Shown here piece after piece: positions 1-64,000 of a DNA stretch of 64,000 bases (positions are counted from its first letter, which is position 1; each line of letters opens with the position of its first letter). The notes beneath the pieces are model-generated. The model made no database searches and was not told the origin of the DNA. It saw nothing but the letters and a program-made list of their open reading frames with translations. The stretch comes from Sphingomonas mali NBRC 15500 (GTDB lineage Bacteria > Pseudomonadota > Alphaproteobacteria > Sphingomonadales > Sphingomonadaceae): positions 1 through 64,000 of the forward strand of contig NZ_BCYX01000018.1 of NCBI RefSeq assembly GCF_001598415.1, given 5' to 3'. A program made the translations under genes and the position numbers.

Positions 1-1
1 A

Positions 2-2605
2 GTGGAGATACGCACCACCTGCGCCTATTGCGGGGTCGGGTGCGGCATCGTCGCGCGGCGGACCGGCGAGCGCAGCGTGGAGATTGCCGGCGATCCCGAT
101 CATCCCGCCAATGCCGGTCGGCTGTGCTCGAAGGGCACGCATCTTGGCGAGACGGTCGGGCTCGAGGGGCGGCTGCTCCATCCGATGATCGGGACCAAGC
201 GCGTCGGCTGGGATCGCGCGCTCGACCTGGTCGCGCGGCGCTTTCGCGACACGATCGCGCGGCACGGGCCGAACAGCGTCGCCTTCTACGTCTCCGGCCA
301 GTTGCTGACCGAGGATTATTACGTCGCCAACAAGCTGATGAAGGGGTTCATCGGCTCAGGGAACATCGACACCAATTCGCGGCTGTGCATGTCGAGCGCA
401 GTCGCCGGCCATGTCCGCGCGTTCGGCGAGGATGTGGTGCCGGCAAGCTATGCCGATCTCGACGCCGCCGACCTGATCGTATTGGTCGGATCGAACACCG
501 CCTGGTGCCATCCGATCGTCTATCAGCGGATCATGGCTGCGCGCGCCGCGCGCGGCGCAAAGCTGGTGGTGATCGATCCGCGCCGCACCGAAACCGCGGC
601 CGAGGCCGATCTGCACCTGGCGATCCGGCCGGGCAGCGACGTCGCGCTGATGAACGGGTTACTCGCCTGGTGCCGCGATGCCGGGCTGATCGATCACGAC
701 TATCTCGCTGGGCACGTCAATGTTCCCGGCGATTTCTGGGACAAGCTTGGAGAGGGGAACGATCTGTGGTCGACGGCGCGGACGTGCGACGTCCAACCCG
801 CCGACCTCAGACGTTTCTACGACCTGTTCGCCGCCAATCCGCGCACGGTGACGATGTTCAGCCAGGGCATCAACCAGTCGGTCAGCGGCACCGATCAGGT
901 CAACGCGATCACCAATCTGCACCTCGCGACCGGCCGGATCGGCACGCCCGGCGCGGCGCCGTTCTCGATCACCGGCCAGCCCAATGCGATGGGCGGGCGC
1001 GAAGTCGGCGGGCTCGCCACGACCCTGGCGGCGCATATGGACTTCGCGCCCGAAAATGTGGCGCGGGTCGGGCGGTTCTGGGCCGCGCCCAACATGGCGA
1101 CCAAGCCTGGATTGAAGGCCGTCGACCTGTTCCGCGGCGTCGGCGAGGGGCGGATCAAGGCGATCTGGATCATGGCGACCAACCCCGCCGTCTCGATGCC
1201 CGACGCCGGCCAGGTGCGCGAGGCGCTGGCCGCCTGTCCGTTCGTCGTGGTGTCCGACGTGATCGCCGATACCGACACCAGCCGCTTCGCGCACGTCCGC
1301 CTGCCGGCGACGGCCTGGGGCGAAAAGGACGGGACGGTGACCAATTCGGAACGCTGCGTCAGCCGTCAGCGGCCGATCTTCGCGCCCCCGGGCGAGGCGC
1401 GGCCCGATTGGTGGATCGTCAAGGAAGTCGGCCGTCGCATGGGCTGGAGGTCGGCCTTCGCTTTTGACCGTCCGGTGGACGTGTGGCGGGAGCATGTCCG
1501 GCTGAGCGCCTACCAGAATGACGGAGCGCGCCGCTTCCGTCTCGACCGTGCGACGCCGGGCAATAGCGATTATGAGACGATGGAGCCCTTCCGCTGGGGC
1601 GACAACGCCTTTGCCGATGGCGTCTATCCGACACCGGACGGGCGAGCGCGGCTGGTCACCGTCACCCAGCGTGCCGGCGAGCGGCCGCTCGAACGCTGGC
1701 CGATGACGCTCAATACCGGGCGGTATCGCGATCAATGGCACACGATGACGCGCACCGGGCTCGCCCCCAAGCTGGCGCGCCATCGCGAGGAGCCGTTGGT
1801 CGAGGTCCATCCCGACGATGCCGCGCGGTTGGAAATCGCCGACGGCGCGCTCGCCCGGGTGTCGACGCCGCGCGGCGAGAGCCTTTATCGCGTTGCCGTG
1901 ACGGACGCGCAGCGGCCGGGCGAATTGTTCGTCCCGATCCATTGGACCGATCGCGGAGCGACCGGCGGACGCACAGGGCTGTTGCCGCGCCCGCTGGTCG
2001 ATCCGCACTCGGGCCAGCCCGGCTTCAAGACGACGCCGGCGGCGATCGCGGCGGTGGCGACCGAGTGGCGCGGCTTCCTGTTGATGCGCGGCGAGCCGGG
2101 CGCGATGCCCGATTGTCTGTGGGCGACCCGCGTCGCGGTGCCGCAAGGGACGCTGTGGGAATTGGCCAGCGATGGCGACGCCGCGGCGATCGAACGCCTC
2201 CTGCCGCAGGGCGACCGCATCGAAGCTGTCGACCCCGCCAAGGGATCGCGCCGCGTCGCCATTATCCGCGACGAGCGGCTGGCGGCCTTGTTGTTCGTCA
2301 CGTCGGAGGGCGTGCTGCCGTCGCGCGACTGGCTGATCGCGCAATTGGCGGCGCCCGAGGTCGCACCAACCCTGCTCGCCGGCCGCGCGCCGGGGCCGAG
2401 CGTCGATCGCGGCCCGATCGTCTGCGTCTGTTTCGATATCGGAGCGCGCGCGATCACCGACGCGATCCGCGCGGATGGCCTGGCGGACGTTGCCGCCGTC
2501 GGCGCGGCGCTGCGCGCAGGCACCAATTGCGGATCGTGCCGTCCGGCGATCGCCGGATTGATCGCCGATCACGCCAATCGGGAGAGTATCAATGTCGGTC
2601 GATGA
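2..2605 (+). CDS. nasA: Assimilatory nitrate reductase catalytic subunit with C-terminal BFD-like [2Fe-2S] domain
   Basis: Cytoplasmic molybdopterin enzyme reducing nitrate to nitrite. An N-terminal [4Fe-4S] motif uses Cys7, Cys10, Cys14 and Cys41. Cys129 in the NSRLCMSSAV motif is the expected molybdenum ligand of the Nas/Nap group. A molybdopterin-dinucleotide-binding region lies around residues 560-700. The C-terminus carries a BFD-like [2Fe-2S] module (Cys808, Cys810, Cys843, Cys846), as in Klebsiella-type NasA, which receives electrons from a flavoprotein partner. The length (867 aa) fits the family. The GTG at base 2 matches the usual family N-terminus, but upstream sequence is outside the window, so a slightly earlier start cannot be excluded. 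The 3' end overlaps the next gene by 14 bases. Nitrite reductase genes are probably just to the left. Confidence 0.93.
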   Translation: MEIRTTCAYCGVGCGIVARRTGERSVEIAGDPDHPANAGRLCSKGTHLGETVGLEGRLLHPMIGTKRVGWDRALDLVARRFRDTIARHGPNSVAFYVSGQLLTEDYYVANKLMKGFIGSGNIDTNSRLCMSSAVAGHVRAFGEDVVPASYADLDAADLIVLVGSNTAWCHPIVYQRIMAARAARGAKLVVIDPRRTETAAEADLHLAIRPGSDVALMNGLLAWCRDAGLIDHDYLAGHVNVPGDFWDKLGEGNDLWSTARTCDVQPADLRRFYDLFAANPRTVTMFSQGINQSVSGTDQVNAITNLHLATGRIGTPGAAPFSITGQPNAMGGREVGGLATTLAAHMDFAPENVARVGRFWAAPNMATKPGLKAVDLFRGVGEGRIKAIWIMATNPAVSMPDAGQVREALAACPFVVVSDVIADTDTSRFAHVRLPATAWGEKDGTVTNSERCVSRQRPIFAPPGEARPDWWIVKEVGRRMGWRSAFAFDRPVDVWREHVRLSAYQNDGARRFRLDRATPGNSDYETMEPFRWGDNAFADGVYPTPDGRARLVTVTQRAGERPLERWPMTLNTGRYRDQWHTMTRTGLAPKLARHREEPLVEVHPDDAARLEIADGALARVSTPRGESLYRVAVTDAQRPGELFVPIHWTDRGATGGRTGLLPRPLVDPHSGQPGFKTTPAAIAAVATEWRGFLLMRGEPGAMPDCLWATRVAVPQGTLWELASDGDAAAIERLLPQGDRIEAVDPAKGSRRVAIIRDERLAALLFVTSEGVLPSRDWLIAQLAAPEVAPTLLAGRAPGPSVDRGPIVCVCFDIGARAITDAIRADGLADVAAVGAALRAGTNCGSCRPAIAGLIADHANRESINVGR

Positions 2606-3380
2606 CTTTCCATCGGGCAGCGTCTGGCTGGTCGGCGCCGGTCCCGGAGACCCCGATTTGCTGACGCGCAAGGCCGAGGCACTGTTGCGCCGCGCCTCGG
2701 TGGTGTTCCACGACGCCCTGGTCGGACCCGGCGTGCTCGACCTCATTCCCGACCATGTCAGGCTGGTATCGGTCGGCAAAAGGTCCGGACGCCATTCGCG
2801 CGACCAGGGAGCGATCAACCGCCTGTTGATCGAAGCGGCCAGCGACGGCGAGCGCGTCGTCCGCCTCAAGGGAGGCGACCCGACGCTGTTCGCCCGATCA
2901 GCGGAGGAAATGGCTGCCCTCTCCGCCGAGGGCATCGCCGTCCGGATATGCCCCGGCATCACCGCGGCAAGCGCCGCCGCGGCATCGGCGGGGCTATCGC
3001 TGTCGTTGCGCGGTCATGCGCGCCGCGTCGAATTCGTTACCGCGCATGCCGCCCCTGGTCACCCGCTCGACCTCGATTGGCGCCGGCTGGCCGATCCGCA
3101 AGCGACGATCGCCTTCTACATGGGACGCGGTGCCGCGGCCGACATCAGTCGCAACCTGATCGCGGCCGGGCTTGCCGCGGCGACGCCCGTTATCGTCGCG
3201 TGCGATATCAGCCTGCCGGGCGAGACGAGGCTGCAGACCCGGCTCGACCTGCTGCCGTTCGCGGTCGCGACGATCGCCGACGATCGCCCGACGCTGATCA
3301 TTGTCGGTGAGGCCGTCGCACCGCCCGGAACGGCGATGGCGCAGATCGCTGCGACGAAAGCGGCCGACGCGCAACGTTGA
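2592..3380 (+). CDS. cobA: Uroporphyrinogen-III C-methyltransferase (siroheme synthesis)
   Basis: SAM-dependent methyltransferase that converts uroporphyrinogen III to precorrin-2, the precursor of siroheme, the cofactor of assimilatory nitrite and sulfite reductases. The N-terminal glycine-rich motif VGAGPGDPDLLT (about residues 14-25), the DALV segment and RLKGGDPTLFAR (about residues 92-103) are hallmarks of the CobA/SUMT family. The 262-aa length fits a stand-alone SUMT rather than the CysG fusion. Its ATG lies inside the end of the nitrate reductase gene, so the two are probably translationally coupled: this copy supplies siroheme for nitrate assimilation. Confidence 0.94.
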   Translation: MSVDDFPSGSVWLVGAGPGDPDLLTRKAEALLRRASVVFHDALVGPGVLDLIPDHVRLVSVGKRSGRHSRDQGAINRLLIEAASDGERVVRLKGGDPTLFARSAEEMAALSAEGIAVRICPGITAASAAAASAGLSLSLRGHARRVEFVTAHAAPGHPLDLDWRRLADPQATIAFYMGRGAAADISRNLIAAGLAAATPVIVACDISLPGETRLQTRLDLLPFAVATIADDRPTLIIVGEAVAPPGTAMAQIAATKAADAQR

Positions 3381-3410
3381 GTTGACCCAGAGCCTTGAGG
3401 AACGTCCCGC

Positions 3411-5111
3411 TCACCGCTTGGTCGTGCGATCCGGGATATAAGGCCGCCCGGCCTTGTCCGCCGCGGCCTTGGCCGGCGTGTCGGGGAACAGGTTGTTCAT
3501 CTTGGTCGGCAAATTGGGCTGGACGTACCATTGCGGCGGGAAATCGGCCGCGCGGGTGCCGTTCACGTCGCGATTGACCAACCCGCTGCTGGTCTTCTCG
3601 GTATAGGGCACGACATGCTGTCCCCGGCTGTTCGCGAGTTGCTCGAACAGAGCATGGCGCAGCACCAGCTTGCGATCGAAATAGGCGGGATCGTCGATGA
3701 GGTTGTTCATCTCGTCGGGATCTTTGGAGAGGTCGTACAGTTCCTCTGTATCCCATACCCCCTGATACTGGATGTACTTCAGGCGATCGCGCTCGATGGC
3801 AAAGGTGGTCGGCGTTTGCGGGAAGGTCCATTCCCAATAATATTCGTAAACGAAATCGCCGGGCTTCCAGTCGGCCGCTTTCACTTTGCCTTCGGCCAGC
3901 GCGAGCCAGCTCTTGCCCTCCATCTGCTTCGGCTCGGCAACGTGGGCGACGTCGAGGAACGTCGGCGCCAGGTCGAGGTTGCGCACCAAAGCGGGGTTGA
4001 CCGCGCCGCGCGGCAGCAGGCCCGGAGCATAAGCGATCATCGGGACGCGGACCGACGGTTCATAGGCGTTGCGTTTGTCGATCAGGCCATGGTCGCCGAT
4101 CAGGAAGCCATTGTCCGAATAGAAGACGATCATCGTGTTCTGATCGAGCCGCGCCTTCTTGAGATAGGCCATGATCCGACCCAGGCTCTCATCGACCGGC
4201 GACAGCGTGCGGTAGATATCGCGCACCTGCTCGGCCAGTTTGCGATCGCTGTGATAGGGGAAGTCTGCGCCATGCCAGCTGTTGCGCTGGTTGCGCACCC
4301 ATATCGGCTTGCCGCGATTGTTCTCGGGCGTGTTCGCCATGCTGGCCGGCAGCTTGATCTGGAGATTGCTATATTGCGTCTTGTAGCGATCCGGCGGCAC
4401 TGGATCCGAATGGACGGCCTTGTGGCTCAAATAGAGGAAGAACGGCTTGCTGGGATCGCGGCCCTTTTCCAGCCAGTCCATGGCATAATCGGTCAGCTCG
4501 TCGGTGATATATCCCGTTCGCTTGACGACCTTTCCGTCGACATTCAGCGTCTGGCGCTCGCCCGCCGCGACCTGCGCGGGCGATAGCTGATCGGTCGGGA
4601 AATAGGTTCCCTGCCCCTTGAAGCTGACCCATTTGTCGAACCCCGGACGTGGCGCGTCGGTATCGTTGCCCATGTGCCACTTGCCAAAGAAGCCCGTCTG
4701 GTACCCGGCCTGCTGCAGATAGGCGGGAAAGAAGATCAGGCCCTTTTCCGACGAATTGTTGTTGTCGATCACGCCGTGATTGCGCGCCGTCTGCCCGGTG
4801 AGGATCGTCGCGCGGCTCGGCGAGCACAGGGACGAGGTGACGACGGCATTGGGGAAATAGACCCCGTTCTTGGCCAGATAATCGATATTGGGCGTCTGCA
4901 GGCCAGGGGTGAGGAAACCCATCGCATCGAAGCGAAGGTCGTCGACCAGCACGAAGATGATATTTTCGGGTTTCGCCGGCGCGGGCTGTACCGGCTTGGG
5001 TTTTCCCGACGGGGATGCCGTTGCGGGGCCTCGGGCGGACAGCGGGGAGAGAGCCAGGGCGCAGGCCCCCAGCGCGACGATGCGCAGGCGAAAGCGGCGG
5101 CGGAAGGTCAT
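3411..5111 (-). CDS. S1-family sulfatase, secreted (first of two in the locus)
   Basis: Type I sulfatase of the alkaline-phosphatase fold. The ATG at 5111 is chosen over earlier in-frame starts because it follows an AAGGA ribosome site and begins a signal peptide (hydrophobic residues about 10-25). Cys96 in CSPSR (96-100) is the residue converted to formylglycine; Asp57/Asp58 (VDD) and the SDNG segment supply metal ligands. The product is 566 aa. The C-terminal YEYYWEW...ELYDLSKDPDE region resembles N-acetylglucosamine-6-sulfatase-like members, but the substrate is inferred only. The start codon overlaps the stop of the formylglycine-generating enzyme gene (ATGA), so the enzyme that activates it is made from the adjacent cistron. 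It is the last gene of the leftward operon. Confidence 0.9.
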   Translation of the reverse strand: MTFRRRFRLRIVALGACALALSPLSARGPATASPSGKPKPVQPAPAKPENIIFVLVDDLRFDAMGFLTPGLQTPNIDYLAKNGVYFPNAVVTSSLCSPSRATILTGQTARNHGVIDNNNSSEKGLIFFPAYLQQAGYQTGFFGKWHMGNDTDAPRPGFDKWVSFKGQGTYFPTDQLSPAQVAAGERQTLNVDGKVVKRTGYITDELTDYAMDWLEKGRDPSKPFFLYLSHKAVHSDPVPPDRYKTQYSNLQIKLPASMANTPENNRGKPIWVRNQRNSWHGADFPYHSDRKLAEQVRDIYRTLSPVDESLGRIMAYLKKARLDQNTMIVFYSDNGFLIGDHGLIDKRNAYEPSVRVPMIAYAPGLLPRGAVNPALVRNLDLAPTFLDVAHVAEPKQMEGKSWLALAEGKVKAADWKPGDFVYEYYWEWTFPQTPTTFAIERDRLKYIQYQGVWDTEELYDLSKDPDEMNNLIDDPAYFDRKLVLRHALFEQLANSRGQHVVPYTEKTSSGLVNRDVNGTRAADFPPQWYVQPNLPTKMNNLFPDTPAKAAADKAGRPYIPDRTTKR

Positions 5112-6091
5112 GGTCTGTCCTTTCTGCGAAGCACGCATCGAAAGCCGATATGGCTGGTGGAGGAGTCGATCGTCTGGGCGTGGCGTGCTGCCGGGCGATA
5201 GCGCTGGCAGTAATTGGCGGCACAAAGATGCGATCCGCCCTTCAGCACCTTGCGCCCGATCCGCACGTCCGGCGTGACCGGATCACGGCTGTCGCGCTCG
5301 CGGCCGCCACGCGGATTGGCCGGTACGCAACAGGCATTGCCGCGCTTCTTTTTCTCGATCGTCGGGAGCGACCACCAGTCCGCGGTCCACTCCCAGACAT
5401 TGCCGATCATGTCGAACAGGCCATAGCCGTTGGGCGGGTAGGTGCCGATCGGCGAGGTGCGCTCCCATCCGTCGAGCAACTGGTTGGCAAAGGGAAAGGC
5501 GCCCTGCCAGTAATTGGCGAGCATCCTTCCCTCGGGTGCCAGTTCGTCACCCCAGGCGAATTCGGCGCCGTCCAGGCCGCCGCGCGCGGCATATTCCCAT
5601 TCCGCCTCGCTCGGCAGGCTTTTGCCCGCCCAGGCGGCATAGGCTTGCGCATCGCCGTAAGCGATGTGGACCACGGGGTGATCGGCGAGGTCGTCGATCG
5701 CGCTGCCCGGCCCGAGCGGATGGCGCCAGTCCGCGCCGAAGGCGAACCGCCACCATAAGGAATAGTCCTGCAGGTCGACGGGTCCCGCGGTCGGCTCGAA
5801 CACCAGCGATCCGGGCTGTGCCATCTCGATCGGCATGCCGGGATAATCCGCCGGGTCGGGGGCGATCTCCGCCAGTGTCCGATGACCTGTCGCGGCGACG
5901 AATTGCGCAAACTGGCGGTTGGTGACAGGCGCCTCGTCGATCCAGAAGGGATCGACGCGCACCGGGCGCACCGGCGCTTCTTCCGGGTAGAAACGCTCAG
6001 ATCCCATCAGGAAGACGCCGCCGTCCAGATGGCGCATGCCGGCGGTCGACGCGGTGCCTTCACCTGTCGTGACGGATGCCGGTGTCACCAT
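5108..6091 (-). CDS. Formylglycine-generating enzyme (sulfatase-modifying factor, SUMF1/FGE type)
   Basis: Aerobic, copper-dependent FGE that oxidises the sulfatase CxPxR cysteine to formylglycine. The 327-aa product has the family pattern MGSERFYPEEAP (29-40), VTNRQFAQFV (56-65), the LPSEAEWEYAARGG segment (159-172) and GNVWEWTADWW (230-240). The active-site block GGSHLCAANYCQRYRPAAR contains Cys290 and Cys295, spaced as the two catalytic/copper-binding cysteines of characterised FGEs, so it should be active rather than one of the many non-catalytic FGE-fold proteins. No strong signal peptide is visible. Start 6091 is used; an upstream ATG would add 36 atypical residues inside the GH3 gene. 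It overlaps GH3 by 7 bases and the sulfatase by 4. Confidence 0.92.
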   Translation of the reverse strand: MVTPASVTTGEGTASTAGMRHLDGGVFLMGSERFYPEEAPVRPVRVDPFWIDEAPVTNRQFAQFVAATGHRTLAEIAPDPADYPGMPIEMAQPGSLVFEPTAGPVDLQDYSLWWRFAFGADWRHPLGPGSAIDDLADHPVVHIAYGDAQAYAAWAGKSLPSEAEWEYAARGGLDGAEFAWGDELAPEGRMLANYWQGAFPFANQLLDGWERTSPIGTYPPNGYGLFDMIGNVWEWTADWWSLPTIEKKKRGNACCVPANPRGGRERDSRDPVTPDVRIGRKVLKGGSHLCAANYCQRYRPAARHAQTIDSSTSHIGFRCVLRRKDRP

Positions 6092-7803
6092 CGCAACTGC
6101 TCCTGACCGCAAAAGGCATCGACCGGGCTGCGTCCGGTGAAGCCCGCCTCGCCGACCAGCCGCCGCACCAGCTCGCGCTGGTTGTCGGCCAGCGAACAAT
6201 AGGCGTTGATATAGGTCGAGAAATGGGGCGCGTCGTAGAGATAATAGGGCTGGCCGAACGACACCAGCAGCGTCGGAACCTCACGGTTGAACTGGGCCAT
6301 CGCCTTACGCGACCCGCCATGCAATCTGGTCATGTCGAGGAAGATATGGCCAAGGCTGGGCGTCGCTTCCTGGCCGATCAGGTAGACGAGCAGATCGGTG
6401 TCGGCCGGCGTCGGAAAATGATCGCGGTCGTAAAGGCGCAATTCAAAGCCGCGCCGTTCCATCTCTTCGGTGAACGGCGCGAAGCTGCGCTCGGGCGCGC
6501 CCGAGACAAAGCTCCAGCCCTGCTCGGCGATCATCGTCACCCGCCGATGGCGCACCGGGTCGAGCGGCAGCAGCGCCTGAATATCCTTGACCAGCGTCAG
6601 CCCTTCGCCGGCCGCTCGCCGGGCGGTGGCGAGATCGGCCGGCTGCCGCAGCCGCGCGCGCACCGTATCGAGCGGCGGGAGCCGCTCCTCCGCGGTCGCG
6701 CGGTGCAGGCCGAGCTTCGCCTTCAAGGTCAGCATCCGCGTTACCGCTTCGTCGAGCCGGGCCTCGCTCAACCGACCTTCCCGTAATCCCTTGAGCATCA
6801 GCGCCATGTCGGATTGCGGGTCGCGGCTGAACAGGAACACGTCGCAGCCATTCTCGATGACCGCCGGAACCGCCTCTTCACGGTCCATCCAGCTGGTGAG
6901 CCCGCCCATCGGGGTCGCGTCCGACACGACGAGCCCGCGAAACCCCAGCCGATCGCGCAACAGCGTCTGGTTGAGCAGGCGCGAGACCGATGCCGGGCGG
7001 AAAGCCTCGCGCCCCGCGTCCGGGACCAGCGACCGCACGAAAGCCGGCAGCGCGATATGCGCCGACATCACCGTCATCACGCCATCGCCGATCAGCGAAC
7101 GATAGATGCGCCCATAGCTTTCTTCCCATTCCGCGAGATCGAGCGGATTGACGGTGGTGGTCAGATGCTGATCGCGGTCGTCGATCCCGTCGCCCGGCCA
7201 GTGCTTGGCGGTCGCGGCGATGCCATGCGCCTGCAACACCCGGACATAGGCACGCGCCTGGGCGATGATCGTGTCCGTGTCCGCGCCGTAGGACCGCGTC
7301 CCCACCACGGCGTTGCGGAAAGCGCGATTGATGTCGACGACGGGCGTGAACGACCAATTATAGCCCAGCGCGCGGCTTTCGCTCGCGACGATCGCGGCGA
7401 TCTCTTCGGACAGCGACAGATCGTCGCAGGCCGCGATCCCCATCTGGTTGGGGACGGGCGTGACGAAGGGATAGCTGGTCGTGCCGCCTTCGATATCGCC
7501 CGACAGGATCAACGGAACCTCTGCGCGGTCCAGCGCATCCCGTGTCGCGCGCCAGGTTGCCGCGAGATCGCCGGCGGGAAAGCGGTGGATGCCGCCCGGA
7601 GCGAACGCGGTGAGCGCCGCGGTCTCCTCGGCCGTGTCTTCGCGGCTCGACAAGATGAAAAGCTGCGCGATACGGGCTTCGGCGTTCAGACCGTCGCGGG
7701 TGCGTTCCACCCATTGCCGGTCCGCCGGAAGAAGCGCGAGCGGATCCGGCATTGCCGCGCTTTGGTCAGTCACGGATGGCTCGTCCAGGAACTCGGGGGT
7801 CAT
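6085..7803 (-). CDS. Glycoside hydrolase family 3 protein (beta-N-acetylhexosaminidase-like)
   Basis: 572-aa GH3 enzyme. The N-terminal TIM barrel carries AKHWPGDG followed by DDRDQH, the Lys-His/Asp-His loop typical of the NagZ-type N-acetylglucosaminidase branch of GH3. The VVSDATPMGG segment supplies the probable nucleophilic aspartate. The C-terminal half resembles the second GH3 domain. No obvious signal peptide is seen, so it probably acts on imported oligosaccharides in the cytoplasm. The start overlaps the MFS transporter stop (ATGA), and its end overlaps FGE. Context suggests removal of an N-acetylhexosamine or similar residue from a desulfated oligosaccharide. Specificity is inference; beta-glucosidase-type activity is the main alternative. 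Confidence 0.86.
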   Translation of the reverse strand: MTPEFLDEPSVTDQSAAMPDPLALLPADRQWVERTRDGLNAEARIAQLFILSSREDTAEETAALTAFAPGGIHRFPAGDLAATWRATRDALDRAEVPLILSGDIEGGTTSYPFVTPVPNQMGIAACDDLSLSEEIAAIVASESRALGYNWSFTPVVDINRAFRNAVVGTRSYGADTDTIIAQARAYVRVLQAHGIAATAKHWPGDGIDDRDQHLTTTVNPLDLAEWEESYGRIYRSLIGDGVMTVMSAHIALPAFVRSLVPDAGREAFRPASVSRLLNQTLLRDRLGFRGLVVSDATPMGGLTSWMDREEAVPAVIENGCDVFLFSRDPQSDMALMLKGLREGRLSEARLDEAVTRMLTLKAKLGLHRATAEERLPPLDTVRARLRQPADLATARRAAGEGLTLVKDIQALLPLDPVRHRRVTMIAEQGWSFVSGAPERSFAPFTEEMERRGFELRLYDRDHFPTPADTDLLVYLIGQEATPSLGHIFLDMTRLHGGSRKAMAQFNREVPTLLVSFGQPYYLYDAPHFSTYINAYCSLADNQRELVRRLVGEAGFTGRSPVDAFCGQEQLRW

Positions 7804-9128
7804 TTGGTGCCCTCGGCCGATTGCGTGGCCTTGAGCCCGTGCATGCCGAGCAGGAGAAAGGCCACTGCGAGCGGTGAGAAGACGGCGCAGGTGATGGCGA
7901 TGGCTTCCGGCAGGCGCTGCGGATCGTGGAAACCGTAATCGGTGATGAGCGCCACCACCATCGGCCCGAGGACTCCGCCGACGAGGTTGACCAGCAGCAT
8001 GTAGCCAGCGGAAACGAGCGCGCGCATGCGATTGGGCGTGAGGTCCTGGAGCGCGGCAAGGCCGCCGCCGAGGTTGAAACCCGCGAAGAAGTTCATCGCG
8101 CCGATCATCGCCAGGGCCAGTCCCGGTGCCGCGACCAGCGGAAACCCGATCGTGAGCGGCACCAGCGCGACGAATCCGGTCAACGCCACCAACAAATTAC
8201 CCCGCGAGAAGCCGAGGCGATGCAGCCAGCTGGCGCAGAAGCCGCCGGCCAAGGCGCCGGTCGTCCCGCAGAAGAAGACGATCAATCCGTAGCGCGCCCC
8301 GATTTCCGCGATCGTCCAACCGAACTTTCGCCCGAAAAAGGCGGGGATCCACGCGCCCGTGCCGTTGCCGACCAGGATCATCATCGCAAAGCCCAGGCAG
8401 ATTCCGAAATAGGCCGCCTTGCGCGACAGGACATGGCTGAACAGCGCCGAGAGCGGCACCGAGCCGGAATCCGACGCCAGCCCGTGGCGCGCGGGCTCCC
8501 GGATCGCCAGCACCAGCAGCGACAGGAGCAAGCCCGGCACGCCCAGCGCGAGGAAGACGACGTGCCACCCCTTTACCGCGCCGATCACCGGCAGCGTGAA
8601 CGAGCTTTCCGGCGGGAGCACGCCGGCGACCAGGCCGCCGATGAGCAATGCCAGCGCACCGCCGAGATAAACACCCATCTGATAGACGCCCATCGCCGAG
8701 GCGAGCCGTTCGCGCGGAAAATAGTCGGACAGCAGCGAATAAGCGGACGGGCTGAATCCGGCCTCGCCCGCGCCGACGCCGATACGCGCCACGAACAAGG
8801 CGCCGAACGATCGCACCAGCCCGCACGCCGCGGTCGCCAGGCTCCACACGAAGATCGATGCCGCGATGATGTTGCGCCGATTGGAGCGATCCGCCAGCCG
8901 CGCGACCGGAATGCCGACGCCGACATAGAAGAGCGTGAAGCTCAATCCATAAAGCAGGCTCATCGCCGTATCGGAGGCCTGCAGATCCTGCTTGATCGGC
9001 TGCACGAGAAGCGCGAGCGCCTGGCGGTCGACGAACGCCAGCGTGTTCGCCAGCATCAGCACGATCGCGACGAACCAGGCGGTGCGCGCGGGTGGCCAGA
9101 CGTCCGCGCTGGTCGACTCCTTGCTCAT
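7800..9128 (-). CDS. MFS transporter (spinster/AAHS-like), probable uptake permease of the sulfatase locus
   Basis: 442-aa major facilitator with about 12 hydrophobic segments. FVDRQALALLVQPIK near TM1 and GIPVARLADRSNRRNI in the TM2-TM3 loop (the DRxxRR signature) identify the family. The start at 9128 (MSKESTSADV) is preferred over an upstream in-frame extension; it shares one base with the stop of the upstream sulfatase (TGATG). The 3' end overlaps GH3 by four bases. Sphingomonad catabolic loci often pair a TonB receptor with an inner-membrane MFS carrier, so this is the likely importer of the degradation product. The substrate is not determinable from sequence. Confidence 0.88.
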   Translation of the reverse strand: MSKESTSADVWPPARTAWFVAIVLMLANTLAFVDRQALALLVQPIKQDLQASDTAMSLLYGLSFTLFYVGVGIPVARLADRSNRRNIIAASIFVWSLATAACGLVRSFGALFVARIGVGAGEAGFSPSAYSLLSDYFPRERLASAMGVYQMGVYLGGALALLIGGLVAGVLPPESSFTLPVIGAVKGWHVVFLALGVPGLLLSLLVLAIREPARHGLASDSGSVPLSALFSHVLSRKAAYFGICLGFAMMILVGNGTGAWIPAFFGRKFGWTIAEIGARYGLIVFFCGTTGALAGGFCASWLHRLGFSRGNLLVALTGFVALVPLTIGFPLVAAPGLALAMIGAMNFFAGFNLGGGLAALQDLTPNRMRALVSAGYMLLVNLVGGVLGPMVVALITDYGFHDPQRLPEAIAITCAVFSPLAVAFLLLGMHGLKATQSAEGTK

Positions 9129-10495
9129 CAATCGGGTTTGACCAGGCCGGGCGGCGTGAAGTCGCGGAAAACCGCCGGAACGCCCTTCTTGAATCCGGCG
9201 AAGCGCGTGCGGGCGGCGGCGAAGCGCGCACGCATGTCGGCAAGCACCTCGGGATAGCGATCGGCGACGCTGTAGCTTTCGCTGGAATCGGCGGCGATAT
9301 CGTAGAGCTGGGGATATTTTGCGTCGGTCGAGATGAGGTGGCCGCGATAATAATCGAACGCCACATATTTCCACCGCTGCGTCCGGATGCCGACGAGATC
9401 CTCGTTGTTGAACAACAGCAATGCGTCGTGCGGCGTCCGCGCCGCCGATCCGTCGAGAACCGGCGTGAGGTCGCGGCCGTCGAGCTCGACCTGCGGCAAC
9501 GATGCGCCGGCGAGCCTGCATAACGTGGGCAGGAAATCGATTCCCATGGCGATGGCATCGGTACGGCGACCCGCGGGAATCAGTCCCGGCGCCCAGGCGA
9601 TCAGCGGGACGCGATAGCCGCCATCATAGCCGCCGCCGCCCTTGCGCTGGCGCAGACCGCCTGCCGAGCCTTCGAACCAGGGACCGTTGTCCGACGTGAA
9701 CAGGATCACCGTGTCGCGATCGAGCTTGCTCGCCTTGAGCTTGGCGAGCAGCCGGCCGACAATATCGTCTATCTCCGCGACGACATCGCCATAGGAGCCG
9801 ACCGCGGCGCGTCCTCGAAAGGCCTTGTTGGGATATTCCGGCAAATGCGGCGCGCTCAACGCCAGTTCGACAAAGAAGGGGCGGGACGCGTTCCGCTCAA
9901 TGAAGCGCTCGGCTTCGGCGTAGAAGCGTTGCTGCAATTGGGTCAGATCGGGCTTCTCTTCCCGCACCGGCCCGTCGCCGTCGATCGTGTAGAGCGGCAG
10001 CGGCGCCATGTCGTGGCTGTATGGAATGCCAAAGAAGTAATCGAAGCCGTGCGCGATCGGAGTCCAATGGTCGCCGGTATGGCCGAGATGCCATTTGCCG
10101 AACAGCCCGGAGACATAGCCGGCGGGCTTGAGCGCTTGCGCGATCGTCACCTCGGATTGAGGCAAAACGCGCGTGTCGTTCTGCATGATGACCTGATAGC
10201 CAAGGCCGGTGCGGACCGGATAGCGTCCGGTCAGCAACCCGGCACGTGACGGCGTGCACACATTGGCGGGCGAATAATAATCGGTGAAGGTGAGGCCTTG
10301 CGCGGCCAACCGGTTGAGGTTGGGGGTGGGGATACGGCGTCCGCCCGTCGGCTCGATATCGCCATAGCCGAGGTCATCGCACAGAATGACGATGAAGTTG
10401 GGCGGGCGTTTGGAACCGCGCGCGCCCAGCGGGCCGGATAAGGCCTGGCTGGCTAGCAATGCCGCGGCCGACCCGAGAAGCTGACGACGATCCAT
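9128..10495 (-). CDS. S1-family arylsulfatase, exported (second of two in the locus)
   Basis: 455-aa arylsulfatase A-like enzyme. The N-terminus MDRRQLLGSAAALLASQALS looks like a Tat-type signal with a short twin-arginine motif. Mature features include Asp40/Asp41 of the CDDLGYGD block, Cys80 in CTPSR (80-84) for formylglycine conversion, GKWHLGH, and TSDNGPW. It shows the compact arrangement of the arylsulfatase/GalNAc-6-sulfatase branch and is only distantly similar to the 566-aa sulfatase in the same operon, so the two probably remove sulfate from different positions or sugars. It follows the TonB receptor by 37 bases and overlaps the MFS gene by one base. Confidence 0.9.
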   Translation of the reverse strand: MDRRQLLGSAAALLASQALSGPLGARGSKRPPNFIVILCDDLGYGDIEPTGGRRIPTPNLNRLAAQGLTFTDYYSPANVCTPSRAGLLTGRYPVRTGLGYQVIMQNDTRVLPQSEVTIAQALKPAGYVSGLFGKWHLGHTGDHWTPIAHGFDYFFGIPYSHDMAPLPLYTIDGDGPVREEKPDLTQLQQRFYAEAERFIERNASRPFFVELALSAPHLPEYPNKAFRGRAAVGSYGDVVAEIDDIVGRLLAKLKASKLDRDTVILFTSDNGPWFEGSAGGLRQRKGGGGYDGGYRVPLIAWAPGLIPAGRRTDAIAMGIDFLPTLCRLAGASLPQVELDGRDLTPVLDGSAARTPHDALLLFNNEDLVGIRTQRWKYVAFDYYRGHLISTDAKYPQLYDIAADSSESYSVADRYPEVLADMRARFAAARTRFAGFKKGVPAVFRDFTPPGLVKPD

Positions 10496-10532
10496 CTCTT
10501 GGTTCCCTCAAAAAATCCCGCGGATCATACCA

Positions 10533-12974
10533 TCAGAAATGCACCGCGAAGGTCGCCCCCACATAGCGGTCGGCATCCTTGTTGAAGGTCGCGACGATGT
10601 CCTTCGAATTCGTCGTCGTGGCGAGCAGCGAGTTGTGCGAGATCGTCGAATAATAATTCTGATCGAACAGGTTCTTGGCGAACAAGGTCAGGCTGAAGCG
10701 GCGGTCGCTGGTATAAGCTCCGACGCTGAGGTCGACGATCGTATAGGCCTTCTGGATCAGCAGCGGATCCTGCTCGATGGCGAAGCCTTGCTTGCTCTGA
10801 TAGCTTACCGCCACCTGGGCGAAGCCGCCAAAGCTGCTTCCGACATCGAAATCGTAGCGCGGCGCCACCGTGAAACGCCATTTGGGCGAGGCAGGCAAGG
10901 GCGCGTTGCGCAAATCCTGGCGCGGGCCCGAGACGGTCGTCACGCCGTTCACCGTGGTGCTGGCGCGATAACAGCTGTTGACGGGGAAGTTCCCCGTGAG
11001 GGTCGGCGCGGCGGCCTGGAACTGGAGCGGGCAGTTGAGGCCATCGATGCTGACCGTCGAGTCCGTATACGCCAGCGATGCCTGGATATCGAGTTTCGCC
11101 AGGGGATGCAGCGTGGCTTCCAGCTCGACGCCCTGGCTGCGCGATTTGCCGGCATTGGTCGAGATGAAGGAAACGACACCAGTGATGGGGTCGCCGCGGT
11201 TGGCCTGCACCTGCAGGTTCGTATAATCCGCGCGATAGACGGCGAGCGCGAAGCTGAGCAGCCCGTCTCCGGTCCGGCCCTTGAGGCCGACCTCATAGGC
11301 ATTGACGTGTTCGGGCTTGAGGTCGGTCTGATGGGCGAAGTCGGTGCCGGCCTCCATATTGTAGCCGATGCCTTTGTACCCCCTGGTATAGGTCGCATAG
11401 GTCTGCAGGTTGCGGCTGAATTCATATTGCAGGCCGGCCTTGCCGGTCACCGCGGTGTCACTGTCCCGGAGGGTTCCCGTCGAGACGGCGGCCACGCCCG
11501 GCAGCAACGTGTCGCCGGCGTTGGTCACGCCAAGCTGCGTGCCGTAATTGGTGCCCGTTTCATATTGGACGCGCAGCCCGCCGATCAGCTTGAGGCCGCC
11601 GACGATCCGGTACTCGGCCTGGCCGAATGCCGCGATATTGTCGGTCTTGAGGTCTGCGAAGCTCGACGAGGATTGATAGGTCGGCGCCGCGCAAGGCTGG
11701 CCAATCGTGCCGCTCGAGCAGACCGCGCGGCGGCGCGCGTAAGGCCGTTTCACCTCGCCATGGCTGTAAAAGGCGCCGACCACATAGGTGAAGTCGCGAT
11801 TGCCGTTGGACGCGATGCGAAGCTCCTGCGAGATCTGGTTCAGATCGACGATGCCCTGGTTGAAATTCCACGACGCGTAAGCGGATGGGCCGACATAGAG
11901 CACCGGGTTCGAGTCGATGCGGTCGACCGGCTGGTTCACCAGCAGATGATATTTCTGATAGGCGGTGATCGAGGTGATCGTGGCCGCGCCGAGATCCCAG
12001 TCACCCTGCAGCGAGATCGTCGTCTGGCGGCTGTTGGCCTTGTTGAGGGTATCTTCCGATACCAGGCGGTTGGTCGGGGACGCCACTACGGGGGCTTCGA
12101 GGCGGGCGATCACGGGGTTGACCACGCTGATCGACGAATAGGTGCAACAGCTCGAATAGGTCTCGCGATAATCGGCGCCGAGCAGGAAGGTCAGATTGGG
12201 CGCCGCCTCCCACTCGATCTTGCCGCGCAGGCCCCAACTTTCCTGGCCGTTGACGTGGCGCTTCAGCGTGACGTTGTACGCGGGGCCCTGCACATTGTTG
12301 TAAAAGCCGCCGACGCGCACGCGCAGCGTGTCCGAGATCGGGCCCGACAGCGTGCCCTTGACGCGGTATTCATTGTCTTCGGCGATCGTCACGTCGCCCT
12401 TCGCTTCGAAAGTGGACGTGGGGCGGGCGGTCACGATGCTGAGCACGCCGGCGCTCGCATTCTTCCCGAAGAGCGTGCCTTGCGGTCCGCGCAGCACTTC
12501 GATCCGGTCGACGTCGGCGATGTCCGACAGCGACTGGGCGGCGCGCACCATCGGAACGCCGTCGACGACCACGGCGACCGACGATTCGACCCCCTGGCCG
12601 AACAAGGCGGTGCCGACACCGCGGATACGAAAAGTGGTGTTCGCGGGATGGTTGCCCTGCTGGAAGGTGAGCGAAGGGACTGCCCGCGTCAGCGCGGTGG
12701 TGTCGTTGATCTGACGGCTGGCCAGCGTTTCCCCGCTGACGGCGGTCACGGCGAGCGGCACGTCCTGCAGTCGCTCGCTCCGCTTCTGGGCAGTGACGAT
12801 GATGTCGTTCGACGTATCCTGCGCGGACGCCTGGTCGTCGCTCGGCGCCGCCGGACTCGTTGGCGCTGGCGTCGGCGCGGACTGCGCATGCGCGGGAAAG
12901 GCGCCGAGGGCCAGGGAAATGGCGAGCGCGCCCGCCGCGCTGGAGAGGCGATAGAAGTTACGAAGATCGGCCAT
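10533..12974 (-). CDS. TonB-dependent outer-membrane receptor (SusC-like, sphingomonad type)
   Basis: 813-aa outer-membrane receptor for energised uptake of large substrates. Signal peptide at residues 1-31 (ends AHA-Q). The plug domain includes IIVTAQKRSERLQDVPLAVTA in two adjoining parts, FRIRGVG, and VLRGPQGTLFGKNASAG. A long beta-barrel follows and ends with the C-terminal aromatic (AVHF). Of two close ATGs, 12974 is chosen because an AGGAGG sits nine bases upstream of it. It is the first gene of the leftward operon containing two sulfatases, an MFS carrier, GH3 and FGE, so it most likely imports the sulfated oligosaccharide. It is divergent from the LacI regulator, with two palindromic operators in between. 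Confidence 0.93.
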   Translation of the reverse strand: MADLRNFYRLSSAAGALAISLALGAFPAHAQSAPTPAPTSPAAPSDDQASAQDTSNDIIVTAQKRSERLQDVPLAVTAVSGETLASRQINDTTALTRAVPSLTFQQGNHPANTTFRIRGVGTALFGQGVESSVAVVVDGVPMVRAAQSLSDIADVDRIEVLRGPQGTLFGKNASAGVLSIVTARPTSTFEAKGDVTIAEDNEYRVKGTLSGPISDTLRVRVGGFYNNVQGPAYNVTLKRHVNGQESWGLRGKIEWEAAPNLTFLLGADYRETYSSCCTYSSISVVNPVIARLEAPVVASPTNRLVSEDTLNKANSRQTTISLQGDWDLGAATITSITAYQKYHLLVNQPVDRIDSNPVLYVGPSAYASWNFNQGIVDLNQISQELRIASNGNRDFTYVVGAFYSHGEVKRPYARRRAVCSSGTIGQPCAAPTYQSSSSFADLKTDNIAAFGQAEYRIVGGLKLIGGLRVQYETGTNYGTQLGVTNAGDTLLPGVAAVSTGTLRDSDTAVTGKAGLQYEFSRNLQTYATYTRGYKGIGYNMEAGTDFAHQTDLKPEHVNAYEVGLKGRTGDGLLSFALAVYRADYTNLQVQANRGDPITGVVSFISTNAGKSRSQGVELEATLHPLAKLDIQASLAYTDSTVSIDGLNCPLQFQAAAPTLTGNFPVNSCYRASTTVNGVTTVSGPRQDLRNAPLPASPKWRFTVAPRYDFDVGSSFGGFAQVAVSYQSKQGFAIEQDPLLIQKAYTIVDLSVGAYTSDRRFSLTLFAKNLFDQNYYSTISHNSLLATTTNSKDIVATFNKDADRYVGATFAVHF

Positions 12975-13077
12975 GGTGCGCATCCTCCTTTTTTCCGAAG
13001 CCGCACATGCGTGACGGCCCAAATCGGGATGCTCGAACCTTGGTGCCGGCTATCCCCTCGGCTCTGATCTGCGTCAG

Positions 13078-13135
13078 ATGTAGCGCTACATGATCTGGGG
13101 TTCGGGGCGAGTCAACAACTTTGTGTAGCGCAACA
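13078..13135. promoter_or_regulatory. Tandem palindromic LacI-family operator candidates
   Basis: Between the divergent receptor and LacI genes lies a perfect 14-base palindrome, ATGTAGCGCTACAT (13078-13091). A second, near-perfect copy, TGTAGCGCAACA, is at 13124-13135. Both have the central CG step typical of LacI-family operators, and their centres are 45 bases apart. The second copy is flanked by CAACTT/AAGTTG arms (13116-13121 and 13135-13140). The position suits autoregulation and control of the receptor operon. The motif is seen directly; binding is inferred. Confidence 0.7.
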
Positions 13136-13160
13136 AGTTGGTTTCTGAGAGGATGCGGAT

Positions 13161-14228
13161 GTGGGCGACAAGGACAAATCGCGGAAATCGAGCAACGCGG
13201 TGACGATGCACGCTGTTGCTGCGCGTGCCGGCGTATCGCCGATGTCCGTGTCCAACGTGATCAACGGGCGCACCGTTCGGCCGGCAACGCGCGAAGCGGT
13301 GTTACGGGCGATCGAGGAGCTTGATTACAAGCCGAATGTCGCCGCCCGCGCGCTGGCGAGCGCAACGATTACCCGCATCGGCTTATTGTATCACAGTGCC
13401 GAGAGCGCGTTCGTCAGTGCCTTGCTGGTGGGGGCGCTCGACGCCGCCACGCGCTTCGGGGCGCAATTGCTGATCCGTCGGTTCGAAGAGGCGCGCTCGC
13501 TCGCCGATATCCTGTTCGACATGGTCGCGGGTGGCGCGAACGCGCTCATCTTGCCGGCCCCGCATTGCGAGGCGATCAGCGGTACGGGCCTGGTCGAGCG
13601 ACTGAAAGTGCCGGTCATCGCGCTCTGCTCCGGCGACGAACTGCCCGACATGGCCTCGGTCCGCGTCGACGACGTCGCCGCCGCGCGCGACATGACCCGC
13701 TACCTGATCGGCCTCGGCCATCGCCGCATCGGCTTCGTGCGCGGCGCGCAAAATCACGTCATCAGCCGGACGCGGTTCGAGGGCTATCGTCTCGCTTTGA
13801 CCGAGCATGGCATTGGCTTCGATCCCGACCTGGTCGTCGATGGGGATCTCACCTTCGATTCGGGCCTGGCGGCAACGGAACAATTGCTGTCATTGCGCGA
13901 TCCGCCCACCGCGATTTTCGCGAGCAACGACGACATGGCGGCCGCGGTCGTCTCCGTCGCCCATCGTCGCGATATCCGCGTACCCGACCAACTTTCCATC
14001 GTGGGCTTCGACGACAGTCCGATTTCGCGCAAGATCTGGCCGGCCCTGACGACCATCCGGCAGCCGATCGTCGACATGACGGCGATTGCCGTCGAATCGC
14101 TGATAGCGATGTTCGGCGATCCCCAGGCACGATCGTCTCCAGCCGTTTCCACGATTTATGCCGAACATTCCCTCGTGATCAGAGGGTCCAGCGGTGCCCC
14201 GGTGCAGGGGATCGGTTCAGTGCGATAG
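13161..14228 (+). CDS. LacI-family transcriptional regulator of the sulfatase/TonB locus
   Basis: 355-aa repressor. The N-terminal helix-turn-helix (about residues 15-62) contains VAARAGVSPMSVSNVING and the hinge-proximal YKPNVAARAL. A periplasmic-binding-protein-like ligand domain follows from about residue 70 (RIGLLYH, VRVDDVAAARDMTRYLIGLGHRRIGFV, STIYAEHSLVIRGSS). The GTG start at 13161 is preceded by GAGAGGA at good spacing; the nearby ATGs are out of frame. It is divergently transcribed from the TonB receptor and is probably its local regulator, responding to a sugar released by the pathway. Its last 12 bases overlap the converging universal stress protein gene. Confidence 0.92.
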   Translation: MGDKDKSRKSSNAVTMHAVAARAGVSPMSVSNVINGRTVRPATREAVLRAIEELDYKPNVAARALASATITRIGLLYHSAESAFVSALLVGALDAATRFGAQLLIRRFEEARSLADILFDMVAGGANALILPAPHCEAISGTGLVERLKVPVIALCSGDELPDMASVRVDDVAAARDMTRYLIGLGHRRIGFVRGAQNHVISRTRFEGYRLALTEHGIGFDPDLVVDGDLTFDSGLAATEQLLSLRDPPTAIFASNDDMAAAVVSVAHRRDIRVPDQLSIVGFDDSPISRKIWPALTTIRQPIVDMTAIAVESLIAMFGDPQARSSPAVSTIYAEHSLVIRGSSGAPVQGIGSVR

Positions 14229-15017
14229 CAGCAAGGGACAGGGCGAATGCCTGAGCAGTTCGCGCGTCACCCCGCCGAACACCGCCTCGCGCAGCCTGGA
14301 ATGGCCGTAGCCGCCGGCGACGATCAGTCCCGCGCCATGGCGGCCGGCCTCGGCGATCAAGGTATGCGCGATGCCCAAGGCCAATTGCGGGACGCGCTCG
14401 ACGCGCGCATGAATGCCATGACGCGACAGATAACGCGCCGCGTCCTCCGCCCAGCCATCGGCTCTGTCGGTCGCGACCTCGACGAGGAATACCCGCTCCA
14501 TGAGTTTGAGGAGCGGGATCGCGTTCCGGAGCGCGGCGGTCGCGGCGGCCGACCCATCCCACCCGACGACCGCACAACGATCGTCGAATTTCCGCACGTC
14601 CTGCGGTACCGCCAGGATCGGCTTGCCTGCTCCCGTGATCACGCCGCCAATGGCGCTGCGCATCGGCGTTATCGGATCCTCGAGCTGCCGGTCGACGATG
14701 ACCAGGTCGGCGAACTGCGCGGCGCCGCACAAACTGCCCACCAGATCGCCGGTGCGTTCCTGCCAGTCCCACGAAACGTCTTCGTGAACGAGCCGCGCCT
14801 CGAGCTTGGTGCGATTGGCTGCTTCCTGCTCGATTTCGCTTTCGACGATCGTGGCGCTGATCGCGCTACCCACCGAGTCGTCGACATAGGGGGGCGGTAG
14901 AATCACTACGTCCAGAAGGGTCAGGTGTGCGTCGAGCCGTCGCGCGAGATCCACCGCGAGTTGGATCCGGGCTTCCTGTCCGGGATCGTCATGGGCAAGA
15001 ACCAACAGGGTCTTCAT
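14217..15017 (-). CDS. Universal stress protein, tandem-domain type
   Basis: 266-aa protein with two UspA-like halves. It begins KTLLVLAHDDPGQ and ends with a classic Usp C-terminal segment (GAGLIVAGGYGHSRLREAVFGGVTREL in two adjoining parts, then SPCPLLLSH), including the G-x2-G-x9-G(S/T) nucleotide-binding pattern. The ATG at 15017 follows GGAGG at 8-base spacing; an upstream in-frame extension has no support. Tandem Usp proteins of this kind are often induced by oxygen limitation in alphaproteobacteria. It lies downstream of and in the same direction as the sulfide-responsive RND/ArsR operon, separated by 147 bases, and converges with lacI. Confidence 0.88.
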   Translation of the reverse strand: MKTLLVLAHDDPGQEARIQLAVDLARRLDAHLTLLDVVILPPPYVDDSVGSAISATIVESEIEQEAANRTKLEARLVHEDVSWDWQERTGDLVGSLCGAAQFADLVIVDRQLEDPITPMRSAIGGVITGAGKPILAVPQDVRKFDDRCAVVGWDGSAAATAALRNAIPLLKLMERVFLVEVATDRADGWAEDAARYLSRHGIHARVERVPQLALGIAHTLIAEAGRHGAGLIVAGGYGHSRLREAVFGGVTRELLRHSPCPLLLSH

Positions 15018-15164
15018 GGCGTGCCTCCGCTTTGCATGGACCAGGGCTAGCCGGGGTCGCGGGCGGCACGCTATTGGTGGATTTACGGACCCACCGGACG
15101 ATGCCCGGATACGCTCCGACGATCTTTTGGCCAGGGTGATGGCCGGCGCCATCGGGCTGGGTAT

Positions 15165-15503
15165 TTAAGCGGCGGTGTTGTGCGGGCCGGTGGAGGATTG
15201 CTCACCACAAGCTTCGCATAGTGCGTTGAAGATCGACCGGACCATGTCGTCGGCGATACGATAATAGCGAGTCTGGGCGTCCGCCCGGACTGCGACAGCA
15301 CCGCCTTCGCGCAACACGCCGAGGTGCTGCGATACGGCCGACTGGGCGAGGCCCGTCAAATCCACCAATTCGTTGACCGATGCCTCGCCCGCGGACAGGC
15401 GGCACAGCATGATCAGCCGCTCGCGATTGGCGAGCAGGCGCAGGACGGCCGCCATGCGGTCGGCATTCGCGCGCAATTCGTCGATCGGATCGGTGTGTTT
15501 CAT
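15165..15503 (-). CDS. ArsR-family repressor, BigR/SqrR-like candidate persulfide sensor
   Basis: 112-aa winged-helix protein. The recognition region is VNELVDLTGLAQSAVSQHLGVLREGGAV (two adjoining parts, about residues 43-70), followed by a beta-hairpin with YYRI. It lacks the arsenic-binding ELCVCDL motif. Instead it has Cys34 in IMLCRLSAGEA, at the position of the first redox cysteine of BigR/SqrR/YgaV, plus Cys96 and Cys99 near the C-terminus, about 62-65 residues later. BigR and SqrR use a pair of this spacing to sense sulfane sulfur. Its ATG overlaps the RND permease stop (ATGA). Neighbouring rhodanese and sulfide:quinone oxidoreductase genes support this role, which remains inference. 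Confidence 0.87.
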   Translation of the reverse strand: MKHTDPIDELRANADRMAAVLRLLANRERLIMLCRLSAGEASVNELVDLTGLAQSAVSQHLGVLREGGAVAVRADAQTRYYRIADDMVRSIFNALCEACGEQSSTGPHNTAA

Positions 15504-18500
15504 GCCGCCAAGGTGAGCGGTCGGTCGTCCTCGCGCAAGACGATGTAGATTGCCGGGATGACAAGGACGGTCAGCAGGGTCGACGAGGCGAGCCCGAACA
15601 GCAAGGAGATCGCCAGGCCCTGGAAGATCGGATCGGTCAGGATCACCGCGGCGCCGATCATCGCCGCCGCTGCGGTCAACACGATCGGCTTGAAGCGGAT
15701 CATGCCGGCTTCGAGCAAGGTGTCGCGCAGCGATTTGTCCGCGCGCCGCGCGTGGCGCACGAAATCGACCAGCAGGATCGAGTTGCGCACGATGATCCCG
15801 GCGAGGGCAATGAAGCCGATCATCGACGTGGCGGTGAAGGGCGCGCCGAACATCATGTGCCCTGCGACGATGCCGACCAGCGTCAGCGGGATCGGGGTCA
15901 GGATCACCAGCGGCAACTTGAAGCTGCGGAATTGCCCGACCACCAGTACGTAAATGCCGAGCAACGCCACCATGAACGCCGCCCCCATGTCGCGGAACGT
16001 CACCCAGGTGATTTCCCACTCGCCGTCCCAGAGCAAAGCCGGCCTGGTTTCGTCCTCCGGCTGTCCGTTCAGGCGTATCTCGGGCTTGGCCAGCCCGGCG
16101 CGCTTCCAGTCGAAATGCTCGATTGCGTCGTCGACCGCCAGCATGCCGTAGATCGGCGCTTCGTAGCGGCCGGCGAGCTCGGCGGTCACCATGTCGGCGG
16201 CCCGGCCGTCGCGCCGAAACAATTGTGTGTCGCCCGTGGTCATCGACGCGGTGACGACCTCGCCGAGCGGCACCGGCACCGGCCCATTCGGTCCTTGCGT
16301 GGCAGCGATCGGAGTCGCCGCCAGGGTCGACGACCAATTGCGCTGCGCCTGGTCGAGCGACACCTCAATCGGAAGCGGGTCGCGCTGGTTGCCGCGCGGC
16401 GCATAGCCGACGACCTGATCGCCGAGCAGCGCGGCGATGCTGTCGAAGACCTGGCGTTCCGACAGCCCGTAATAATCGAGCTTGGCGCGATCGGGGACCA
16501 GGCGGAGTTGCGGGCGGGGCGTGCCGAAGCTGTTGTCGACATCGACGATGTAAGGAATGCCCTTGAACAGCCGTTCGACCGTCGCCGCCGTGGCCCGGCG
16601 ATTGGCTTCGTCGGGCCCGTATATTTCGGCGAGCAGCGTCGCGAGCACTGGCGGCCCCGGCGGTGTCTCGACCACCTTGATCGAACCGTCGGCGGGAAGG
16701 GCGATCGACTTCAGCCGATTGCGCAGATCGACCGCGATTGCATGGCTCGACCGAGACCGGTCGCCCTTGGGCTGGAGCGTCACCATCAGGTCACCCATTT
16801 CCGGACGGTTGCGCAGAAAATAGTGCCGCACGAGCCCGTTGAAATTGAACGGCGCCGATGTGCCGACATAGGCTTCCATCGAGGTGACTTCGGGCACGGC
16901 GCGGGCGACCGCCGCCGCCTGGTCGATCATGCGCGCGGTGTTCTCCAGGCTCGTGCCCTCGGGCATGTCGACGACGAGTTGGACCTCCGATTTGTTATCG
17001 AACGGCAGCAACTTCACGGTGACCGCCTTGAAATAGAACATCGAGCAGGCGACGAGCGTCGCCACGCCGACCGCGATCAGGAACGTGCTGGCCGACCGCC
17101 GTGTCGCGATCACGCGGGAGGCAACCCGCGCATAGAGCTTGCCGAGCTTGCCGCCATGGGCATCCTGGTGGCCCTGGCCGCCAAGCGACTTGCGCGCGAA
17201 GCGGATCATCAGCCACGGCGCGATGATCACCGCTACGAAGAACGAAAAGATCATCGCCGCGGACGCGTTGACCGGGATCGGTGCCATGTACGGCCCCATC
17301 AGCCCGGAGACGAACAGCATCGGCAGCAGCGCGGCGACGACGGTGGTGGTGGCGACGATGGTCGGGTTGCCGACCTCGGCGACCGCGCCGATCGCGGCGT
17401 CGACACGGTTGCGATCGTCGTCCATCGCCCAGTGACGGGCGATATTCTCGATCATCACGATCGCGTCGTCGACCAGGATGCCGATCGAGAAGATCAGGGC
17501 GAACAGGCTCACCCGGTTGATCGTGAAGCCCATGATCTTGGAGGCGAACATCGTCAGCAGGATCGTCGTCGGGATGACGATCGCGGTCACCCCGGCTTCG
17601 CGCCACCCGATCGCGAACCCGATCAACAGAACGATCGACACGGTCGCGAGGCCGAGATGGAACAGCAACTCGTTCGCTTTGTCGTTGGCCGTTTCCCCGT
17701 AATTTCGAGTCACGGAGACGGTCACGCTGTCGGGGATCAGGCTGCCGCTCAGCGAGCCGACGCGGCGCACGATGGCGTCCGACACAGTCACGGCATTGGC
17801 GCCCGGACGCTTGGCGATCGCCAGACTGACCGCGGGTGCCTTCGACCATGCGCCGCCCTGCCTCGCCCAGCGCCAGGACCGTGCCTGGTCCTGGCCCGGG
17901 CTTTCGGTCACCGTCGCGACGTCGCGCAGATAGATCGCCTCGCCGCTGACCGACCGCACGGTCAGCAGGCCGACATCCGCCGCGCTCGTCAGCATACGCC
18001 CCGCCACGACGTCGGCCGCTCCGCCACGCTCGCGGACCGATCCCGCGGGGAAGGCGCGGTTCGCCTGGGTCGCGGCCTCGATCACCGCACCCAGCGTGAC
18101 TCGTCGCGCCGCGAGCCTGGCCGGATCGGGCACGACGCGAATCCGCTGCTGCTGGCCGCCGATAATGAAGGACAGGCCGACATCATCGACCTTGGCCACC
18201 TCGGTCTGCAGCCGGCCGGCCAGATCGCGAAGCGACTGGTCGGTCCATCGGCCCGGTGCATTCGCCTTCGGCGTCAGAGTCAGGACGACAATGGGCACGT
18301 CATTGATCCCGCGCACCGTGACCTTGGGCGCCGGTATCCCGACCGGAATACGGTCGATATTGGCGTTGAGCCGTTCGTTGATGCGGATTGCGGCATCTTC
18401 GGGATTGGAGCCGACCAGGAAGCGTGCGGTCACCAGCACGCCGTTATTCTCGGCCTGGGTGTAGACGTGCTCGACTCCATTGACGCTCTTGACGATCGTC

Positions 18501-18718
18501 TCGAGCGGCTTGGCCACCAGCTCGACGGCATCACCTGCCGACAGGCCTGGCGCCGCGACCTGGATATCGACCATCGGCACGCTGATCTGGGGTTCTTCCT
18601 CCCGAGCGATCGTCATCGTCGCGATCAGCCCGACCAGAATCGCTGTCAGCAGGAAGAGCGGCGTGAGCGGCGAGTTGATCGTCGCCCGCGTGATCCGCCC
18701 GGAAATGCCCAGCGCCAC
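15500..18718 (-). CDS. RND efflux transporter inner-membrane permease (AcrB/CusA-like superfamily)
   Basis: 1072-aa RND permease with 12 predicted membrane segments and two large periplasmic loops. GILVDDAIVMIENIARH (TM4 region) carries the proton-relay Asp pair, and FALIFSIG and the LLVDFVRHARR segment mark TM4 and TM11. The product starts at a GTG (18718) two bases after the stop of the adaptor gene. It sits in one operon with a rhodanese and a persulfide-sensor-like ArsR, which suggests export of a sulfur-linked toxic compound. No outer-membrane factor is encoded nearby, so it would borrow one. The substrate is unknown; metal-type CusA lacks close resemblance here, and the sequence fits a general HAE/unclassified RND member. 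Confidence 0.91.
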   Translation of the reverse strand: MALGISGRITRATINSPLTPLFLLTAILVGLIATMTIAREEEPQISVPMVDIQVAAPGLSAGDAVELVAKPLETIVKSVNGVEHVYTQAENNGVLVTARFLVGSNPEDAAIRINERLNANIDRIPVGIPAPKVTVRGINDVPIVVLTLTPKANAPGRWTDQSLRDLAGRLQTEVAKVDDVGLSFIIGGQQQRIRVVPDPARLAARRVTLGAVIEAATQANRAFPAGSVRERGGAADVVAGRMLTSAADVGLLTVRSVSGEAIYLRDVATVTESPGQDQARSWRWARQGGAWSKAPAVSLAIAKRPGANAVTVSDAIVRRVGSLSGSLIPDSVTVSVTRNYGETANDKANELLFHLGLATVSIVLLIGFAIGWREAGVTAIVIPTTILLTMFASKIMGFTINRVSLFALIFSIGILVDDAIVMIENIARHWAMDDDRNRVDAAIGAVAEVGNPTIVATTTVVAALLPMLFVSGLMGPYMAPIPVNASAAMIFSFFVAVIIAPWLMIRFARKSLGGQGHQDAHGGKLGKLYARVASRVIATRRSASTFLIAVGVATLVACSMFYFKAVTVKLLPFDNKSEVQLVVDMPEGTSLENTARMIDQAAAVARAVPEVTSMEAYVGTSAPFNFNGLVRHYFLRNRPEMGDLMVTLQPKGDRSRSSHAIAVDLRNRLKSIALPADGSIKVVETPPGPPVLATLLAEIYGPDEANRRATAATVERLFKGIPYIVDVDNSFGTPRPQLRLVPDRAKLDYYGLSERQVFDSIAALLGDQVVGYAPRGNQRDPLPIEVSLDQAQRNWSSTLAATPIAATQGPNGPVPVPLGEVVTASMTTGDTQLFRRDGRAADMVTAELAGRYEAPIYGMLAVDDAIEHFDWKRAGLAKPEIRLNGQPEDETRPALLWDGEWEITWVTFRDMGAAFMVALLGIYVLVVGQFRSFKLPLVILTPIPLTLVGIVAGHMMFGAPFTATSMIGFIALAGIIVRNSILLVDFVRHARRADKSLRDTLLEAGMIRFKPIVLTAAAAMIGAAVILTDPIFQGLAISLLFGLASSTLLTVLVIPAIYIVLREDDRPLTLAA

Positions 18719-18720
18719 CG

Positions 18721-19746
18721 TCAGCGCCCCGGACCGACCAGCGTATCGCCGGCGCCTGCGCCCGACAGGATCTCGACCCTGCCGCCCTCCGCCGGCCTCG
18801 TCTGGACAGGCACGGTCGACTGTTGCCCGTCGGGCGCGACGATCATGACATAGTCGATTCCGAAGCGCGTGATGACGAAGGCCGCCGGGACGAGAATGGC
18901 TTGACGCTCTCCGATGCCGACATGCGCGGTGACGCGGCGCCCGATCAGCGAGCCGTCGAGCCCGGGCACCGCGACGTCGACGCGAATCTGACCGGCCTCG
19001 ATCGCGGGATAAACCTTGCTGACCGTGCCGCTCAGGTCATGCCCTTCCGCCACTCCGGAGACCGTCACCAATGTCCCCGAGTAGACGTGGCCGCCGAGCG
19101 ACTCCGGCAGGTCGAGCCGAACGACGAGCGGGCCGGATGTGACGGTGGCGATCGACGTGCCGGGAGTAACCGCCGACCCCGCGGGGACGTCGGCCACCAA
19201 TACCCGGCCACTCGATGGCGCCAGGACAAGGCCCTGACCGGCGACGGCGCCCACGGCCGACTGTTGCGAGCGTGCGGCGCGAACCTGCGCAGAGGCCGTC
19301 CCGACCGCGGCCTGCGATTGGTCGAGCCGCGCCTTGGCATAGACGCCGCGCTGATACAGATATTCGACGCGTTGAAGATCGGCCTGAGCCTGCCGCAATT
19401 GCGCCTCGGCCGCAGCCGCTTGCGCACCATAAGCGGCGGCCTGGTAGCCGAGCTGGTTGTCGACAACCCGGCCGAGCGGCTGGCCTTTCGTCACCATGTC
19501 TCCCTTGCGGACGAGCAGCGTCTCCAGCACGCCGGCGATCCGCGCCCGGGCATCGGCGCGGTCGGTCGTCGTGATTTCCCCGCCGACATCCTTCCAGTCC
19601 GTGGTGGCCGTCGGCTGCAGCCGAAGCCGCGGACCGCTCGCCGCCGAGCGCGTTTCGACCGGCGTGGCGCGATCCCCCCCGCCGCAGGCGGCGAGCGATG
19701 CCAGCGCCGCAGCGGCGAAGGCCGTTCTAAAAGACAGGGTCGTCAC
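18721..19746 (-). CDS. RND efflux periplasmic adaptor lipoprotein
   Basis: 341-aa membrane-fusion protein. It begins at a GTG (19746) with a lipoprotein signal whose lipobox LAAC gives Cys21 as the lipidated residue. A biotinyl-lipoyl-like domain (ARIAGVLETLLVRKGDMVTKGQPL region), a short alpha-helical hairpin (residues about 110-165, rich in Ala/Gln) and a beta-barrel domain follow. It is 12 bases downstream of the rhodanese gene and two bases upstream of the permease start. It bridges the permease to an outer-membrane channel. The family is clear; the cargo is not. Confidence 0.9.
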   Translation of the reverse strand: MTTLSFRTAFAAAALASLAACGGGDRATPVETRSAASGPRLRLQPTATTDWKDVGGEITTTDRADARARIAGVLETLLVRKGDMVTKGQPLGRVVDNQLGYQAAAYGAQAAAAEAQLRQAQADLQRVEYLYQRGVYAKARLDQSQAAVGTASAQVRAARSQQSAVGAVAGQGLVLAPSSGRVLVADVPAGSAVTPGTSIATVTSGPLVVRLDLPESLGGHVYSGTLVTVSGVAEGHDLSGTVSKVYPAIEAGQIRVDVAVPGLDGSLIGRRVTAHVGIGERQAILVPAAFVITRFGIDYVMIVAPDGQQSTVPVQTRPAEGGRVEILSGAGAGDTLVGPGR

Positions 19747-19758
19747 GCGTCAGTCCTC

Positions 19759-20100
19759 TCAGGATCCGGTCACGAGCGGTAAGTTAGCCGCCTTCCAGGC
19801 GCCAATCCCTCCGGAAAGATGCGTATCGACCGCCACGCGTGCTGCGGCGCACTTTCCGAGGGCGGTGGCCGAGCGTCGGCCGCCCGCGCAATTGAGGACC
19901 AGGACCTTGCCATCGGCGGACGGTAGCGACGTGGGATCGAAGCCCGACAGCGGCAGGTTCATCGCGCCTGCTATGTGTCCGGCCGCGAATTCGTCGGGCT
20001 CGCGCACGTCGACCACCATGGCAGTGTCCGCGTCGAGCATCGCCTTCAGCGCCTGCGGATCGAGTTCGCGAACGCGCACGCGATTGCCGAAATCAACCAT
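19759..20100 (-). CDS. Single-domain rhodanese (sulfurtransferase)
   Basis: 113-aa rhodanese of the GlpE/PspE size class. The active-site loop NCAGGRRS places catalytic Cys71 at the expected position; VVDVREPDEFAAGHIAGAMN is the conserved CH2A-like block. It likely moves sulfane sulfur from persulfides (such as glutathione persulfide made by sulfide oxidation) to an acceptor. It is the first gene of the leftward operon (rhodanese, adaptor, permease, ArsR), with a GAGGTGG ribosome site. It is divergent from sulfide:quinone oxidoreductase, which generates its probable substrate. No signal peptide, so cytoplasmic. Confidence 0.92.
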   Translation of the reverse strand: MVDFGNRVRVRELDPQALKAMLDADTAMVVDVREPDEFAAGHIAGAMNLPLSGFDPTSLPSADGKVLVLNCAGGRRSATALGKCAAARVAVDTHLSGGIGAWKAANLPLVTGS

Positions 20101-20184
20101 TGACCACCTCTTGAATTAGAATTTACTAATATCAGATAATGTGCATATTAGAAAAGTGCAATGTATATAAACGAGGAGGCTGAA
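20101..20184. promoter_or_regulatory. AT-rich divergent promoter with dyad symmetry (candidate ArsR/BigR operator)
   Basis: This short gap between rhodanese and sulfide:quinone oxidoreductase is conspicuously AT-rich in a high-GC setting. It contains ATTAGAATTTACTAAT (20115-20130), a dyad with ATTAG/CTAAT arms. A second dyad, CTAATAT (20126-20132) and ATATTAG (20145-20151), has a 12-base spacer; the two share the middle arm. BigR-type repressors bind AT-rich palindromes of this kind at divergent sulfur operons. A GAGGAGG ribosome site at 20174-20180 serves the rightward gene. Binding by the ArsR at 15165-15503 is inferred. Confidence 0.65.
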
Positions 20185-21465
20185 GTGCCGGTACCTAAAA
20201 TCGTTGTCCTGGGAGCGGGGCTGGGCGGCACGATCGCTGCTTACGAACTCCGCGCGAAGCTGAGGGACCGCGCCGAGATCGAGCTGGTCGGCAATTCCGA
20301 GGATTATTGGTTCGTGCCGTCGAACCCCTGGGTGGCGGTCGGCTGGCGTGAGCCGGAGGCGATCCGGGTGCATCTGCCGCCGGTGATGAAGCGTCACGGC
20401 ATCGCTTTTACCGCCGCTGGCGCCACCCGCGTCGTGCCGGGCGAGAATCGGCTCGAGCTCGGCGACGGATCGACGATCGACTATGACTATCTGGTCATCG
20501 CCACCGGCCCCGATCTGGCATTCGACGAGATTCCGGGATTCGGGCCGCAAGGAAACACGCTGTCGATCTGCCAGACGCAGCATGCCGCCGAGACGCATCG
20601 CCGCTTCGAGGAATTGTGCGCGAACCCGCGGCCGATCGTGGTCGGGGCGGCGCAAGGCGCCTCATGCTACGGGCCCGCGTACGAATTCGCGATGATCCTC
20701 GACACCGAGCTCAAGCGCCGCGGCGTGCGCGACCGGGTGCCGATGACCTTCGTCACCCCCGAACCTTATATCGGCCATCTCGGGCTCGACGGTGTGGGGG
20801 ACACCAAGGGTCTGCTCGAAAGTGAGATGCGCGATCGTCACATCAAGTGGATCACCAATGCCAAGGTGATCGGCGTCGATGCCGAGGTCATGCACGTCGA
20901 AGAAGTCGACGAGGATGGGAAGACGAAGCGCGCCCACGACATACCGTTTGGCTTCGCCATGCTGCTGCCCGCCTTTCGCGGCGTCGAGGCGGTGCGCGGC
21001 ATCGAGGGACTGAGCAACCCGCGCGGGTTCATCCTCATCGACAAGCATCAGCGCAATCCCGCCTTCCCCAACATCTTCGCCTTGGGCGTGTGCATCGCGA
21101 TTCCGCCGGTCGGGCCGACGCCTCTGCCGGTCGGCGTGCCCAAGACCGGTTTCATGATCGAAAGCATGGTGACCGCGACCGTCGAGAATCTCGGCGAGAT
21201 TATCGACGGCAAGGAGCCGACCCACGAGGCGAGCTGGAATGCGATCTGCCTCGCCGATTTCGGCGACGGCGGCGTGGCGTTCATCGCCAAGCCGCAGATC
21301 CCACCACGCAACACCAATTGGGCGGCCGAGGGAAAGTGGGTGCATCTCGCCAAGGTCGGGTTCGAAAAATACTTCCTGCGCAAAATCCGCCGGGGAGAGA
21401 GTGAGCCCTTCTACGAAAAGCTCGCGCTGCATGTGCTCGGGGTCAAGAAACTGCGCTTCGACTGA
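20185..21465 (+). CDS. sqr: Sulfide:quinone oxidoreductase
   Basis: Membrane-associated flavoprotein that oxidises sulfide to sulfane sulfur and passes electrons to quinone. FAD-binding GAGLGG lies at residues 10-15, and the product is 426 aa. Cys129, Cys161 (GASCYGPAYEF) and Cys355 (NAICLADFG) match the three-cysteine set of characterised bacterial SQRs (near 128/160/356). GTG at 20185 is preferred to ATG 20161: GAGGAGG lies just upstream and the protein then starts directly with PVPKIVVLGAG. Its neighbours are a divergent rhodanese and RND/ArsR operon and a downstream DUF2892 gene; together they form a sulfide-detoxification unit. Confidence 0.9.
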   Translation: MPVPKIVVLGAGLGGTIAAYELRAKLRDRAEIELVGNSEDYWFVPSNPWVAVGWREPEAIRVHLPPVMKRHGIAFTAAGATRVVPGENRLELGDGSTIDYDYLVIATGPDLAFDEIPGFGPQGNTLSICQTQHAAETHRRFEELCANPRPIVVGAAQGASCYGPAYEFAMILDTELKRRGVRDRVPMTFVTPEPYIGHLGLDGVGDTKGLLESEMRDRHIKWITNAKVIGVDAEVMHVEEVDEDGKTKRAHDIPFGFAMLLPAFRGVEAVRGIEGLSNPRGFILIDKHQRNPAFPNIFALGVCIAIPPVGPTPLPVGVPKTGFMIESMVTATVENLGEIIDGKEPTHEASWNAICLADFGDGGVAFIAKPQIPPRNTNWAAEGKWVHLAKVGFEKYFLRKIRRGESEPFYEKLALHVLGVKKLRFD

Positions 21466-21476
21466 GGAGGATTGCC

Positions 21477-21680
21477 ATGAATATCGATCGTGCCGTGATG
21501 GCCTTTGCCGGGTGCATGGTGCTGCTGGGCGCCGTGCTCAGCCTCACCGTCAACGTCTGGTGGATCGCGCTGGCGATCTTCGCTGGCGCCAACATGGTGC
21601 AGGCGAGCTTCACCGGATTCTGCCCTGCGGCGATGATCTTCCGCGCGCTCGGCTTGCGTTCGGGGCAGGCGTTCCGCTGA
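21477..21680 (+). CDS. YgaP-type DUF2892 inner-membrane protein
   Basis: 67-aa protein with two hydrophobic segments (about residues 7-25 and 30-45) and the GFCPAAMIFRALGL motif. It matches the DUF2892 domain that forms the C-terminal membrane part of the YgaP rhodanese. Here the rhodanese and DUF2892 parts are encoded separately on opposite strands of the same divergent cluster. A GAGGAGG site precedes the ATG, and the gene starts 11 bases after sulfide:quinone oxidoreductase, so the two are co-transcribed. Probable role: membrane partner in sulfur transfer or thiocyanate/sulfide handling; the exact function is unproven. Confidence 0.88.
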   Translation: MNIDRAVMAFAGCMVLLGAVLSLTVNVWWIALAIFAGANMVQASFTGFCPAAMIFRALGLRSGQAFR

Positions 21681-21980
21681 TTACGGCTACCGACCGAGCC
21701 GCCGCCGTGCCGAGTGGTGCTGCATACAATCCGCTACGCTGTGGCGACGGCGCGGTTCCAAATTTGAGCGCCTGAGGCGCCCTATATCTGGTCGATCCTG
21801 CCGGACGTTCTCGGCGGTGGCGCCACCTACGCATGGCTCCGCGTCGGCGTACGCGAGGTCCGGACAGCGACCGTCGACGAGCGCGACGGACCGGTCGCAT
21901 CCGGGGCAATACGGATGGAGATCGATCGGCCCGCCCGGCACAGTCCGCCCGACACACTGGCTTCAGGCGGAACAGGCATC
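21681..21980. other. Gene-poor 300-base interval upstream of the acetyl-CoA synthetase/GNAT gene
   Basis: No convincing gene is seen. A short open frame runs in phase into the next gene from about 21763, but it has no ribosome site or recognisable domain. The reverse-strand ORF over the same bases shows no family features. It presumably holds the promoter of the 21981 gene; no clear -35/-10 pair or palindrome was identified. Confidence 0.4.
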
Positions 21981-24662
21981 ATGACGATCCGACATCTCGA
22001 CGCGCTCAACCACCCGCAATCGATCGCCATCATCGGCGGATCGAGCAAGGCCGGATCGCTCGGCACGCGCGTGCTGGAGAATATCATCGACGGCGGCTTC
22101 GCGGGGACGGTGTTCGCGGTAAATCCCGACAAGGTCGAACTGGATGACGTCTGGTGGGTGGAGTCGATCGCCGACCTGCCGCGCAAGCCCGACCTGGCGG
22201 TTGTCGTCACGCCTGCCGCGACCATTCCCGCGATCATCGATCAGCTGGGAGCGATCGGTACGAAGGTCGTGGCCGTGATTTCGACGGTCCCGCATGACGC
22301 CGCCGCGCGTCAGGCGATGCTCGATGCCGCGCGGCCCCACGACGTCCGCCTGATCGGGCCCAATTGCCTGGGATTGCTGCTGCCGCATGCCGGGCTCAAT
22401 GCCTCATTCGCGCCGCGCAATGCGGCCGCCGGACGGCTCGCTTTCCTGTCGCAAAGCGGCGCGCTCGTCACTGCGATGCTCGATTGGGCGGCCGACCGGC
22501 ATGTCGGCTTTTCGGGCGTGGTGTCGTTGGGCGACATGGCCGATGTCGATCTCGGCGACCTGATCGACTTCTACGCCGGCGATCCGCATACCGAGGCGAT
22601 CCTGCTCTATGTCGAGCAGGTGACCAACCCGGCCAAGTTCATGTCGGCGGCGCGCGCCGCGTCTCGCATCAAACCGGTGATCGCGATCAAGGCCGGGCGC
22701 ACAGAAGGTGCCGGCAAGGCGGCGTTCTCGCATACCGGGGCGCTGACCGGATCGTACGACGTCTACGCCGCTGCCTTCCGCCGCGCAGGCATCATCCTGG
22801 TCGATATCTTGGGCGAATTGTTCGACGCGGCGCAGATCCTGTCGCGCTACCGCCCGCCTTATGGTGACCGGCTGGCGATCATATCGAACGGCGGCGGGGC
22901 AGGGGTACTCGCAGCCGATGCCTTGCCTGGTGCCGGCGCGCGCCTCGCGACCCTGTCGGCGGCAACGATCGACGCGCTCGATCCCGACCTGCCGGCAGGA
23001 TGGTCGCGTGCCAATCCCGTGGATGTCGTCGGCGACGCGCGCGCCGAGCGTTTCTCGGTCGCGACGCGCGCCGTCCTCGCCGATTCGGCGGTCGATGCTG
23101 CGCTGGTCATCCATTGCCCGACCGCAGTCGCGACGGGCGAGGAGATCGCCAGGGGCGTGATCGCGGCACGCGCCGACGCAGGGGGGCGCAAGCCGCTGAT
23201 CGCTTGCTGGATGGGGCCGCGTAACGCGGAAGCGGCGAGGACGCTGTTCGACGCCGCCGGCATTCCCGTCTTCGACAATCTGGACGATGCGGTCCGTGCG
23301 TTCGGTTACCTCGCCAAGGCGAGCGCCGCCCGTGAGGCGCTGATGCGCGCGCCTGCGCACCAGCTCGTCCCCGCCAGCGATAGCGCCCGCGCGCGCGCCA
23401 TCATCGTCGGCGCCCGCAATGCGGGCCGACAGCAACTCTCGGCAACCGAGGCGAAAGCGGTGATCGGCGCCTATGGCATTCCGGTGGTACGAGGAATGCT
23501 TGCCCGCGATAGCGATGCCATAGCGCGGGTCTGTGCCGATCTGCCGCCGCCCTATGCGGTGAAGGTGGTCTCGCCGCAATTGCCGCATAAGTCCGATGTC
23601 GGTGGTGTCGCGCTCGACGTCGCGACCGTGGAAGACGCGCAGCGCGTTGCGGCAGAGATGGCGGCCAGGTTGGGACACGAGTATCCCAAAGCGTCGATCA
23701 CCGGGTTCGAGATCGAGTCGATGGTCAATTCTCCCTCGGGCCGCGAATTGCTGATCGGCGTCGCGCGCGATCCGACCTTTGGTCCGGTGATCGCCTTCGG
23801 TGCCGGTGGCAAGACAGTCCAGGTGACACGCGACGTCGCCTTCGGACTGCCGCCGCTCGACAATGTGCTGGCGGGCGAAATGATCTCCGGAACGCGCGTG
23901 GCGACGCTGCTTGGCGCCTATCGCGACGTACCCGCAGGCGACATCGACGCCGTGGTGCGCGCGCTCAATGCGGTGTCGGCGCTGGTCATCGATATGCCCG
24001 AAATCGCCGAGCTCGACATCAATCCGTTGCTCGTCGACGAGCACGGCGCGATCGCGCTCGATGCCCGGATCGGACTGTCGCTTGACGAGGCGCGCTCTCG
24101 GCTCGTGATCCGGCCGGCGCCGATGGAATGGACGGCCGATTTGACGACGCGCGGCGGCGTGACGATGCACGTGCGGCCCGTCCTGCCCGACGACGAGGAC
24201 GCGCTGGCGGATCTCTTCCACCATGTCACGAGCGACGATTTGCGGTTTCGCTTCCTGACCGGTCTGCGCGACGTCGGCCGCGACCGGCTCGTGGCGATGA
24301 CCCAGATCGATTACTGGCGGACGATGCATTTCCTAGCGTTCGCACCCGACGGCACGGTGATCGCGTCGGCATTGCTGGCGTGCGATCCAGATCGCGAACG
24401 CGCCGAACTGGCGGTTTCGGTGCGCAGCGATTTCAAGGATAAGGGCGTTAGCTGGACCCTGGTCGAGCATGTCGTCCGCTACGCCGAGGCCGAGGGTATC
24501 GGCGCGATCGAGTCGGTCGAGAGTTGCGAGAACCGGGCCGCACTGGCGCTCGAACGTGAAGCGGGCTTCGTGCCGGTACCGGGCACCGACCTTGGATCGG
24601 AAGTAGTATTGCGCCGCACGCTGCGGCAGCCCGCAGCGACGGAGATGGAGCCGGCTGAGTGA
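21981..24662 (+). CDS. ADP-forming acetyl-CoA synthetase fused to GNAT acetyltransferase (Pat/AcdAB-like)
   Basis: 893-aa three-part protein. An N-terminal CoA-binding Rossmann domain (IAIIGGSSKAGSLG near residue 15) and succinyl-CoA-ligase-like domains carry the phospho-accepting His near residue 251 (SHTGALTGSYD). An ATP-grasp domain (AVKVVSPQLPHKSDVGGVALDV region) is followed by a C-terminal GNAT domain (LADLFHHVTSDDLRFRF onward). This architecture is shared by the protein-lysine acetyltransferase Pat and by ADP-forming acetate-CoA ligases. Retention of both catalytic His regions suggests ligase activity may be kept. The start at 21981 (MTIRHLDALNHPQ) matches family N-termini better than the upstream ATG. 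It overlaps the next gene by three bases. Confidence 0.9.
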   Translation: MTIRHLDALNHPQSIAIIGGSSKAGSLGTRVLENIIDGGFAGTVFAVNPDKVELDDVWWVESIADLPRKPDLAVVVTPAATIPAIIDQLGAIGTKVVAVISTVPHDAAARQAMLDAARPHDVRLIGPNCLGLLLPHAGLNASFAPRNAAAGRLAFLSQSGALVTAMLDWAADRHVGFSGVVSLGDMADVDLGDLIDFYAGDPHTEAILLYVEQVTNPAKFMSAARAASRIKPVIAIKAGRTEGAGKAAFSHTGALTGSYDVYAAAFRRAGIILVDILGELFDAAQILSRYRPPYGDRLAIISNGGGAGVLAADALPGAGARLATLSAATIDALDPDLPAGWSRANPVDVVGDARAERFSVATRAVLADSAVDAALVIHCPTAVATGEEIARGVIAARADAGGRKPLIACWMGPRNAEAARTLFDAAGIPVFDNLDDAVRAFGYLAKASAAREALMRAPAHQLVPASDSARARAIIVGARNAGRQQLSATEAKAVIGAYGIPVVRGMLARDSDAIARVCADLPPPYAVKVVSPQLPHKSDVGGVALDVATVEDAQRVAAEMAARLGHEYPKASITGFEIESMVNSPSGRELLIGVARDPTFGPVIAFGAGGKTVQVTRDVAFGLPPLDNVLAGEMISGTRVATLLGAYRDVPAGDIDAVVRALNAVSALVIDMPEIAELDINPLLVDEHGAIALDARIGLSLDEARSRLVIRPAPMEWTADLTTRGGVTMHVRPVLPDDEDALADLFHHVTSDDLRFRFLTGLRDVGRDRLVAMTQIDYWRTMHFLAFAPDGTVIASALLACDPDRERAELAVSVRSDFKDKGVSWTLVEHVVRYAEAEGIGAIESVESCENRAALALEREAGFVPVPGTDLGSEVVLRRTLRQPAATEMEPAE

Positions 24663-25237
24663 GGCGGCGCATCCTGGTGATCGACGGCCATCCCGATCCC
24701 GATCGGGCGAGGCTGATCCATGCGCTTGCCGATCGCTATGCGGAGGGCGCACTCTCATGGGAACATGAGGTGCGCCGGATCGATCTCGCGACAACGGAGG
24801 TCCCCATCCTACGATCGCGGGAGGAATGGGCCAAGGGCCAGCCCGCGCCGGCGATCGCCGACGCTCAGGCATCGATAGCCTGGGCCGACCATATCGTCTT
24901 CTTCTATCCCCTCTGGCTCGGCGACGTGCCGGCGCTGCTCAAGGCCTTCCTCGAGCAGGTCATGCGACCGGGATTCGCGCTGAACGATCAAGCGTCGCTG
25001 GGCGGCGGTCTGCTGCGCGGCAAATCGGCCACGGTGGTCGTGACGATGGGGATGCCCGCGGCATTCTACGCCCTGTGGTTCCGCTCGCACAGCGTGAAGA
25101 GCCTCGAGCGCAACATCCTGAGGTTCGTCGGCATCAGGCCGGTGCATCACATCCTGTACGGCGCGGTCGAACAGAATGCGGCCAAGCGCGGGCGGTGGCT
25201 GGACGACATGTTCATCCTGGGAACGGGCGGGGGCTGA
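24659..25237 (+). CDS. NAD(P)H-dependent flavodoxin-fold oxidoreductase (NQO/MdaB-like)
   Basis: 192-aa flavodoxin-like protein that probably reduces quinones with NAD(P)H. It has ILVIDGHPDPDR at the N-terminus (FMN/FAD phosphate loop), the ADHIVFFYPLWLGDVPALLKAF block shared by the NQO1/KefF/MdaB family, and a MGMPAAFY segment. The GTG start overlaps the stop of the upstream acetyl-CoA synthetase gene (GTGA), so translation is coupled. The family is clear; the natural acceptor is not. Confidence 0.87.
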   Translation: MRRRILVIDGHPDPDRARLIHALADRYAEGALSWEHEVRRIDLATTEVPILRSREEWAKGQPAPAIADAQASIAWADHIVFFYPLWLGDVPALLKAFLEQVMRPGFALNDQASLGGGLLRGKSATVVVTMGMPAAFYALWFRSHSVKSLERNILRFVGIRPVHHILYGAVEQNAAKRGRWLDDMFILGTGGG

Positions 25238-25261
25238 CGCTGCCTCGGGCATCCGGCCGCG

Positions 25262-26515
25262 TCAGGCGCGGAACCAGATCACCGCCGCCGCGAAGATGAT
25301 CAATACCGCACAACCGGCAAGTGGCAGGGCGGCCTTCGCACCCATCCTGTTGCGCGATGCTATCGCGGTGATGCCCGCCTTCAGCAGCATGTTTGCCGCC
25401 ACCGGCACCGCCAGCGCGGGACCTGCGAGCATCATCTGATCCGCTGCAGGCAACGAGGAGAAGGCGAGAACAGCCGCGTCGACATCCGCCAGGCCGGTTG
25501 CGGTGAACACGACCAGCGGGCCGGAAGATCCCAAAGCGGAAGTGGCCAGCCGCGCACCCAGCGACGCCACCATGGCGATCGTCGCAAAGGCGATGGCGGC
25601 GCGCAGTTCGAGCGGGTTGCCGACGGGCTTCCACTCCTTCGTGGAGAGCGCCTTACCATCCCATGCCCACACCGTTATCGTGGCAAGGACGGCCAGGCCT
25701 GGCAGGATCGCGGCGGCGGCGTTGGCGAACGCGATCGGAGCGAGAAAGGCGATCAGCACAAGGACGCGCAGGCCCCCGACGATGGAGGCGACGAGCAAGG
25801 CGGACGTCAGCATGCCGCCTTCATCATCGTCGCTGTCGCGCATCCGCCGGGCAAGCGCGGCGGTGACGGCGGTTGACGAAACCAGGGCGCCGGCGGCCGC
25901 CGTGAGCATCGGACCCTTGCTGCTCGATATATGGTGGCCGGCAAGATAGGCCGCGAACGAGATGCCGCTCACCAAGACCACGACGAACAGCACGCGGTGG
26001 GGGTTGATCGCGTCGAACGGCCCCATCCCGCGATCGGGTGCGAGAGGAAACAGGACGAGCGCGACGATGGCGAACTCGGCTGCCGCGCGCATCTCGTCGG
26101 CGGACAGGTCGCTGACCAGCTTGTGAAGCCGCTGCCGCGACGACAGGAGGAACATGGCGACCGCCGCACCCGCCAGCGCGGTTACCGGCTCGCCCGAAGC
26201 CGCCAGCGCGCCCAGGACCAGGACGAGGAGTCCGGCGATCGCGCCGGTCGCGCTCTGTCCGTCGCTCGCCAAGGTCTGGCGCGAATAGCCGACGATGAGG
26301 ACGATGCCGCTCAACAGGACGATCGCGACGCCGATCGGGCCGGTGATTAGCGCAGCGGCGCCGCCGACCAGCCCGAGGATGCCGAAGGTCCGAATACCCG
26401 CCACGCGGTGACCATCGTCCGCGCTGCGTTCGGTCCAGCCTCGCTCGAGGCCGATCAGCAGGCCGATCGCTCCGGCATAGCCGAGCGACAGCAGAGATTG
26501 GCTGGCGTCTGCCAT
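25262..26515 (-). CDS. MgtC/SapB family membrane protein with DUF4010 domain
   Basis: 417-aa integral membrane protein with roughly 12 hydrophobic segments. The N-terminal part (GLLIGLERGWTERS, RTFGILGLVGG) is the MgtC/SapB signature; the C-terminal half is DUF4010 (GPMLTAAAGALVSSTAVTAALARR in two parts). It lies four bases after the universal stress protein gene and ends convergent with the flavodoxin-fold gene. MgtC-type proteins are linked to low-Mg2+ survival or modulation of ATPases, but for DUF4010 members the role is unknown. It is the third gene of a probable three-gene operon (unknown 124-aa protein, Usp, MgtC-like). Confidence 0.86.
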   Translation of the reverse strand: MADASQSLLSLGYAGAIGLLIGLERGWTERSADDGHRVAGIRTFGILGLVGGAAALITGPIGVAIVLLSGIVLIVGYSRQTLASDGQSATGAIAGLLVLVLGALAASGEPVTALAGAAVAMFLLSSRQRLHKLVSDLSADEMRAAAEFAIVALVLFPLAPDRGMGPFDAINPHRVLFVVVLVSGISFAAYLAGHHISSSKGPMLTAAAGALVSSTAVTAALARRMRDSDDDEGGMLTSALLVASIVGGLRVLVLIAFLAPIAFANAAAAILPGLAVLATITVWAWDGKALSTKEWKPVGNPLELRAAIAFATIAMVASLGARLATSALGSSGPLVVFTATGLADVDAAVLAFSSLPAADQMMLAGPALAVPVAANMLLKAGITAIASRNRMGAKAALPLAGCAVLIIFAAAVIWFRA

Positions 26516-26519
26516 CGCT

Positions 26520-27341
26520 CTATCGCGACAACAGGACCGGAATCCTCGTTTCGCCGATCAGCCCGGCGGTGACGCCGCCGAACACCAGCTCGCGCAAGCG
26601 GCTGTGCGCGAACGCCCCCGCCGCCAACAGGTCGGCGCCGATTTCGAGCGCATGGGTCTGAAGCTGCTCGGCAACGTCGTATCGCTGCTCGAGCCAGACC
26701 GATCCAACCTCGAAGCCCAGATGTTCGAGATAGGCGGCGACCGCTCCATGCCCCCGTGCGTCGTCGTCGTGCGTCGGCCGGTCGCCGCAGCTCAGGATAT
26801 CGACGCGTGCGCCGGGCTCGAGCAGGCTGACCAGGTCGTGGAGCGCGCGGACGGCTTCGGTGGAAGCTTTCCACGCCAGGACGGCGTGTTTGACCGTGGT
26901 CAGTGATCGGCCCGGCGGCAGGATGGCGAGCGGCCCACCCGACGCCAGCGCCAGCATCTCGGTGACGCGCCGATACAGATAGGGGATCGCCCAGGTCTCG
27001 TGCGAGCCAACCATCGCGAGATCGGCGATCGGTCGCGCCCTCCGCATATCGCCGGCGAGCCAGGCGACGTCGTCGAACAGGCCACGAATGTCGATATCCA
27101 CCGGCAAGCCGGTAAGAGCGGAGCGCAATTTCGCGACTTGTTCCTCGGAATCGGCCTGCAGCATCTGATCGGGCAGATAGAGCACGCCGAACGGTGCAAG
27201 CTCCGGCGCGGCAAGCGGGCCAGGAGTCAGCAGATAGACGAGCAGGCGCGCGCCTATGCGTTCCGCCCGCGCCGCGATCGTACGGATGGTGGCGGCGCCG
27301 CTTTCGACGTCGTCCAGTACCGCGAGCATCGTTCCGGTCAT
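26520..27341 (-). CDS. Universal stress protein, tandem-domain type (second copy)
   Basis: 273-aa UspA-superfamily protein. The N-terminal half is divergent (LAVLDDVESGAATIRTI). The C-terminal half keeps the Usp nucleotide-binding tail (GADLLAAGAFAHSRLRELVFGGVTAG, in two parts) and ends RIPVLLSR. It is only distantly similar to the Usp at 14217-15017, though both share the HSRLRE-VFGGVT tail. It follows the unknown 124-aa gene by 10 bases and precedes the MgtC-like gene by four, indicating one transcript. A stress or low-oxygen role is expected from the family; nothing more specific can be read. Confidence 0.86.
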   Translation of the reverse strand: MTGTMLAVLDDVESGAATIRTIAARAERIGARLLVYLLTPGPLAAPELAPFGVLYLPDQMLQADSEEQVAKLRSALTGLPVDIDIRGLFDDVAWLAGDMRRARPIADLAMVGSHETWAIPYLYRRVTEMLALASGGPLAILPPGRSLTTVKHAVLAWKASTEAVRALHDLVSLLEPGARVDILSCGDRPTHDDDARGHGAVAAYLEHLGFEVGSVWLEQRYDVAEQLQTHALEIGADLLAAGAFAHSRLRELVFGGVTAGLIGETRIPVLLSR

Positions 27342-27351
27342 CGCATCATCC

Positions 27352-27726
27352 TCAAGCTGGAAGGGAAATCTCGTCGCGACGCGTCACCTTGAAGCAGAGC
27401 TCCTGGCCATCCTGCTCGTGGACCGTCACATATCCGCCGGGAGCGAGCGAGTGCGTTTCGAGATGGAAGAGCGGTTCGTCATCGACCTCGCCCGGCGCGT
27501 AGGAGAAGCGCCACGCGCCGGTGTCGTGGATCAGATAGCCATGCCGTTCCGCCTCGTCCGGCCAGGATCGCAGCACGGTCGCCCATTCGGGATGAGCGTG
27601 GACAGCCGCGGCGTCGATGGTCCCGTGCTCGTCGAGCGGCGCGCGGAGAAGATAGCAATGCGACGCCGAGCCCTCGGGAAAGTCGTGGCTGCGCGCGAGG
27701 TCGAGACGAATGGTGTACCAGGTCAT
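27352..27726 (-). CDS. Unknown 124-aa protein, first gene of Usp/MgtC-like operon
   Basis: I do not recognise this family. The protein is soluble and acidic, begins MTWYTIRLDLARSHDFPEGS, and is rich in charged and aromatic residues. A central AHPEWATVLRSWPDEAERHGYLIHDTG block suggests a compact alpha/beta fold, and it ends in a beta-rich GGYVTVHEQDGQELCFKV segment. An upstream in-frame extension to 28089 has no ribosome site and shadow-like composition; the ATG at 27726 has AGGA nearby. Tight linkage to a universal stress protein and an MgtC/DUF4010 protein suggests a stress function. Reality as a gene is supported by coding-like composition and operon spacing. Confidence 0.75.
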   Translation of the reverse strand: MTWYTIRLDLARSHDFPEGSASHCYLLRAPLDEHGTIDAAAVHAHPEWATVLRSWPDEAERHGYLIHDTGAWRFSYAPGEVDDEPLFHLETHSLAPGGYVTVHEQDGQELCFKVTRRDEISLPA

Positions 27727-27922
27727 GTCCACTATCCTGCCCGGCGAGGCGCACCGGCACGATGCGTAGATTCCCGGATCAAGCCGCCAGGTCAGCCGCC
27801 GGCTGCGCCGATTCGCCCGGATGGTGAAAGGTAGTGCCGAAGGCGGCCACGGGTGGAGCCCGGCGTTTCGTCCGTAACAATACGAATGCCCGGCCGGGCG
27901 ACCGCCTGACACGATTGCGGAC

Positions 27923-28897
27923 ATGCCGAATTGTCCGTCCCTCACGCTTTCGCGTCGCTCGCTTATCGCCGCCGGTGCTGCCTTCGCCATCGGCGCGGCG
28001 ATCCCGGTCGCCCGGGCTGCGCCAGGATCGGGCCGGTTCGTCGAGCTGCCGCCCATCCCGTCGGCGCACGTCGCCCCGCGCCGTGTCACGGTCTGGCTGC
28101 CGGCCGAATATGACCGGGTGAGCTGGGGATTCCCGGTCGTCTATCTTCATGACGGCCAACTCATGGCTGATCCCGACGGCGGCACGTTCCACCCCGGGAT
28201 CGGCCGCACGCTTGCTGACCTTGTCAGCCGCCAGGCCGCGGAGCCGGCGATCATCGTGGGCATCTGGAGCAGCGGCGACCGCCTTCGCGAGTTCAGTCCC
28301 GCGGAATTCATCCCGGGTTTGCCGCAATCGCTCCAGTCGCGGGTGGAATCAGCCTGCGGCGGCCCGGCTTTGTCGGACGCCTATCTCCGCTACCTCGCCG
28401 AGGAGCTGAAACCGGCGATCGACCGGCTGCTGCGTACCCGCCCCGGACCGGCCGACACGTCGATCCTTGGCAGTGGGATGGGCGGAATGGCGGCACTTTA
28501 TGCGGTCGGTCGCCGGCCCGATCTGTTCGGAAACGCTGCCTGGCTCGCCGGGGCGAGCCCGCTCGTCCCTTACGGGGAGATAATTCTGTCCAGTGAGGAA
28601 GTGACTGGAGTCGAACAGGCGTTCGAACACGCGTTCGATCGGATCATCCCCAAAGCGGGGCGGCACCGCTTCTATCTCGACTATGGCGATTGCGGCAGCG
28701 ATCTGTTCGCCTTCCCCTTCCAGGGAGCGGCGGATCCGGTGCTATACCGTCGCGGCTACCGGCGCGGCAGGGACCTGGTGCGCGAAGGCGCGCCACATCC
28801 GGATTTTCGTCGCGTCTCCGACGACGAAAAGCTTCGCGCGGCGCTCTCGTTGCTGCTTGGCCCTAGCGGCTGCCCGCCGCGTCCAGGCGAAGACTAA
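27923..28897 (+). CDS. Exported esterase-D-fold alpha/beta protein lacking the nucleophilic serine
   Basis: 324-aa protein of the PF00756 putative-esterase family. The N-terminus LSRRSLIAAGAAFAIGAA looks like a Tat-type signal. PVVYLHDGQLM (about 71-81) is the family oxyanion-region block. The nucleophile elbow reads ILGSGMGGMAALYA, so the residue at 185 is Gly where active members have Ser (GSSMGG). The codon is GGG in the given sequence. A candidate catalytic His remains in GAPHPDF near the C-terminus. It is probably a non-hydrolytic member or uses another residue; a sequencing error is the alternative. It converges on an L,D-transpeptidase-fold gene with a three-base overlap. Confidence 0.82.
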   Translation: MPNCPSLTLSRRSLIAAGAAFAIGAAIPVARAAPGSGRFVELPPIPSAHVAPRRVTVWLPAEYDRVSWGFPVVYLHDGQLMADPDGGTFHPGIGRTLADLVSRQAAEPAIIVGIWSSGDRLREFSPAEFIPGLPQSLQSRVESACGGPALSDAYLRYLAEELKPAIDRLLRTRPGPADTSILGSGMGGMAALYAVGRRPDLFGNAAWLAGASPLVPYGEIILSSEEVTGVEQAFEHAFDRIIPKAGRHRFYLDYGDCGSDLFAFPFQGAADPVLYRRGYRRGRDLVREGAPHPDFRRVSDDEKLRAALSLLLGPSGCPPRPGED

Positions 28898-29490
28898 TAG
28901 AGGCCGCCGAACCGGCCTGCGATCAGGAGACGGCCCGGTCCCATCCGTGATAGCACGGCCGTGAGATCGCTTTCCGCGACGGCGAAACACCCCTCGCTAC
29001 GCCCCAGTACGCCCGCTCCGCGCGCGATCTCGTCGCTGACGTAACGGGCCGAATGGACGACGATCGCGCGCGCCTCGGCATTATTGTTGGTCTCGTCCAA
29101 CCCGGCTAGCCGTATCGACCGGCCATGCTTGCCGTTATAATAACCGAGCGTCCGATAGGCACCGTTGGACGTGCAATAGGATCCGGGATCGTTCGAGAAG
29201 CGCCGTAGCCAGCCGCTGTGCGAAGGGTCCGATCCCCGACCGTGCGCCACCAGGAAGCTCTCGACCGTGCCGGACGCGACGTTGACCAGATGAAAACGCT
29301 TCGCCGACGATGGCGCGGCGAAATCCGCGATCGCGACCAGATCGGTCTGAGCGATACTGCCCGCCCTACGGCGCAGTTCGGCGGTGGCGATGCCGAGCCA
29401 CCCCTTGCCGGAATCAGCGGCGTGCGCCTGCGGCACGGCGAGGCCAACGGCCGCGCCGGCAGCCGATGCCAGAAATGTTCGACGATCCAT
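28894..29490 (-). CDS. Exported murein L,D-transpeptidase-like protein (YkuD_2 family)
   Basis: 198-aa protein with a Tat-like signal (MDRRTFLASAAGAAVGLA). It has the catalytic arrangement of the YkuD_2 (PF13645) family: His146 in VVHSARYV and Cys168 in GRSEGCFAV, plus GSYCTSNGAYRTLGYY. These proteins resemble L,D-transpeptidases that crosslink or trim peptidoglycan, although this subfamily is little studied. ATG 29490 is preferred (AGGA nine bases upstream); a GTG at 29496 would add two residues. It lies 76 bases downstream of another L,D-transpeptidase on the same strand. Confidence 0.88.
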   Translation of the reverse strand: MDRRTFLASAAGAAVGLAVPQAHAADSGKGWLGIATAELRRRAGSIAQTDLVAIADFAAPSSAKRFHLVNVASGTVESFLVAHGRGSDPSHSGWLRRFSNDPGSYCTSNGAYRTLGYYNGKHGRSIRLAGLDETNNNAEARAIVVHSARYVSDEIARGAGVLGRSEGCFAVAESDLTAVLSRMGPGRLLIAGRFGGLY

Positions 29491-29566
29491 ACCCACCCAT
29501 CCTACTCGAGTATGAGTAATTTAGGTCCGTTATGGCCGATTTCCAGTGTCGAGGGCTCTGCCTGTC

Positions 29567-30586
29567 CTACTTCGGCAACGCCTTGCCCGGTGCGCTTTCG
29601 AGCAACGCTCCGCGCGCCGGCGATGTGGCGGCGAGCGAATCCGGAAGGATGAGCACGGTAGCGCCAGGCTCCAGAGTGCCTGAGATCGTCTCTTTCATCC
29701 CGGCCGGCAAGGTCACGTCCTGGCTCGTCTCGGAGGTAAGCGGCTTCGCCGGATCCTGGCCCGGCAAGGGCAGCCGCATCCAATGGTCGCCCGAGGCATC
29801 GCGCGCTTGCAGCATATAGGCGGCGGGCCGCTCGACCGGCTGGGCAAGGGTGACGGGCGCGGATCCGATCTCCTTGCCGTTGCGCAGGACGATGACCTTG
29901 TGGTCAGTCGCGCTGATGACGACGGTGATCGGGCCATCAGGTGAAAGCTCGGGAAACCAGGTCACGCCATCGCCGGCAGGTGGTGGCTCGAGAACCTGCG
30001 CCCCCAACATAGGGGCGGGGACAAAGCGCGGCAGCTCGGGACTGTCGGTGATAACCACCACGGTCCCCAGCCGTGTCTCGCCGTAGAGCAATTTGGCAAA
30101 AGCATGGGGCAGTCGGATGCAACCGTGCGAGGCAGGATAACCGGGCAGGGTGCCGCCATGGAGGGCGACGCCGTCCCAGGTCAGGCGCTCCATGAAAGGC
30201 ATCGGTGCACTGTCATAGAGGCTCGAAAAGTGGGTGACCTGCTTTTCGAGGATCGAGAACACGCCGGTTGGCGTGCGGCGCCCGGCACGGCCGGTCGATA
30301 CGGTCGATATCGCGATCGGCACGCCGTTGCGATAGACGACGAGCCGCTGCGTCGCACGGTTGATGATGATCAGCATCGGTCCGGCGGGGGCGAGTTGCGG
30401 CGCCCACAGATACTCGCCCGCCTTCAGCGCGTGGACGGCATCCATGACGGCGCCGCGCTCAAGCGACTGGGCCTGCGCCTGGCTGGAAGACATCGGGGCC
30501 AGCGCCATCAGAAAAGCGAATGCGGCTGCAGCACTTATCCCTCCGCGCCTTCGGCGGCTCGGGCTTGATTGCTGCATCGCCCGCAT
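29567..30586 (-). CDS. L,D-transpeptidase (YkuD domain) with N-terminal membrane signal
   Basis: 339-aa periplasmic enzyme for 3-3 crosslinks or lipoprotein attachment to peptidoglycan. The signal segment is about residues 16-38. The YkuD domain spans about 70-180, with catalytic motif HGG...SHGCIRLP giving His143, Ser153-His154 and Cys156. A long C-terminal extension (about 190-339) is Pro/Ala-rich and has no clear catalytic motif; it may be a second, decayed domain (a repeated PxGPITVVISATDHKVIVLRNG block echoes the first domain's N-terminus). The start at 30586 lies four bases after the AhpD-like gene stop; ATG 30577 is an alternative. The two genes are co-transcribed. Confidence 0.87.
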   Translation of the reverse strand: MRAMQQSSPSRRRRGGISAAAAFAFLMALAPMSSSQAQAQSLERGAVMDAVHALKAGEYLWAPQLAPAGPMLIIINRATQRLVVYRNGVPIAISTVSTGRAGRRTPTGVFSILEKQVTHFSSLYDSAPMPFMERLTWDGVALHGGTLPGYPASHGCIRLPHAFAKLLYGETRLGTVVVITDSPELPRFVPAPMLGAQVLEPPPAGDGVTWFPELSPDGPITVVISATDHKVIVLRNGKEIGSAPVTLAQPVERPAAYMLQARDASGDHWMRLPLPGQDPAKPLTSETSQDVTLPAGMKETISGTLEPGATVLILPDSLAATSPARGALLESAPGKALPK

Positions 30587-30590
30587 CGGT

Positions 30591-30932
30591 TCAGGCCGCC
30601 AGCTCATCGAACGCCTCGAGGGCGTGCGCGGCGTACATGACCGAGGGCCCGGCGCCCATGTAGATGGCGGTCGCCATCGTCTCGAGGATCTCTTCGCGGT
30701 TTGCGCCTTTCTTGGCCGCGCCCTCGGCATGATAGGCAATGCAAGGCGAACAACGCGTCGCGACCGAGATCGCCAGGGCGATCAGTTCCTTGGTCTTGCC
30801 ATCCAGAGCATCGCCGCCATGCGCCGCCCTGGCCATGTCGGAAAAGCTCTTCATGATGTCGGGCGCGCCATGGCGGAGCGTGCGCACGCCGCCGTTCATG
30901 CCTTCGATCAATTCTCGCCAATCCTCGATCAC
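30591..30932 (-). CDS. AhpD-like carboxymuconolactone decarboxylase-family protein
   Basis: 113-aa protein of the CMD/AhpD-like family. The redox motif CSPCIAYH gives Cys61, Cys64 and His68, the C-x2-C-x3-H pattern of alkylhydroperoxidase D-type thiol reductants. Context (stress proteins, alcohol dehydrogenase, quinone reductase) fits peroxide or thiol-redox handling. It is the upstream partner of the L,D-transpeptidase gene, with only four bases between. The 201-base region upstream contains no gene I can support. Confidence 0.88.
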   Translation of the reverse strand: MIEDWRELIEGMNGGVRTLRHGAPDIMKSFSDMARAAHGGDALDGKTKELIALAISVATRCSPCIAYHAEGAAKKGANREEILETMATAIYMGAGPSVMYAAHALEAFDELAA

Positions 30933-31133
30933 GTTCGTTCTCCGATGAAGGTCGTCAGGACGTCGCCGCCGGCTGACCGGGGAAAGTCGACACGATCGGC
31001 CCCGTCGCGTCGCGGCTGCTCTGGCGGTTGCACCATCTTGTCCTCCCGCGTTGAGCGGGATTGGGCTACGATGCGAGCCCCGATGGGCACCATTGGGAAT
31101 GGTACGTAAGCGGCCCGATAGGCCGCGCCGGTT

Positions 31134-32123
31134 TCAGGGAATCAGAACGGCCGCGCCCTCCAGACGGCCTTCGCGAAGGGCTGCGAGCGCCTCGTTCGCC
31201 TCGTCCAGTTTGAAGCGCGTGACGGTGGTTCGAACGGGGACCTTGGGGGCGATGTCCAGAAAGGCACGCCCATCCTCCCGCGTCAGATTGGCGACGGACA
31301 GGATCGACCGCTCGCCCCACAGGTCCGCATAGGGAAAGCTTGGAATATCGCTCATGTGGATCCCCGCGCAGACGACGCGGCTACCTTTCTTGACTGCCTT
31401 GAGGGCGAGCGGGACAAGAGCACCGACCGCCGCGAAGATGATCGCCGCATCGAGCGGTTCCGGCGCGGGCTGGTCCGAACCGCCCGCCCAGCGGCACCCG
31501 AGCTTCAACGCGAAGTTCTGAGCCTGGCGGTCGCCTGGCCGAGTGAAGGCGTAGACTGAGCGTCCCTGCCAGACGGCGACCTGCGCGATGATATGCGCCG
31601 CGGCGCCGAAGCCGTACAGGCCGATCGCTTTGCCGTCGCCCGCCATGACCAAAGACCGATAACCGATCAAACCGGCGCAGAGCAGCGGTGCGGCCTCCGC
31701 ATCGTCATAGCCTTCGGGTATCGGCAGGCAGAACCGGGCGTCGGCGATGACGTGGCTGGAATAGCCTCCATCCCGCGTGGCGCCCGTGAAGGTCGGATGG
31801 TCGCAAAGATTCTCACGGCCGGAGCGGCAATATGGACACGTGCCGCAGGTTCGTCCCAGCCAGGGCACGCCAACGCGGTCGCCGACGGCGATATCGGCAG
31901 CATCCGGGCCAAGGGCGATCACGCGGCCGACGATTTCGTGCCCAGGAACGACTGGATAACGCGCGGCGATTTCACCATCGGCCACGTGCAAGTCGGTGCG
32001 GCACACACCGCAGGCCGCGACCTCGATCAGAACGTCCGTGCCGGTCGGTTCGGGAATCGGACCTGTGGTCAGCCGGAGCGGTCGACTCGGTGCGTCGATC
32101 ACCATGGACGTCATGCATGCCAT
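31134..32123 (-). CDS. Zinc-dependent alcohol dehydrogenase (AdhA-like, medium-chain)
   Basis: 329-aa MDR-superfamily dehydrogenase. Catalytic-zinc ligands are Cys41 (CGVCRTDLH) and His62 (PGHEIVG); structural-zinc cysteines are Cys93, Cys96, Cys99 and Cys107 (CGTCPYCRSGRENLC). The nucleotide-binding glycine motif is GLYGFGAAAH. It resembles the AdhA/YahK-like branch common in alphaproteobacteria. It probably interconverts a short-chain alcohol and aldehyde. The first ATG (32123) is used; MTSMVID (residue 4) is an alternative. It is transcribed alone, with 201 bases to the next gene downstream. Confidence 0.9.
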   Translation of the reverse strand: MACMTSMVIDAPSRPLRLTTGPIPEPTGTDVLIEVAACGVCRTDLHVADGEIAARYPVVPGHEIVGRVIALGPDAADIAVGDRVGVPWLGRTCGTCPYCRSGRENLCDHPTFTGATRDGGYSSHVIADARFCLPIPEGYDDAEAAPLLCAGLIGYRSLVMAGDGKAIGLYGFGAAAHIIAQVAVWQGRSVYAFTRPGDRQAQNFALKLGCRWAGGSDQPAPEPLDAAIIFAAVGALVPLALKAVKKGSRVVCAGIHMSDIPSFPYADLWGERSILSVANLTREDGRAFLDIAPKVPVRTTVTRFKLDEANEALAALREGRLEGAAVLIP

Positions 32124-32260
32124 CTCTGCGTCCCGACATTGGATCAGGGCATCCGATCGGCAGCGATGGATGCCTGAGGAGCTGAGACCGCGAAGTACCT
32201 TATTAACCGGAAGGACGGTGTTCGTATCTTCCCTTATGATCCAGGGTCAGGACTCATTGA

Positions 32261-32850
32261 TCAGAGCCAGAAGATGACGGTGGTCGCGAGTGCGATCGCG
32301 GAGAAGAAGGCCGTCGGGCATCGGTCGTAGCGCGTGGCGACCCGGCGCCAGTCTTTGAGGCGGCCGAACATGATCTCGATGCGGTTTCGCCGTTTGTACC
32401 GGCGCTTGTCGTATTTGATCGGCTCGTTGCGCGATTTCGACCTGGAATGCAGGGTTCGATGCCCTTGGCTTGCAGGGCATCTCTGAACGAGTCGGCGTCA
32501 TAGCCCCCGGTCGGCGAGCAGCCATTGCGCTTTGGACAATTCGTCCAACAATGCCGCTGTACCGATATAATCGCTGATCTGGCATGAAGAAGCTCAAGGG
32601 GCGGCCATTCGCATCGGTAACGGCATGGAGCTTTGTGTTCATGCCACCCTTGGTGCGCCCGATCAGCCGTCCGAGATTCCCCTTTTTACCCGCAGGCTCG
32701 ACGCCGTGCGGTGCGCCTTCATATAGGTCGCATCGATCATCACGATCCTTCGCTCAGCACCCGCCGATCGTCCACCGCGGCTTGCCGCGGCTCTTGGAGC
32801 AATGCGCGTATCTCCATGAGGCCGCCGCCAGATTGAAATGAAGCAGTCAA
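32261..32850 (-). pseudogene. Degenerate, 5'-truncated IS5-family transposase
   Basis: Reading the reverse strand, pieces of an IS5-type transposase appear in changing frames: SKSRGKPR and DDRRVLS, then a jump to ERRIVMIDATYMKAHRTASSL, then MNTKLHAVTDANGRPLSFF, DYIGTAALLDELS, LLADRGYDAD, and finally a tail that ends in an ATVIFWL-like segment before the TGA at 32261-32263. The joins need at least three frameshifts and an internal loss of roughly 60 residues. A short candidate terminal repeat (AGGGTCAGGACTCATT, from about 32243) lies beyond the 3' end, but no matching partner is seen on the other side. The element is dead. Limits are approximate, especially on the right. Confidence 0.8.
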
Positions 32851-32960
32851 TCTGGGCCTAATTCAAGCATTTGGATCTATATTCCTGTCGACAACTCGCG
32901 GAGTTTCGGCGCATGAAGTGATGGTTAGGATTCGGATTTCAAAGAGGGATTTGGGGGCAT

Positions 32961-35900
32961 ATGCAAGCTGGTAAAAACGCGGCGCGTCCGCGTCTGCGGT
33001 CGTTCACGCTTGGAACAAGCGCCCTCGCTCTCGCTATGTCGGCTGCCACGTCCGCCGCGGCGCAGTGCGCGCCAAATCCGACGGTTCCGGGCGGCACCAC
33101 GCAATGTACCGGCAGCGACACTGCTGGCGTCGTTGTGGCGACGCCCGGTTCGACTGTCGCTGTTGCCGCGGGCGCGACCGTTTCCGCCACGTCGGCGGCA
33201 GCCGTGACGATCGATGTCCCCGTCGTTAATTACGGGCCCAATTACGAGACGGTTTCCGTTGCTGGGCTCGTTCGGGGAATCGGGACGCCAGGCATCAGGC
33301 TGAACAACGGCACAACGAACGGTGGCTATTATTATGGCCCCACCGCCTCGTTGACCCTGAATGTCGCCGCGGGCGGAGAAGTCAGCGGTACCACCGCGCT
33401 CCTTCTTGGCCAGAGCAGCGGCAATACGACCGGGTCGGCGATCGCGACGATCGACAATGCCGGCACGCTGTCCGGCACCAGCGGCATCGCGCTCCAGGCG
33501 ACCAATCCTGCCCTGGGCGGGTTCGCGTCGATCACTAACCGCAGCGGCGGGACAATCGGCGCGATTTCCGGTCCTGTGGGCGTGCTCAACAATGCAGGCG
33601 TCATCGATGGCGGCATCAACAGCGCGATCGATGCGGTGACATCGTATAACCCGTTCATAGGCTGGGGCGCCTGGACCAACACCGGAACGATCACATCTGC
33701 GGCGACCAGTGCGACGCTGAACAACGTCGCCGGCACGCTTACCAACAGCGGCACGATATCGAACACCGGCGGCGGCGTTGCCGTGAGAGGCGCCGGTCTC
33801 CAGATGTTGACCAACCAAGTCGGTGGCCTGATCGCGGCATCGGGCGGGACCGCCATCGCGGCGACCGGTACCCTGGCGCTCGTCAACGCCGGGACGATCA
33901 ATGGCGATATCAATATGTCCTCGTCCGCGGGCGCAAGCGGCGCGACGATCGATTCGACCGCCGGGACGGTCAACGGCAACGTGACGCTTGGCGCGGGCAA
34001 CGATGTTCTGGTCGCGCGTTATGCCGGCACGCCGGCGCTGGTGACCGGCATCACCGGCACGATCAATGGCGGCGGCGGTAACGACAGTGTGAAGATCGTG
34101 ACCCAGCAGGACACGACGATCAACACCGCCGTGACGATGCCGAGCGGGTTCCAGCAAATCCAGCTCGCCCCGGCTACCGGAACGACGGTAACCCTGGCCG
34201 ACGGTTTTGCAGCGCCCGGGACGATCGCGCTGGTGGGGTCAGCCCAGTTCGAAGGTGGTTCTGTGGTCAATACGGCCGCTCTGACCTTCTCCGGCCAGGC
34301 CTTCACATCGCAGATCTACAATTCGCCTGCTTCGTTCACCAATGCCGGCTCGATTACCACCACCGGCGGCACGATCGGAACGCCCGCCCTGGCGCTCGAC
34401 GGCGTCACGACTTTCGTCAACACCGGCAGCATCGACGTCGTCGGCACGGGCGTCAGCACTTCCGCCAACGGCACCACGACGAACAGCGGAACGATTACGG
34501 CGACCGGTACCGCGCTTACCGCTTTCGACAATATCGTCACCAACAGCGGCACGATCCGGTCAACCGGGGGCATCGGGCTCGCCCTATCGGGCAATGTCGG
34601 CTATCCGGCCTCCAATAGCGGGCTGATCGAAGGGGCAACGGTCGGCGTCTATACCAGCATCGATCTGACCAATAGCGGGACGATCCTCGCCACCAATTCC
34701 GATGGCACGGCGGTGGTGGTCGATGCCTATGGTTCGCTGATCAACCTCGCCGGCGGGACCGTCGGCAACGGCGGCACCGCGGTGACCGCTTCGATCTTCA
34801 ATTCCACTGTGGTCAATGCCGGCACGATCAACGGTGATGTGGTGCTGAGGAACGTCTACAGCGGGGCAGGTGAGCGCTACTTCTCGCTACCGGGCGGGGT
34901 ACTCAACGGCAATCTGTCGCTCGGCGCGGGTGACCTGCTGGTCACCAATATCGTCAATACCGGACCGGGCACCTTCGATGGAATCACCGGCACGGTACGC
35001 GCGGACGCCGGCGCGATGCTGCGCTACCAGGTATCGAGCGATGCGTCGGCGACGGTCGGCCCGGTGGGCCCCTTCGGGATTGCCAGCTATCAGCTCAGCG
35101 GTAACGCAACGCTCGATCTGATCGCATCGGGCGAAATCACCCAGCAGCTTGCGCTGGCCGGCGCAGGGACGGTGCACCTAAATGCATCGATCAGCACGAC
35201 ATCCACCCCGGCGATCTTCTCGACGTCGTCGATCGTGGCGCGGGGCCAAACCGCCGAGGCGACCCAGCTCGATATCACCAGCACGGGAACGATCACGCTG
35301 ACGCGCTCCGACAATAGCTACCCGATCGGCGCGGTCTATCTCGGCGGCAACGACAGTTTCACGAACAACGGCACGATCAATATCGTCGATGCGCAGCTTT
35401 ATTCGCCGACGGCAGCCGTGTTCGGCGGTGCCGCCGTCACCAACAACGGTGCAATCCGGCTCGACGGCGGGATCGGCGTCAACGCGAGCGCCTCACTCAT
35501 CAATACCGGCACGATCACCCAAGTCGTGGGTGGTACCGCCGCGCAGGGCGTGATCGATGTCGCGGCGCTGGACAATAGCGGCACGATCAGTGTCGATGGC
35601 AACGCCGTTGCCAGCTCGCCTTACTTCTATCGGCCGATGCGCATCGTCAACCGCGCAGGGGGCTTGATCGCGACAACCGGATCGCAGTCTGCCGGGATTT
35701 TGTCCAACGGCGCCCTGTCTCTCGATAATGCTGGTACGATCTCGGCGGCGCCCGGCTCCATCGCCATCCAGGCTGTAAGCTATGCGACCAACAGCATCCG
35801 CAACACCGGCACGATCCGGGGCGACATCCTGCTCGGCTCCGGTGGAAATGTCGTCGAGAATGGCGGCACGATCGATGGTCGATTGACCTTCGGCGCGGGC

Positions 35901-37814
35901 AACGATCAACTCACTCTGCTGCCCGGATCGACCATCACCGGCATCGTGGACGGAGGAGACGGCGATGATCAGGTGACGTTGGCCGGTGAGGGCAATGGCA
36001 GCTTTGCCGGCGCGGTGAATTTCGAGCATCTCGACGTCGCATCGGGCAGCTGGACTTTGACCGGCGCGTCCAGCTTCATCAACGGCACCACCATCGAACG
36101 AGGCGCTACTCTTTCCGGGTCTGCCAACTCGTTGACTGACGCTATCGAAGTCGATGGCGCTTTGGTAATCGACCAGCCGGACGATGCGGCGTTCGCCAAT
36201 CTGCTTAGTGGCACGGGTAACGTCACCAAGCGAGGCGCGGGTTCGCTCAACCTGACCGGGGACAACGGCCGTTTCACTGGCGCTACAATCGTTGCATCCG
36301 GCCGGTTGGCGGTGAACGGATCGCTGGCGAACTCGATTGTCACGGTTGCGAGCGGCGCCACTTTGGGCGGCAACGGCGTGGTCGGCGGCGTGGTGGCGCA
36401 GAGCGGATCTATCGTGGCTCCGGGCAATTCGATCGGCGATCTGCATGTAGCTGGGAACTATGCCCAAGCGTCGGGCTCGACGTATCAGGTCCAGCTGAGC
36501 TCGACGGGCATGGCCGACCGGATCGACGTGACAGGAAGCGCGACCATCGCTTCGGGCGCGATCATGAACATCGAGAAGATCGATGCCGCACCTTATGTGC
36601 TGGGTACGCACTACACCGTGCTCGATGCGGCAGGCGGGGTGACCGGCACCTATACGCTGACCGGCGACACACAGCTTTCGCGCTTCCTGGGGCTGGCGCT
36701 CTCCTATGGTCCGCAGGGCGTGTATCTCGACGTAGCGAAAACCAAGACATTTGCATCGGCGGGGGTAACGCCGAACCAGGTGGCGATCGGCGGCAGCCTC
36801 GACAACCTACCCCTTTCAAACTCGGTCGTGGGCGCGATAGCGCTAATGCCCGATGATGCAACGGCCGATGCTGCGCTCAACCAGCTCTCCGGCGAGATCC
36901 ATGCGTCCGCCAAAACCGCGATACTCGAAGACAGCCGGTTGGTGCGCGACCTGACGATCGGGCACATGGTGAGCGAACAGGATCGAGGTACGGGCACCGG
37001 CATCTGGGGCCAGGGCGTCGGCTCGTGGGCCTCGAACGACAGTAACGGCAATGCCGCGCGGATGACGCGCTCGAACGGCGGGCTGGTGATCGGCGTCGAC
37101 ATCGCGCCGGTCGATGGCCTCCGATTCGGATTGCTCGGGAGCTACACCCACGGCTCGTTGAGCATCCCGGCGCGTGCGTCATCGGCCAAGATCACCAGCT
37201 ATAGCCTGGGTGCCTATGGCGGTGCGAGCATGGGTCACGTGCAACTGCGGTTCGGCGGCAATTATGCCTGGAATAGCCTGCGTACCACGCGCGGGGTCGC
37301 TTTCTCCGGGTTCAGCGATCGCCTGACCGCACGCTACAACGGGTCGACCGCGCAGGCGTTTGGCGACGTCGGGTACACGATCGGCACCACTCGTACGCAT
37401 ATCGAGCCGTTCGCGCAGGCTGCGTGGATCGACGTCGCGACCGATCCCTTTACCGAACAAGGCGGAACTGCCGCGGTCACGGCCAGGAAGCGCTCGCAAG
37501 CGATCACGCTCACCACGCTTGGCCTGCGTGGTGCCGTCGGGTTCTCGCTCGGCAGCATCGCCGCCAATGTGCATGCCACCGCCGGGTGGCGCCACGCCAG
37601 CGGCGATACTGCGCCAACCGCTTCATTAGCGTTCGCAGGCGGCAACTCATTCCTGATCGCTGGCCTGCCGATCGCCAAGGACAGTGCCACGCTCGACGCC
37701 GGGATCGACTTCGATCTCGCGCCCGCGATCCGGCTCAATGTCGCCTATACCGGCCAGATCGGCGCTCATGCCCAGGATAATGGCATCAAAGCCGGTGTTT
37801 CTTGGCAGTTCTGA
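32961..37814 (+). CDS. Very large autotransporter (type V secretion) with repeat-rich passenger
   Basis: 1617-aa outer-membrane/secreted protein. Signal peptide at residues 1-35 (ends AAA-Q). The passenger (about 36-1320) is built of many imperfect units of the form N-x-GTI (for example NAGTINGD, NSGTITAT, NTGTIRGD) and GAGND-like turns, typical of a right-handed beta-helix. An autotransporter-type segment (GNVTKRGAGSLNLTGDNGRFTGAT, in two parts, about 1090-1113) precedes the linker. The C-terminal 270 residues form the PF03797 beta-barrel and end in the aromatic F. Likely adhesin or surface protein; no protease or lipase motif is seen. It lies alone, just downstream of IS debris. GAGGGA and GGGGG precede the ATG. 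Confidence 0.92.
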   Translation: MQAGKNAARPRLRSFTLGTSALALAMSAATSAAAQCAPNPTVPGGTTQCTGSDTAGVVVATPGSTVAVAAGATVSATSAAAVTIDVPVVNYGPNYETVSVAGLVRGIGTPGIRLNNGTTNGGYYYGPTASLTLNVAAGGEVSGTTALLLGQSSGNTTGSAIATIDNAGTLSGTSGIALQATNPALGGFASITNRSGGTIGAISGPVGVLNNAGVIDGGINSAIDAVTSYNPFIGWGAWTNTGTITSAATSATLNNVAGTLTNSGTISNTGGGVAVRGAGLQMLTNQVGGLIAASGGTAIAATGTLALVNAGTINGDINMSSSAGASGATIDSTAGTVNGNVTLGAGNDVLVARYAGTPALVTGITGTINGGGGNDSVKIVTQQDTTINTAVTMPSGFQQIQLAPATGTTVTLADGFAAPGTIALVGSAQFEGGSVVNTAALTFSGQAFTSQIYNSPASFTNAGSITTTGGTIGTPALALDGVTTFVNTGSIDVVGTGVSTSANGTTTNSGTITATGTALTAFDNIVTNSGTIRSTGGIGLALSGNVGYPASNSGLIEGATVGVYTSIDLTNSGTILATNSDGTAVVVDAYGSLINLAGGTVGNGGTAVTASIFNSTVVNAGTINGDVVLRNVYSGAGERYFSLPGGVLNGNLSLGAGDLLVTNIVNTGPGTFDGITGTVRADAGAMLRYQVSSDASATVGPVGPFGIASYQLSGNATLDLIASGEITQQLALAGAGTVHLNASISTTSTPAIFSTSSIVARGQTAEATQLDITSTGTITLTRSDNSYPIGAVYLGGNDSFTNNGTINIVDAQLYSPTAAVFGGAAVTNNGAIRLDGGIGVNASASLINTGTITQVVGGTAAQGVIDVAALDNSGTISVDGNAVASSPYFYRPMRIVNRAGGLIATTGSQSAGILSNGALSLDNAGTISAAPGSIAIQAVSYATNSIRNTGTIRGDILLGSGGNVVENGGTIDGRLTFGAGNDQLTLLPGSTITGIVDGGDGDDQVTLAGEGNGSFAGAVNFEHLDVASGSWTLTGASSFINGTTIERGATLSGSANSLTDAIEVDGALVIDQPDDAAFANLLSGTGNVTKRGAGSLNLTGDNGRFTGATIVASGRLAVNGSLANSIVTVASGATLGGNGVVGGVVAQSGSIVAPGNSIGDLHVAGNYAQASGSTYQVQLSSTGMADRIDVTGSATIASGAIMNIEKIDAAPYVLGTHYTVLDAAGGVTGTYTLTGDTQLSRFLGLALSYGPQGVYLDVAKTKTFASAGVTPNQVAIGGSLDNLPLSNSVVGAIALMPDDATADAALNQLSGEIHASAKTAILEDSRLVRDLTIGHMVSEQDRGTGTGIWGQGVGSWASNDSNGNAARMTRSNGGLVIGVDIAPVDGLRFGLLGSYTHGSLSIPARASSAKITSYSLGAYGGASMGHVQLRFGGNYAWNSLRTTRGVAFSGFSDRLTARYNGSTAQAFGDVGYTIGTTRTHIEPFAQAAWIDVATDPFTEQGGTAAVTARKRSQAITLTTLGLRGAVGFSLGSIAANVHATAGWRHASGDTAPTASLAFAGGNSFLIAGLPIAKDSATLDAGIDFDLAPAIRLNVAYTGQIGAHAQDNGIKAGVSWQF

Positions 37815-38289
37815 CAACGGCTATAGTCGCTCGCGCTTGCTAAAGGACGGTCGGGAATCTTGTACTGATCGGCGCCGTGTTTTCGATCGGCCCAAACTGG
37901 TTCGTTGGGCAAAAAAAGATCGTCATGTCCGCTTCTGTTTGGCCGGATAGAAAGGGCATCGCGGGCATGGACGTTCGGTTCGTTGGATGAGGCTGCCAAG
38001 ACCGGCCGGTCGGGGGGCCGCCCAATTGCGGTCGATCGCCTCGGCCTAGCTACGGCCGGTTTCGGATCGACGACGACCGTGCTGAACGGCTGTTGTTGAG
38101 GCGCAAAGCCGACGCTCCGGTTCCGACCGAGAATCGTAACAGCTGAGCGCCAATCAGCGCCATTTCAAGTAAAGAAATAGCTGGTGACGCGGCGGCCCGA
38201 ATCCGACCTCATCCGCCGCGGTCCGGGCCAATTTATCGGAATTTATTGGACAAAAGGTGCCGCTGTCGGCGGCCGAGCATTAAAAATTA
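37815..38289. other. 475-base interval without a supportable gene
   Basis: Between the autotransporter and the tRNA I see only short, shadow-like ORFs on both strands, none with a ribosome site and recognisable domain. The right part (about 38220-38289) is AT-richer. It includes a weak GC hairpin (38259-38273) followed in the reverse direction by a short T run, which could end tRNA transcription. I could not identify a promoter or remnant of a known element. Confidence 0.45.
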
Positions 38290-38366
<77 letters not shown>

Positions 38367-38433
38367 GAGCCGGGTGCGCCTAGCAAAGCATCGCCGGCCG
38401 CGCCAGCGATTCTATTTCGCGCCGGTTTCGCGC

Positions 38434-38799
38434 CTATTTCGTAATCGTGACCGGCTGGAACTTGCCCAGGCCACAGCGCGGGCCCGGACCGGCGCCGCCC
38501 GATTGCAGCACGGTGATGGTGTCGACCGAGCACAATTGGTTGGTCGACACCGAATAAGCGAAGCGTTCCTCGAAGCCGAGGCCGGGGCAGGCATTGGGCA
38601 AGGTGTTGCGCAGGATCTTGCGGTTGTTCATCTCGAAATCGATCACGCTGTCGCTGCGCACATGCGTCTCGCGGACCTGGCTGAGGTTGACGCAATCGAC
38701 CGCCGGACCCGACGGGGTCGCGGGCGGGACTTCCTTGTCCTTCGCGCTGACGGGAGCGGCGATCGCGGCGGCGGCGAGGGCGAACAAGAGCGGGCGCAT
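38434..38799 (-). CDS. Exported DUF6491-like small protein
   Basis: 121-aa protein with a clear N-terminal signal peptide ([19 protein letters not shown]). Four cysteines in the mature part sit in conserved contexts: [32 protein letters not shown] and CGLGKFQPV. This pattern fits the DUF6491 family of proteobacterial exported proteins, whose function is unknown. It lies between the tRNA and the endonuclease III gene on the same strand, 18 bases after nth, so it may be co-transcribed with nth. Two disulfides are plausible in the periplasm. Confidence 0.84.
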
Positions 38800-38817
38800 G
38801 GCTTTTCTAACTCCGTA

Positions 38818-39471
38818 TCAGGCGGCGCGCGTCTTGGGCGCCGGCGTCTTGGGCTTGAACGCACAAAGATCGGCAACGACGCATCGCCAGCATTCGGGCG
38901 TGCGCGCCTTGCAGACATATCGGCCGTGCAGGATTAACCAGTGATGAGCGTGCAGCCGGAACGGCTGCGGCACGGCTTTCTCCAGCTTGAGCTCGACCGC
39001 CAGCGGCGTCTTGCCGCGCGCCAGCCCGGTGCGGTTGCCGACGCGGAAAATGTGGGTGTCGACCGCGAAGGTCTCCGCGCCGAACGCCACGTTCATCACG
39101 ACATTGGCGGTCTTGCGCCCGACCCCCGGTAGTTTCTCGAGCTCGTCGCGATCGTCGGGGACCTGGCCGTCATGCTCGGCGATCAACTGCTCGGACAAGG
39201 CGATGACGTTCTTCGCCTTGGTGTTGAACAGCCCGATCGTCTTGATGTGCTCCTTGAGCTTCTCCTCGCCGAGCGCGACCATCTGTGCGGGCGTGTGGAC
39301 CTCCTGGAACAGCTTACGCGTCGCCTTGTTGACCCCGACATCGGTCGCCTGTGCCGACAGCACGACCGCGACGAGCAATTGATAGGGATTGCCCGATTCG
39401 AGTTCGGTCTCGGGATGCGGATTGTCGGCGGCGAGGCGGCTGAAGAACTCGACCACATCGGCCTTGTTCAT
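38818..39471 (-). CDS. nth: Endonuclease III (DNA glycosylase/AP lyase)
   Basis: 217-aa base-excision-repair enzyme acting on oxidised pyrimidines. The helix-hairpin-helix LPGVGRKTANVV contains catalytic Lys120, and VDTHIFRV supplies Asp138; both fall at the same numbers as in E. coli Nth. The [4Fe-4S] cluster motif is Cys187, Cys194, Cys197 and Cys203 (C-x6-C-x2-C-x5-C), again the E. coli numbering. A short Lys/Pro/Ala-rich tail follows. It begins seven bases after dapB, in the same operon. Confidence 0.96.
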   Translation of the reverse strand: MNKADVVEFFSRLAADNPHPETELESGNPYQLLVAVVLSAQATDVGVNKATRKLFQEVHTPAQMVALGEEKLKEHIKTIGLFNTKAKNVIALSEQLIAEHDGQVPDDRDELEKLPGVGRKTANVVMNVAFGAETFAVDTHIFRVGNRTGLARGKTPLAVELKLEKAVPQPFRLHAHHWLILHGRYVCKARTPECWRCVVADLCAFKPKTPAPKTRAA

Positions 39472-39478
39472 GCTAGCC

Positions 39479-40207
39479 TCACAGCCCCAATACCTCGGTC
39501 ATCGCGTAGCGGCCGGCAGGCTGGCCGGCGAGCCACAGGGCCGCGCGAACCGCGCCGCGCGCGAACATCTCGCGGCTTTCGGCGCGATGGATCAGTTCGA
39601 GCCGCTCGCCGGGTCCGGCGAAGATCACCTGATGGTCGCCCGCGATCGATCCGCCGCGGATCGAGGCAAAGCCGATCGTCCCCTCGCTGCGCGCGCCGGT
39701 CAGCCCGGCGCGATCGACGACCTTGAGGTCGGTCAGCGTGGCACCGCGTCCTTCGGCGGCGGCATCCCCGAGCAGCAGCGCGGTACCCGAGGGCGCGTCG
39801 ATCTTGTGGCGGTGATGCGCCTCGACGATCTCGATATCCCAATCGGGGCCGAGCCGCGCGGCGGCGTCGGCAACCAACCGTGCAAGCAAAGTGATGCCGA
39901 GCGAGGTCGTGCTGGTCTGCAGCACCGCGATCCGCGCCGCGGCATTGTCGATCAGGTCGTGATGCGCCTGACCAAGACCAGTGGTCCCGACGACGATCGG
40001 CGTCCCCGCCTCGCACGCCGCGGCCAGGTTCGCTTCGAGCGCCGATGGTGCGGTGAAATCGACCAGCACATCGGCACCCTTGGCCAGCGTCAGCGGATCG
40101 CCGCCGGCGTCGACGCCCCCCGCCACGGTCGCGCCGAAATCGGCGGCGATCGCGGCAATCGCGCGGCCCATCCGGCCCTCGCTTCCCAGAATTCCTATCG
40201 CGGTCAT
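39479..40207 (-). CDS. dapB: 4-hydroxy-tetrahydrodipicolinate reductase
   Basis: 242-aa NAD(P)H-dependent enzyme of the lysine/diaminopimelate pathway. It has the N-terminal nucleotide-binding GILGSEGRMGRAI, the VDFTAPSAL and VVGTTGL blocks, and the DapB signature EAHHRHKIDAPSGTALLLG with the catalytic His and Lys. The ATG at 40207 overlaps the stop of the upstream trypsin-like protease gene (ATGA), so the two are translationally coupled. nth follows by seven bases. Confidence 0.96.
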   Translation of the reverse strand: MTAIGILGSEGRMGRAIAAIAADFGATVAGGVDAGGDPLTLAKGADVLVDFTAPSALEANLAAACEAGTPIVVGTTGLGQAHHDLIDNAAARIAVLQTSTTSLGITLLARLVADAAARLGPDWDIEIVEAHHRHKIDAPSGTALLLGDAAAEGRGATLTDLKVVDRAGLTGARSEGTIGFASIRGGSIAGDHQVIFAGPGERLELIHRAESREMFARGAVRAALWLAGQPAGRYAMTEVLGL

Positions 40208-41478
40208 GGCTGTCCCCTTGCACCAATCTCCGGCGGCGCGACAGGGGGTAAGGGCGGTTGAACGCCGGGCAGTGTGGGCGTGGCGCCCAATACCAGCGAC
40301 CAGGGCTGGGGCAGATAATCGACCGACATATAGAAATAGAAGGCGCAGCTGCCGTCGGGGCGATAGGTCGCACCTTTCAGGATGCCGAGCGCTATAGTGC
40401 CGGAAAAGACCGGCGATCCGCTGTCGCCGCCCTTGCACGTCGGCCCCGACACGGTGACCCAGGTCGGCAGGCACGCGCCGCCGCACAGATCGCCTGCCGG
40501 CGCGAAATCGGTCAGCTCAACGACCGCGCAGCTATAGCCGGTGCGCTCACCGCGATGGCAGACGAAATCGCCCGCCCGCGTCTGGTCGCGGGTTCGCGAT
40601 CCGGTCACCGGGCGCTCGATCGTCCTGGCGGTATCGGCGTAGAACAGCCCGGCCAGGGGTCCCGGCACAGTGCCGATCTGGACGTCGTGATAGCCCCAGC
40701 CCCATTGACCGACGAAATCGAGTGGCACTTCGCTATGATCGGGCGCGATGAAACTCATCTGATCGAGGCAATGCGCCGCTGTGGCAATGCCGTAGCGTGT
40801 GCCGTCCGTGACCGCGAAGCCGCTGGTGCAGAGATAGCGTTTGCCATCGTCGGGGCTGGTCCCTTCCAACCGCGCGCCGCCGAGCGGGGGAGCGGACAGA
40901 TTGACGTCGACATGGTCGACCACGCGGATGCTCACCGGGACACCGGCGACCGCCTCGACCTTTGCGCGCCATTGTTCGACGCCGCTCTTTGCCTCGCCGC
41001 TGGTGATCAGCACGACCAGTTCGCCGGTGCGCGGGTCGAGGCCCATCGCCGGTGGGCGGGTGAACATCGCGCGGATCTGCGCCTGGTGCCAGGTCACTGC
41101 CCAGATCACCCGATCGCGCGATGCCCGCGCACCGGTGCGAAAGGCGACGGGGACGGTCATCCCGCCGAGTTGCAGCGTCTCGTCGGGGACGGGGTCGCCG
41201 CCGGTCAGATAGACATTGATGCGGAAATCGGGGCGATGCTGGATCGAGATGCCGGCGATGCGGTCGCGATATCTGGCCTCGATTTCGTCGGTGACGGGGA
41301 CGCTCGCCTCGAGCGCGGTGAGGCGGCGTTCGGCTTCCTCCTGCGGCACGGCGAACAGCTTGGCATATTCGGCGGCGTCGCGGGTCAGGGCTTCCGCAGG
41401 GGTCTCGACGGTCTGTGCCGCCGCCACGCGCGGCACGAATGCGAGGGTGAGCAATAGGCAGGTTAGCAGGAAACGCAT
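40204..41478 (-). CDS. Secreted trypsin-like serine protease (S1 fold)
   Basis: 424-aa protein with a signal peptide (MRFLLTCLLLTLAFVPRVAAA). The N-terminal part (about 25-190) is charged and may be a pro-region. The protease domain shows TAAHC (catalytic His), HDVQI (candidate Asp) and CKGGDSGSPVF (catalytic Ser), with cysteines placed for disulfides. This is the chymotrypsin/streptogrisin type. The C-terminus is Pro-rich (LPGVQPPLPPVAPPE). Coupling to dapB by a 4-base overlap is unusual for an exported protease. The substrate is unknown. Confidence 0.87.
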   Translation of the reverse strand: MRFLLTCLLLTLAFVPRVAAAQTVETPAEALTRDAAEYAKLFAVPQEEAERRLTALEASVPVTDEIEARYRDRIAGISIQHRPDFRINVYLTGGDPVPDETLQLGGMTVPVAFRTGARASRDRVIWAVTWHQAQIRAMFTRPPAMGLDPRTGELVVLITSGEAKSGVEQWRAKVEAVAGVPVSIRVVDHVDVNLSAPPLGGARLEGTSPDDGKRYLCTSGFAVTDGTRYGIATAAHCLDQMSFIAPDHSEVPLDFVGQWGWGYHDVQIGTVPGPLAGLFYADTARTIERPVTGSRTRDQTRAGDFVCHRGERTGYSCAVVELTDFAPAGDLCGGACLPTWVTVSGPTCKGGDSGSPVFSGTIALGILKGATYRPDGSCAFYFYMSVDYLPQPWSLVLGATPTLPGVQPPLPPVAPPEIGARGQP

Positions 41479-41504
41479 ATAGCCGCCGCTACCACCTCGA
41501 TTTC

Positions 41505-41609
41505 GTCATCCCGGGCTTGTCCCGGGATCCACTGTGCCTCAATCCCGAAGCAGGAGCCTCTTGTCCAGCGCTTGCTGCCCGATGGACCCCGGGACAAGCC
41601 CGGGGTGAC
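41505..41609. repeat. Intergenic inverted repeat (CCGGGCTTGTCCCGGG family)
   Basis: Two 27-base arms, at 41505-41531 and 41583-41609, form a near-perfect inverted repeat around a 50-base loop. Each arm contains CCCGGGCTTGTCCCGGG or its complement. This type of repeat is widespread between genes in Sphingomonadales. It lies between the protease start and the end of the acyltransferase gene and may also work as a transcript end for the latter. Confidence 0.85.
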
Positions 41610-41625
41610 CGTTGAAGTGCGAGGA

Positions 41626-44600
41626 TCACTCGGCCGCCGTCGCCCCCATCGTCACATAATCGAGTTTGCCCGTCCCGAGCACGGGCAGCGCATCGACCAC
41701 CCGAATGTCGCGTGGAATGGCGAGTTCAGCAATCCCATTGGCCTTGCCCCATGCCTGCAACTCCGCCGCCTTCGCTCCCTTGGCCGTCGTGAACAGGACT
41801 AGTTGCTCCCCCTTGCGCGCATCGGTCCGCGTCACGACCGCATGGTCGGCGTCGGGCCAGGTCGCGGCGGCGTAGCCCTCGACTGCAGGCAGGGAGACCA
41901 TCTCGCCGCCGATCTTGGCGAAACGCTTGGCGCGGCCGCGGATGGTGACGAAACCCATCTCGTCGATCGTCACGATGTCGCCGGTGTCGTGCCAGCCTTC
42001 TTCCGGGGGTTGCAGCGCGCCGGGCCGGTCGGCCTTCATGTAGCCGGCCATGATGTTGGGCCCGCGGATCGACAATTTGCCGCCTTCCCAGATGCCCTCG
42101 ACCGGCTCGACTTTGGCCTCGATCCCCGGCAGCAGGCGGCCGACACTGCCTGCCTTGAAGTGCATTGGCGTGTTGACCGCGATTACCGGCGCCGCCTCGG
42201 TCGCGCCATAGCCTTCGAAGATGCGCACGCCGAATTTCTCGGCCCAGGTCTTGCGGGTCTCGTCGCGGACGCGCTCGGCGCCGGCGAAGACGTAGCGGAC
42301 CGAATAGAAATCGTAATTATGCCCCATCCGCGCATAGCCGGCCAGAAAGGTGTCGGTGCCGAACAGGATCGTCGCATTGGCGTCGTATGCGAGCGCGGGC
42401 ACGATCCGGTAATGGAGCGGGTTGGGGTAGAGCAGGGTGCGAATCCCGCTCAGGATCGGCAGCAAAGTGCCGCCGGTCAGCCCGAAGCTGTGGAACACCG
42501 GCAACGCGTTGAGCACCAGGTCGGACGAGTTGAAGTCGATCCGCGCCGACAGTTGCTGGCAATTGGACAGCAAGTTGCGATGGGTGAGGACGACGCCCTT
42601 GGGCAGCCCTTCCGACCCGCTGGTGAACAGGATCACTGCGGCGTCGTCGGGTGAGACCCCGCGGCGGCGATGGAGCCGTCCCGCCCAGCGCGCCGCGACC
42701 AAGGCGCGCAGCTTGGCGATCGCGCCGATGCCGGCGCCGATATCCTCGAGATAGACGATCTTGCGCCCGTCGGCTTCGAGGCCCTCGACGATCGGCTCCA
42801 GCTTGCCCTGCGCGATAAAGGCGCGCGCGGTGATGACCGTCTTGACCTCCGCCGCAATGCAGGCGGCCTTCAGATTGGTCAGCCCGGCCGTGTAGTTGAG
42901 CATCGCCGGTACGCGGCCGATCCGTTGCAGCGCGAAGAAAGTCGCGACCACGCCGGCGACGTTGGGCAGCAACACGCCGACCGCTTCGCCCTGTTTGGTC
43001 ATCGGGTCGAACGCGCGGCCGAGCGCCATGCTGCCGACGACCAGTTTCTTGTAGGTCATCGGCTCGCGCTTGATGTCCTCGACGATCGGCGACTTGCCGC
43101 CATTGACGTCCTTCGCGTCGAGCAATGCCTGGAACAGCGTCGTCTCGGTTTCCGACGTCGCGAAGATCATGCTGCTCATTTCGTCATAGAGACGGCGCCC
43201 GGCGATCGCGCGGCGGGCGCGCGCGGTCATCTCGCCTTTGATCTCGAACCGCCGCGGCGGCAGCACGGTCAGCGTGATCTTGGGGAACAGCTTCAACCGA
43301 ACCTTGCCGCGCAGCTTGGAGAAGGTCGAATATTGCGCGCCGTCGATCCGCACCGGGATGATCGGCGCATCGGCCTTGTCGGCGACCATGCCGGGGCCGT
43401 CGAACACTTTCATCAGCGCGCCGGTGACGGTGATCCGTCCCTCTGGGAAGATCACTAGCGTATTGCCGTCCTTGACCGCCTTGACCATCGCCTTGGTCGA
43501 CATCGGATTGGTCGGATCGACCGGGAAGGCGCGGAACAGCTTGAGCGCGGGCTTGATCCACCAGCTCGCGACTACCGCGCTGTGCACCGCGAACACCGGC
43601 TTGCCGGGCAGGAACACCGCAAGCAGCAGACCGTCGAGCCACGACACATGGTTGACCACGACGACCGCGCGCTCGCCGGGCTTGGGCATATTCTCCTTGC
43701 CATGGACCTCGACGCGATAGGCGATTTCGAGCAGCGTCCGCATCAGTCGCTTGATCACCGTCTCGGGCAGCAGCCAGCAGCTGATCAGCGCGACGACCAG
43801 GGTCGAGAAGCCCATCGTCGCGATCACCGCGGGGATCGACGCGCCATAGGCCGCCATCGCAATCACCACCGCCATCACCAGCACGATGACGAGCGAATTG
43901 ACGATATTGTTGGCGGCGATGATCCGCGAGCGCTCGGCGACCGGGCTGTTGGTCTGGAGCAAGGCATAAAGCGGCACGATGAACATGCCGCCGGCAAAGG
44001 CGAGGCCGGCGAGATCGATCAGGATGCGCCAGCTGCCCGGCGCGGCCACGAAGCGGGCAATATCGGCACCGGGGGCGGTGACGACGAAATGGTGCGTCGC
44101 CTGCCACAGGTCGATCATGAACCCGGCCATCAGCAAGGCGGCGAGCGGCACGTAGCGCGCCGACACCCTGCCCTTGAGCAGGCGGTTGACTGCCAGCGAG
44201 CCGATCGCGATCGAGATCGAGAAGACCAGCAGGAACAGGGTCACGACCGGCTTGCCCGCGCCGAGCCGGTTGCTGACGAGTGGCGCGAAATCGTTGAGCA
44301 ACACCGCGCCGATCGCGAAGAACCAGCTGATCCCCAGGATGCACAGCCAGGCATCGCGCGCGTCATGCGCCGACCGCAACACTTGCCAGGTGCTGCGGAA
44401 CACGTTGCGGTCGACCGGCACTACGCCCGGGGCCGCGGGCGCAGGCGGGATCGCCAGGCTGGCGAGGAACCCGAGCACGGCCATCCCGGTCGCGACCAGG
44501 CCCGCTTCCCAGGGCGGGATGAAATTGGGCATCAACTGGCCGGCCAGGATCGCCAGGAACGTGCCGGCCTCGATCATGCCGGTACCGCCCATGATCTCAT

Positions 44601-45021
44601 TGGGGCCGAGATGCTGAGGCAGGATCGAATATTTGACCGGGCCGAAGATAGTCGAATGGCACCCCATCAGGAACAGGACGGTCAGCAGCAGCGGCACCGA
44701 TTGCAGCGCCAGCCCGGCCAGGCCCATCGCCATGAACAGGATCTCCGCGCCCTTCACGATGCGCATCAATTTCGCCTTGTCCCACCCGTCGGCGATCTGC
44801 CCGGCCAGCGCCGAGAACAGGAAATAGGGCAGGATGAAGAGGCCGGTGGCGAGCGCCGCGAGCGACGCCGCGCCATTCTCGTCGCCCTTGTAGAGGGTGA
44901 AAGTGACGAGGAAGAGCATCGCATATTTGAGCGCGTTGTCGTTGAACGCGCCGATGAACTGAACGACGAACATCGGACCGAAGCGGCGCTTCGCGAGCAG
45001 CGAGAAATCAGGTGCGGACAT
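41626..45021 (-). CDS. aas: LplT-Aas fusion: lysophospholipid transporter / 2-acyl-GPE acyltransferase / acyl-ACP synthetase
   Basis: 1131-aa inner-membrane protein joining three modules. Residues about 1-415 are an LplT-type MFS transporter (FVVQFIGAFNDNALKYA). About 430-620 is a PlsC acyltransferase with NHVSWLDG (HX4D) and FPEGR. About 640-1131 is an AMP-forming acyl-ACP synthetase with ILFTSGSEGLPKGV, YGATEAAP and a C-terminal GKLDY lysine motif. It flips lysophosphatidylethanolamine inward and re-acylates it. Such fusions are known in alphaproteobacteria. It begins one base after the stop of the DUF2339 gene, so it is the second cistron of that operon. Confidence 0.93.
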   Translation of the reverse strand: MSAPDFSLLAKRRFGPMFVVQFIGAFNDNALKYAMLFLVTFTLYKGDENGAASLAALATGLFILPYFLFSALAGQIADGWDKAKLMRIVKGAEILFMAMGLAGLALQSVPLLLTVLFLMGCHSTIFGPVKYSILPQHLGPNEIMGGTGMIEAGTFLAILAGQLMPNFIPPWEAGLVATGMAVLGFLASLAIPPAPAAPGVVPVDRNVFRSTWQVLRSAHDARDAWLCILGISWFFAIGAVLLNDFAPLVSNRLGAGKPVVTLFLLVFSISIAIGSLAVNRLLKGRVSARYVPLAALLMAGFMIDLWQATHHFVVTAPGADIARFVAAPGSWRILIDLAGLAFAGGMFIVPLYALLQTNSPVAERSRIIAANNIVNSLVIVLVMAVVIAMAAYGASIPAVIATMGFSTLVVALISCWLLPETVIKRLMRTLLEIAYRVEVHGKENMPKPGERAVVVVNHVSWLDGLLLAVFLPGKPVFAVHSAVVASWWIKPALKLFRAFPVDPTNPMSTKAMVKAVKDGNTLVIFPEGRITVTGALMKVFDGPGMVADKADAPIIPVRIDGAQYSTFSKLRGKVRLKLFPKITLTVLPPRRFEIKGEMTARARRAIAGRRLYDEMSSMIFATSETETTLFQALLDAKDVNGGKSPIVEDIKREPMTYKKLVVGSMALGRAFDPMTKQGEAVGVLLPNVAGVVATFFALQRIGRVPAMLNYTAGLTNLKAACIAAEVKTVITARAFIAQGKLEPIVEGLEADGRKIVYLEDIGAGIGAIAKLRALVAARWAGRLHRRRGVSPDDAAVILFTSGSEGLPKGVVLTHRNLLSNCQQLSARIDFNSSDLVLNALPVFHSFGLTGGTLLPILSGIRTLLYPNPLHYRIVPALAYDANATILFGTDTFLAGYARMGHNYDFYSVRYVFAGAERVRDETRKTWAEKFGVRIFEGYGATEAAPVIAVNTPMHFKAGSVGRLLPGIEAKVEPVEGIWEGGKLSIRGPNIMAGYMKADRPGALQPPEEGWHDTGDIVTIDEMGFVTIRGRAKRFAKIGGEMVSLPAVEGYAAATWPDADHAVVTRTDARKGEQLVLFTTAKGAKAAELQAWGKANGIAELAIPRDIRVVDALPVLGTGKLDYVTMGATAAE

Positions 45022-45022
45022 G

Positions 45023-47962
45023 TTACCCCCGGGTGTCGGCAGGAACGGTATCGGTCGAGTATGACTCTTCGGTCAACGCGGCGTCGGCCAATGCAGCATC
45101 AGGAAGATAGCGGCTGTAGAGCCACCCCACCCCGATCAGGCTGAAGCCGAGCGCAGCGAACGACGCGATGCGCAGCAGCCCGTCAAGGCCCGCGGCGTCG
45201 AGCAGGAACACCTTGCCCACCGCCGCCAGCATCAGCACCAGTGAGACGATCCGCCAGTCGCGCGACGCACGACGGATGCCCCATTGCAGGAAGCCGATCG
45301 CGATCACGATCGCGGTGAGCGACCGGCCGATGTCTTCGGTCTGGCTCACCCCCGCTTCCGACAGCAAGGAGCCATGGAATGCCTGGCGCAGCAGCGACGC
45401 GGCGAGCATCAGGATCAGCGCCATCCGCATCCCGTCGCGCGCGCGGTCCGCCCCCGGCCCGGGAAAGGCATGGCTCGACAGCCACAGCAAGGCGAAGGCG
45501 ATGCCGTAGGCCGGCACCAGCCACGGTCCGACCAATTGGTCGGTCCATAACGGATTGTGCATCGCGCCCGTGAACCAGGCGAAATGAAGCAAAGCCGTCG
45601 TCGCGATTCCTATCGCGATCCGCCGGGCGCCGAGCCGCCACGCGCCGATAGCGGTGGCGGCGAGCAAGGCTTCCCACATGCTTCGCTCGGCCATGCCGGC
45701 AGCGACGAAATGCGCCCCGTCGACGATCGCGAAGACATGCTTCCACAACGAGTGGGCGGCGATCAGGCTGAACACGATCGCGACGATCGATCCGATCTCT
45801 CGCAGCCGCTCGGGCACGATATCGCGGAGCAACAAAGCGACGAGCACGCAGGCCGGCGCGGCAACGCGGATCAGCGTCATGTCGATTGGTGGGGTCGCCG
45901 TGACCAGGAAGGGTATGCCGACGATGGCGCCGCCCGCGCCCGCTGCCCAGATCAGCAGCGGCTGCACGGCCCAACCGATCGACAACAAGGCAGCCGTTGG
46001 CGCCACGGTTAACGGTGTGCGCCGGCCCGCGAGTGCCGCGCCGGCAAGAATTACCGCCGGCACCAGCGCTAGCCAGGTTGCGGGCACGACCTGCGCCGCG
46101 GCGACATAAATGAGCAGGACGGCTATTGCAGCACTGCCCTGGCGCACGCCCCAGTCGATCGACCAGCGGGCGAAGCTTGCCGCCGCCGCAGCCCCGACTG
46201 TCCAGCGCAGCAAGGCGATGCCAATATCGTGATCCTGCACCAGGCCGACCGCACGTCCGATCTCGTCGGCGTCATAGCCAACGAGCAATGCCAATGCAGT
46301 CATTCCTGCCACCAATGAGGAGTGGCCGATCCGATCGTCGTCGGCGACGCGACCCAGCAACAATATCGTGACCGCGGCCAGCGCGACGATCGGTCCGATC
46401 GCCCACACCGGCGCCAGCAGGCTGGCGCCAAGCGCCGCCAGCACGACCGCACTGATACCCAGGATCGCAAACCGCGCATCGTCGCGCCGGACGGCCGTCC
46501 GCCAGCCCCAGCCGGCCGCGGCACCCGTCACGAACGCAGCAACGAGTGCCAGTGGCGCGAAATCGGCGCGCGATTGCTGGAACCAGAAATGGCTCGCGGG
46601 GATCAGCACACCGGCAAAGCCGAGCGCCGCCACCTGCGCTGCATCGCTCAACCGGCCATCGGGGCGCCACAGCCGCCACAAGGCAGGCAGGCCATAGATC
46701 GCCGACCCACCGGCTAGTACCAGCGCCAGCATCATGCCGTCAGGGCTTGGCCAGACAGCGGTGAGCAGCAGCCCGACCACCAATCCGGCCAGCGGCAATT
46801 CGGCCAAGCTGGGCTCGCGTCGCGCCAGCCAGATCATCGCCGCCGACAGCAAGGCGAACAGGCCCCAGTCGAGCGGGGCGAAACCGCCGATCGCAACGAT
46901 CGCCGCCATTTGCGCGCAGCCGAACAACGCGGCGATCACGCGGACCACGCGCCCGGGGTCACCGACCATCGCAAGCGGAAAGACGATCGCGAGCATCAGG
47001 GTCAGCATGCCGGTCGACAGCAATGATGCGATGTCGTGCAATCCGGTCGCGATCAATACCAGGCCCCAGCCGAACCCGCCCGCCACCGCAAGCGCGCCGA
47101 GCCACCACCAACCCTGGCGTCGCCCGAGCATCGACAATCCGCCCGCGGTCAACGCGAGCCAACTCGCAAGCAATGGTATGTCGGGGGAGGCCGATCCGAC
47201 CAACGCCGGCGCGGCGAGACCGCCGACCAGCCCCAATATAGCACTCGGGGCGCCGAAACGGACCGACAGCAATCCAGCGAGCAAGGTGATCGCGGCCAGC
47301 CCGGCGAAGGCGGTCATCGGTCCGATCAGCTGATAGAGGTTCGCCGCGACCAGCACGGAGGCATAGAGCGTCGCGATGCCCGCGCCCGAAAGCGCCTGAC
47401 GGATGCGCGGATCTCTCGCCACGTCGTCGCGGCGCAGCGCGAGCTCGGCGCCAGCGATCAGCCCGCTGCCGAACACCAGGCCCAGGATTACGCGCACCGG
47501 CGGCGACAACAGGCCGGCATCGATCGAGTATTTGACGATCAGGAACCCGGCCACCGCGAGCGTGATGCCGCCGGCCCAGATCGGCAGGTAGCGCCCAAAA
47601 ATATCCTCGAACCCGAACCGCCTCGCGTACCGTTCGGCCGGCGCCGCAGCATGTGCCAGCGGTTCGATGGCCGGTGCAGGGGGAAGGGTTTCCGGTTCGG
47701 GCGCGACATAGAGCGTCGCCGGCGCAGCCTCGGCGATCGTTTGGGGAATTGGCTGCACCTCGGCAGGCGGCTGCCGCCCCGGCTCCGGCGCAATCCAGTC
47801 GGTCCGCTCGAATCCTGCCTGATCGGGCATGTCGTCTCGCGCGATTCGTTCACGTCGATCGAGCGCCAGCTCGAGTAGGGCGATCCGCTGCGTGAGCGCG
47901 TCGTCGCGCTGCCACAAAACCACCGCCACGACGATCAGACCGATCAGCACCAACGCGGTCAT
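45023..47962 (-). CDS. Giant polytopic DUF2339 membrane protein
   Basis: 979-aa protein. It has an N-terminal membrane segment (MTALVLIGLIVVAVVLW), a short charged coil, a Pro/Ala-rich linker, then a very long hydrophobic region with roughly 25 or more predicted membrane helices (from RYARRFGFEDIFGRYLPIWAGGIT onward). These are the features of DUF2339, a family of unknown function often found near envelope genes. ATG 47962 is chosen because GGAGGAGG lies eight bases upstream; the upstream in-frame extension runs through the divergent promoter. It forms an operon with the LplT-Aas fusion and is divergent from a TetR gene. Confidence 0.88.
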   Translation of the reverse strand: MTALVLIGLIVVAVVLWQRDDALTQRIALLELALDRRERIARDDMPDQAGFERTDWIAPEPGRQPPAEVQPIPQTIAEAAPATLYVAPEPETLPPAPAIEPLAHAAAPAERYARRFGFEDIFGRYLPIWAGGITLAVAGFLIVKYSIDAGLLSPPVRVILGLVFGSGLIAGAELALRRDDVARDPRIRQALSGAGIATLYASVLVAANLYQLIGPMTAFAGLAAITLLAGLLSVRFGAPSAILGLVGGLAAPALVGSASPDIPLLASWLALTAGGLSMLGRRQGWWWLGALAVAGGFGWGLVLIATGLHDIASLLSTGMLTLMLAIVFPLAMVGDPGRVVRVIAALFGCAQMAAIVAIGGFAPLDWGLFALLSAAMIWLARREPSLAELPLAGLVVGLLLTAVWPSPDGMMLALVLAGGSAIYGLPALWRLWRPDGRLSDAAQVAALGFAGVLIPASHFWFQQSRADFAPLALVAAFVTGAAAGWGWRTAVRRDDARFAILGISAVVLAALGASLLAPVWAIGPIVALAAVTILLLGRVADDDRIGHSSLVAGMTALALLVGYDADEIGRAVGLVQDHDIGIALLRWTVGAAAAASFARWSIDWGVRQGSAAIAVLLIYVAAAQVVPATWLALVPAVILAGAALAGRRTPLTVAPTAALLSIGWAVQPLLIWAAGAGGAIVGIPFLVTATPPIDMTLIRVAAPACVLVALLLRDIVPERLREIGSIVAIVFSLIAAHSLWKHVFAIVDGAHFVAAGMAERSMWEALLAATAIGAWRLGARRIAIGIATTALLHFAWFTGAMHNPLWTDQLVGPWLVPAYGIAFALLWLSSHAFPGPGADRARDGMRMALILMLAASLLRQAFHGSLLSEAGVSQTEDIGRSLTAIVIAIGFLQWGIRRASRDWRIVSLVLMLAAVGKVFLLDAAGLDGLLRIASFAALGFSLIGVGWLYSRYLPDAALADAALTEESYSTDTVPADTRG

Positions 47963-48011
47963 TGCCTGAGCCTCCTCCAGGATGGGGCGCTGGATAGCAT
48001 AAACTGAGCGG

Positions 48012-48035
48012 TGTTCAATAAAAATATTAGACACT
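48012..48035. promoter_or_regulatory. Palindromic operator candidate between DUF2339 and tetR
   Basis: A 24-base imperfect inverted repeat with outer arms GTGTTCAAT (48012-48020) and ATTAGACAC (48027-48035; its complement matches at seven of nine positions) lies in the AT-rich gap between the two divergent genes. A further TGTTCAAT (48036-48043) follows directly. Position, length and symmetry fit a TetR-family operator controlling both directions. Binding is inferred. Confidence 0.55.
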
Positions 48036-48061
48036 GTTCAATTAAACGCTTAGGCGGGGCC

Positions 48062-48667
48062 ATGGGACGGCGGTCAGATCATACGCGCGACGAACTCGAG
48101 CAGCTGATCATCGGTGCGGGGCACACCTTGCTGGCCGAGGTCGGCTATCACCGCTTCTCGGCGCGGGAGGTGGCGAAGCGGATCGGCTATTCGGTTGGCA
48201 CGATCTACAACGTGTTCGACAGCCTCGACGACCTGATGCTGGCGATCAACGGCCGTACGTTTCTGATCTGGGCGGAAACGATCGCCCGGTCTCTGCAAAA
48301 TGCGGGTCTTGATCGTATCGCATTGCTGGTCGCGTCCTATTTCGATTTCGCCACCAGCAACCGCAATCTGTGGATGGCGATTTACGATCACCGGTTACCG
48401 GCCGGCGTGCCCCTTCCCGATCGTTATGCGCGCCAGCGCGGCGTGCTGACCGATATCCTGAGAGGCGAAATCGCGGCCGTACTGCCCGAAGATCGTCGCG
48501 ACCTCGCCCCAGCGCTCGCCCGTTCCTTGCTGGCGACGGTCCACGGCCATTGCGTGTTCGCGCTCAACGGCACCTTCGCCCTGCTCGACGAACGCGATCC
48601 GCATGGCGCCGCGTTGGCCCGGGTGCGCGAAGCGCTGGCGGCGGCCGGGGCACACATCGCCGTCTGA
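48062..48667 (+). CDS. TetR/AcrR-family regulator
   Basis: 201-aa repressor. The N-terminal helix-turn-helix (about residues 8-55) reads LLAEVGYHRFSAREVAKRIGYSVGTIYNVF in two parts; the ligand domain contains a WHG-like C-terminal region (LLATVHGHCVFALNGTF). ATG 48062 (MGRRSDHTRDEL) is preferred over an upstream ATG that would lie inside the operator; AGGCGGGG precedes it. It is divergent from the DUF2339/LplT-Aas operon, which it probably regulates together with itself. The effector is unknown, possibly a fatty acid or membrane stress signal. Confidence 0.87.
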   Translation: MGRRSDHTRDELEQLIIGAGHTLLAEVGYHRFSAREVAKRIGYSVGTIYNVFDSLDDLMLAINGRTFLIWAETIARSLQNAGLDRIALLVASYFDFATSNRNLWMAIYDHRLPAGVPLPDRYARQRGVLTDILRGEIAAVLPEDRRDLAPALARSLLATVHGHCVFALNGTFALLDERDPHGAALARVREALAAAGAHIAV

Positions 48668-48776
48668 GGCCGTCCGGTTCGTCCGCCGACCGCCCTGCTA
48701 ACGACTCGCAACAAAGCGATAGCTGGAACGAACCCGACCTCGATGCGGTTGAAGGAGGAAATCCAGGAGAGACAAT

Positions 48777-49283
48777 ATGGCCGACAAACAGGATGCGATC
48801 GCGCTGCTCAAAGCCGATCACCGCAAGGTCGAGGAACTGTTCGAACGGTTCGAGAATGCGCGCGGCGAGGGCAGCAAGCAGAAGATCGCGCTCGACATCT
48901 GCCTCGAACTGACCGTCCACGCCCAAATCGAGGAAGAGATTTTTTACCCCGCCTGCGAAGGCAAGATCGAGGAAGATCTGCTCAAGGAAGCCTATGTCGA
49001 ACATGACGGCGCCAAGGTGCTGATCGCCGAGATCGAGGCGGGCGCGCCGAGCGACGAATTCTACGACGCCAAGGTCAAGGTGCTGTCGGAACAGATCGAG
49101 CACCATGTCGAAGAGGAAGAAAAGCGGATGGAAGGCATGTTTAGCCAGGCGCGTCACGCAGGGTTGGATATGGATGCGCTCGGCGATCAGCTGCGTGCGC
49201 GCAAGGAAGAGCTGACCGCCCATTACAAAGCGAATGGGCTCACCAAGCCGGAAACCACGACCTTGACCGAGGCCACCGTCTGA
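48777..49283 (+). CDS. Hemerythrin HHE-domain protein
   Basis: 168-aa helical protein with two HHE motifs: KADHRKVEELF and TVHAQIEEEIFYP in the first half, and YVEHDGAKVLI and EQIEHHVEEEEKRME in the second. These give the His/Glu ligands of a di-iron site. HHE proteins of this size in sphingomonads are linked to oxygen, NO or oxidative-stress handling. AGGAGA precedes the ATG. The gene is monocistronic or the first of a short run; the next gene starts 45 bases later. Confidence 0.9.
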   Translation: MADKQDAIALLKADHRKVEELFERFENARGEGSKQKIALDICLELTVHAQIEEEIFYPACEGKIEEDLLKEAYVEHDGAKVLIAEIEAGAPSDEFYDAKVKVLSEQIEHHVEEEEKRMEGMFSQARHAGLDMDALGDQLRARKEELTAHYKANGLTKPETTTLTEATV

Positions 49284-49328
49284 CGGCCGCGCTCATCCGC
49301 CCGCCACGCTCCCGCTCGGTGCGCGCCC

Positions 49329-50249
49329 ATGCTTGATTGCGTGGTGGTGGGCGGCGGCCCGGCGGGGCTGACGGCGGCGATCTATCTGGCACGCTTCCAT
49401 CTCGACGTGCGCGTGATCGACGCCGGCAATAGTCGCGCGGCGACGATCCCGATGACGCGCAACCATGCCGGGTTTCCCGATGGCATTGCCGGTGCCGACC
49501 TGCTCGACCGCATGCGGACGCAAGCCCGACGCTATGGCGCTGCCCTGGTGCAGGCAGAAGTTGCCGGCCTGAGCGAGGCCCCCGACGGCCTGCTAGTTTC
49601 GGTTGGCGATGAGGTCATCGCCACGCGAAGTGTCCTGCTCGCTACCGGAGTCGTCAATCGCCGTCCGCCGATGCCTGACGATCTGCATGCAACCGCATTG
49701 GCGCGCGGATTGCTGCGCTATTGCCCGATTTGCGACGGATATGAAGTGACCGATCGCCGCGTCGCGGTGCTCGGCACCGGTGCCCACGGGACGCGCGAAG
49801 CGGTGTTCCTGCGCGGCTACACCGCGGACGTGACGCTGATCGCACTAGAGGGGCAGCACGTTCTCGCCCCTGCCGAGCGCGCGCTGCTGGCGCAATGCGG
49901 GGTGGCAACGGTCGATGGTCCGGCCGCCGCCTTCGCGATCGACGGCGACAAGATCGGCCTGCGCACGCCCGAGCGCGATTGGCGCTTCGACAGCCTCTAT
50001 CCGGCGCTCGGCTCGGACATCAATTCGGGGGTGGCCATTGGCCTCGGCGCGGCGCGGTCGGACGAAGGGTGCCTGATCGTCGATGCGCATCAACGGACCA
50101 ATATCGCGCGCCTGTATGCGGCGGGAGACGTGGTCAAGGGCCTCGACCAGATCAGTCACGCGATGGGCGAAGGCGGCGTGGCGGCCACCACGATCCGCAA
50201 CGACCTGGCGAGCGAGCACGCGTTGCTGCGCCCTGCACTGGTTGAATGA
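49329..50249 (+). CDS. Thioredoxin-reductase-like NAD(P)/FAD-dependent oxidoreductase
   Basis: 306-aa flavoprotein. GGGPAGLTAAIYLARF (8-23) binds FAD; the redox pair is CPIC in RYCPICDGYE; VAVLGTGAHGTREAVFLR is the NAD(P)-binding motif; RLYAAGDVVKGLDQI is the C-terminal FAD block. It is similar to the TrxR-like proteins that lack a thioredoxin partner gene nearby. It follows the hemerythrin gene by 45 bases on the same strand, which suggests a shared redox or stress role. The substrate disulfide is unknown. Confidence 0.88.
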   Translation: MLDCVVVGGGPAGLTAAIYLARFHLDVRVIDAGNSRAATIPMTRNHAGFPDGIAGADLLDRMRTQARRYGAALVQAEVAGLSEAPDGLLVSVGDEVIATRSVLLATGVVNRRPPMPDDLHATALARGLLRYCPICDGYEVTDRRVAVLGTGAHGTREAVFLRGYTADVTLIALEGQHVLAPAERALLAQCGVATVDGPAAAFAIDGDKIGLRTPERDWRFDSLYPALGSDINSGVAIGLGAARSDEGCLIVDAHQRTNIARLYAAGDVVKGLDQISHAMGEGGVAATTIRNDLASEHALLRPALVE

Positions 50250-50274
50250 GCGCTTCGGCTCCTGCCCCGTAAGC

Positions 50275-51147
50275 TCAGCGATGGCTTCTGTTGCCGGCCG
50301 CCATCGCCGGTTGCTCCGCGACTCGCCTGAGATCGGATACATGCACGTCCATGCGGCCCGGGCTGTCTGCACAATGCGCCGCGTAATAAAGCCGCCACGG
50401 CCTCCGCTGATCGATCGCCGCGCCGAGCACGAAGGGCGAGCAGCCGATGCCAAGCGGGCGCCTCGGCGTCCAACCCGATCGCGCACGATAAGATACGAAC
50501 AATCGCACATCGGCGGCGTCCGCATCCATGTCGCCGACGCTGAAAACAAGCGCGCGGCCATCCGGCGTGATCGCGGCATCGAGTTCGTCGAGCGGGCCGT
50601 TGATCGCACTGCCCAGATTGGCCGGCTTGGCATCAGGCGTGTGAAGATCGACCTCGTACAGATCCTGCTTGCCGCGGCCGCCCCAGCCGTTCGACGAAAA
50701 AATCAGGCCGCCCGACCGTGTCGGGGTCGCGGCCCATTCCTCTCCGGGCGTGTTGACCTGCGGACCCAGGTTGCGCGGCGTGCCGAAGCGGCCGTTGACG
50801 GCATCGATCGAGACGACATAGAGGTCGCTGCCGCCTAGTCCGCCGGCGCGGTCGGATTGGAAGTAGACCCAACGGCCGTCCGGCGAGAAAGCGGGATCGA
50901 ATTCGGCTGCATCGGTATCGAAGGACACTCGCGCCGGCGTCGACCATCCTCCGTGAATGCGATGAATTTCCCAGATATCCTGCTGGTCTGCCGCGGCATC
51001 GCGCCCGATCGTGCCCCACAGAATACGTCTGCCATCCGGGCTATGGGCAATGCGCACTTCCGCCGCGGCGGTCGATATCACGCCGGGACGAACGAGCGCG
51101 TCGCTCGCCGGCGCCAGTGCGAGCGAGAGGGCCAGGATGGAGATCAT
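50275..51147 (-). CDS. Exported PD40/TolB-like beta-propeller protein
   Basis: 290-aa protein with a short N-terminal signal (MISILALSLALAPASDA). Several PD40 (WD40-like) repeats are visible: IAHSPDGRRILWGT, DPAFSPDGRWVYFQSDR, AATPTRSGGLIFSSN, and AAITPDGRALVFS. The arrangement resembles the TolB C-terminal propeller and OmpA-associated PD40 proteins, without the TolB N-terminal domain. It is probably periplasmic and ligand or protein binding. It is transcribed alone, converging with the flavoprotein gene. Function unknown. Confidence 0.82.
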   Translation of the reverse strand: MISILALSLALAPASDALVRPGVISTAAAEVRIAHSPDGRRILWGTIGRDAAADQQDIWEIHRIHGGWSTPARVSFDTDAAEFDPAFSPDGRWVYFQSDRAGGLGGSDLYVVSIDAVNGRFGTPRNLGPQVNTPGEEWAATPTRSGGLIFSSNGWGGRGKQDLYEVDLHTPDAKPANLGSAINGPLDELDAAITPDGRALVFSVGDMDADAADVRLFVSYRARSGWTPRRPLGIGCSPFVLGAAIDQRRPWRLYYAAHCADSPGRMDVHVSDLRRVAEQPAMAAGNRSHR

Positions 51148-51460
51148 ACGGGCAGTCGTCTCGCTGCCCGGCGCGGCCGATGATGAACATGTGCCATCGT
51201 CAATCTATGTAATTGGCGTCGACTATCGGCAAGAGCGGGTCGATCTGACCAATCTTACCGGATTTCCTCAGGCAGGCCGTCGGGCCCTGGCAAAGCAGTA
51301 TACCGTTGCTCAAACACCCTGCCCGGCGAAGCCGAACTGCGCGACATCTGTCGGGTGTCGGCCCATCGGAAAGGGCAGGGACGCCGATCGCGATAATTTC
51401 TTGATGTCCGAGAAATACTAAACGGTCCAAAATGGTTCGGCATTGGGCTAGCGTAGCACC
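51148..51460. other. 313-base interval upstream of the LuxR-type regulator
   Basis: Short ORFs on both strands here look like shadows: no ribosome sites and no recognisable domains. The last 50 bases are AT-richer and presumably contain the promoter of the LuxR-type gene. No palindrome or convincing -35/-10 pair was identified. Confidence 0.4.
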
Positions 51461-51895
51461 ATGGATGATTCGCGCTTCTCTTCGTTGACCCCCCGGGAGA
51501 TCGAATGTTTGAAGGGTGTCGCGCAACACAAGCGCACCAAGGACATCGCGAGCGACCTAGACCTCTCCCCCAAGACGGTCGATGCGTACATTGCCAATGC
51601 GGTGCGAAAGCTCGGCTTCTCCGATCGCGACAGCGCGGTTCGCGCGCTGATGAGCAGCAGCGCGATGATAGGGGGTTTTTCCTCATCGGCAATTTCCGGC
51701 GTTGAGAATGAGGGTTCGACGGCGTCTTCCTCGTGGCTCGGACGGCTACCCTTGCCGTTCCCGACACGAGAAAGGCCGACCAATGACCTGAATTATCCCG
51801 GGACCATCGTCGCGATCGTGGTCGCGGCGTCGCTGATGGTGGCAGCCATGTCGCTCTACATTCTCGCCATCAGCATTTTTACCGAGCACCCATAA
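51461..51895 (+). CDS. Small membrane-anchored LuxR-type (GerE) regulator
   Basis: 144-aa protein with the DNA-binding domain at the N-terminus. LTPREIECLKGVAQHKRTKDIASDLDLSPKTVDAYIANAVRKLGF (about residues 9-53, in several parts) is a complete GerE helix-turn-helix. A flexible Ser/Pro-rich linker follows, then one membrane helix near the C-terminus (TIVAIVVAASLMVAAMSLYI). There is no receiver or ligand domain. This reversed, membrane-tethered layout is seen in sphingomonads. Next come a 113-aa protein, a membrane protein and a MarR-like protein on the same strand. Signal and targets unknown. Confidence 0.84.
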   Translation: MDDSRFSSLTPREIECLKGVAQHKRTKDIASDLDLSPKTVDAYIANAVRKLGFSDRDSAVRALMSSSAMIGGFSSSAISGVENEGSTASSSWLGRLPLPFPTRERPTNDLNYPGTIVAIVVAASLMVAAMSLYILAISIFTEHP

Positions 51896-51959
51896 GCGCT
51901 CAATCCAGCAGTAGATCTTGATCTGGCCGGGCCGTCAGGCGCCGGCGAGGGGGGAAGCC

Positions 51960-52301
51960 ATGTCCGTCGCATCAATTCGCACCACCAATCTTGAGTCCGT
52001 TCCGACAAACAATCTGGCGGTTGCACGCAAGATTTTGCGCGCCTTGCTGCCGGCCGAAACCGGCATCGATAACGCGATCGTCGCACAAACCGACCTGATC
52101 AGTTCGATCGTTCGTGGCCGCATGGAAATGGGGGCATCGATCCATCTCGGCCACGATGCCGCGATGCTGGCGGCGGATTCGCTCAATCGTCTGTTCGAGG
52201 TGCGCGAGCAGACGATCAAATGCCACCAACGTCTTGCCATCACGCGCGACGCGCTCGGGCTGGATGGGTCCGACATCGGTTGCACCAAGGGGAGCTCTTG
52301 A
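51960..52301 (+). CDS. Unknown 113-aa protein downstream of LuxR-type regulator
   Basis: I recognise no domain. The predicted product is soluble and mostly alpha-helical (ARKILRALLPAETGIDNAIVAQTDLISSIV, then RLFEVREQTIKCHQRL). Its composition is that of a real coding sequence. ATG 51960 follows a purine-rich GAGGGGGGAAG ribosome site; an upstream in-frame ATG would add 14 residues without support. It lies 64 bases after the membrane-tethered LuxR gene, on the same strand. A role in the same signalling set is inferred only from position. Confidence 0.7.
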   Translation: MSVASIRTTNLESVPTNNLAVARKILRALLPAETGIDNAIVAQTDLISSIVRGRMEMGASIHLGHDAAMLAADSLNRLFEVREQTIKCHQRLAITRDALGLDGSDIGCTKGSS

Positions 52302-52361
52302 CAGCTCGCCGCAAGGTAAGGGCTGGGTAATCTCGTCGGCTGATGTAGAGGAGGCATCCCT

Positions 52362-52826
52362 ATGAAGTCGTTCCTCTTAGTCGGCCTTTTACTCCAGGTC
52401 TTCGCGTTACCGACGCTATGTGCGTTTGCATGGTTCCGGGGCGGCGTGACGGAGCGGCGCGTTGCGACTGCTCTGTTCATCGCCGTAGTCGCAACCACGA
52501 CGACGGATGCTTTCGGGACGCGTTGGCAGGGTCCTAACTGGGCTGTGATTACCGTGGACGTCATCTTGATGGCTGTCCTCGTCGTGATCGCGCGCCAAAG
52601 CACAAGGTTCTGGCCGATATGGACAGCAGCATCACAATTGGGGGGATGCCTCGCGCATCTTCCCGCCATACTGAATCCGGAAATTCCCAAGCATCTGTAC
52701 GGCGCCACCCAGCCTTTTTGGGTATGGCCGCTGATGATGAGTCTTTTGATCGGGGTCCTCTCCGTGCATCGGCTGCGCCGGATGCAGGAGAAATCGGGCG
52801 GTCCGCCAGCGTCGATTCCGGTCTAA
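52362..52826 (+). CDS. Unknown small integral membrane protein (about four helices)
   Basis: 154-aa hydrophobic protein with about four membrane segments (residues near 5-25, 35-48, 62-78 and 120-138). It begins MKSFLLVGLLLQVFALP and has no signature of a named family. GAGGAGG stands eight bases before the ATG. The gene's 3' end overlaps the MarR-like gene by about 100 bases if the latter starts at 52724. Function unknown; linkage to the LuxR and MarR-like genes suggests part of a signal-response set. Confidence 0.72.
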   Translation: MKSFLLVGLLLQVFALPTLCAFAWFRGGVTERRVATALFIAVVATTTTDAFGTRWQGPNWAVITVDVILMAVLVVIARQSTRFWPIWTAASQLGGCLAHLPAILNPEIPKHLYGATQPFWVWPLMMSLLIGVLSVHRLRRMQEKSGGPPASIPV

Positions 52827-53179
52827 TCGCTTACGCCAAGTTCCTGCTCAAGACGGCGGGGCGACGGACGAAGGTGGCGTCGGAACTCCGCCTGGTCAGC
52901 GCTCAATGGAGCATCCTGCTCGACTTGTTCATCTCTGCGTTCGAGCGGCGAACGGTGCCGACCGGCGATGCCTGTCTTGCCAGTTCGGCACCGCATTCGA
53001 CTGCGTTGCGTCACCTCATCTTCCTGATGGAAGCGGGCTATGTCAGCCGGCTGCCGGACGCGGACGATGCGCGCCGCACGCTGGTCGGACTCACGCCCAA
53101 AGGGGTGGAACTCGTCGGCGGTTGCCTGCAGGCTGAATTCGATGCGCTGAAGGCGGCCCTGGGCGTGCGGATCGACTGA
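52724..53179 (+). CDS. MarR-like winged-helix protein
   Basis: 151-aa protein. The recognisable part starts at SGLIAYAKFLLKTAG and includes LVSAQWSILLDLFISAFERR, TALRHLIFLMEAGYVSRLPDADDARRTLVGLTPKG (in parts), the recognition helix and beta-wing (DADDARRTLV) of the MarR fold. No ATG lies after 52724 in frame, and the ribosome site there is weak, so the N-terminal 30-40 residues overlapping the previous gene are uncertain. It probably binds DNA. It is the last gene of the small regulatory island. Confidence 0.72.
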   Translation: MAADDESFDRGPLRASAAPDAGEIGRSASVDSGLIAYAKFLLKTAGRRTKVASELRLVSAQWSILLDLFISAFERRTVPTGDACLASSAPHSTALRHLIFLMEAGYVSRLPDADDARRTLVGLTPKGVELVGGCLQAEFDALKAALGVRID

Positions 53180-53207
53180 ACCGCCTCGGAAGGGGCGGAC
53201 CGGTCAC

Positions 53208-54611
53208 TTAAGACCAGCCGCCCGCCAGCGCGCGGAACACGTCGATCTGGGCATCGGCGATCCGCGCGTCCTGTTCGGCAAGGGTCGCCTCGGTCTCGGC
53301 ATAGGTGCGCTCGGCATCGAGCCAAGCGAGCGAGTCGACCGCCCCTTCACGCTGTTGTGCGCGGGTGATCGCCGCGGCGCGTGCCGCTTCATCGCGCGCC
53401 GCCTTGAGCGCGGTTCGGCGATCCAGCGCGCGCGCATAGGCGTTGAGTGCGGTCTCGGTCTCTTCCAACGCGCGGAGTACGGTGCCGTCGAAGGTCGCGA
53501 GCGACGCCTGGGTGTCGGCCTTGGCCGCGGCGATCTTGGCGCGCGCGCCTTCCTGGTTGGGGAAGGCCCAGTTGATCAGCGGCCCGAGCAGCCAGCGCAG
53601 CGGCCCGCCGCCGAACACGTCGCCGATATTGGGTCCGGTCGAGCCGATCGACCCGCCCAGGCTGATATGCGGATAGAGATCGGCGGTAGCGACGCCGATC
53701 CGTGCGGTGTCGGCGGCAAGCCGGCGATCGGCAGCGAGGACGTCGGGACGGCGCTTGAGCAGCGCAGTGCCGTCGCCGACCGGGATCGGCTGGGTGATTT
53801 CGAGCCCGATGACGCGCTCGCCGGCCGCGGCCGGAAGGTCGGCCGGCGGCCGGCCAGTCAAGGTCGCGAGGCGGAACAAGGCGGCCTGGCGGTCGGCCTC
53901 CAGCGCGGGAATGTCGGCCGCGCGCTGCTGGCGGAGCGTGGCGATGCGCGAGACGTCGAGCTGCGTCGCAAGCCCGGCGTCGTGCCTCCGCTGGGTGAGC
54001 AGCAACGATTTGTCGAGCAGGTCGACGATCTGGTTGGCGACCTTGAGCCGCGCGGCGCCCGACGCGGCGTCGGCGTAAGCGCGGGTGGTGTCGGCGACCA
54101 CCGCGAGACGGACTGCGTCGGCATCGGCTGCGGCGGCGGCTTCGTCACCGCGTGCCGCCTCGATCCCGCGCTTGACGCGACCGAACAGATCGACCTCGTA
54201 TGACACCGACAGGCCGGTATCGATCGACCAATCCTCACGCGGTGAGCCTGGCGCGCGCTGACTTTCGGGGAGGCGGCCATAAGTGGCGCCGGCATTGAGC
54301 CCGGTCGACGGCAGCCGGTCGCTGCGCGCACCGCGCAGCGACGCGCGGGCGCGTTCGAGATTCGCCACCGCGACGCGGATGTCGGTGTTCGACTTGAGCG
54401 CGTCGGCGATCAGTCCATCCAGCACCGGGTCCTGGTAGAGCCGCCACCAATTGGACGCCGCCGGATCATCGCTGAGCGCGGGCGAATTGGCCGAGACGAA
54501 CTGGCCGGCCGCGGTCGGCGGGGTGATGGGTGCGACATAGTTGGGCCCCACCGCGCAGGCGGCGAGCGCCAGCGCGGAAACCATCGGGGCAATCAGGCGA
54601 AGCGAATGCAT
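53208..54611 (-). CDS. RND efflux outer-membrane factor (NodT/OprM family lipoprotein)
   Basis: 467-aa outer-membrane channel of tripartite efflux. The lipobox LALAAC gives a lipidated Cys close to residue 18, followed by AVGPNYVAP, the usual NodT start. Two OEP repeats (about 60-245 and 260-460) contain long Ala-rich coiled helices, with GAYPHISLGGS-like and WKVFRALAGGW-like ends here reading DLYPHISLGGSIG and VFRALAGGWS. ATG 54611 has AGGAA seven bases upstream; an ATG at 54626 overlapping the permease stop is an alternative. Last gene of the TetR-linked operon. Confidence 0.9.
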   Translation of the reverse strand: MHSLRLIAPMVSALALAACAVGPNYVAPITPPTAAGQFVSANSPALSDDPAASNWWRLYQDPVLDGLIADALKSNTDIRVAVANLERARASLRGARSDRLPSTGLNAGATYGRLPESQRAPGSPREDWSIDTGLSVSYEVDLFGRVKRGIEAARGDEAAAAADADAVRLAVVADTTRAYADAASGAARLKVANQIVDLLDKSLLLTQRRHDAGLATQLDVSRIATLRQQRAADIPALEADRQAALFRLATLTGRPPADLPAAAGERVIGLEITQPIPVGDGTALLKRRPDVLAADRRLAADTARIGVATADLYPHISLGGSIGSTGPNIGDVFGGGPLRWLLGPLINWAFPNQEGARAKIAAAKADTQASLATFDGTVLRALEETETALNAYARALDRRTALKAARDEAARAAAITRAQQREGAVDSLAWLDAERTYAETEATLAEQDARIADAQIDVFRALAGGWS

Positions 54612-54622
54612 GGCTTGGTTCC

Positions 54623-57600
54623 TCATTCGGCCGGTTGCAGCGATCCGGACAGGTCCGGGCCGGCGGCGGGCCGCTTGCCGCGCGCGCGGGCGATGCGGTC
54701 GCCCAGCGCGCGGCACACGACGTAGAAAGTGGGGGTGAACAGCAGGCCGAAGGCCGTGACGCCGATCATCCCGAAGAACACCGCGGTGCCCAGAGCCTGA
54801 CGGAGCTCCGAGCCCGCGCCGCTCGCCACCAGCAGCGGCACGGTGCCCAGGATGAAGGCGAAGCTGGTCATCAGGATCGGCCGCAAGCGGGTCTGCGCCG
54901 CCTGGATCGCGGCACGCGCCGGGCTCAGCCCTTCCTGCTCCTCGCCCTGCTTGGCGAACTCGACGATCAGGATCGCGTTCTTCGCCGCCAGGGCGATCAG
55001 GACGACGAGGCCGATCTGGGTCAGGACGTTATTGTCCATCCCCCTCAGGTTCACCCCGACCATCGCGGCGAGCAGACACATCGGCACGATCAGGATGATC
55101 GACAGCGGCAGCACCAGGCTTTCATATTGCGCTGCCAGCACCAGGAAGACGAACACCACCGCCAGCGCGAAGACCACGCCCGCCGTGCTGCCCGCCGCCT
55201 TTTGCTGATAGGCGATACCGGTCCACTCCGTACCGTAATCGGCCGGCAGGTTATCGGCGGCGAGCTTTTCGAAGGTCTTCAGCGACTGGCCCGACGAATA
55301 GCCCGGCGCGGTGTCGCCATCGACCTCGACCGCGGGGAACAGGTTGTAGCGCACGACGCGATACGGCCCGGTGCGATCGCTGAAATTGGCGACCGATCCG
55401 ATCGGCACCATCTCACCCGAATTCGACCGCGTCTTGAGGTTGGCGATATCGGCGACGGTCGCGCGGAACGGGGCATCGGCCTGGGCAGTGACGCGATAAG
55501 TGCGCCCGAGCAGGTTGAAGTCGTTCACATAGGCCGAGCCGAGATAGACGTTGAGCGCTTCGAACACCCGCTCGGGCGGTACGCCGATCAGATCGGCCTT
55601 GGCCCGGTCGATATCGGCGAAGACGCGCGGCGTGTTGGTGTCGAAGAAGGTATAGACCTGGTTCAAGCCCGGAGTCTGATTGGCCTTCCCGATCAGCCCA
55701 TAGGACTTGGCGGCAAGGTCGGCATAACCATGCCCGCCACGATCCTCGACCATCAGGCGATAGCCGCCGGCCGAGCCGATTCCCTGGATCAGCGGTGGGG
55801 GCACGATCATCAACCGCGCCTCGTTGATGTCGGCGGTCGCCTTGCGCGCCTCACCCATAATGCTGGCAAGCGTGACGCCGAGCTTCTCGCGATCCTCGAA
55901 CGACTTGAGCGGGATGTAGGCGGCGGCCGAATTCGGCGCGAGCGTCTGCGACGGCCCGTCGAACCCGGCGAGCATCACCGCGCCCTTGACGCCCTTCAGC
56001 GGCAGGATGCGGTTGGCGACCTTGCGCATCACCGCGTCGGTACGCTCGACCGAGGCGCCGGGCGGCAGCGAGATAACGGTCAGGAAGTAGCCCTGATCCT
56101 GCGCTGGGATGAAGCCGGTCGGTGTCGCCCAGAACAAGGCGGCGGTCGCGGCGATCAGGCCGGCATAGATCGTCATCATCCGCTTCGGGCGTGCGACCAG
56201 GCGCGCGGTGAGGCGCGCATAGCCATTGCTCATCCGCTCGAAACCGCGGTTGAAGCGGTCGCCTGCCGCCAGCACCAACTGGTGCACGCGGCCCCCCGTC
56301 GCTTCTTCGGCACGCGGGCGCAGCAGCAAAGCGGCGAGCGCGGGCGACAGGGTCAGCGACAGCAGCAGCGAGATGATCGTCGCGGTGGTGATGGTCACCG
56401 CGAACTGCTGATAGAAGGCGCCCGACAGGCCGGTCAGGAACAGGGTCGGCACGAACACCGCGCAGAGCACCAGCACGATCGCGACCAGTGCTGCGGACAC
56501 TTCGTCCATCGACGTGCGTGCCGCCTCCAACGGGCTCAGCCCGTGTTCGAGATTGCGCTCGACATTCTCGACCACGACGATGGCGTCGTCGACGACGATG
56601 CCGATCGCCAGGACCAGGCCGAACAGCGACAGATTGTTGAGCGAATAGCCGAGCCCGGCCAACACGGCGAAGGTGCCGATCAGCGAGACCGGGATCGCCA
56701 CCACCGGGATGATCGCGGCGCGCCATTTCTGCAGGAACACGACGATCACCAGCACGACGAGCACGATCGCTTCGAGCAAGGTGTGCATCACCGCGGTGAC
56801 CGATTGCTGGATGAAGTCGGTCGGGTTCCAGATGACGCTATAGGCGAGCCCCTTGGGGAATTTCGCCGACATCGCGTCCATTTCCGCCTTCACCTTCTCG
56901 GCGGCGGCCAGCGCGTTGGATCCGGGCCGCTGGAAGATGCCGAGAACGACAGTCGGCTTGCCCGACAGATAGGTGTTGGAATTATAGTCGGCGGCGCCGA
57001 GCTCGACGCGGGCGACGTCGGAAACGCGGACCTGGCGGCCATCGGGATCCGAGCGGACCACGACATTGGCGAACTGCGCCGGGTCGGTCAGCCGGCCCTG
57101 CGTCTCGACGTTGAACTGGAAGGCATTGCCCTGGGCATAAGGCGGCTGGCCGAGCGAGCCGGCGGCAACCTGGACGTTCTGCGCGCGCAAGGCCTGGACG
57201 ATTTCGCCCGCGGTCAGGTTGAGTGCCGCGGCGCGATTGGGGTCGATCCAGACGCGCATCGCATAGTCGCGGCTGCCGAACAGCCGCACGTCGCCGACGC
57301 CGTCGATCCGGCTCAGCCGGTCGCGCACCTGGGTCAGCGCGTAATTGGAGAGATAGCCGCGATCGAGCGAATTGTCGGGCGAGACCAGGTTCACCACCAT
57401 CAGGAAGTCGGGCGAGGTCTTGCGCGTGACGACGCCTAGACGCTGCACTTCCTCGGGCAGGCGCGGCACCGCGATCGCGACGCGGTTCTGCACCAGCACC
57501 TGCGCGGCATCGAGATTGGTGCCGATCTTGAACGTGACGGTGATCGTGACGTTGCCGTCGCCGGTCGATTGCGACGACTGGTACAGCATGTTGTCGACGC

Positions 57601-57817
57601 CGTTGATCTCCTGCTCGATCGGCGCGGCGACCGTCTCCGCCACCGTCTCGGCTGAGGCGCCGGGATAGGAGGCGCTGACCGTGACGGTCGGCGGTACGAT
57701 GTCGGGATATTGCGACACCGGCAGGCTGACCCAGGCGATCGCGCCGACAATGGTGATGATCACCGCGATGACCGCGGCGAAGATCGGGCGCGTGATAAAG
57801 AAGCGCGACAGGCGCAT
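54623..57817 (-). CDS. HAE1-family RND multidrug efflux permease (AcrB/MexB-like)
   Basis: 1064-aa inner-membrane pump. It starts MRLSRFFITRPIFAAVIAVIIT, typical of HAE1 permeases, and has GLVLAIGIVVDDAIVVVENVERN (two parts) with the TM4 Asp-Asp pair and ALAAKNAILIVEFAKQ with the TM10 Lys. 12 membrane segments and two periplasmic porter loops are evident. An earlier in-frame ATG (57871) would add 18 atypical residues inside the inverted repeat region; AGGAA precedes 57817. It works with the adaptor upstream and the OMF downstream. Drug or solvent export is expected from the family. Confidence 0.94.
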   Translation of the reverse strand: MRLSRFFITRPIFAAVIAVIITIVGAIAWVSLPVSQYPDIVPPTVTVSASYPGASAETVAETVAAPIEQEINGVDNMLYQSSQSTGDGNVTITVTFKIGTNLDAAQVLVQNRVAIAVPRLPEEVQRLGVVTRKTSPDFLMVVNLVSPDNSLDRGYLSNYALTQVRDRLSRIDGVGDVRLFGSRDYAMRVWIDPNRAAALNLTAGEIVQALRAQNVQVAAGSLGQPPYAQGNAFQFNVETQGRLTDPAQFANVVVRSDPDGRQVRVSDVARVELGAADYNSNTYLSGKPTVVLGIFQRPGSNALAAAEKVKAEMDAMSAKFPKGLAYSVIWNPTDFIQQSVTAVMHTLLEAIVLVVLVIVVFLQKWRAAIIPVVAIPVSLIGTFAVLAGLGYSLNNLSLFGLVLAIGIVVDDAIVVVENVERNLEHGLSPLEAARTSMDEVSAALVAIVLVLCAVFVPTLFLTGLSGAFYQQFAVTITTATIISLLLSLTLSPALAALLLRPRAEEATGGRVHQLVLAAGDRFNRGFERMSNGYARLTARLVARPKRMMTIYAGLIAATAALFWATPTGFIPAQDQGYFLTVISLPPGASVERTDAVMRKVANRILPLKGVKGAVMLAGFDGPSQTLAPNSAAAYIPLKSFEDREKLGVTLASIMGEARKATADINEARLMIVPPPLIQGIGSAGGYRLMVEDRGGHGYADLAAKSYGLIGKANQTPGLNQVYTFFDTNTPRVFADIDRAKADLIGVPPERVFEALNVYLGSAYVNDFNLLGRTYRVTAQADAPFRATVADIANLKTRSNSGEMVPIGSVANFSDRTGPYRVVRYNLFPAVEVDGDTAPGYSSGQSLKTFEKLAADNLPADYGTEWTGIAYQQKAAGSTAGVVFALAVVFVFLVLAAQYESLVLPLSIILIVPMCLLAAMVGVNLRGMDNNVLTQIGLVVLIALAAKNAILIVEFAKQGEEQEGLSPARAAIQAAQTRLRPILMTSFAFILGTVPLLVASGAGSELRQALGTAVFFGMIGVTAFGLLFTPTFYVVCRALGDRIARARGKRPAAGPDLSGSLQPAE

Positions 57818-57863
57818 GATTCCTGTTCCTCGGAAAAAGAGGCGAAAGTTTAGGAGGCCTTGT

Positions 57864-57946
57864 CCCTCCACCCGTTCGCCCTGAGCTTGTCGAAGGGCGT
57901 GTTCCGGGCATGGGCTTCGACAAGCTCAGCCCGAACGGGGGGAGGG
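57864..57946. repeat. Inverted repeat (CTTCGACAAGCTCAG family) inside the efflux operon
   Basis: Arms at 57864-57898 and about 57913-57946 pair through CCGTTCG / CGAACGG and CTGAGCTTGTCGAAG / CTTCGACAAGCTCAG, with few mismatches and a short loop. This is a common Sphingomonadales intergenic repeat. It sits between the adaptor stop and the permease start, so the operon mRNA would carry a strong hairpin there that could influence relative expression or stability. Confidence 0.85.
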
Positions 57947-57955
57947 CGTTGGCGT

Positions 57956-59221
57956 TTACTGGGCGAGCGTGGCCTGTCCGGCCGGCGGTGCCGCGAGCGA
58001 GGGGGCGGAGGCCGCCGGCGCTACCGGCGCGATCTTGCCGGCGAGCGTCTGCACCTTGGTCCCCGGCTGCGCCATCTGCGTGCCGACGATGACGACGCGG
58101 TCGGCATTGGTCAGCCCGCCGCGGATCATGCGGAGACCATCGACCACCGGGCCGAGTTGTACCGGCTTGGCGGCGACGCTGCCGTCCTTGGCGACGACCA
58201 GCACCGTCTTGCGCGCCTGATCCGTGACAATCGCGGTGTCGGGCACCATCAGCGCGCGGCTGCGGCCACCGGTTGCCAGGCGCATGTTGCCGAACATGCC
58301 GGGGGTCAGGAACAGGTTCGGGTTGTCGAGCACGGCGCGGCCGCGGATCGTCCCCGATTTCATGTCGAGCCCGTTGTCGGTGAAGTCGAGTCTGCCCTTC
58401 CAGCGATAGTCGCTCTCGTCCTGCAGCTTGACCTCGATCGGCGAGGCGGTGCCGGCACCGGCGCGCTTGGCCTTGAGGAACAGCGCCTCCGATCCGTCGA
58501 AGCTGAAGTAGATCGGGTCGAGCGCGTTGATCGTGGTCAGCAGCGTCGCATTGCCGCCTTCGCCCGCTGCGACGAGGTTGCCGGCGTCGATCTTGCGGTC
58601 GGAGATCCGGCCCGAGATCGGTGCGCGAACGACGGTGAACTCCATGTCGAGAGCACGGGCGCGGACCCGCGCCTGAGCAGCGGCGAGCGCGGCAGTGGTC
58701 GCCTGGACGCGGGCGCGCAGGCGATCGAGCTCGCTCTTCGACACGCCGTCGACATCGACCAGCCGCGACGCGCGGTCATAGTCGGCGCGGGCAAGCGCGA
58801 GGTCGCTATTGGCAGTCGCGACGCCGGCGCGTGCCTCGGCCAAGGCGGCGGCATAAGGACGCGGGTCGATCGTGAAGAGCGGCTGGCCCGCGCGGACGAT
58901 CTGGCCGTCGGTGAAGTGGATCGCGGTCACCGCGCCCGAGACGCGCGGACGCACCTCGACCGAGCGGCTCGGCTCGAAGCGGCCGACATAATCGTCCCAT
59001 TCGGTCACGTCGCGTTCGAGCGGGGTGGCGACGGTGACGGTCGGCGGCGGCGGCGCGGCCATTGCGGGGGCCGAGCGATGGACCAGGCCGTAGCCGGCGG
59101 CGAGCAAAGCGACGGGGGCGGCGACCCAGGCGGCACGCTGCCACAAGAGACGGCGCCCCGGCGCGGCGCCCTCAAGCGGCTGCGCGGCGGCATCGTCGTT
59201 GATCGGGGTGATCATGTTCAT
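57956..59221 (-). CDS. RND efflux periplasmic adaptor (MexA/AcrA-like)
   Basis: 421-aa membrane-fusion protein. A single N-terminal membrane anchor (AAWVAAPVALLAAGYGLV, about 30-47) replaces a lipobox. It has a lipoyl half-motif (VEVRPRVSGAVTAIHFTDGQIV), an alpha-hairpin (about 115-175) and a beta-barrel with FVRLQ-type core; the tail is Ala/Pro-rich. The ATG at 59221 overlaps the stop of the 133-aa first gene (ATGA), so they are coupled. In this sphingomonad operon layout it precedes the permease and outer-membrane factor. Confidence 0.91.
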   Translation of the reverse strand: MNMITPINDDAAAQPLEGAAPGRRLLWQRAAWVAAPVALLAAGYGLVHRSAPAMAAPPPPTVTVATPLERDVTEWDDYVGRFEPSRSVEVRPRVSGAVTAIHFTDGQIVRAGQPLFTIDPRPYAAALAEARAGVATANSDLALARADYDRASRLVDVDGVSKSELDRLRARVQATTAALAAAQARVRARALDMEFTVVRAPISGRISDRKIDAGNLVAAGEGGNATLLTTINALDPIYFSFDGSEALFLKAKRAGAGTASPIEVKLQDESDYRWKGRLDFTDNGLDMKSGTIRGRAVLDNPNLFLTPGMFGNMRLATGGRSRALMVPDTAIVTDQARKTVLVVAKDGSVAAKPVQLGPVVDGLRMIRGGLTNADRVVIVGTQMAQPGTKVQTLAGKIAPVAPAASAPSLAAPPAGQATLAQ

Positions 59222-59619
59222 CGGCGGAAGCTCCGGGGAAGATTGGTGCGGATCGCGTTGATCCGGAAGAGCAGGGTTTCGTACTGGTCGAGCGTGAAGC
59301 CGGCGGCGAGAAAGGCGCGGACTTCGGCCGGCGCGACCGAGAAGCCGCGATACCAGCTCAGCACCGCGATGCGGCGCAACGCCTCGAGCCGTGGATCGGA
59401 CAATGCCGTCTTGACCGCGCCGCCGAATGCCCAGCGGAACGCGCGGGCAACCGGACCGGGTCGATTGATCGACGACAACCGGTCGCGCTGGGCAAGATCG
59501 ACGACTTGCCATTCGAGCGCGGAGAAATCGGCCCGTTTCGGGGTGAAGCTGCGGGGCGCCACCGGAGACCGATCGAGCAGCGCGCCGCCGCCGGCGGGGG
59601 CGAAATCGAGATAGGCCAT
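59218..59619 (-). CDS. Unknown 133-aa protein, first gene of the RND efflux operon
   Basis: No named domain recognised. The protein is soluble, starts MAYLDFAPAGGGALLDRSP, and has a helical C-terminal half (DPRLEALRRIAVLSWYRGF, VRAFLAAGFTLDQYETLLFRI). An AGGAGG site precedes the ATG, and the stop is coupled to the adaptor start (ATGA). It is the first cistron after the regulated promoter, so it is made whenever the pump is made. A regulatory or assembly role is a guess. Confidence 0.78.
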   Translation of the reverse strand: MAYLDFAPAGGGALLDRSPVAPRSFTPKRADFSALEWQVVDLAQRDRLSSINRPGPVARAFRWAFGGAVKTALSDPRLEALRRIAVLSWYRGFSVAPAEVRAFLAAGFTLDQYETLLFRINAIRTNLPRSFRR

Positions 59620-59863
59620 GGCGTGTCCTCCTTATTGTTGGGGCCGCCGCAGGGGGCGCGCGGCGGCCCATGCCCGGCGATGGGGGGTAGTCGCCGGGGT
59701 GATCCGATGAAGATGTGACAAGTCATGCGCTCCGGCACCGCATCGGGCGCCGGGGGGCGAGGGCTCATCCCTGTAATACGCAAACGCTAGAAGCGGGTGC
59801 CCGTTCGGCCGTTCATCCGGTCTCTTCCCTTTGACCCAAAGGACGACCCCTGGGCCATCCATC

Positions 59864-59934
59864 TTCTATACCGAGCAGTATAGAAACTCGGGCGGAACGG
59901 TTCAAGGGCTAATTCTATACCGAACGATATTTTT
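59864..59934 (-). promoter_or_regulatory. Efflux-operon promoter with two TetR-type operators
   Basis: Reading leftward, TTGAAC (59900-59905) and TATACT (59877-59882) are separated by exactly 17 bases, a good sigma-70-type pair. The -10 lies inside a perfect inverted repeat, TTCTATAC-N6-GTATAGAA (59864-59885). A second copy, TTCTATAC-N6 followed by a weaker arm (59913-59934), starts 49 bases away, upstream of the -35. The TetR encoded immediately upstream is the obvious candidate to bind here and block polymerase. The rest of the 59620-59963 gap holds no gene. Confidence 0.72.
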
Positions 59935-59963
59935 TGCCGCAATAGCGTAAAGCAGAGCTTTAC

Positions 59964-60566
59964 TCAGCGGCTTGGCCACACCGCAAGCGTGGTATCGACC
60001 AGCCGCTGCAAGTCCTCGCGTGAGGCGCCCGCGCCGGCCTGGACTGCCATGCCCTGAAGGATCGCGGTCAGGTATTTGGTGATACCCTCGGCATCCACCG
60101 GGGTGTGGAAATCGCCCTCGGCCACCGCGCGTTCCATCCGCTCGATCAGCGCCTGGTGCGCGATCCTGCCGCGCTCGAGCACTTCCTGCCGGATGCAATC
60201 CGCTTCGGCGCCGCAAGCGACCGAACTGATCACGCCGAGACATCCCCGCGGGTCGTCACGACTGGTCTGGTTTTCCAGGCTGCCCTGGAGCAAGCGCTGG
60301 GCGACGCCGCGCGCGGTCGGTGCTTCGAGTGCCTGGCCCATATAGCACAGCTTCTCACGCTCGTAGAGGTCGAGCGCCTTGCGGAACAAGGCTTCCTTGT
60401 TGCCGAACGCGGCATAGAGGCTGGGGCGGGTGATGCCCATCGCATCGGTGAGGTCGGTCATCGACGCGCCCTCATATCCCTTGCTCCAGAACACACGCAG
60501 AGCCGCCGTCAACGCTTGGTCGACGTCGAATTCGCGCGGGCGGCCACGGAGGACGGCAGTTTCCAT
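59964..60566 (-). CDS. TetR/AcrR-family repressor of the RND operon
   Basis: 200-aa regulator. The helix-turn-helix (about residues 15-62) contains SMTDLTDAMGITRPSLYAAFGNKEALF in two parts. The ligand domain has CLGVISSVACGAEADCI, with three cysteines in the CLG-x8-C region typical of a subgroup that may be redox- or electrophile-responsive. It is transcribed toward the efflux operon on the same strand, with 344 bases between, in which two matching operators lie. Likely represses the pump and is induced by its substrates. Confidence 0.88.
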   Translation of the reverse strand: METAVLRGRPREFDVDQALTAALRVFWSKGYEGASMTDLTDAMGITRPSLYAAFGNKEALFRKALDLYEREKLCYMGQALEAPTARGVAQRLLQGSLENQTSRDDPRGCLGVISSVACGAEADCIRQEVLERGRIAHQALIERMERAVAEGDFHTPVDAEGITKYLTAILQGMAVQAGAGASREDLQRLVDTTLAVWPSR

Positions 60567-60680
60567 ATCGGTCGGTAGATAATTACCCGGTGCGGCTTTG
60601 TCCAGACACGCTCCCTACCCAGCTTGGGCGCCCAGCTCGGATGGTTGTCAGCATGTGGCGGTTCCCGGCATAGTCGCGCG

Positions 60681-61655
60681 ATGACGAACAGGGTCGAGGA
60701 ACTGGCGCCGGACGCCGCCATCGTGCTGGCCGATCGCACGGCGCCGGCGGTCTTCCGCGGGATCGCCGCCGACTGGCCGGCGGTGAAGGCGGCCGACCCC
60801 GGCGCCTATCTGGCGCGGTTCGACACAGGCAAACCGATCAATGTGGCGATCGCGCCGCCTGAGGCCGATGGGCGACTGGGGTACAATGCCGACATGTCGG
60901 CGCTGACCTTTGTCCGCGACTCGGGAACGCTTGCCTGGCTGTTTGCCCGGCTCGACACTGCCGCGCGCGCCTCGCCGCCGCCGGCGATCGCGGCGCAGGC
61001 GGTGATGGTGCCCGAGGCGCTGCCGGGCTTCGAAGCCGAGAACCGAATGCCGCTGGCGCCGGAAGGTGTGGCGCCGCGCATCTGGATCGGCAATTGCGTG
61101 CGGGTCGCGACGCATCATGACATGAACAGCAATATCGCCGTGGTGATGGCGGGGCGGCGGCGCTTCACCCTGTTTCCGCCCGATCAGGTTGCCAATCTCT
61201 ACATCGGTCCGATCGAGTTTACCCCAGCGGGCACGCCGATCGGTCTGTTCGATCCCGACGAACCCGATTTCGACCGCTTCCCACTGGCGCGCGAGGCCAT
61301 GGCGCATGCCCAGGTCGTCGAACTCGAGCCAGGCGATGCCCTCTTCATTCCGCATATGTGGTGGCACCATGTCCGCTCGCTCGATCCGGTCAGCATCCTG
61401 GTCAATTATTGGTGGGACGAGGCGCCCGCGCCGCAGCCGGGGCTCGCGCCGCTCGACACGATGGTCCACGCGATCCTGGCTTTCTCCGGCCTGCCCGAAA
61501 ACCAGCGCGCGGCGTGGCGGGCGATGTTCGACGAATTCGTGTTCGGCCCGCCGCCCGACCATGTGCCCGAGGAGCGGCGCGGCATTCGCGGGAAGTTGAG
61601 CGAGGACAGCAAGGCACGGGTTCGGCGGCAATTGGGGCAGATGATGTCGCGATAG
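60681..61655 (+). CDS. Cupin/JmjC-like domain protein (Cupin_8 family)
   Basis: 324-aa protein of the cupin_8 (JmjC-like) class. The beta-barrel has THHDMNSN, where the H-x-D of an Fe(II)/2-oxoglutarate centre is present, and a distal His in FIPHMWWHHVRSL. It resembles sphingomonad cupin proteins found near TonB receptors and acting as putative hydroxylases. ATG 60681 (MTNRVEELAP) is preferred; the upstream ATG would extend into the divergent promoter. It stands alone, divergent from TetR, converging with nagA across an inverted repeat. Substrate unknown. Confidence 0.88.
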   Translation: MTNRVEELAPDAAIVLADRTAPAVFRGIAADWPAVKAADPGAYLARFDTGKPINVAIAPPEADGRLGYNADMSALTFVRDSGTLAWLFARLDTAARASPPPAIAAQAVMVPEALPGFEAENRMPLAPEGVAPRIWIGNCVRVATHHDMNSNIAVVMAGRRRFTLFPPDQVANLYIGPIEFTPAGTPIGLFDPDEPDFDRFPLAREAMAHAQVVELEPGDALFIPHMWWHHVRSLDPVSILVNYWWDEAPAPQPGLAPLDTMVHAILAFSGLPENQRAAWRAMFDEFVFGPPPDHVPEERRGIRGKLSEDSKARVRRQLGQMMSR

Positions 61656-61682
61656 AGCCTTAAACTGGCCAACTAGATTCAA

Positions 61683-61785
61683 CGCCTCCCCGGCGAAGGT
61701 CGGGGTCTAGTTTCGCGTACTTGGAGAGGACATCCCGCCCTCGGCGGTGCATCGCGGCTGGGCCCCGGCCTTCGCCGGGGAGGCG
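61683..61785. repeat. Intergenic inverted repeat (GGCGAAGG / CCTTCGCC family), possible bidirectional terminator
   Basis: Arms at 61683-61707 and 61761-61785 form a near-perfect inverted repeat built on CGCCTCCCCGGCGAAGG and its complement, separated by a 53-base loop. It lies between the converging cupin and nagA genes, where such repeats commonly mark transcript ends. This is a third family of dispersed repeat in the window. Confidence 0.82.
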
Positions 61786-61806
61786 TAAACCCAAACAGCC
61801 CTCGGA

Positions 61807-62973
61807 TTATTTCGCGACTGTTGCCACCGGCTGCGCCGCGCCACTCGCCTCGCCGCCGATCCACGTTTCGCGCACGGCAAAATCATCGTCGAGCAGGACG
61901 AGATCGGCGCGCATGCCGGCGGCGATCGTACCGGTCTGGCCGCTCAGCCCCAGGAACGCCGCGGGTGTCGCCGAGGCCATCGTCACCGCCGCCGCGAGCG
62001 AGACGCGGCCGCGCTCGACCATGCCTTTGACGGCGCCCGCCATGGTCAGCGTCGAGCCGGCGAGCACGCCATCCGCGCCATGCAAGGTATCGCCGTCGCG
62101 CCAGATCTCGCGGCCCTGGAGCACGAAGCGCGTCTCGTCGCTGCCGACGCTGGGCATGGCGTCGGTCACCAGCATCAGCCGATGCTGCCCCTTGGCGCGG
62201 ACCGCGACGCGCAATGTGGCGTCGTGGAGATGATGGCCGTCGGCAATGATGCCGGCGTAAGTGGAGTCATCCTCCAACGCGGCGCCGACCATGCCTGGCG
62301 CGCGGTTGGCGAGCTGCGACATGGCGTTGAACAAATGCGTGAAGCCGGTCAGCCCCGCATCGATCGCGGCGCGGACGGTCTCGTAGCGCGCGTCCGAATG
62401 GCCTGCGCTGACGACGACGCCCTTGGCAGCGAGATGCGCGATCTGCGCGGGCGTCGCGCATTCGGGCGCGAGCGTGACCATCGTCTTGCCGCGCTTGGCC
62501 GAGGTCAGCAGGTCGAGATAATCGTCCTCGAGCGGCTTGAGCTTGTCGACCGAATGGATGCCGTGCCGTGCGCTGGACAGGAACGGTCCCTCGATATGGA
62601 TGCCGAGCACGCCGGGCAGTCCGGCGTCGATCGCGGCATCGACCGCGCGGATGCCGGCGTCGACCACCGAGAGATCGTCGCTGATCAAGGTCGGCAGCAG
62701 ACCGGTCGTGCCATAATGGCGATGCGTCTCTGCGATGACACGGATCGTCTCGACGCTGGGATCGTCGTTGAACAGCCGCCCGCCGCCGCCATTGACCTGG
62801 GTGTCGATGAAGCCGGGGAGCAGCAAGCGGCCGCCGAGATCGACGATCCGCGCATCCTGCGGCGGGGCCGACGAGATCGCGCAAATCTCGCCATCGCCGA
62901 TCACGACACAGACATCGTCGCGCAGGCCGGAGAGCAGCAGCACGCGGGCATTGGTGAGCGCGGTGCGAGTCAT
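61807..62973 (-). CDS. nagA: N-acetylglucosamine-6-phosphate deacetylase
   Basis: 388-aa amidohydrolase that removes acetate from GlcNAc-6-phosphate. Metal and substrate motifs are GFIDTQVNGGGG, HIEGPFLS, VVSAGHSDA, FTHLFNAMSQL and LVTDAMPSVG, the usual NagA set with its HxE and catalytic Asp. The ATG at 62973 overlaps the stop of the SIS-domain gene (ATGA). Together they turn GlcNAc-6-P into a glycolytic sugar phosphate. The rest of the pathway (transporter, kinase, regulator) is probably beyond the right edge. Confidence 0.93.
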   Translation of the reverse strand: MTRTALTNARVLLLSGLRDDVCVVIGDGEICAISSAPPQDARIVDLGGRLLLPGFIDTQVNGGGGRLFNDDPSVETIRVIAETHRHYGTTGLLPTLISDDLSVVDAGIRAVDAAIDAGLPGVLGIHIEGPFLSSARHGIHSVDKLKPLEDDYLDLLTSAKRGKTMVTLAPECATPAQIAHLAAKGVVVSAGHSDARYETVRAAIDAGLTGFTHLFNAMSQLANRAPGMVGAALEDDSTYAGIIADGHHLHDATLRVAVRAKGQHRLMLVTDAMPSVGSDETRFVLQGREIWRDGDTLHGADGVLAGSTLTMAGAVKGMVERGRVSLAAAVTMASATPAAFLGLSGQTGTIAAGMRADLVLLDDDFAVRETWIGGEASGAAQPVATVAK

Positions 62974-63977
62974 ACCGTTTCGGTCACCTTGGCGAGATGC
63001 GGGGGGCGGTCGGGATCGCGGCCACGCGCAACGGCGAGCGCGTTGGCGAGGCGGTAGAAGCTCTGGACGAGCAACAACGGCTGGAGCACCGGGTGCGCCT
63101 CCAGGCTGGGCAGGCGCAGCCCGGGCGCATCCTTCAACCCGGCGCTCAGTACCAGCGCGCCGCGCTCGGCGAATTCGGGCGCGAGGTCGGCGACGCTGTC
63201 GCGCGATTCGTCGTCCTGGCCGAGCAGCAGGACGGGAAAGCCCTTTTCGACAATCGCCATCGGGCCGTGGCGGACCTCGGCGGCGCTGAACGCCTCGGCA
63301 TGGAAGCCGCACGTCTCCTTGATCTTGAGCGCCATTTCCTGCGCGATGCCGAACGCCGGGCCGCGCGCGACGACATAAAGGTTGGTGGCGTTGCGCAGCG
63401 GCTCGAGCGCGGGCGACCAATCGAGCGCCCAGGCTTGCTCCAGCAATCCCGGCAGCCCGTCGAGCGCGGCGAGCAACTCGCCATCCTCCGCCCAATCGGC
63501 GATCAGATGGACCAGCGCGGCGACGCTGGTGATGAACGACTTGGTCGCGGCGACGCTCTTTTCGGGGCCCGCGGCAAGCGGCAGGAAAGTGTCCGCAAGT
63601 GCCGCGAGCGGCGAGCTTTCGTCGTTGACCAAGGCAACCAGCCGCGCGCCACCCGCTTTGGCCATCTCGGCGGCGGCAATCAGGTCCGGGCTGCGGCCCG
63701 ATTGCGAGATCGCCAGCATCAGGGTGCCGGCATAATCGGGTGCCGAATCGTAGACCGAGGAAACGGAGGGTGCCGCCGAGCTGGTCAGCAGGCGCAGGTG
63801 CGTTTCGACCAGATAGCGCGCGACGGTCGCGGCATTGTCCGAGCTGCCTCGCGCCAGGGTCACAACCGCGCGCGGCGGGTCCTGACGCAGCGCTGCGGCC
63901 AAGGCCATGCGCGCGTCGCGCTGGCGCCGCGTCTGGCGCGCGACGGCATCCGCCGCTTCGGCGGCTTCGGCGAACAT
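62970..63977 (-). CDS. SIS-domain glucosamine-6-phosphate deaminase/isomerase-like protein (NagB-II type), possibly 5'-partial
   Basis: 335 aa visible, with two SIS domains (LARGSSDNAATVARYLVE, AISQSGRSPDLIAA, EKSVAATKSFITSV in the first; ARGPAFGIAQEMALKIKETCG and VRHGPMAIV in the second). It lacks the GlmS glutaminase domain, so it fits the NagB-II/AgaS group that deaminates glucosamine-6-P. Coupled to nagA by ATGA. The ATG at 63977 is the first visible, but the reading frame stays open to the right edge and family members often begin a few residues before the TLMFAEA segment, with no ribosome site seen at 63977. The true start may therefore lie outside the window. Confidence 0.9.
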   Translation of the reverse strand: MFAEAAEAADAVARQTRRQRDARMALAAALRQDPPRAVVTLARGSSDNAATVARYLVETHLRLLTSSAAPSVSSVYDSAPDYAGTLMLAISQSGRSPDLIAAAEMAKAGGARLVALVNDESSPLAALADTFLPLAAGPEKSVAATKSFITSVAALVHLIADWAEDGELLAALDGLPGLLEQAWALDWSPALEPLRNATNLYVVARGPAFGIAQEMALKIKETCGFHAEAFSAAEVRHGPMAIVEKGFPVLLLGQDDESRDSVADLAPEFAERGALVLSAGLKDAPGLRLPSLEAHPVLQPLLLVQSFYRLANALAVARGRDPDRPPHLAKVTETV

Positions 63978-64000
63978 CAGCGTATTCTGGGGAAGGAGCG

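Follow-up and report, generated by a model that had tools for sequence, protein, structure and literature searches.

Bacteroidetes PULs with S1 sulfatases (host-glycan type) bring together a TonB-dependent receptor, exported formylglycine sulfatases, a glycosidase and a regulator, and the same combination is clustered in the window, by which we mean the whole 64,000-nucleotide stretch of DNA that was analysed. The window locus differs from these PULs in having a LacI regulator, an MFS carrier, a formylglycine-generating enzyme (FGE) inside the gene run and a GH3 enzyme that looks cytosolic. Of the SusC/SusD pair only the TonB-dependent receptor (TBDR) was found, with no SusD among the seven locus proteins scanned with Pfam. 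The individual parts also have described relatives. Aerobic FGEs (6s07, 5nxl, 1y1e) belong to the same family as the window FGE and have both catalytic cysteines; S1_11 6-O-sulfatases (BT4656, BT3177 type) are among the best solved relatives of one of the two sulfatases, sulf1, and have an Asp/Arg pair in common with it; BglX/BglP (5VQD, 5VQE) resembles the window GH3 over the full length and in the Asp-His dyad and the nucleophile motif. The gentisate dioxygenase, FAH-family and maiA-type genes of gentisate catabolic clusters are also found inside the gene run of relatives.

The first-pass annotation described a sulfated-substrate locus with its own FGE, and our data support this description: the locus is conserved and regulated, and the FGE has both catalytic cysteines. 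Six genes lie on the minus strand: the TBDR (10533..12974), sulf2, an S1 sulfatase predicted to be exported, with a twin-arginine-like N terminus as judged by eye (9128..10495), the MFS carrier (7800..9128), the GH3 enzyme, by homology of the BglX/BglP beta-glucoside phosphorylase type (6085..7803), the aerobic-type FGE of 327 aa (5108..6091) and sulf1, also an S1 sulfatase predicted to be exported (3411..5111). By eye, no signal peptide is seen in the GH3 enzyme or the FGE. The LacI-family regulator is encoded on the plus strand (13161..14228), and all seven proteins contain the expected Pfam domain. The sulf2, MFS, GH3, FGE and sulf1 genes overlap by exactly 1, 4, 7 and 4 nt, as had been annotated, and the gap between TBDR and sulf2 is 37 nt. 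The annotation of all seven genes as one unit therefore stands for the tightly packed minus-strand genes, which probably form one transcript, but not for the LacI gene, which is divergent and thus lies outside the transcript of the other six. Two putative operators were found, a perfect palindrome at 13078..13091 (ATGTAGCGCTACAT) and, 45 bp from it, a site with 1 mismatch at 13124..13135 (TGTAGCGCAACA); the whole-genome scan for the operator pattern with up to 1 mismatch gave no other site. LacI probably represses at these twin operators, and twin palindromic putative operators were found in 15 of 22 loci in a scan of relatives without a shuffled control.

The FGE contains the PF03781 domain and a Cys-x4-Cys pair, its best PDB matches are FGEs, and the two catalytic cysteines that had been assigned to it (Cys290, Cys295) are indeed there. 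In contrast to the known aerobic FGEs, it is encoded with a 4-nt overlap to a sulfatase gene. This overlap with sulf1 is kept in all 14 gene-called loci that have the two genes as neighbours, which favours coupled translation. Stoichiometric co-production, which had been proposed on top of this, is not supported: the FGE is a catalyst, and both the second FGE found beside another sulfatase in the window genome and the FGEs unlinked to the locus in two relatives argue against strict co-production. Thus the FGE is local to the locus, yet not unique in the genome. The FGE set comprised 18 sequences, with a copy carrying two in-frame stops (G015:C23) left out, and the sulfatase search covered 14 of the 23 genomes of one genome set. 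One locus, L038, was scored as being without FGE, though one sits about 1 kb outside its stretch (L067).

Both sulfatases contain PF00884 and the C-x-[PA]-x-R motif, in the forms that had been annotated (CSPSR, here with Cys96, in sulf1 and CTPSR, with Cys80, in sulf2). The nearest solved relative of sulf2 is arylsulfatase A, followed by steryl-sulfatase, and the nearest solved relatives of sulf1 include GlcNAc-6-O-sulfatases (S1_11-like). According to PMC6994673, Asp361 and Arg363 bind O4 in S1_11 6-O-sulfatases. The equivalents of both are kept in sulf1; of the 20 orthologue rows, 19 have DKR and that of L037 is truncated before the site. The O3-binding His447 of the S1_11 enzymes, in contrast, corresponds to a gap in the window sulf1. 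Among 19 rows covering this site, 18 (the window and 17 further orthologues) have no His at or next to it, and the orthologue of L026 has one His beside it. A predicted structure of sulf1, built from a 9-row alignment, reached a mean pLDDT of 48.5 and was set aside.

The GH3 enzyme had been called N-acetylhexosaminidase-like, and here our analysis disagrees. Its best solved relative is the beta-glucoside phosphorylase 5vqd/5vqe (BglX/BglP), matched over the full length at E 3.1e-94, compared to 5.2e-38 for the nearest N-acetylglucosaminidase, and with the NCBIfam hexosaminidase model NF003740 it scores 125.7 bits, under the curated cut-off of 207. By homology, the dyad is Asp211-His213 and the nucleophile Asp295; both motifs are present in all 24 sphingomonad GH3 rows examined. 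The enzyme may act by phosphorolysis, although an over-cut-off beta-phosphoglucomutase was found in only one of the 17 genomes tested, namely the window's own, and this weakens the case for phosphorolysis to beta-glucose-1-phosphate. The homologous GH3 gene of Brevibacillus (L049) lies between genes for a GPH symporter and a beta-phosphoglucomutase. The window enzyme further differs from BglX/BglP in that its gene is placed among sulfatase genes and its activity is predicted. An Asp-His GH3 enzyme without a phosphate effect is described in PMC6572805, and PMC8950772 lists both Glc-1-phosphate and GlcNAc-1-phosphate for BglP.

Locus counts are based on 37 sphingomonad loci collected via GH3, of which 34 contain a sulfatase and 22 an FGE. 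The gene order, for which the first-pass annotation had proposed a comparison with relatives, is conserved. The recurrence of the same genes together, along with the kept FGE-sulf1 overlap, indicates that the clustering is not due to chance. In the stretches examined, GH3 is present without a sulfatase in three sphingomonad relatives (L035, L104, L106), in 5 of 9 rhizobial/Thioclava loci and in all 17 distant GH3 loci; gene absence here means absence from the stretch examined, and L042, L043 and L103 run to contig or stretch ends. Per-locus sulfatase numbers may be too low, as neighbours within 250 nt were merged, or too high, through split matches, so presence or absence alone was used. Genes in relatives were called with a simple codon-score script, and their starts may be off. 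Left out of the counts were repeats (L074 of L042, L075 of L022, L101 of L035, L099 of L038), short versions of longer stretches (L071-L073, L076-L082) and partial or weak GH3 matches (L063, L064). The plasmid sample consisted of 12 chosen records among 37 matched by GH3, including 4 of 6 Neorhizobium records, and no GH3 relative turned up when viral contigs were scanned with a pattern. One carrier of the locus is an algal-phycosphere isolate.

Ring-cleavage genes are part of the gene run in some of these relatives. In 7 of the 37 sphingomonad loci (L038, L084, L085, L100, L102, L103, L105), which occupy three places in the GH3 tree, the next gene after GH3 on the same strand encodes a gentisate 1,2-dioxygenase, and the gap between the two is 3-50 nt. 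All seven dioxygenases are over the TIGR02272 cut-off; a FAH-family gene comes next in each of these loci and a maiA-type gene is present in six, while none of the tested FAH-family proteins is over an equivalog cut-off. In L022, LigB-LigA genes follow the TBDR. Gentisate dioxygenase and LigB are both absent from 29 of the 37 loci. Among the genomes of one genus, 5 of 10 with GH3 and 8 of 285 without it have a gentisate dioxygenase over the cut-off (p 1.6e-5, relatedness ignored). Unlike gentisate catabolic clusters, the window locus has no gentisate dioxygenase or other ring-cleavage gene, and its genome gave no TIGR02272 match. The genome does contain a LigAB pair unlinked to the locus; such pairs are common in sphingomonads.

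With about even confidence, we read the locus as an operon under LacI control that serves to scavenge a small sulfated beta-glycoside; the most likely candidate is a sulfated phenolic beta-glucoside. This substrate is favoured by the similarity of GH3 to BglX/BglP, the ring-cleavage linkage, the Asp/Arg pair of sulf1 and the relation of sulf2 to arylsulfatase A. One possibility is a turgorin-like compound such as a hydroxybenzoate-O-glucoside 6'-sulfate. The turgorin structure comes from the title of a reference in PMC4199319. Judged from sequence, the substrate would be taken up into the periplasm by the TonB-dependent receptor, the two exported sulfatases would remove aryl and sugar sulfates, and the desulfated glycoside would enter through the MFS carrier. 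In the cytosol GH3 would cleave it, by phosphorolysis or hydrolysis, into sugar and aglycone, the latter passing to ring-cleavage pathways. Before the sulfatases are exported, their CxPxR cysteine would be turned into formylglycine by the cytosolic FGE, and LacI on its twin operators would keep the genes repressed until an inducer is present. The five sulfatase genes in some related loci (L038, L100) count against a sulfated phenolic beta-glucoside, being more than a monosulfated glucoside needs. The same holds for the lack of ring-cleavage genes in the window locus and of a TIGR02272 match in its genome, for the 29 loci with no gentisate dioxygenase or LigB gene, and for the GH3 loci in whose examined stretch there is no sulfatase. 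Glucosinolates (GH3 myrosinase) were considered as substrate and then set aside.

One would argue that the locus acts on sulfated oligosaccharides of algal, cyanobacterial or plant origin without any aromatic part, the sulfatases removing sugar sulfates, GH3 cleaving a beta-glucoside or beta-xyloside and the gentisate genes being separate cargo. The several unlike sulfatases of related loci, the additional GH3 of beta-glucosidase-like type that 20 of the 37 sphingomonad loci have, the glycan sulfatases nearest to sulf1 and the phycosphere origin of one carrier would fit. However, no endo-hydrolase or lyase acting on glycans was found among the proteins scanned, and gentisate genes no more than 50 nt from GH3 in seven loci at three tree positions do not look like cargo; we find this explanation possible but doubtful.

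The target originally suggested, a sulfated glycan with GlcNAc or GalNAc units (of keratan, heparan or mucin type) that is desulfated and then cut by a GH3 N-acetylhexosaminidase, now appears improbable. The Asp-His dyad common to GH3 and NagZ-type enzymes makes GH3, taken alone, compatible with GlcNAc, and the GlcNAc-6-sulfatases near sulf1, its Asp361/Arg363 equivalents and the His of L026 point the same way. Against this stand the subthreshold hexosaminidase score and the far closer match to BglX/BglP, the missing His at the H447 site, the gentisate or LigAB genes in the gene runs of relatives and the lack of an endo-acting enzyme among the scanned proteins. Plain scavenging of aryl or steroid sulfates for sulfur, with GH3 as a passenger, agrees with the relatives of sulf2 and is nevertheless very improbable, given the sulfatase in 34 of 37 sphingomonad GH3 loci and the LacI-type regulation and MFS carrier, which would point to carbon use.

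Many phenolics of plants and algae are protected by sulfation, and we know of no described bacterial operon that covers all steps from the import of a sulfated phenolic glycoside to the cleavage of its ring. It is a speculative and, in its full extent, rather unlikely proposal that the locus represents such an undescribed kind of catabolic operon, for import, desulfation, phosphorolytic sugar release and ring cleavage of sulfated phenolic beta-glucosides (plant signals of the turgorin type, or defence phenolics of algae and plants), with an FGE encoded on the same transcript that matures the sulfatases, spread on sphingomonad megaplasmids and islands and, in a reduced form (sulfatase-GH3-FGE), in Neorhizobium including legume-nodule strains. 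If true, it would provide a concrete and testable gene set for the catabolism of sulfated phenolic glycosides and would link phosphorylase-type GH3 enzymes to sulfated substrates. The FGE, which is found inside the locus, truncated or moved out of it, would then offer a natural case for studying how tightly sulfatases depend on a neighbouring activator.

The locus is real, conserved and regulated. On the minus strand of the window we find, in transcription order and each with Pfam support, the genes of a TonB-dependent receptor (TBDR, 12974-10533), a sulfatase with CTPSR at Cys80 (sulfatase 2, 10495-9128), an MFS carrier (9128-7800), a GH3 enzyme (7803-6085), a formylglycine-generating enzyme (FGE, 6091-5108) with Cys290 and Cys295 within KGGSHLCAANYCQRYRPAAR, and a last sulfatase with CSPSR at Cys96 (sulfatase 1, 5111-3411). 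From sulfatase 2 to sulfatase 1 the genes overlap by 1, 4, 7 and 4 nt, and a LacI gene, also supported by Pfam, diverges from this run on the plus strand (13161-14228). The gene anatomy in the first-pass annotation was exact. Inspection of the N termini by eye indicated export signals on the TBDR and both sulfatases, the start of sulfatase 2 being twin-arginine-like, and found none on the FGE and the GH3 enzyme. Molybdopterin oxidoreductase-like (nitrate reductase-like) and uroporphyrinogen methyltransferase-like genes, also read by eye, occupy 2-3380 and converge on the point where the sulfatase gene run stops.

Two putative operators, ATGTAGCGCTACAT (13078-13091) and TGTAGCGCAACA (13124-13135), lie between the LacI and TBDR genes. 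They are the only matches in the draft genome to the pattern TGTAGCGCTACA with at most one mismatch, while the reversed pattern, used as control, gave 20 matches per strand. In a scan of relatives run without a shuffled control, twin sites (at most two mismatches, 44-46 bp apart) preceded LacI in 15 of the 22 loci for which a LacI gene was called, window counted, and twin operator-like sites were also seen in the fetched stretches L083 and L086. The arrangement is consistent with a dedicated LacI regulator acting on twin operators.

With the GH3 protein as query, 43 loci were retrieved from public genomes. Its distribution is patchy both in the family (4 of 298 sampled genomes) and in the genus (10 of 295; both at E <=1e-100, own genome counted). 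The gene set that the first-pass annotation proposed to look for in other genomes does recur: among 37 non-redundant sphingomonad loci, window included, a sulfatase is present in 34, LacI in 35, the MFS carrier in 34, a TBDR more than 50% identical in 27 and an FGE in 22 (near full length in 20 of these). A typical Sphingobium order, as on the RAC03 megaplasmid, is LacI / TBDR-GH3-second GH3-FGE-sulfatase 1-MFS. Of the 14 gene-called loci in which FGE and sulfatase 1 adjoin, 13 have ATGA at the junction and one has GTGA. The second GH3 protein (~630 aa; L023:7289-9184 and equivalents) occurs in 20/37 loci and is absent from the window locus; its nearest solved relative is the beta-glucosidase 9ul7, then SN243. 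Beyond the Sphingomonadales, sulfatase, GH3 and FGE occur together in four of nine fetched rhizobial/Thioclava loci, all four from Neorhizobium; by tblastn, neither sulfatase nor FGE was found in the other five or in any of 17 distant GH3 loci. On a Neorhizobium petrolearium plasmid (L091:8056-14260) the trio stands beside an annotated anaerobic sulfatase maturase, which places both maturase kinds together. In actinobacteria a ~305-aa protein adjoins the distant GH3 homologue (L048:11766-12689 and eight loci, L051-L057 and L059); the copies are 60-74% identical to that of L048, and no NCBIfam match was found in the two examined (L048, L053).

Canonical FGEs (PF03781 E <=1e-55, no stops) were compared with sulfatases in the 14 of 23 genomes where the latter were looked for. 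A sulfatase adjoins 16 of the 18 intact canonical FGEs counted; in G009 and G023 the sole sulfatase-domain match and the sole canonical FGE of the genome are both in the locus, and G016 is alike except that its sulfatase is truncated. The two unpaired FGEs (L065:7975-8886 and L066:7978-8898, 87-88% identical to the FGE of the Sphingobium locus L023) belong to exactly those genomes of the 14 whose locus FGE is missing (G003, L024) or a 100-residue remnant (G013, L034), and no sulfatase was found in the 16 kb surrounding them. The Novosphingobium loci L039-L041 lack the FGE in the fetched stretch, but their genomes carry one; by contrast, a canonical FGE was not found in G004 (L025) or G022 (L043), both metagenome-derived assemblies. 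The window genome itself has a second FGE, 51% identical to the first, adjoining another sulfatase on contig C4 (L015:7120-9459; CTPTR and a Cys-x4-Cys motif), and C-x-[PA]-x-R is present in five of its seven sulfatase-domain matches, CSTTR in one and no such motif in one. Therefore, a local FGE is the rule and cis linkage with a sulfatase is not essential. The stoichiometric co-production of FGE and sulfatase, earlier read from the gene overlap, does not follow from it, given the second FGE and the unlinked FGEs of two relatives.

The GH3 enzyme had been taken for N-acetylhexosaminidase-like. It scores below the cut-off of the hexosaminidase model, and its best solved relative is the beta-glucoside phosphorylase BglX (5vqd, E 3.1e-94, residues 26-567), with a GH3 N-acetylglucosaminidase only next (E 5.2e-38, residues 89-369). 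Passages of the review PMC8950772 state that His-Asp GH3 enzymes can work as phosphorylases and enter BglP with beta-Glc1P and beta-GlcNAc1P, and in Brevibacillus the GH3 homologue has a GPH symporter and an over-cut-off beta-phosphoglucomutase as its flanking genes. However, such a mutase was found in only one of 17 genomes examined, the window's own, and an excerpt of PMC6572805 describes one Asp-His GH3 enzyme without phosphate effect. Thus phosphorolysis is plausible but unproved.

Ring-cleavage genes belong to the locus in some relatives. A gentisate 1,2-dioxygenase gene follows it directly, on the same strand after 3-50 nt, in 7/37 loci, all seven products exceeding the TIGR02272 cut-off; next come an FAH-family gene (7/7) and a maleylacetoacetate isomerase-like gene (6/7). 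Both maiA-type proteins examined (L038, L100) exceed their cut-off, and the FAH-family proteins examined gave a Pfam match only or reached no equivalog cut-off. These loci occupy three positions in the GH3 tree, where the window enzyme groups only weakly (91/97, clade drawn open) with the gentisate locus L105 and the Sphingomonas populi locus L022. The latter has LigB-LigA genes after its TBDR, and it also adjoins a gene of the tryptophan halogenase family (L022:17315-18835) that neighbours another LacI gene, the second in that stretch. Within the genus set, uncorrected for kinship, an over-cut-off gentisate dioxygenase was found in 5/10 GH3-positive versus 8/285 GH3-negative genomes. The window genome yielded none by TIGR02272, and its LigAB pair, unlinked to the locus, scores as protocatechuate 4,5-dioxygenase-type. 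The gentisate and LigB-LigA genes of relatives indicate an aromatic aglycone for some members of this locus family, and for the window itself only a possible one.

The nearest solved relatives of sulfatase 1 are glycan sulfatases, GlcNAc-6-sulfatases among them. The S1_11 triad of BT4656 consists of D361, R363 and H447, as listed in part of PMC6994673; according to a passage of PMC10154612, the Asp/Arg pair serves to bind O4 and the His to bind O3. The Asp/Arg pair is kept in sulfatase 1 (DKR in 19/20 orthologue rows, the remaining one truncated), whereas the equivalent of H447 is missing from the window protein and was not found in 18 of 19 rows covering the site, L026 having a His there. Sulfatase 2 is nearest to arylsulfatase A. 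Two sulfatases of which one takes a sugar sulfate and the other an aryl sulfate would fit a sulfated phenolic glucoside. An example is gallic acid 4-O-(beta-D-glucopyranosyl-6'-sulfate), which occurs in the title of a work cited by PMC4199319. Turgorins are recorded in several legumes in an excerpt of PMC6259451, and we infer a possible tie to the locus.

A published operon of this kind (sphingomonad sulfatase/FGE/TonB/glycosidase, or gentisate with sulfatase) was not found among the titles and abstract starts of the best matches in mostly non-subscription literature, which is weak evidence of novelty. We regard the locus as a variant, itself new, of the known sulfatase-containing uptake loci. 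Given the nearness of the GH3 enzyme to BglX and the ring-cleavage genes of some relatives, a sulfated beta-glycoside, probably a phenolic one, is a better reading of its target than the amino-sugar glycan proposed earlier.
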